Assembly: GCA_023488925.1 (NCBI GenBank)
Contig: JAMDDA010000084.1
Span: 1 to 11,401, forward strand
Direction: 5' to 3'
Source of the DNA: Actinomycetota bacterium
GTDB taxonomy: Bacteria; Actinomycetota; Thermoleophilia; RBG-16-64-13
Length of the DNA: 11,401 nt
Within the stretch, counting starts at the first letter, position 1, and every line of letters starts with the position of its first letter. Positions 1 through 11,401 of the stretch are shown piece after piece. The position numbers and the translations under genes are program-made. A model generated the notes under the pieces. It worked only from the letters and a program-made list of their open reading frames with translations, was not told the origin of the DNA and searched no databases.

Positions 1-70
1 GGGAGGGGTGGATGTGCGATGCAGCCGTGCGTGGCGCAGTACCGGGTTCTTCGGCAGCCTCCTCGGTGCG

Positions 71-182
71 GTCCCCGTGGGTCCTCGTGAGGTGTGCGGC
101 CCCCGTGGGTCCTCGTGAGGTGTGCGGTCCCCGTGGGTCCTCGTGAGGTGTGCGGTCCCCGTGGGTCCTCGTGAGGTGTGCG
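71..182. repeat. Four tandem copies of a 28-bp repeat
   Basis: Four head-to-tail 28-bp units lie at 71-98, 99-126, 127-154 and 155-182, identical except that the second begins gc instead of gt. Each contains ccccgtggg followed by the imperfect palindrome cctcgtgagg. There are no spacers, so this is not CRISPR. The period is not a multiple of three and no credible reading frame crosses it. The array lies just beyond the 3' end of the minus-strand ligase gene, next to the 10-bp palindrome ggtccggacc at 182-191. No gene is seen in 1-195. Function is unknown; a transcription-end or nucleoid-protein site is possible. Confidence 0.9.
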
Positions 183-195
183 GTCCGGACCCGAA

Positions 196-1995
196 CTAGC
201 CGGCGCCGGCCTCCTTCCGGGCCTGGTCAAGCAGTTTGCGCACGCCCTCCTCTCCCGGGTAATCGCGCCGGAGGGTTTCCAGGATGGGCAGGGCTTTCCG
301 GGGCTGGCCCATCTCCAGGTACGTGATGGCCAGTAGGCTGAGGGGGTATGGGGAACCTGGAGCAATCTGGAGGGCCCGCTCGATGTGGGCGATCGCCTGC
401 TCGTATTGCTTCGCTCCCAGGAGCCCGACCCCCCATTGGAGTTCCGTGTCGGGTTCTTCCGGGTCGAGGCTCCGCGGGACGGCGTAGAAGGCATTCAGAA
501 GCGCGGCTTTCTGGGGAGAGGGGTCCTTGCTGACCTCATACGAAAGCTTCCGACCGGCAGGATAGTAGAAAGAGGGGAGGCCGGGTTTGAGTCCGTCCGC
601 TGCACTCCGCATCCTGCCCAGATCGTCGTGCAGACTCCCTTGCCGCAGTTCGAAGTCGGCCCGCAGAAAGAAGAGCGCCGGGAAGAGCAGGGCCAAGGCC
701 ACTACCGTGCCCCCGGCGAGCGAGAGCGAACGGAGGGTCTGCCTGGAGCCCGGTGTGTTTCGTGATTCCGTGGGTGAACCTCCGGCGAGACCGGCGTACA
801 GTGCGAGCAAGGGCAGCGTGCTGATGGCGAGGGGGTTGAAGAGATACGACACGGCAAGCGCGAGCGCGCCGGCATACGCCGCGCGGCGGGAGGGGTCCAG
901 CGCGCGCAGGCGGACGAGCGGGCGAAGGATAAGCCAGGCGAACACCAGCGCGAAGGGGAGCCCGTACGTCGTCGCGAGCTCCAGGGGCCAACTATGGGCG
1001 TCGGTGAAGCGCTCGAAGGCGAAGTAATCGTGAATCAACTCCGGGGTGAGGGCCCGGTAGAAGATGCGTTCGAAATTCGCCGGGCCGACGCCGAACAGGG
1101 GTCGTTGCGGGAGGGCGTCCAACGCTATCGCCCAGGCGTGCCAACGCGCTCCGTAGAGGCGCGGGTCGGTGATGTTGCGCACCTTGTAGAGTATCGATTC
1201 ACCGGGGTTGATGGCGGCGCCTGCCAGCAATCCCAGAATCAGGAGAAGGGGAAGCGGAACGAGCCATTTGCGCGGTAGGCGGCGGCCGCCGGGCACAGCC
1301 AGGAACACCAGACCCACGAGCAAACCCGCCAGCGCCGCCCGGGAGGCGGCCAGCACGACGCCCACCGCGCAGGCGGCCGCCAGGAGAAGGGCAGGTACAC
1401 GCGTCCGCAGGCGTTCCCCGTGTAGGCCCATGCCGGCGGCCAGCACAGCTCCGGCGGCCAGGTATGCGGCCAGGTGGACGGGATTGCCGAATGTCGCGCT
1501 GGGTCGCCCGCCGGTCGAGCTCGTCATGTTGTCGGACAAGGGCAGGCCCGCCAGGGCCCAGCCCGTCATGAAGAGGACCGGGAGAGAGGCCCAGGTGGCC
1601 ACGCGCACCGGATCCAGGATGGATCCCACGGGCCTCGTGAGCAGCATCCCCAGGACGTATAGGATCAGGGAATAAGCAACCACCAGGAGGCCGACCTCCT
1701 GATTCGGCCGGCCCCACAGGGAAATGCCGGGAAGGGGGCTGAAGGCGTAGGAGAGCCCGGCCAGGGCGAGGGCGACCGGCACCGCGACGAGCGGAGCGCG
1801 GGGGAGGTTGACGCCCGAGCCGGGGAGGAGGGCGGCGGAGAGCACGGTCAGCCCGGCGGCCAGTCCCACCGCGGCGATTTTCGGCGTGGAAAAGGGATGG
1901 TACACCGCGGTGCTGTAGAGAAGGGGCGCTCCGAACAAGGCGACGGTGGCAGCGGCGAGGGCGACCGACAGGGCTGGGGACGTGCGCGTCATCAT
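196..1995 (-). CDS. O-antigen ligase / oligosaccharyltransferase-like polytopic membrane protein with C-terminal TPR
   Basis: 599 residues. The N-terminal ~450 residues are a run of about ten to twelve hydrophobic segments. The Wzy_C/WaaL-type signature is visible: a conserved GRPSATFGNP loop (~163-172), SRAA (~218-221), ARWHAW (~283-288) followed by PLFGVGPANF (~299-308), and DAHS-ELATTYG (~332-345) in a large outer loop. This family joins lipid-linked glycans to lipid A, polymers or proteins, using Arg and His residues in the periplasmic loops. Residues ~515-595 form about two TPR repeats (AKQYEQAIAHIERAL, then MGQPRKALPILETL). The start at 1995 is preferred over an in-frame ATG at 2085: GAGGAAG sits 5 bases upstream, and a strong promoter lies inside the longer version. 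The gene is divergent from the minor-pilin operon, so pilin glycosylation (PglL/PilO-like) is a possible role. The substrate cannot be read from sequence. Confidence 0.88.
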   Translation of the reverse strand: MMTRTSPALSVALAAATVALFGAPLLYSTAVYHPFSTPKIAAVGLAAGLTVLSAALLPGSGVNLPRAPLVAVPVALALAGLSYAFSPLPGISLWGRPNQEVGLLVVAYSLILYVLGMLLTRPVGSILDPVRVATWASLPVLFMTGWALAGLPLSDNMTSSTGGRPSATFGNPVHLAAYLAAGAVLAAGMGLHGERLRTRVPALLLAAACAVGVVLAASRAALAGLLVGLVFLAVPGGRRLPRKWLVPLPLLLILGLLAGAAINPGESILYKVRNITDPRLYGARWHAWAIALDALPQRPLFGVGPANFERIFYRALTPELIHDYFAFERFTDAHSWPLELATTYGLPFALVFAWLILRPLVRLRALDPSRRAAYAGALALAVSYLFNPLAISTLPLLALYAGLAGGSPTESRNTPGSRQTLRSLSLAGGTVVALALLFPALFFLRADFELRQGSLHDDLGRMRSAADGLKPGLPSFYYPAGRKLSYEVSKDPSPQKAALLNAFYAVPRSLDPEEPDTELQWGVGLLGAKQYEQAIAHIERALQIAPGSPYPLSLLAITYLEMGQPRKALPILETLRRDYPGEEGVRKLLDQARKEAGAG

Positions 1996-2044
1996 GGTCT
2001 TCCTCGGGTGTGTTCGGAGGTTCCGGCTGAACGGGGCGGCGTCA

Positions 2045-2073
2045 AGAGTAGAGGGCGGTGTCAGGGGTGTCAA
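2045..2073 (-). promoter_or_regulatory. Sigma-70-type promoter for the ligase gene
   Basis: On the minus strand a perfect TTGACA -35 (2073-2068) is followed, after exactly 17 bases, by TACTCT as -10 (2050-2045). Transcription would start near 2038, giving a leader of about 43 bases that ends in the GAGGAAG ribosome binding site before the ATG at 1995. This is the best -35/-10 pair I found in the window. Confidence 0.7.
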
Positions 2074-2112
2074 CCGACTCGCCATACGAGCGCCCGGCGG
2101 CCGGCTCGAGCC

Positions 2113-2193
2113 CGCCGGTGGCGACGAGCGCTCCGGCGAGCGCGCGTACCGGGCCCTGCATGTGGGCGGCGGGGCGCCGGTGGCGACGAGCGC
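2113..2193. repeat. Pair of 19-bp direct repeats in the divergent intergenic region
   Basis: The sequence cgccggtggcgacgagcgc occurs perfectly at 2113-2131 and 2175-2193, 62 bp apart start to start. They lie between the ligase promoter and the prepilin operon, in the 265-bp gap (1996-2260) that otherwise holds no gene. The spacing is close to six helical turns, so both copies would face the same side of the DNA. A shared operator is possible; a chance GC-rich duplication is the alternative. Confidence 0.55.
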
Positions 2194-2248
2194 CCGGGGA
2201 GCGCCCTTCTGCTACCAACGTCGTATCGTCGCTGCGACCGGTGTCTTG

Positions 2249-2254
2249 TACGCT
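2249..2254 (+). promoter_or_regulatory. Possible -10 box of a leaderless prepilin operon
   Basis: TACGCT ends exactly six bases before the ATG at 2261, which would place the transcription start on the ATG itself. There is no Shine-Dalgarno sequence before this ATG, consistent with a leaderless mRNA. No convincing -35 is seen 16-18 bases upstream, so the call rests on the -10 and on the same arrangement at other genes here. Confidence 0.35.
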
Positions 2255-2260
2255 GCGGGC

Positions 2261-2734
2261 ATGCATGCCCCACCGGTCATTCGTCGGCCCGGAGGCGCGG
2301 GCCACACGCTCGCCGAGCTGCTGGTTGCTCTCGGCATTTTGGCGGTCTGCGCGACGGGAGCGGTGATCGGGCTGGGGCACGTCACCGCGCAGGCCGGGGC
2401 CCGCGGAGCGGCGCAGGTGTTCCAGGCCGCCGTCAGCCAGGCACAGGCCCAGGCCGCATGGTGCGGCGGCCCGGTGGAGCTTCGCCTCGACCACCGCGGT
2501 ATCGCCCTGGGGCGACCGGCCGCACCCGCCCAGGTCTACAGTTTCGGCGGGCCGGCTCCCCAACCCCGGGCCAACATCCTCCGCTGGCAGGAAGCGGGTG
2601 GAGTCCACCTGCACTTCGCCGCCCCCTTCGGGTCACCCGACGGCGCCGGCACTGTGTCTTTCTCCGCCCCGGCCGGGGACATCGCGGTCGTAGTGCGCGC
2701 GGAGAGCGGTCTCACCTGGAGGACCTCGCGGTGA
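2261..2734 (+). CDS. GspH/FimT-like minor type IV prepilin
   Basis: 157 residues with a class III (prepilin) signal: a 14-residue basic leader ending in Gly14, then HTLAELLVALGILAV, with Glu19 at mature position +5 and a hydrophobic helix to about residue 35. Prepilin peptidase (PilD) would cut G14/H15; a +1 His is unusual where Phe is the rule. The ~120-residue remainder is low in helix-forming patterns and could be the beta-rich pseudopilin head of GspH/FimT. It is the first of four overlapping prepilin genes, so it is probably part of the initiation complex of a type IV pilus or type II-like secretion pseudopilus. The ATG at 2261 places the leader at normal length; the open frame extends upstream to 1946 but loses prepilin architecture. 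The exact subfamily is assigned mainly by gene order. Confidence 0.82.
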   Translation: MHAPPVIRRPGGAGHTLAELLVALGILAVCATGAVIGLGHVTAQAGARGAAQVFQAAVSQAQAQAAWCGGPVELRLDHRGIALGRPAAPAQVYSFGGPAPQPRANILRWQEAGGVHLHFAAPFGSPDGAGTVSFSAPAGDIAVVVRAESGLTWRTSR

Positions 2735-3477
2735 GACTCCGGCCTTTCGTCCACGGCGGCGGGCATCGCGCCGCCGAACGGGCCGACCGAGGGGTCGTGC
2801 TCATGGAGGTCGTGGTGGCCGCCGGGCTCCTGCTGATCTTGATCGTGCCGCTGGTGCAGGGGATGCTGTCGTTACGAGACGCGTCTCTCCACCTCGATGC
2901 CCAGGCCGCCGCCGGCGCGGGTGGCGTCGGGGGCAACGACCGCTGGTGGTGGGGTGCGCCGGTTGTGGCGGATTGCACGGTTTCCGGGCGAAGCCTGCGT
3001 GTGGTGGCCGACGCAGGGGGGCGGGCGACTCCGCTGTCGGTCGGTTTTTGGGCGGATGGGTGGCTTGTGGGGGAAGTGAATGCGACCGGAGCGGAGGAGC
3101 TTCTCTGGCCGATACCATCCGACCTCTGGACCCAAGGGGGTGAGGTGACCGTGCGGGTCCGAAGACCCCACGGAGCCTGGGGTGTTCCGTGGAGAATAGC
3201 CCTGGCCCCGGGCGGGGTTCCCACACAGACGGCGCCAGGAGCGGCCGGTTCGGATGGCGGGGGAGCGTGTCCGGCCTCGGGGTTGGTCATCGTGCATCTG
3301 CCGGCGGGCGGAGTGGGCACGGTGGAGATAACGGCGGCGAGCCAGGTGACCGAGGTACGCACCTTCCGCGGGCCCGCCGTGGGAACGCCGCCGGCGGGAA
3401 ACCAGTTCGAAACCCGTTACGCCGGGCGGAGCCAGAGCGGAGTCGTGTGGGAGGGCGGCGTCCATGTGTACTACTAG
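2731..3477 (+). CDS. PilV/GspI-like minor type IV prepilin
   Basis: 248 residues. It begins at a GTG overlapping the previous stop (GTGA), with GGAGGA at 2718-2723 as ribosome binding site, so it is translationally coupled. The prepilin motif is G21/VVLMEVVVAAGLLLILIVP: Val at +1, Glu26 at +5, and a hydrophobic helix to about residue 45. The head is long for this class, rich in Gly, Trp and Val, with short beta-strand patterns and two cysteines (in ADCTVSG and GACPASG) that could form a disulfide. The adjacent PilW- and PilX-like genes support the PilV/GspI assignment. The open frame continues far upstream of 2731, but that part is the shadow of other genes. Confidence 0.82.
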   Translation: MRLRPFVHGGGHRAAERADRGVVLMEVVVAAGLLLILIVPLVQGMLSLRDASLHLDAQAAAGAGGVGGNDRWWWGAPVVADCTVSGRSLRVVADAGGRATPLSVGFWADGWLVGEVNATGAEELLWPIPSDLWTQGGEVTVRVRRPHGAWGVPWRIALAPGGVPTQTAPGAAGSDGGGACPASGLVIVHLPAGGVGTVEITAASQVTEVRTFRGPAVGTPPAGNQFETRYAGRSQSGVVWEGGVHVYY

Positions 3478-4084
3478 CCCGGGACTCCGCGCGGTGAGTC
3501 GGCCTCTGCAAACCGGGTTCACGCTGGTCGAGGTCCTGGTCGGCGCGCTGCTCGCTCTGGTGCTGTTCGCCCTCATGTTTCCGGTTTGGGAACGTCTGCA
3601 GCAGATCGCCGGCGACGATACCGAGCACGCCGTGGCGGTTACGCAGACCCGCGTCGTCGTTGCCCGCTTCGAGCGAGACATGCGGTGCGCCTCCGCCGTC
3701 GACACTGCGGGAGCGGAGTGCCGGGTAGTGCTCGACGCTGCCCCCTCTCGTCTCGTGCTCCTAAGCCGCCCGGGGAGGGAAGCGGCTCCGGAGCTCATCG
3801 AATGGGAGATCGCCGGGTCTTCGCTCATGCGCAGAAGGGGCCCTTGGCCGGGAAGTGTGCCCGGCGATTTCCCGAAGAACCTCTTCACCGATCACAAGAC
3901 CATGCTCGAGGGAGTCGCGGCCGCATCCTTCTTTTACGATGGCACCGGTTTCTCCGGCGTCTCCCGGGTCCCCGCGGAACGGGCCGGCGATGTTCGCCGC
4001 GTGACGCTCAGTCTTCGCCTGCAACCCGGCGGAGACAGGGCCCGCCCGGTCCCGCTGCGTGCGCATGCGGCGGTGGCCCGGTGA
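3464..4084 (+). CDS. PilW/GspJ-like minor type IV prepilin
   Basis: 206 residues. Its ATG lies 14 bases inside the end of the preceding gene, with gggagg about nine bases upstream as ribosome binding site. The prepilin site is textbook: QTG18/FTLVEVLVGALLALVLFAL, Phe at +1 and Glu23 at +5. The remainder (SRLVLLSRPG, ELIEWEIAGSSLMRRRGPW, SFFYDGTGF, VRRVTLSLRL) follows the PilW/GspJ pattern, in which a strand-rich head asks whether values make a line or a residue pair and ends with a variable tail. Such minor pilins form the tip complex that primes pilus or pseudopilus assembly at the inner membrane. The subfamily call rests on position in the operon and these strand patterns. Confidence 0.85.
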   Translation: MCTTSPGLRAVSRPLQTGFTLVEVLVGALLALVLFALMFPVWERLQQIAGDDTEHAVAVTQTRVVVARFERDMRCASAVDTAGAECRVVLDAAPSRLVLLSRPGREAAPELIEWEIAGSSLMRRRGPWPGSVPGDFPKNLFTDHKTMLEGVAAASFFYDGTGFSGVSRVPAERAGDVRRVTLSLRLQPGGDRARPVPLRAHAAVAR

Positions 4085-4989
4085 GAGGTGACCGCGGGTC
4101 GGTGCTGCTGATCGTGCTCGTGCTGTGTCTGGGCGCTGCCGTGGTGCTGGGCACCTGGGCCACGGTGGGTGCGGTGGAAGCCGGGGTTCTCGACACGGAG
4201 CGGGAGGGTCGTGCCCGCTTGCAGGCCGCGGAGGACGGACTGACGCAGCTGGCTGCCAGGGCTCAGGATGCATGGGGCCCAGAGACCTATCCTTTGTCTC
4301 CGCAAGGCGAAGGGCGCCTCGCCGCCGACGAGAACGCGGACATCCTCCACGGGGAGGTACGGATGGATGCAGCCGACGGGGCACCCGACCTGGTCGCCGA
4401 CCTCGAGCGCGGCCGGGACGGTTTGGAGCTGCCCCGCTGCGCCCTGGCGGCCGCGGAGCTGCGCTTCGCCGCGGGGCGCACTGAGGCCGCCGTGATCGGG
4501 GATGGAGCGGAGGGAGACCCGGTCACGGTGCGCCTGGGTTCCGCACTGTTCAGCGGAGAGCTCGTGAGGGGAAGCGTGACCGTGCCCGCCGCCGGCGGGT
4601 GGGCACTCGACGAAGGTACGCTCCTTCTCTTGCAGGAGGCGGGGCGAGGCGGCGCTGCCTCGGTCGTGTCTATCACGTCGTCCGTGGGCGGGTGGGCGAC
4701 GCTGCCCGCAGGTGAGCTCGGCCGCTCCGGAGAACGGCCGGCGATTGTGCTCGTGACCGGTGGAGCTGGGTTGGACCTCTCCGGTGCGGGCGATGTCTAC
4801 GGCGTCGTCCTCGTCGATGGCGGGGACCTCCGCCTCGACGGCGCGACCGTTCACGGTCTGGTCATGGTCGAAGGCTACGCCGATGCCGGCGTCAGCGGCC
4901 GGATCGTCTACTCGGAGTCGGTGCGATCCTGGGCCCGTTTCGCCTCGCTGACCAGGGTGCGCCTGGTGCCCGGGAGCCGGCGGGAATGA
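4081..4989 (+). CDS. PilX/GspK-like pilus-assembly protein with repetitive C-terminal domain
   Basis: 302 residues, starting at a GTG that overlaps the previous stop (GTGA). The short leader MRGDRG is followed by SVLLIVLVLCLGAAVVLG, so cleavage would fall at G6/S7. There is no Glu at +5 (Ile instead), as is typical of PilX-type proteins. After the helix comes a soluble part with DTEREGRARLQAAEDGLTQLA (~35-56), like the AE-rich start of PilX heads. The C-terminal ~70 residues (DLSGAGDVYGVVLVDGGDLRLDG, then VHGLVMVEG) read as short repeated beta-strands of the kind seen in polymer-forming or DUF4900-type pilus proteins. It is the last gene of the operon and ends 14 bases from the convergent oxidoreductase gene. 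The family is well supported; exact partners are unknown. Confidence 0.8.
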   Translation: MRGDRGSVLLIVLVLCLGAAVVLGTWATVGAVEAGVLDTEREGRARLQAAEDGLTQLAARAQDAWGPETYPLSPQGEGRLAADENADILHGEVRMDAADGAPDLVADLERGRDGLELPRCALAAAELRFAAGRTEAAVIGDGAEGDPVTVRLGSALFSGELVRGSVTVPAAGGWALDEGTLLLLQEAGRGGAASVVSITSSVGGWATLPAGELGRSGERPAIVLVTGGAGLDLSGAGDVYGVVLVDGGDLRLDGATVHGLVMVEGYADAGVSGRIVYSESVRSWARFASLTRVRLVPGSRRE

Positions 4990-5003
4990 AGGCGATTCCG
5001 GCT

Positions 5004-5993
5004 TCAGCGCAGGGCTTCCAGTGCCTTGCGGGCCCACGCGGGATCCTTGAGCTGGGCCCGTCCCACACATACCAGGTCGACGAGGCCCTCCCGGATCATG
5101 CGGTCGGCGATGAGAGGATCGGTAATACCGCCGACGCCGGCAACCGGTATCGTCACCGCCCGGCGCACGATGGAGGCGGCCTCCACGAAAAACCCCTGCC
5201 CGGTGCGGTCGGCCGGGCGCGAACCGCAGAGCCCGCCGCTGACGTCGAGCAGGTCGACACCGGCCTCGACGAGCCGCGGAGCGAACCGAGCGGCCTCGTG
5301 GGGAGTCAATCCGCCGTCGACACCGTCGTCGGCTCCGAAGCGATAGAGCAAGAGGGCGCTCGGACCCAGGGCCGCACGTACGGCTCGCAGGGTCTCCAAG
5401 GGAAGACGCAGCCGCCCGTCGACACTGCCGCCGTAGGCGTCGCTGCGGCGGTTCGTGAAGGGCGAGGTGAACTCGTTGAGCAGGTAGCCGTGGGCCCCGT
5501 GTACCTCGACGCCGTCGAAGCCGGCGGCCAGGGCCCGCCGGGCGGCCGCTGCGAAAAGGCCGGGAATCTCCTGGATCTCCGCCGGCGTCATGGGGCGAGG
5601 GTCCTCGGCATCGCCCGGCACCCGTATGTCCGAGGGGCCCAAGGGCTCGGCACCGGTGGCGGAAGAGGGGCAGCGTGCCCCGCCATGGGTGATCTGAGCG
5701 ATCGCCACGGCATTCCCCTCGTGAATAGCGGCGGCGATGCGGGCCAGGCCGGCCACGTGTTCGTCTCGGGCGATGCCGAGCTGGTGCGGGTCGACTCGTC
5801 CCCGAGGGGTGACGTAGGCATGCTCGACGATGACCATCCCCTGACCGCCGGCGGCATGTCGGCGGTAATGTTCGACCAGGCGGTCGGAGACGCGTCCTTC
5901 GTCGTCGCAGAGGTTGTTGGCCATGGGAGGCATCACGATGCGGTTGCGCAACGTGTGGCTCCGTAGGGGAAGGGGAGTCGAGAGTGTGGGCAT
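5004..5993 (-). CDS. Old Yellow Enzyme-family NADH:flavin (FMN) oxidoreductase
   Basis: 329 residues, a single FMN-binding TIM barrel. Visible motifs are RNRIVMPPM (~16-24), AQITHGGAR (~99-107, Gln100 contacting flavin), and the family signature GVEVHGAHGYLLNEFTSPFTNRRSDAYGGS (161-190). The latter includes the His165/His168 pair that normally binds the substrate carbonyl. LYRFGADD (~216-223) supplies the FMN-phosphate-side Arg, and GVGGI plus VCVGRAQLKDP (~287-318) complete the barrel. It lacks the second FAD and 4Fe-4S half of 2,4-dienoyl-CoA reductase, so it is the short ene-reductase form acting on activated C=C bonds. The start has GAGGAG six bases upstream. It converges on the pilin operon and is divergent from the next gene. 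The natural substrate is unknown. Confidence 0.92.
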   Translation of the reverse strand: MPTLSTPLPLRSHTLRNRIVMPPMANNLCDDEGRVSDRLVEHYRRHAAGGQGMVIVEHAYVTPRGRVDPHQLGIARDEHVAGLARIAAAIHEGNAVAIAQITHGGARCPSSATGAEPLGPSDIRVPGDAEDPRPMTPAEIQEIPGLFAAAARRALAAGFDGVEVHGAHGYLLNEFTSPFTNRRSDAYGGSVDGRLRLPLETLRAVRAALGPSALLLYRFGADDGVDGGLTPHEAARFAPRLVEAGVDLLDVSGGLCGSRPADRTGQGFFVEAASIVRRAVTIPVAGVGGITDPLIADRMIREGLVDLVCVGRAQLKDPAWARKALEALR

Positions 5994-6047
5994 GTCTGTC
6001 TCCTCGGGTCGGGGTGGTCGATCGCCTGCAGCGGGTGGATCGAGCCG

Positions 6048-6079
6048 CGGGTGTATAATCCGGCGGGTGTATAATCCGG
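6048..6079 (+). promoter_or_regulatory. Perfect 16-bp tandem duplication carrying two consensus TATAAT boxes
   Basis: The 16-mer cgggtgtataatccgg is present twice without a gap (6048-6063 and 6064-6079). Each copy holds a perfect TATAAT, at 6054-6059 and 6070-6075. The downstream box ends seven bases before the ATG at 6083, which would yield a leaderless mRNA; the upstream box would give a leader of about 16 bases. The heptamer gcgggtg recurs at 6031, 6047 and 6063 with the same 16-base step. No consensus -35 is visible. No ribosome binding site precedes 6083, which supports the leaderless reading. Confidence 0.75.
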
Positions 6080-6082
6080 CCT

Positions 6083-6502
6083 ATGTTCACGCCATCATAC
6101 GACGGTTCCGGGGACGGTTTCAAAGAGAACCGGGTCGAGTGTCGCGCGTGCGGCGTCGTTTGCGAGCGCGTCGTGCGTCCCGTACAGTGTCTTCGCTCCG
6201 GGTGCCGCTATGTCTACGCGTATGAGGATGGTCCCACCACCTACTTCGGCTGCGTGGAGAAGATCTTCGGAGCGGAGCTCGACATCGCGCCCTTCCACTC
6301 GAACCCGGCGCGCGACGTGTACGGAGCCCTCAAGATCCGCCGGGCTCCCCTGCCGGAGTGCCGGGCGCAGGTGGAGCAGGCGTACGGTTTCCGATACACG
6401 TGGCAAGGGTGCCACAACCCCATCTTCTTGCAGTCCCCGACCAGCTGGGCTCCGGAGGCGGTGCGCCGCCTCGTCGAGGGTCCGAGCGAGGCGAACGGGT
6501 AG
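6083..6502 (+). CDS. Cys-rich zinc-ribbon-like protein of unknown function
   Basis: 139 residues, soluble, with no signal peptide. The N-terminal half is Cys-rich: C20-x2-C23-x3-C27, then C36-x4-C41 and C57, continuing as RYVYAYEDGPTTYFGCVEKIFG. Further Cys at 93 and 110 (WQGCHNP) could complete a second metal site. I recall similar unannotated proteins from deep-branching Actinomycetota, but can name no family. It is the first gene of a pair with RNase Z, whose start lies three bases after this stop, so the two are almost certainly co-transcribed. A role in RNA metabolism would be a guess from context. Expression is probably from the duplicated TATAAT promoter with the ATG at or near the 5' end. 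Confidence 0.8.
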   Translation: MFTPSYDGSGDGFKENRVECRACGVVCERVVRPVQCLRSGCRYVYAYEDGPTTYFGCVEKIFGAELDIAPFHSNPARDVYGALKIRRAPLPECRAQVEQAYGFRYTWQGCHNPIFLQSPTSWAPEAVRRLVEGPSEANG

Positions 6503-6505
6503 GGA

Positions 6506-7495
6506 TTGGATCTCCGACTCGTCTTCCTCGGCACCGCGGGCGCCGTACCCACAGTCGATCGCGGTCCCAGTGGACTGCTGGTCATCAGAGGCGGCGAGCG
6601 CATTCTTGTCGACTGCGGTGAGGGCACTCAGCGCCAGCTCATGCGGTCCGTGGGTCTCGGCCGCATCGACACCGTCCTGCTTACCCACCTGCACGGGGAT
6701 CACTACCTGGGGCTCCCCGGGCTCCTGAAGACGCTGAGCCTGCAAGGGCGGGAGGAGACTCTCCGCCTCTTCGGGCCCCCAGGGCTGGAGGAGATGCTGC
6801 ACGTGGCGCAGCGCATGTTCGGGCGCTTCCAGTTCCCGGTGGAAGTCGTCGAGGTATCCGCCGGCCTTGTGTTCCAAGGGAACGGGTACGCCGTCAGAGC
6901 CGCACGAACGGAACACGGGCTTCCCAGTCTTGCCTGGTCCCTGGAGGAAGATCGGCGGCCCGGACGCTTTCACCCGGAGAAGGCCATGGCTCTGGGTGTG
7001 GCGCCGGGACCCGATTTCCGGAGGCTCCAGTTGGGGGAGTCGGTGGTGCTGGAGTCAGGGATGGTCGTGGAGCCGGAACAGGTGATGGATGAGCCCCGCG
7101 CTGGACGCAAGATCGTCGTCAGCGGTGACACTCGTCCCACCCCGGGGCTGGCGGCTTTCGCTGCCGGGGCGTCCGTGCTGGTGCACGACGCCACCTTCAC
7201 CGAGACGGAGAAGGCACGTGCCTTGGAGACGCGTCACTCCACCGCAAAGGAGGCGGCGGAGGTGGCGGCGGCGGCGGCCGTGGGGCTGCTCGTGCTCACA
7301 CACGTCAGCTCGCGGCACAGTTCGCGGGATCTCACCGGGGAGGCTCGGGCCGTATTCGAGCGGACCGTTCTCCCGGCGGATCTCGACCACGTGGTGGTGC
7401 CGTTCCCGGAGAAAGGCTACCCGGAGCTGGTCAGGGCGCACGCAGTCGAGGCCGCCGCGTGCGCGAGCTGGCCCGAAGCGGGGAAATCGGTATAA
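6506..7495 (+). CDS. rnz: Ribonuclease Z (tRNA 3'-end endonuclease)
   Basis: 329 residues, slightly longer than the usual ~305. It is a metallo-beta-lactamase-fold endonuclease that removes 3' trailers from pre-tRNAs so that CCA can be added. Visible ligands and motifs are THLHGDHYLGLPGLL (~60-74, H61-x-H63-x-D65-H66), EHGLPSLAWSLEE (~136-148), the helper motif PGRFHPEKAMALGV (~152-165), SGDTRPT (~206-212, D208), HDATF (~227-231), RHSTAKEAAEVA (~243-254) and LTHVSSR (~264-270). The start is an unusual TTG at 6506, since LRLVFLGTAGAVPT must begin right there and no ATG or GTG fits. The upstream agggA run touches it, so initiation is probably by coupling to the preceding gene. A tRNA gene follows 16 bases after its stop. 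Confidence 0.95.
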   Translation: MDLRLVFLGTAGAVPTVDRGPSGLLVIRGGERILVDCGEGTQRQLMRSVGLGRIDTVLLTHLHGDHYLGLPGLLKTLSLQGREETLRLFGPPGLEEMLHVAQRMFGRFQFPVEVVEVSAGLVFQGNGYAVRAARTEHGLPSLAWSLEEDRRPGRFHPEKAMALGVAPGPDFRRLQLGESVVLESGMVVEPEQVMDEPRAGRKIVVSGDTRPTPGLAAFAAGASVLVHDATFTETEKARALETRHSTAKEAAEVAAAAAVGLLVLTHVSSRHSSRDLTGEARAVFERTVLPADLDHVVVPFPEKGYPELVRAHAVEAAACASWPEAGKSV

Positions 7496-7496
7496 T
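7468..7496 (+). promoter_or_regulatory. tRNA-Arg promoter overlapping the end of rnz
   Basis: A perfect TATAAT at 7491-7496 contains the rnz stop codon TAA (7493-7495). Seventeen bases upstream lies CTGGCC (7468-7473), a 3/6 match to TTGACA. Transcription would start near 7503, about nine bases before the mature tRNA 5' end, leaving a short leader for RNase P. Confidence 0.65.
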
Positions 7497-7511
7497 GACC
7501 CGCACTCGCAC

Positions 7512-7584
7512 GCCCACGTAGCTCAGGGGATAGAGCACTGGCCTCCGGAGCCAGGTGCCGCAGGTTCGAATCCTGCCGTGGGCA
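7512..7584 (+). tRNA. tRNA-Arg, anticodon CCG
   Basis: A full cloverleaf can be drawn. The acceptor stem GCCCACG (7512-7518) pairs perfectly with CGTGGGC (7577-7583), with discriminator A at 7584. The D stem is GCTC/GAGC, and the anticodon stem CTGGC/GCCAG encloses the loop CTCCGGA, giving anticodon CCG at 7545-7547 (codon CGG, Arg). The variable loop has five bases, and the T arm is GCAGG-TTCGAAT-CCTGC. The CCA end is not encoded (tag follows), so RNase Z cleavage and CCA addition are needed. The RNase Z gene stands immediately upstream. Confidence 0.97.
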
Positions 7585-7602
7585 TAGATGGCTCGGCGAA
7601 AG

Positions 7603-7625
7603 GCCCCGCAGGACGGGGCGTTCTT
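7603..7625 (+). terminator. Hairpin terminator of the tRNA-Arg gene
   Basis: GCCCCG (7603-7608) pairs with CGGGGC (7614-7619) around a CAGGA loop, preceded by aaag and followed by gttctt. This is a plausible Rho-independent terminator 18 bases after the tRNA. The T run is short. From here to 7713 I see no gene. Confidence 0.7.
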
Positions 7626-7713
7626 GTGCGGATGCGCGGCCGCGTTGACGGCGGCGGTGGGGCGACCGTGGGTAGCGAGTCCACCCAGGTGAGTCCGTGG
7701 CGGCAAGTCGGTG

Positions 7714-7760
7714 GCTGCCTGCGCCGGGCCCGCTGCCTGCGCCGGGCCCGCTGCCTGCGC
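7714..7760. repeat. 18-bp tandem repeat, 2.6 copies
   Basis: Units gctgcctgcgccgggccc occur at 7714-7731 and 7732-7749 without mismatch, followed by a partial unit to 7760. Each junction forms the 8-bp palindrome cgggcccg. The repeat abuts the stop codon of the small minus-strand gene at 7761 and follows the tRNA terminator region, so it is 3' flanking DNA for both. It may serve as a structured transcript end, but this is unproven. Confidence 0.8.
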
Positions 7761-7904
7761 TCACCCCTTCTTCGCGGCTCTCTCCTGCCAGGTGGTGGTC
7801 CCCTGCGTGCAGCGTCCGGTCGGCTCGTGATAGTACACGCAGTTCTTGCGCTGGGACCGGTCGGCATGACACGGTTTGCCGGGCTGTGACGTCTTGTCGC
7901 TCAT
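7761..7904 (-). CDS. Small Cys/His protein of unknown function (47 residues)
   Basis: A 47-residue, strongly basic, soluble peptide. The core PCHADRSQRKNCVYYHEPTGRC holds Cys12-His13, Cys22, His26 and Cys32, enough to bind one zinc or a small cluster, followed by TQGTTTWQERAAKKG. I do not recognise the family. The frame opens further upstream (to 8069), but a good promoter with -10 box lies just before this ATG: TATGAT ends seven bases away and no ribosome binding site is present. The short leaderless form is therefore preferred. It is divergent from another small Cys-rich gene at 8087. The balance of charged, Cys and aromatic residues and the promoter favour a real gene, but its size leaves doubt. 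Confidence 0.65.
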   Translation of the reverse strand: MSDKTSQPGKPCHADRSQRKNCVYYHEPTGRCTQGTTTWQERAAKKG

Positions 7905-7911
7905 GGCCCTG

Positions 7912-7940
7912 ATCATACTGCAGGCGGGCCCGCGCGCCAA
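7912..7940 (-). promoter_or_regulatory. Promoter of the 47-residue gene, leaderless layout
   Basis: On the minus strand TTGGCG (7940-7935) and TATGAT (7917-7912) are separated by 17 bases, and TATGAT ends seven bases before the ATG at 7904. The predicted start of transcription falls on or next to the ATG. Confidence 0.6.
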
Positions 7941-8018
7941 TGTCGCCGACCGGCTCGGTCCCCCCGGTGCTCCCGAAAAGTATTTGCTGCAATTTGCGGA
8001 TAACGTCCGGGCAGACCG

Positions 8019-8047
8019 TTGCGCCAACCGGATAGTGACGTTACGGT
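8019..8047 (+). promoter_or_regulatory. Promoter of the 67-residue Cys-rich gene
   Basis: TTGCGC (8019-8024), a 17-base spacer and TACGGT (8042-8047) form a reasonable sigma-70-type promoter. Transcription would start near 8054, giving a leader of about 33 bases that contains the purine-rich ribosome binding region before the GTG at 8087. The 182-bp gap (7905-8086) between the two small divergent genes is locally less GC-rich and holds both promoters. Confidence 0.5.
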
Positions 8048-8086
8048 AGATATCCGCCAGCCGGTCCACTGAGGGAGAGGGGAGAG

Positions 8087-8290
8087 GTGCCGTCTGCGAT
8101 CGTTTTCGAGCCGGAATGCCGGACGTGCTTCTTCGGGGTCGAGCAGCTGTGCTGCCTGAATGTCCAGGGTCGCGGGTGTCCTACCTACCGTCCTCTCAAG
8201 GTGGAGGCGGGAGAAACCGCTCCGACGGTGGTTCCTCCCCGGTCCGAGTGGGCCGTCACTACGCGCCGGGAGCCGCGGCGCTATCTCTGA
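8087..8290 (+). CDS. Small Cys-rich protein of unknown function (67 residues)
   Basis: 67 residues from a GTG start with the purine run gagggagagggga (8071-8083) just upstream as ribosome binding site. The N-terminal half has the pattern ECRTCFFGVEQLCC, then GRGCPTYRP: Cys at 11, 14, 22, 23 and 31. A CxxC pair plus three further Cys suggests a zinc or iron-sulfur site. The C-terminal half is Pro/Arg-rich and probably disordered. I do not recognise the family. There is no signal peptide. It ends just before an 11-bp repeat array and converges on lipB. Confidence 0.7.
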   Translation: MPSAIVFEPECRTCFFGVEQLCCLNVQGRGCPTYRPLKVEAGETAPTVVPPRSEWAVTTRREPRRYL

Positions 8291-8316
8291 CGTTTCAGGC
8301 GTTCCCCCCGGTGCGC

Positions 8317-8530
8317 GAGCGCTCGTCGAGCGCTCGTCGAGCGCGGGTGAAGTGGGCGGCGAGCCCCCGTGAAATGCCGGTGAAACGCCCGTGGCCGTGA
8401 AGCGCCGGTGAAGTGCGCGTCGAGCCCCCGTGAAGCGCCGGTGAAGTGCGCGTCGAGCCCCCGGCAAGCCGGCTCCGTTCGATCGTCGAGTAATGTCAAG
8501 TGCCCATCAGGCGCCCATCAAGCGCCCGTC
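8317..8530. repeat. Array with 11-bp period, 18 full units plus two irregular ones
   Basis: Reading from 8317 in steps of 11 gives gagcgctcgtc twice, then gagcgcgggtg, aagtgggcggc, gagcccccgtg, aaatgccggtg and aaacgcccgtg. After a 6-base stub (8394-8399) come aagcgccggtg, aagtgcgcgtc and gagcccccgtg, and this trio is repeated (8433-8465) with a changed end. The rhythm continues with one 10-base unit and ends with aagtgcccatc, aggcgcccatc and aagcgcccgtc (8498-8530). Consensus is roughly RAGYGCCCGTS. The last unit overlaps the stop and final codons of lipB. There are no spacers and no coding constraint (11 is not a multiple of 3). It lies between two convergent genes. Confidence 0.85.
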
Positions 8531-9240
8531 AGGTCTGCAATCTGGCGCAGAGTGGCGGGTTGCAGGGGCGCGAGCGCGATACCGAAAACCTCGGCGAAGA
8601 TCTGCACGTATCGTGACTTGAGCTCCTCCATGGACGGAGCCGAGCCCGTGAGCTCGGCGATGCTGGTTTGCCGGAGTCCGTGTTCCCCACACGAGACGAT
8701 GAGGTCGAAAAGAGCGAGGTCGAGAGACACGTTTAGTGACGTGCCGTGGCTGGCGACCCAGCGCTCGCAGCGGAGGCCGACGGAGGCGATCTTGTCGCCC
8801 GCCACGTAGAGGCCGGGTCTACCGAGGCTCCGCTCCGCGACGATGCCCAGGTCGGCGAGAAGGCGCACGAGCACTTCCTCCAGCCCGCGGACGTAGCGGC
8901 GCAGGTCGCGGCCGGGGATGGGCATGACGGGGTAGGCCACGAGCTGCCCGGGGGCGTGGAGGGTGGCGGCCCCGCCGCGCTCCGAGTGCACCACTTCGAC
9001 CGGTTTGCCGTAGGCCACGGCTTCGCCGCGCAGGTCCGCGAGGCCGGCCCGGCTGCCGAGCGTGATCACGACTGGGTGCTCCAGAACGAGCAGAGCGCCC
9101 GGCAGGAGCCCGCCCGCCACCGCCCGCCGGAGGCGCCGCTGCAGTTCCTGAGCCTCCCGGTAGGGGACGATGCCGAGATCGAAGGGGCGGATCGGAGCAA
9201 TGGCGGGCCGGGTGGTCGTCGTATTCGGGGACGTGTGCAT
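8518..9240 (-). CDS. lipB: Lipoyl(octanoyl)-[acyl-carrier-protein]:protein N-octanoyltransferase LipB
   Basis: 240 residues, normal LipB length plus a short N-terminal extension. It moves octanoyl groups from acyl carrier protein to the lysine of lipoyl domains of 2-oxoacid dehydrogenases or GcvH, in the cytoplasm. Motifs in order: LEHPVVITLGSRA (~53-65), SERGGAATLHAPGQLVAYPVM (86-106), GDKIASVGLR (~148-157, catalytic Lys150), ASHGTSLNV (~163-171) and LIVSCGEHGLRQTSI (~180-194, catalytic Cys184). Small departures are LHAPGQ for the usual YHGPGQ and IVSCG for IVPCG. The start at 9240 is chosen because the longer open frame upstream lacks LipB sequence. The ribosome binding site is weak (GAGG eleven bases upstream). 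No lipA is in the window. Confidence 0.93.
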   Translation of the reverse strand: MHTSPNTTTTRPAIAPIRPFDLGIVPYREAQELQRRLRRAVAGGLLPGALLVLEHPVVITLGSRAGLADLRGEAVAYGKPVEVVHSERGGAATLHAPGQLVAYPVMPIPGRDLRRYVRGLEEVLVRLLADLGIVAERSLGRPGLYVAGDKIASVGLRCERWVASHGTSLNVSLDLALFDLIVSCGEHGLRQTSIAELTGSAPSMEELKSRYVQIFAEVFGIALAPLQPATLRQIADLTGA

Positions 9241-9287
9241 GTGCGGGGTAGCCTCGGGAGCAGTCGGGAACGAGGGTCTGTCGGCGA

Positions 9288-9293
9288 AGATTA
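9288..9293 (-). promoter_or_regulatory. Weak candidate -10 box for lipB
   Basis: TAATCT on the minus strand lies about 47 bases before the lipB ATG. The hexamer 17 bases further upstream is TGGCCG, only 3/6 to the -35 consensus. The rest of the 204-bp divergent gap 9241-9444 holds no gene. On the plus strand TTGAGG (9348) and TGAGAGACT (9369-9377) could serve the zinc-ribbon gene at 9445, also weakly. Confidence 0.3.
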
Positions 9294-9444
9294 CACCGAG
9301 GCGCAGCCTTCGGCCAGAGGGCCTCCGCTCGAAGGACGGCCGGCCTCTTGAGGCGACGCAGCAAGCTGTGAGAGACTTGACTCCACGGAATCGAGCCCGG
9401 TTCCGGGCGCCGTCGGTGTCGAATCTCGACCGGAGGAGCTGAGA

Positions 9445-9663
9445 GTGGCGAAGAAGTATGACCCGCTGTGGGAGATCGTCGGCGAGAAGGTGCCCCTGCA
9501 GGGCGCGGAGAGGGACGTGGACGCTCTCTGCCCCATCTGTCATGTCAGGCTGCACCTCGGTCTCGAGATACAGGCCGGCGATGCCGTGAACTGCGGGCTG
9601 TGTGGAGCGGCTCTGCGTGTCGTGTCCCACGACCTTGGCCTGGGTCTCGAGCTCGAGGAGTGA
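9445..9663 (+). CDS. Small zinc-ribbon protein resembling LysW
   Basis: 72 residues from a GTG with GGAGGAG (9432-9438) six bases upstream. After an N-terminal stretch MAKKYDPLWEIVGEKV comes a ribbon: C29-P-I-C32, then GLEIQAGDAVNC50-G-L-C53-GAALRVVSHDLGLGLELEE. The two CxxC pairs, the central GD-V-C and the VVS-D-L-acidic tail match the layout of LysW, the amino-group carrier of the lysine/arginine AAA-variant pathway. However, the diagnostic C-terminal EDWGE with its modified terminal Glu is missing; the protein ends in ELEE. No lys genes are nearby. It is therefore best called a LysW-like zinc ribbon of unknown role. Confidence 0.8.
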   Translation: MAKKYDPLWEIVGEKVPLQGAERDVDALCPICHVRLHLGLEIQAGDAVNCGLCGAALRVVSHDLGLGLELEE

Positions 9664-9683
9664 GCGGCGGGGTGGCAGGGTGG

Positions 9684-9715
9684 CGGGCGGCGTCTCGCCC
9701 GATCAGTACCTGATC
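9684..9715. terminator. Hairpins between two convergent genes
   Basis: CGGGCG (9684-9689) pairs with CGCCCG (9696-9701) around six bases, and GATCAG/CTGATC (9701-9706, 9710-9715) pairs around TAC. The second hairpin covers the stop codon of the minus-strand deacetylase. Together they fill the 39-bp gap between convergent genes. No T run follows, so bidirectional termination is only suggested. Confidence 0.35.
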
Positions 9716-10788
9716 ACGGGTCGGCCAAGGTCGGGCAGGAGCCGTCCGAGCTTGTCCGCGGTCCGGCTGGGGGCAGAGACGGCGGCCGGATCGCCGTCCG
9801 AAACATAGCGGAGCTCGGGGTTGTCTTTGAACATCTGGAGGGTGTTCGCCAAGGCGTCCCCCGTCACTTGGATACGGGGGATGTGCAAGGGTCGGAACTC
9901 CGTCGAGTATGGGGAGGGCGAGGGCCCCCCGGCCACCTCGACCGCGCCGATGTAGGCATAGCCTTTCCCTTCCCACTCCCCTCTGGACAGCAGGGCGTCG
10001 TCCGCGGGATACTCTCCAAAAGGAATGGAGATCGTCTCCACCTGGTAGCCGCCTCCGATGTATTGTTCCAGGGTGGCCTTCGAGAGAGCGAGCTGCTTGA
10101 CACTCTCCTCGCGGGGCGCTTTCTTGAGATTGAGGTGGGTGACCGTGTGGCTGCCCACCTCGTAGCCCCAGGCCACCAGCTGCTTGAGCTTCCGGCGGCG
10201 GGACTCGGGCTGGCCGAACACCATCTTGTCCTTCGGCCTCACGTCGAGGAGGATGAAGAAAGTGCCCCGGGGGGCCCAATTGCCGGCGGCCACGGCGGCC
10301 TGCAGGATCCCGACGGCGGAGTCGGGGTCGAGGCTGCCGTCTTCCAGGAGCCGGTACTGGCCGGGGCTGGAGTCGTCGAACGTCAGGACGACCGGGGTCT
10401 TGCCTGCCGGGATGTCTATGGCGCCGGTCACCAGGTCGCGGAGGTTGATGGGGTAATAGCCCTCCGACTTCAGCAGGGCGATGTCCTTGCGGAAGTTCTC
10501 CGGCGTCCGGGTCCATTGGGACTCGGGCGTTCCGATGAGGTGGTACTCCAAGACGGGGATGAGCCCGAGCTCGTTCGCCCCGATGGCGGCGGCCCTCTCC
10601 GGTGTCATGGGGGTGGCGGCACCGGTTGCGCCGGTCGCCTGCGTCTCGGGGGTCCCCGGCGGGCGGCCTCCGCCCGGGAAGCCCCCGACGTCGCCCGCGC
10701 CCCCGAAAACCAGCCCACCTCCCAAGCCAAGTACCGCCCCGAGAGCGAAGACCAACACGTAGAAACGGATTACCTTGTCGTACCGCAT
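9703..10788 (-). CDS. Membrane-anchored NodB-type polysaccharide deacetylase
   Basis: 361 residues. An N-terminal MRYDKVIRFYVLVFALGAVLG (1-21) signal anchor precedes a Gly/Pro/Thr-rich linker to about residue 70. The NodB domain shows IPVLEYHLIG (~77-86), VVLTFDDSS (~133-141, catalytic Asp138 and metal Asp139), GTFFIL (~175-180), WGYEVGSHTVTHLNL (~207-221, metal His214 and His218) and SIPFGEYP (~254-261). Such enzymes remove N-acetyl groups from peptidoglycan or surface polysaccharides outside the membrane. The start at 10788 is preferred to an in-frame ATG at 10827 because an extended -10 (TGGTACCTT) lies between them, ending nine bases before this ATG. It is divergent from a DUF4015-like envelope gene. 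Substrate is unknown. Confidence 0.9.
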   Translation of the reverse strand: MRYDKVIRFYVLVFALGAVLGLGGGLVFGGAGDVGGFPGGGRPPGTPETQATGATGAATPMTPERAAAIGANELGLIPVLEYHLIGTPESQWTRTPENFRKDIALLKSEGYYPINLRDLVTGAIDIPAGKTPVVLTFDDSSPGQYRLLEDGSLDPDSAVGILQAAVAAGNWAPRGTFFILLDVRPKDKMVFGQPESRRRKLKQLVAWGYEVGSHTVTHLNLKKAPREESVKQLALSKATLEQYIGGGYQVETISIPFGEYPADDALLSRGEWEGKGYAYIGAVEVAGGPSPSPYSTEFRPLHIPRIQVTGDALANTLQMFKDNPELRYVSDGDPAAVSAPSRTADKLGRLLPDLGRPVIRY

Positions 10789-10797
10789 GACTCCGGC

Positions 10798-10806
10798 AAG
10801 GTACCA
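10798..10806 (-). promoter_or_regulatory. Extended -10 promoter of the deacetylase gene
   Basis: TGGTACCTT on the minus strand fits the extended -10 form TGnTAnnnT and ends nine bases before the ATG at 10788, giving a leader of about zero to three bases. GGAG is present but only two bases from the ATG, too close to act as a normal ribosome binding site. Confidence 0.45.
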
Positions 10807-10844
10807 GAACCCCGCATGGACGACCATGTCCAGAAACCGCGATT

Positions 10845-10853
10845 TGCTAGACT
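10845..10853 (+). promoter_or_regulatory. Extended -10 promoter of the DUF4015-like gene
   Basis: TGCTAGACT fits TGnTAnnnT and ends nine bases before the ATG at 10863. The layout mirrors the divergent deacetylase promoter 38 bases away. No clear -35 is visible. Confidence 0.45.
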
Positions 10854-10862
10854 ACGGGGACG

Positions 10863-11401
10863 ATGGGAGGGGCATTCACCTCGCGCAGGCGGCGCGCCCA
10901 GGCCATGGTCACGGTGGTTCTCATCGGCCTCGGCGCGGCGGCGGCTTTTCTCGTGGGCTTCTGGTTCTTCTGGATGCTCGGCAGCCGCGTGGCGGGAGGG
11001 GACGGCTCCGTCCTACGTCTACCGCTCCCGGGCTGGCCGGGTGGCGAGACGGTGGAAGCCGCGCTCCCGCCTCGCTGGGACTCCGCGCTCGAGTTGCCCG
11101 TAGTCGACCTGCCGGCCTTCCGCGACCTGTCCTACGTACCGGTGAAGGGCATCTACTTGTCGAGCTGGGCGGCCGGGTCCGCGAAGGTCCTGGGCGCGCA
11201 ACTCGAGCTGGTGGACACCACCGAGATCAACGCCATGGTGATCGACGTCAAAGACGCCACCGGGTATATCTCCTATGATTCTGCCGTGCCGCTCGCCGAC
11301 GAGCTGAAGCTCGAGGAAAGGCGCATCAAGGACATCGCCGGGTTGCTCGCCACCTTGCGCCGGCACGGCATCGTGCCCATCGCCCAGCATCAGGGGGTGG
11401 G
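10863..11401 (+). CDS. DUF4015-like putative glycoside hydrolase, membrane-anchored (3' end outside window)
   Basis: 179 residues are visible before the window ends. A basic start MGGAFTSRRRRAQ is followed by a membrane segment (~15-39, VTVVLIGLGAAAAFLVGFWFFW), then a linker. From ~92 comes VPVKGIYLSSWAAGS, LVDTTEINAMVIDVKDATGYISYDS and ERRIKDIAGLLATLRRHGIVPIA. These match the start of the DUF4015 putative glycosyl-hydrolase domain (VKGIY, TExNAMVIDVKD, GxISY). It is probably an extracytoplasmic enzyme acting on cell-surface polysaccharide. The last residues (QHQGV) do not match the ARI-v-FKD continuation I expect of the family, so the final bases may be off-frame or divergent. The start at 10863 is the first ATG after the promoter. 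Confidence 0.8.
   Translation, partial: MGGAFTSRRRRAQAMVTVVLIGLGAAAAFLVGFWFFWMLGSRVAGGDGSVLRLPLPGWPGGETVEAALPPRWDSALELPVVDLPAFRDLSYVPVKGIYLSSWAAGSAKVLGAQLELVDTTEINAMVIDVKDATGYISYDSAVPLADELKLEERRIKDIAGLLATLRRHGIVPIAQHQGV

Follow-up and report, generated by a model that had tools for sequence, protein, structure and literature searches.

Direct repeats in tandem, spaced by 11 bp, are described in bacteria as binding sites of regulators. In the accessible parts of PMC6988585, PMC6283541 and PMC7866108, the PHO boxes of Streptomyces are built from 11-nt direct repeats whose core is GTTCACC, and the sites of GlnR consist of 11-mers in tandem. CarH operators, in the accessible text of PMC9304148, are tandem 11-bp repeats of the form nnnnTnnACAn, up to five of them, overlapping promoter elements; this paper was the only relevant one found in our searches of the literature on 11-bp intergenic repeats and on repeats between convergent genes. 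Two further kinds of intergenic repeat are described. The TAACTGA heptamer direct repeats of Beggiatoaceae, whose unit is fixed, make up 169 sets within a single genome, most of them directly upstream of starts (PMC4679880), and a satellite survey (PMC6749651) reports for M. ruminantium 36 mutually unrelated, unique satellites across the genome, at least half of them noncoding.

The array treated here lies at the 3′ end of lipB in a window of 11,401 nucleotides, the whole stretch of DNA that was analysed, which is contig C109 of an actinobacterial MAG (a 1.25-Mb bin, 65% complete). With the PHO boxes and GlnR sites bound by OmpR-family regulators of actinobacteria it has in common the 11-bp direct-repeat spacing, and some of its units contain TTCAC; unlike them it has 18 units rather than a few and no full core, does not sit at a promoter, and fits the motif no better than chance. 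It resembles the CarH/CarA operators in being a tandem series of 11-bp direct repeats that all present the same DNA face, with TnnAC in many of its units, and differs in that the full TnnACA is confined to a single 10-bp unit. Like the Beggiatoaceae repeats as excerpted in PMC4679880 it consists of intergenic direct repeats; unlike them it is single, in one place and at 3′ ends. With the bacterial minisatellites and satellites in the accessible parts of PMC6749651 it shares head-to-tail units, an intergenic position and a local occurrence, although its unit is shorter than that of most arrays of its own genome and more degenerate, and the example in that source has longer repeats. A first reading from the sequence only had noted no described element of this form; in the literature searched that stands for the form as a whole, but not for tandem 11-bp direct-repeat operators, which are known (PHO boxes, CarH).

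The array and its neighbouring genes

TRF, lag identity and a profile fit place the array at 8320–8533 on the minus strand, with the consensus CTTSACGGGCG on the lipB strand. The sequence-only reading had counted 18 units of 11 bp, a 6-base stub and a 10-base unit over 214 bases; the profile fit returned the same count in this frame, one unit being barely recognisable. Combined with direct reading, the fit gives 17 exact 11-mers (14 distinct), one degenerate 11-bp stretch outside the profile (8479–8469, the barely recognisable unit), a 10-bp unit (8491..8500, that is 8500–8491 on the lipB strand) and a 6-bp stub that interrupts the 11-bp phase (8386..8391, 8391–8386 on the lipB strand), so that 18 × 11 + 10 + 6 = 214 bp. 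The units abut without unique spacers, bar the stub and the degenerate unit, and we reject a CRISPR array, as had been done from the sequence.

The head-to-tail copies are beyond chance: the summed lag score was matched by 0 of 2000 dinucleotide shuffles at any period from 5 to 19. Over 8317–8530 identity is 0.57 at lag 11, 0.51 at lag 22 and 0.50 at lag 33, and 0.17–0.38 at the remaining lags to 59. The beat had been called strict, which is right for the spacing and wrong for the sequence, since the mean pairwise identity of units is 60%. This low identity with the spacing largely kept would make the array either old or held in register. Adjacent units are no more similar than when their order is randomised (p 0.35; p 0.10 at lag 3), so the gradient expected of recent stepwise slippage is not seen. 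TRF reports period 33 at 8324–8463 and period-11 pieces at 8316–8344, 8366–8393, 8395–8446 and 8502–8533. A higher-order repeat of three units had also been proposed, and the exact 36-bp run at lag 33 from 8395 makes this 33-bp duplication real; TRF and the profile fit put its two copies at 8397–8462 (minus strand).

The flanking genes are convergent, as first read. On the plus strand, 8087–8290 encodes a small Cys-rich protein of 67 aa with a GTG start; it has an orthologue with 50% identity in a same-genus genome (G001), and a Pfam search found no family for it, while the NCBIfam scan at this place took in only overlapping ORFs in other frames. On the minus strand the lipoyl(octanoyl) transferase gene lipB, identified by LipB models, is listed as an ORF at 8518–9630, and the models cover only residues ~140–351, which puts the probable true start close to 9240. 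The lipB stop (8518–8520) lies inside the array, which overlaps the gene by 10–13 bp; read on the lipB strand, the array's opening units thus supply the final codons of the gene together with its stop, in agreement with the sequence-only reading. The nearest named relatives of this lipB are in actinobacterial MAGs, Actinomycetota bacterium Soudan_30 and Gaiellales bacterium AS06rmzACSIP_123.

Several other features of the window were recorded. Upstream of the small Cys-rich gene, the 25-mer CGAAAAGTATTTGCTGCAATTTGCG (7974–7998) is identical in the congener and absent from 19 other genomes at up to 3 mismatches; it is perhaps a candidate regulatory element. Divergent from lipB, on the plus strand at 9445–9663, is a small zinc-ribbon-like ORF (CPIC...CGLC), a relative of which was seen by eye to be encoded in the stretch examined at the family locus L024. 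TRF also finds a 28-bp unit in 4.3 copies with 97% matches close to the contig start (66–186), an 18-bp unit × 2.6 (7714–7760) and a 16-bp unit × 2.1 (6047–6080), the latter two with 100% matches. The Rfam scan at gathering scores gave a tRNA-Arg as its sole match.

Distribution in relatives and across the genome

In G001, the sole same-genus genome returned, the same two genes likewise converge; their stops are 54 bp apart, and there is no array in this interval. Period 11 was not among the three best periods at any of 15 further family lipB loci, two of which are poor tests: L017 has 174 bp of downstream DNA, and the L024 match is partial, so that the DNA downstream of it is not that of lipB. 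As a DNA query against 17 other family genomes the array gave, among the matches listed, only 22–44 bp matches with E about 0.007–0.008, in 3 genomes; the whole of its own genome, searched with it, returned the array itself and no other copy. With up to 3 mismatches, the two-unit consensus matched 6 times in the own genome, always within the array; across 12 other genomes it matched 22 times and the backwards control 16 times. The exact two-unit string, also with up to 3 mismatches, found in the own genome the two array copies, and single matches in 4 of 20 other genomes, against 2 for the backwards control. These searches of the own genome and its relatives yield no credible second copy. The sequence-only reading had held that an array found only here, with neither period nor consensus kept in relatives, would be a slippage product without a role, and as far as the relatives examined allow this is the pattern observed; the array is locus- and lineage-specific rather than conserved, on a comparison with one congener.

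The own-genome sample comprised 443,507 bases in 61 of 221 contigs, 36% of the assembly (L032–L051, L094–L133 and the window). Its strongest period-11 places are the array (1.72) and a site in L037 near 14,780 (1.50), where TRF gives a 33-bp GC-rich unit that is missing from the noncoding list of our crude gene caller and was therefore called coding; no other place exceeds 1.27, and the highest values in G001 and in the first family sample are 1.24 and 1.22, respectively. At a TRF score of 40 the own sample yields five rows of period 11: four belong to the array, and the fifth, elsewhere, has fewer than 2.5 copies. The 35 noncoding arrays of the sample have periods of 14–45 bp, most commonly 18; the lipB array is entered under its 33-bp unit, and in the noncoding list made with the crude caller it has the longest TRF span. 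It had been argued that 11 bp is close to one helical turn. The periods of the other 34 (14–45 bp) weaken this argument: tandem duplication is a theme of this genome and the helical turn is not. Since period 11 is otherwise rare here, the lipB array is not a typical member of the arrays that surround it.

Unrelated tandem arrays are in excess in this genome sample. At a TRF score of at least 50 there are 35 noncoding arrays in 84,346 bases, whereas 12 relatives together have 9 in 168,683 bases, a rate at which the own sample would be expected to hold 4.5 (Fisher p 4e-10); one shuffle per noncoding piece left 0 arrays in the own sample and 2 in the relatives. Overlapping TRF rows were merged to the best-scoring one, and the base counts for the own sample exclude its 15,913 N bases. 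Own samples were whole contigs, while those of relatives were mostly slices of up to 20 kb. The crude caller did not work on G009 and worked only in part on G002 and G005, so that coding DNA of these genomes entered the noncoding count. A comparison free of gene calls, with 300 bp trimmed per end, is therefore safer: it gives 61 arrays in 410,507 bases for the own sample, 11 in 252,200 for G001 and 25 in 484,638 for 11 family genomes, or 14.9, 4.4 and 5.2 per 100 kb. Coding arrays are also raised (38 against 16.4 expected, p 8e-4), which argues against an excess confined to noncoding DNA; when multiples of 3 are dropped from the periods and ends are trimmed, the difference from G001 reaches only p 0.05; and the small sample of G010, with 3 noncoding arrays in 4.4 kb, speaks against the excess being unique. 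By gap type the own rates per kb are 0.42 in convergent (5 arrays), 0.55 in divergent (9) and 0.29 in tandem gaps (13), figures that rest on the 27 arrays, out of 35, for which a gene was called on each side; the lipB array itself was filed under tandem gaps because the crude caller missed the small Cys-rich gene. Between same-strand genes, by crude calls, L051:573–648 and L111:2558–2612 each hold three tandem copies of a unit containing TGA and ATG (23 bp and 18 bp, respectively). The lipB stop within the array looks similar.

Operator, terminator and assembly-artefact readings

Tandem 11-bp direct repeats being a known operator form (PHO boxes, GlnR sites and CarH operators, in the portions of the sources available), the array could be an operator with many sites, bound by a regulator that recognises such repeats on one DNA face, of the OmpR/PhoP winged-helix type or a CarH-type MerR protein. 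We rate this as quite improbable. Four fitted units read CTTCACC or TTTCACC, six of the seven core bases, but the full GTTCACC occurs in 0 of 18, and the PhoP mean was reached by 783 of 3000 column permutations (1099 of 5000 with 17 units), so the core is not above chance. Pairs GTTCACC-N4-GTTCACC with up to 2 mismatches exceed the backwards control in 11 of 13 genomes (10 against 4 in the own genome), a result uninformative on the array. For CarH, 12 of 18 units contain the shorter TnnAC, with a mean reached by 58 of 3000 column permutations in a test chosen after seeing the units, and the 10-bp unit at 8500–8491, which was outside the permutation test, has the full motif as TTGACA; yet TnnACA occurs in 0 of 18 11-bp units, and the CarH mean was reached by 268 of 3000. 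In the accessible parts of the sources the described operators are 2–5 repeats at promoters, whereas this array lies between 3′ ends, the sole promoter-like match of a sigma-70 consensus scan in 7900–8700 falls outside it (7940–7912), and the array is missing from the congener. Overall the motif tests are negative or weak, and a place between 3′ ends is unsuited to an operator. A landing strip for a nucleoid protein is not supported either. We consider very unlikely, too, a phased one-face docking strip newly acquired in the lineage and acting at convergent 3′ ends through an OmpR-type winged-helix or CarH-like regulator that reads TnnAC.

That the array fills the convergent interval would suit a transcription terminator or a buffer between the two genes that works by RNA structure or by a series of pause sites, and a convergent-transcription buffer had been among the first suggestions. 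The array also has local palindromes (CGAGCGCTCG), and the 54-bp interval of the congener contains, by reading, an inverted repeat CCCCGC...GCGGGG. We nevertheless judge this role unlikely: in 7900–8700 there is no site with a GC-rich hairpin and a T run that would qualify as an intrinsic terminator, folding energy is ordinary for the composition, with z −1.25 and 0.14 for the two strands, and convergent gaps are not clearly favoured for arrays in this genome at the rate given above. Least likely of all is an artefact of the metagenome bin. Short contigs and tandem repeats are prone to assembly error, but the array is mid-contig between genes that also converge in the congener, and its 14 distinct unit sequences are not what a loop in the assembly would produce; the copy number of the 33-bp duplicate could be off.

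Probable minisatellite origin and its meaning

We regard the array as very probably a local, lineage-specific, degenerate minisatellite, in the sense of tandem repeats with a unit of ~10–60 bp, and the suggestion of a minisatellite made by slippage, offered at first among others, gains support from its absence at the congener locus and from the tandem-array excess in the genome. On this account a short sequence near the lipB 3′ end or in the convergent intergenic stretch would have been the seed, and slippage during replication, our presumed mechanism, or unequal recombination would have multiplied it in tandem; point mutation would then have made the units drift, while local re-duplication may have produced the 33-bp unit and the perfect 11-bp copies at 8316–8344. 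Growth would have taken place between two convergent stop codons, where length is probably little constrained, until the array also came to supply the last lipB codons and stop, presumably with no sequence-specific role. Against this count the adjacent units that are not more alike, the length of the TRF span, the low unit identity at a largely kept spacing, the atypical period of 11 and the narrow comparison, which covered one congener and a single strain of the species.

Small tandem duplications are many in this genome, and the array has the look of one more of them and not of a conserved working element. Alone it matters little, and an 11-bp beat does not by itself imply a protein landing strip. 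Of more interest is the excess of minisatellites in the lineage, several-fold over congener and family in the sampled part of the genome and with a few arrays across gene ends; if confirmed in complete genomes, it would be a natural case of a raised tandem-duplication rate or of relaxed intergenic selection.
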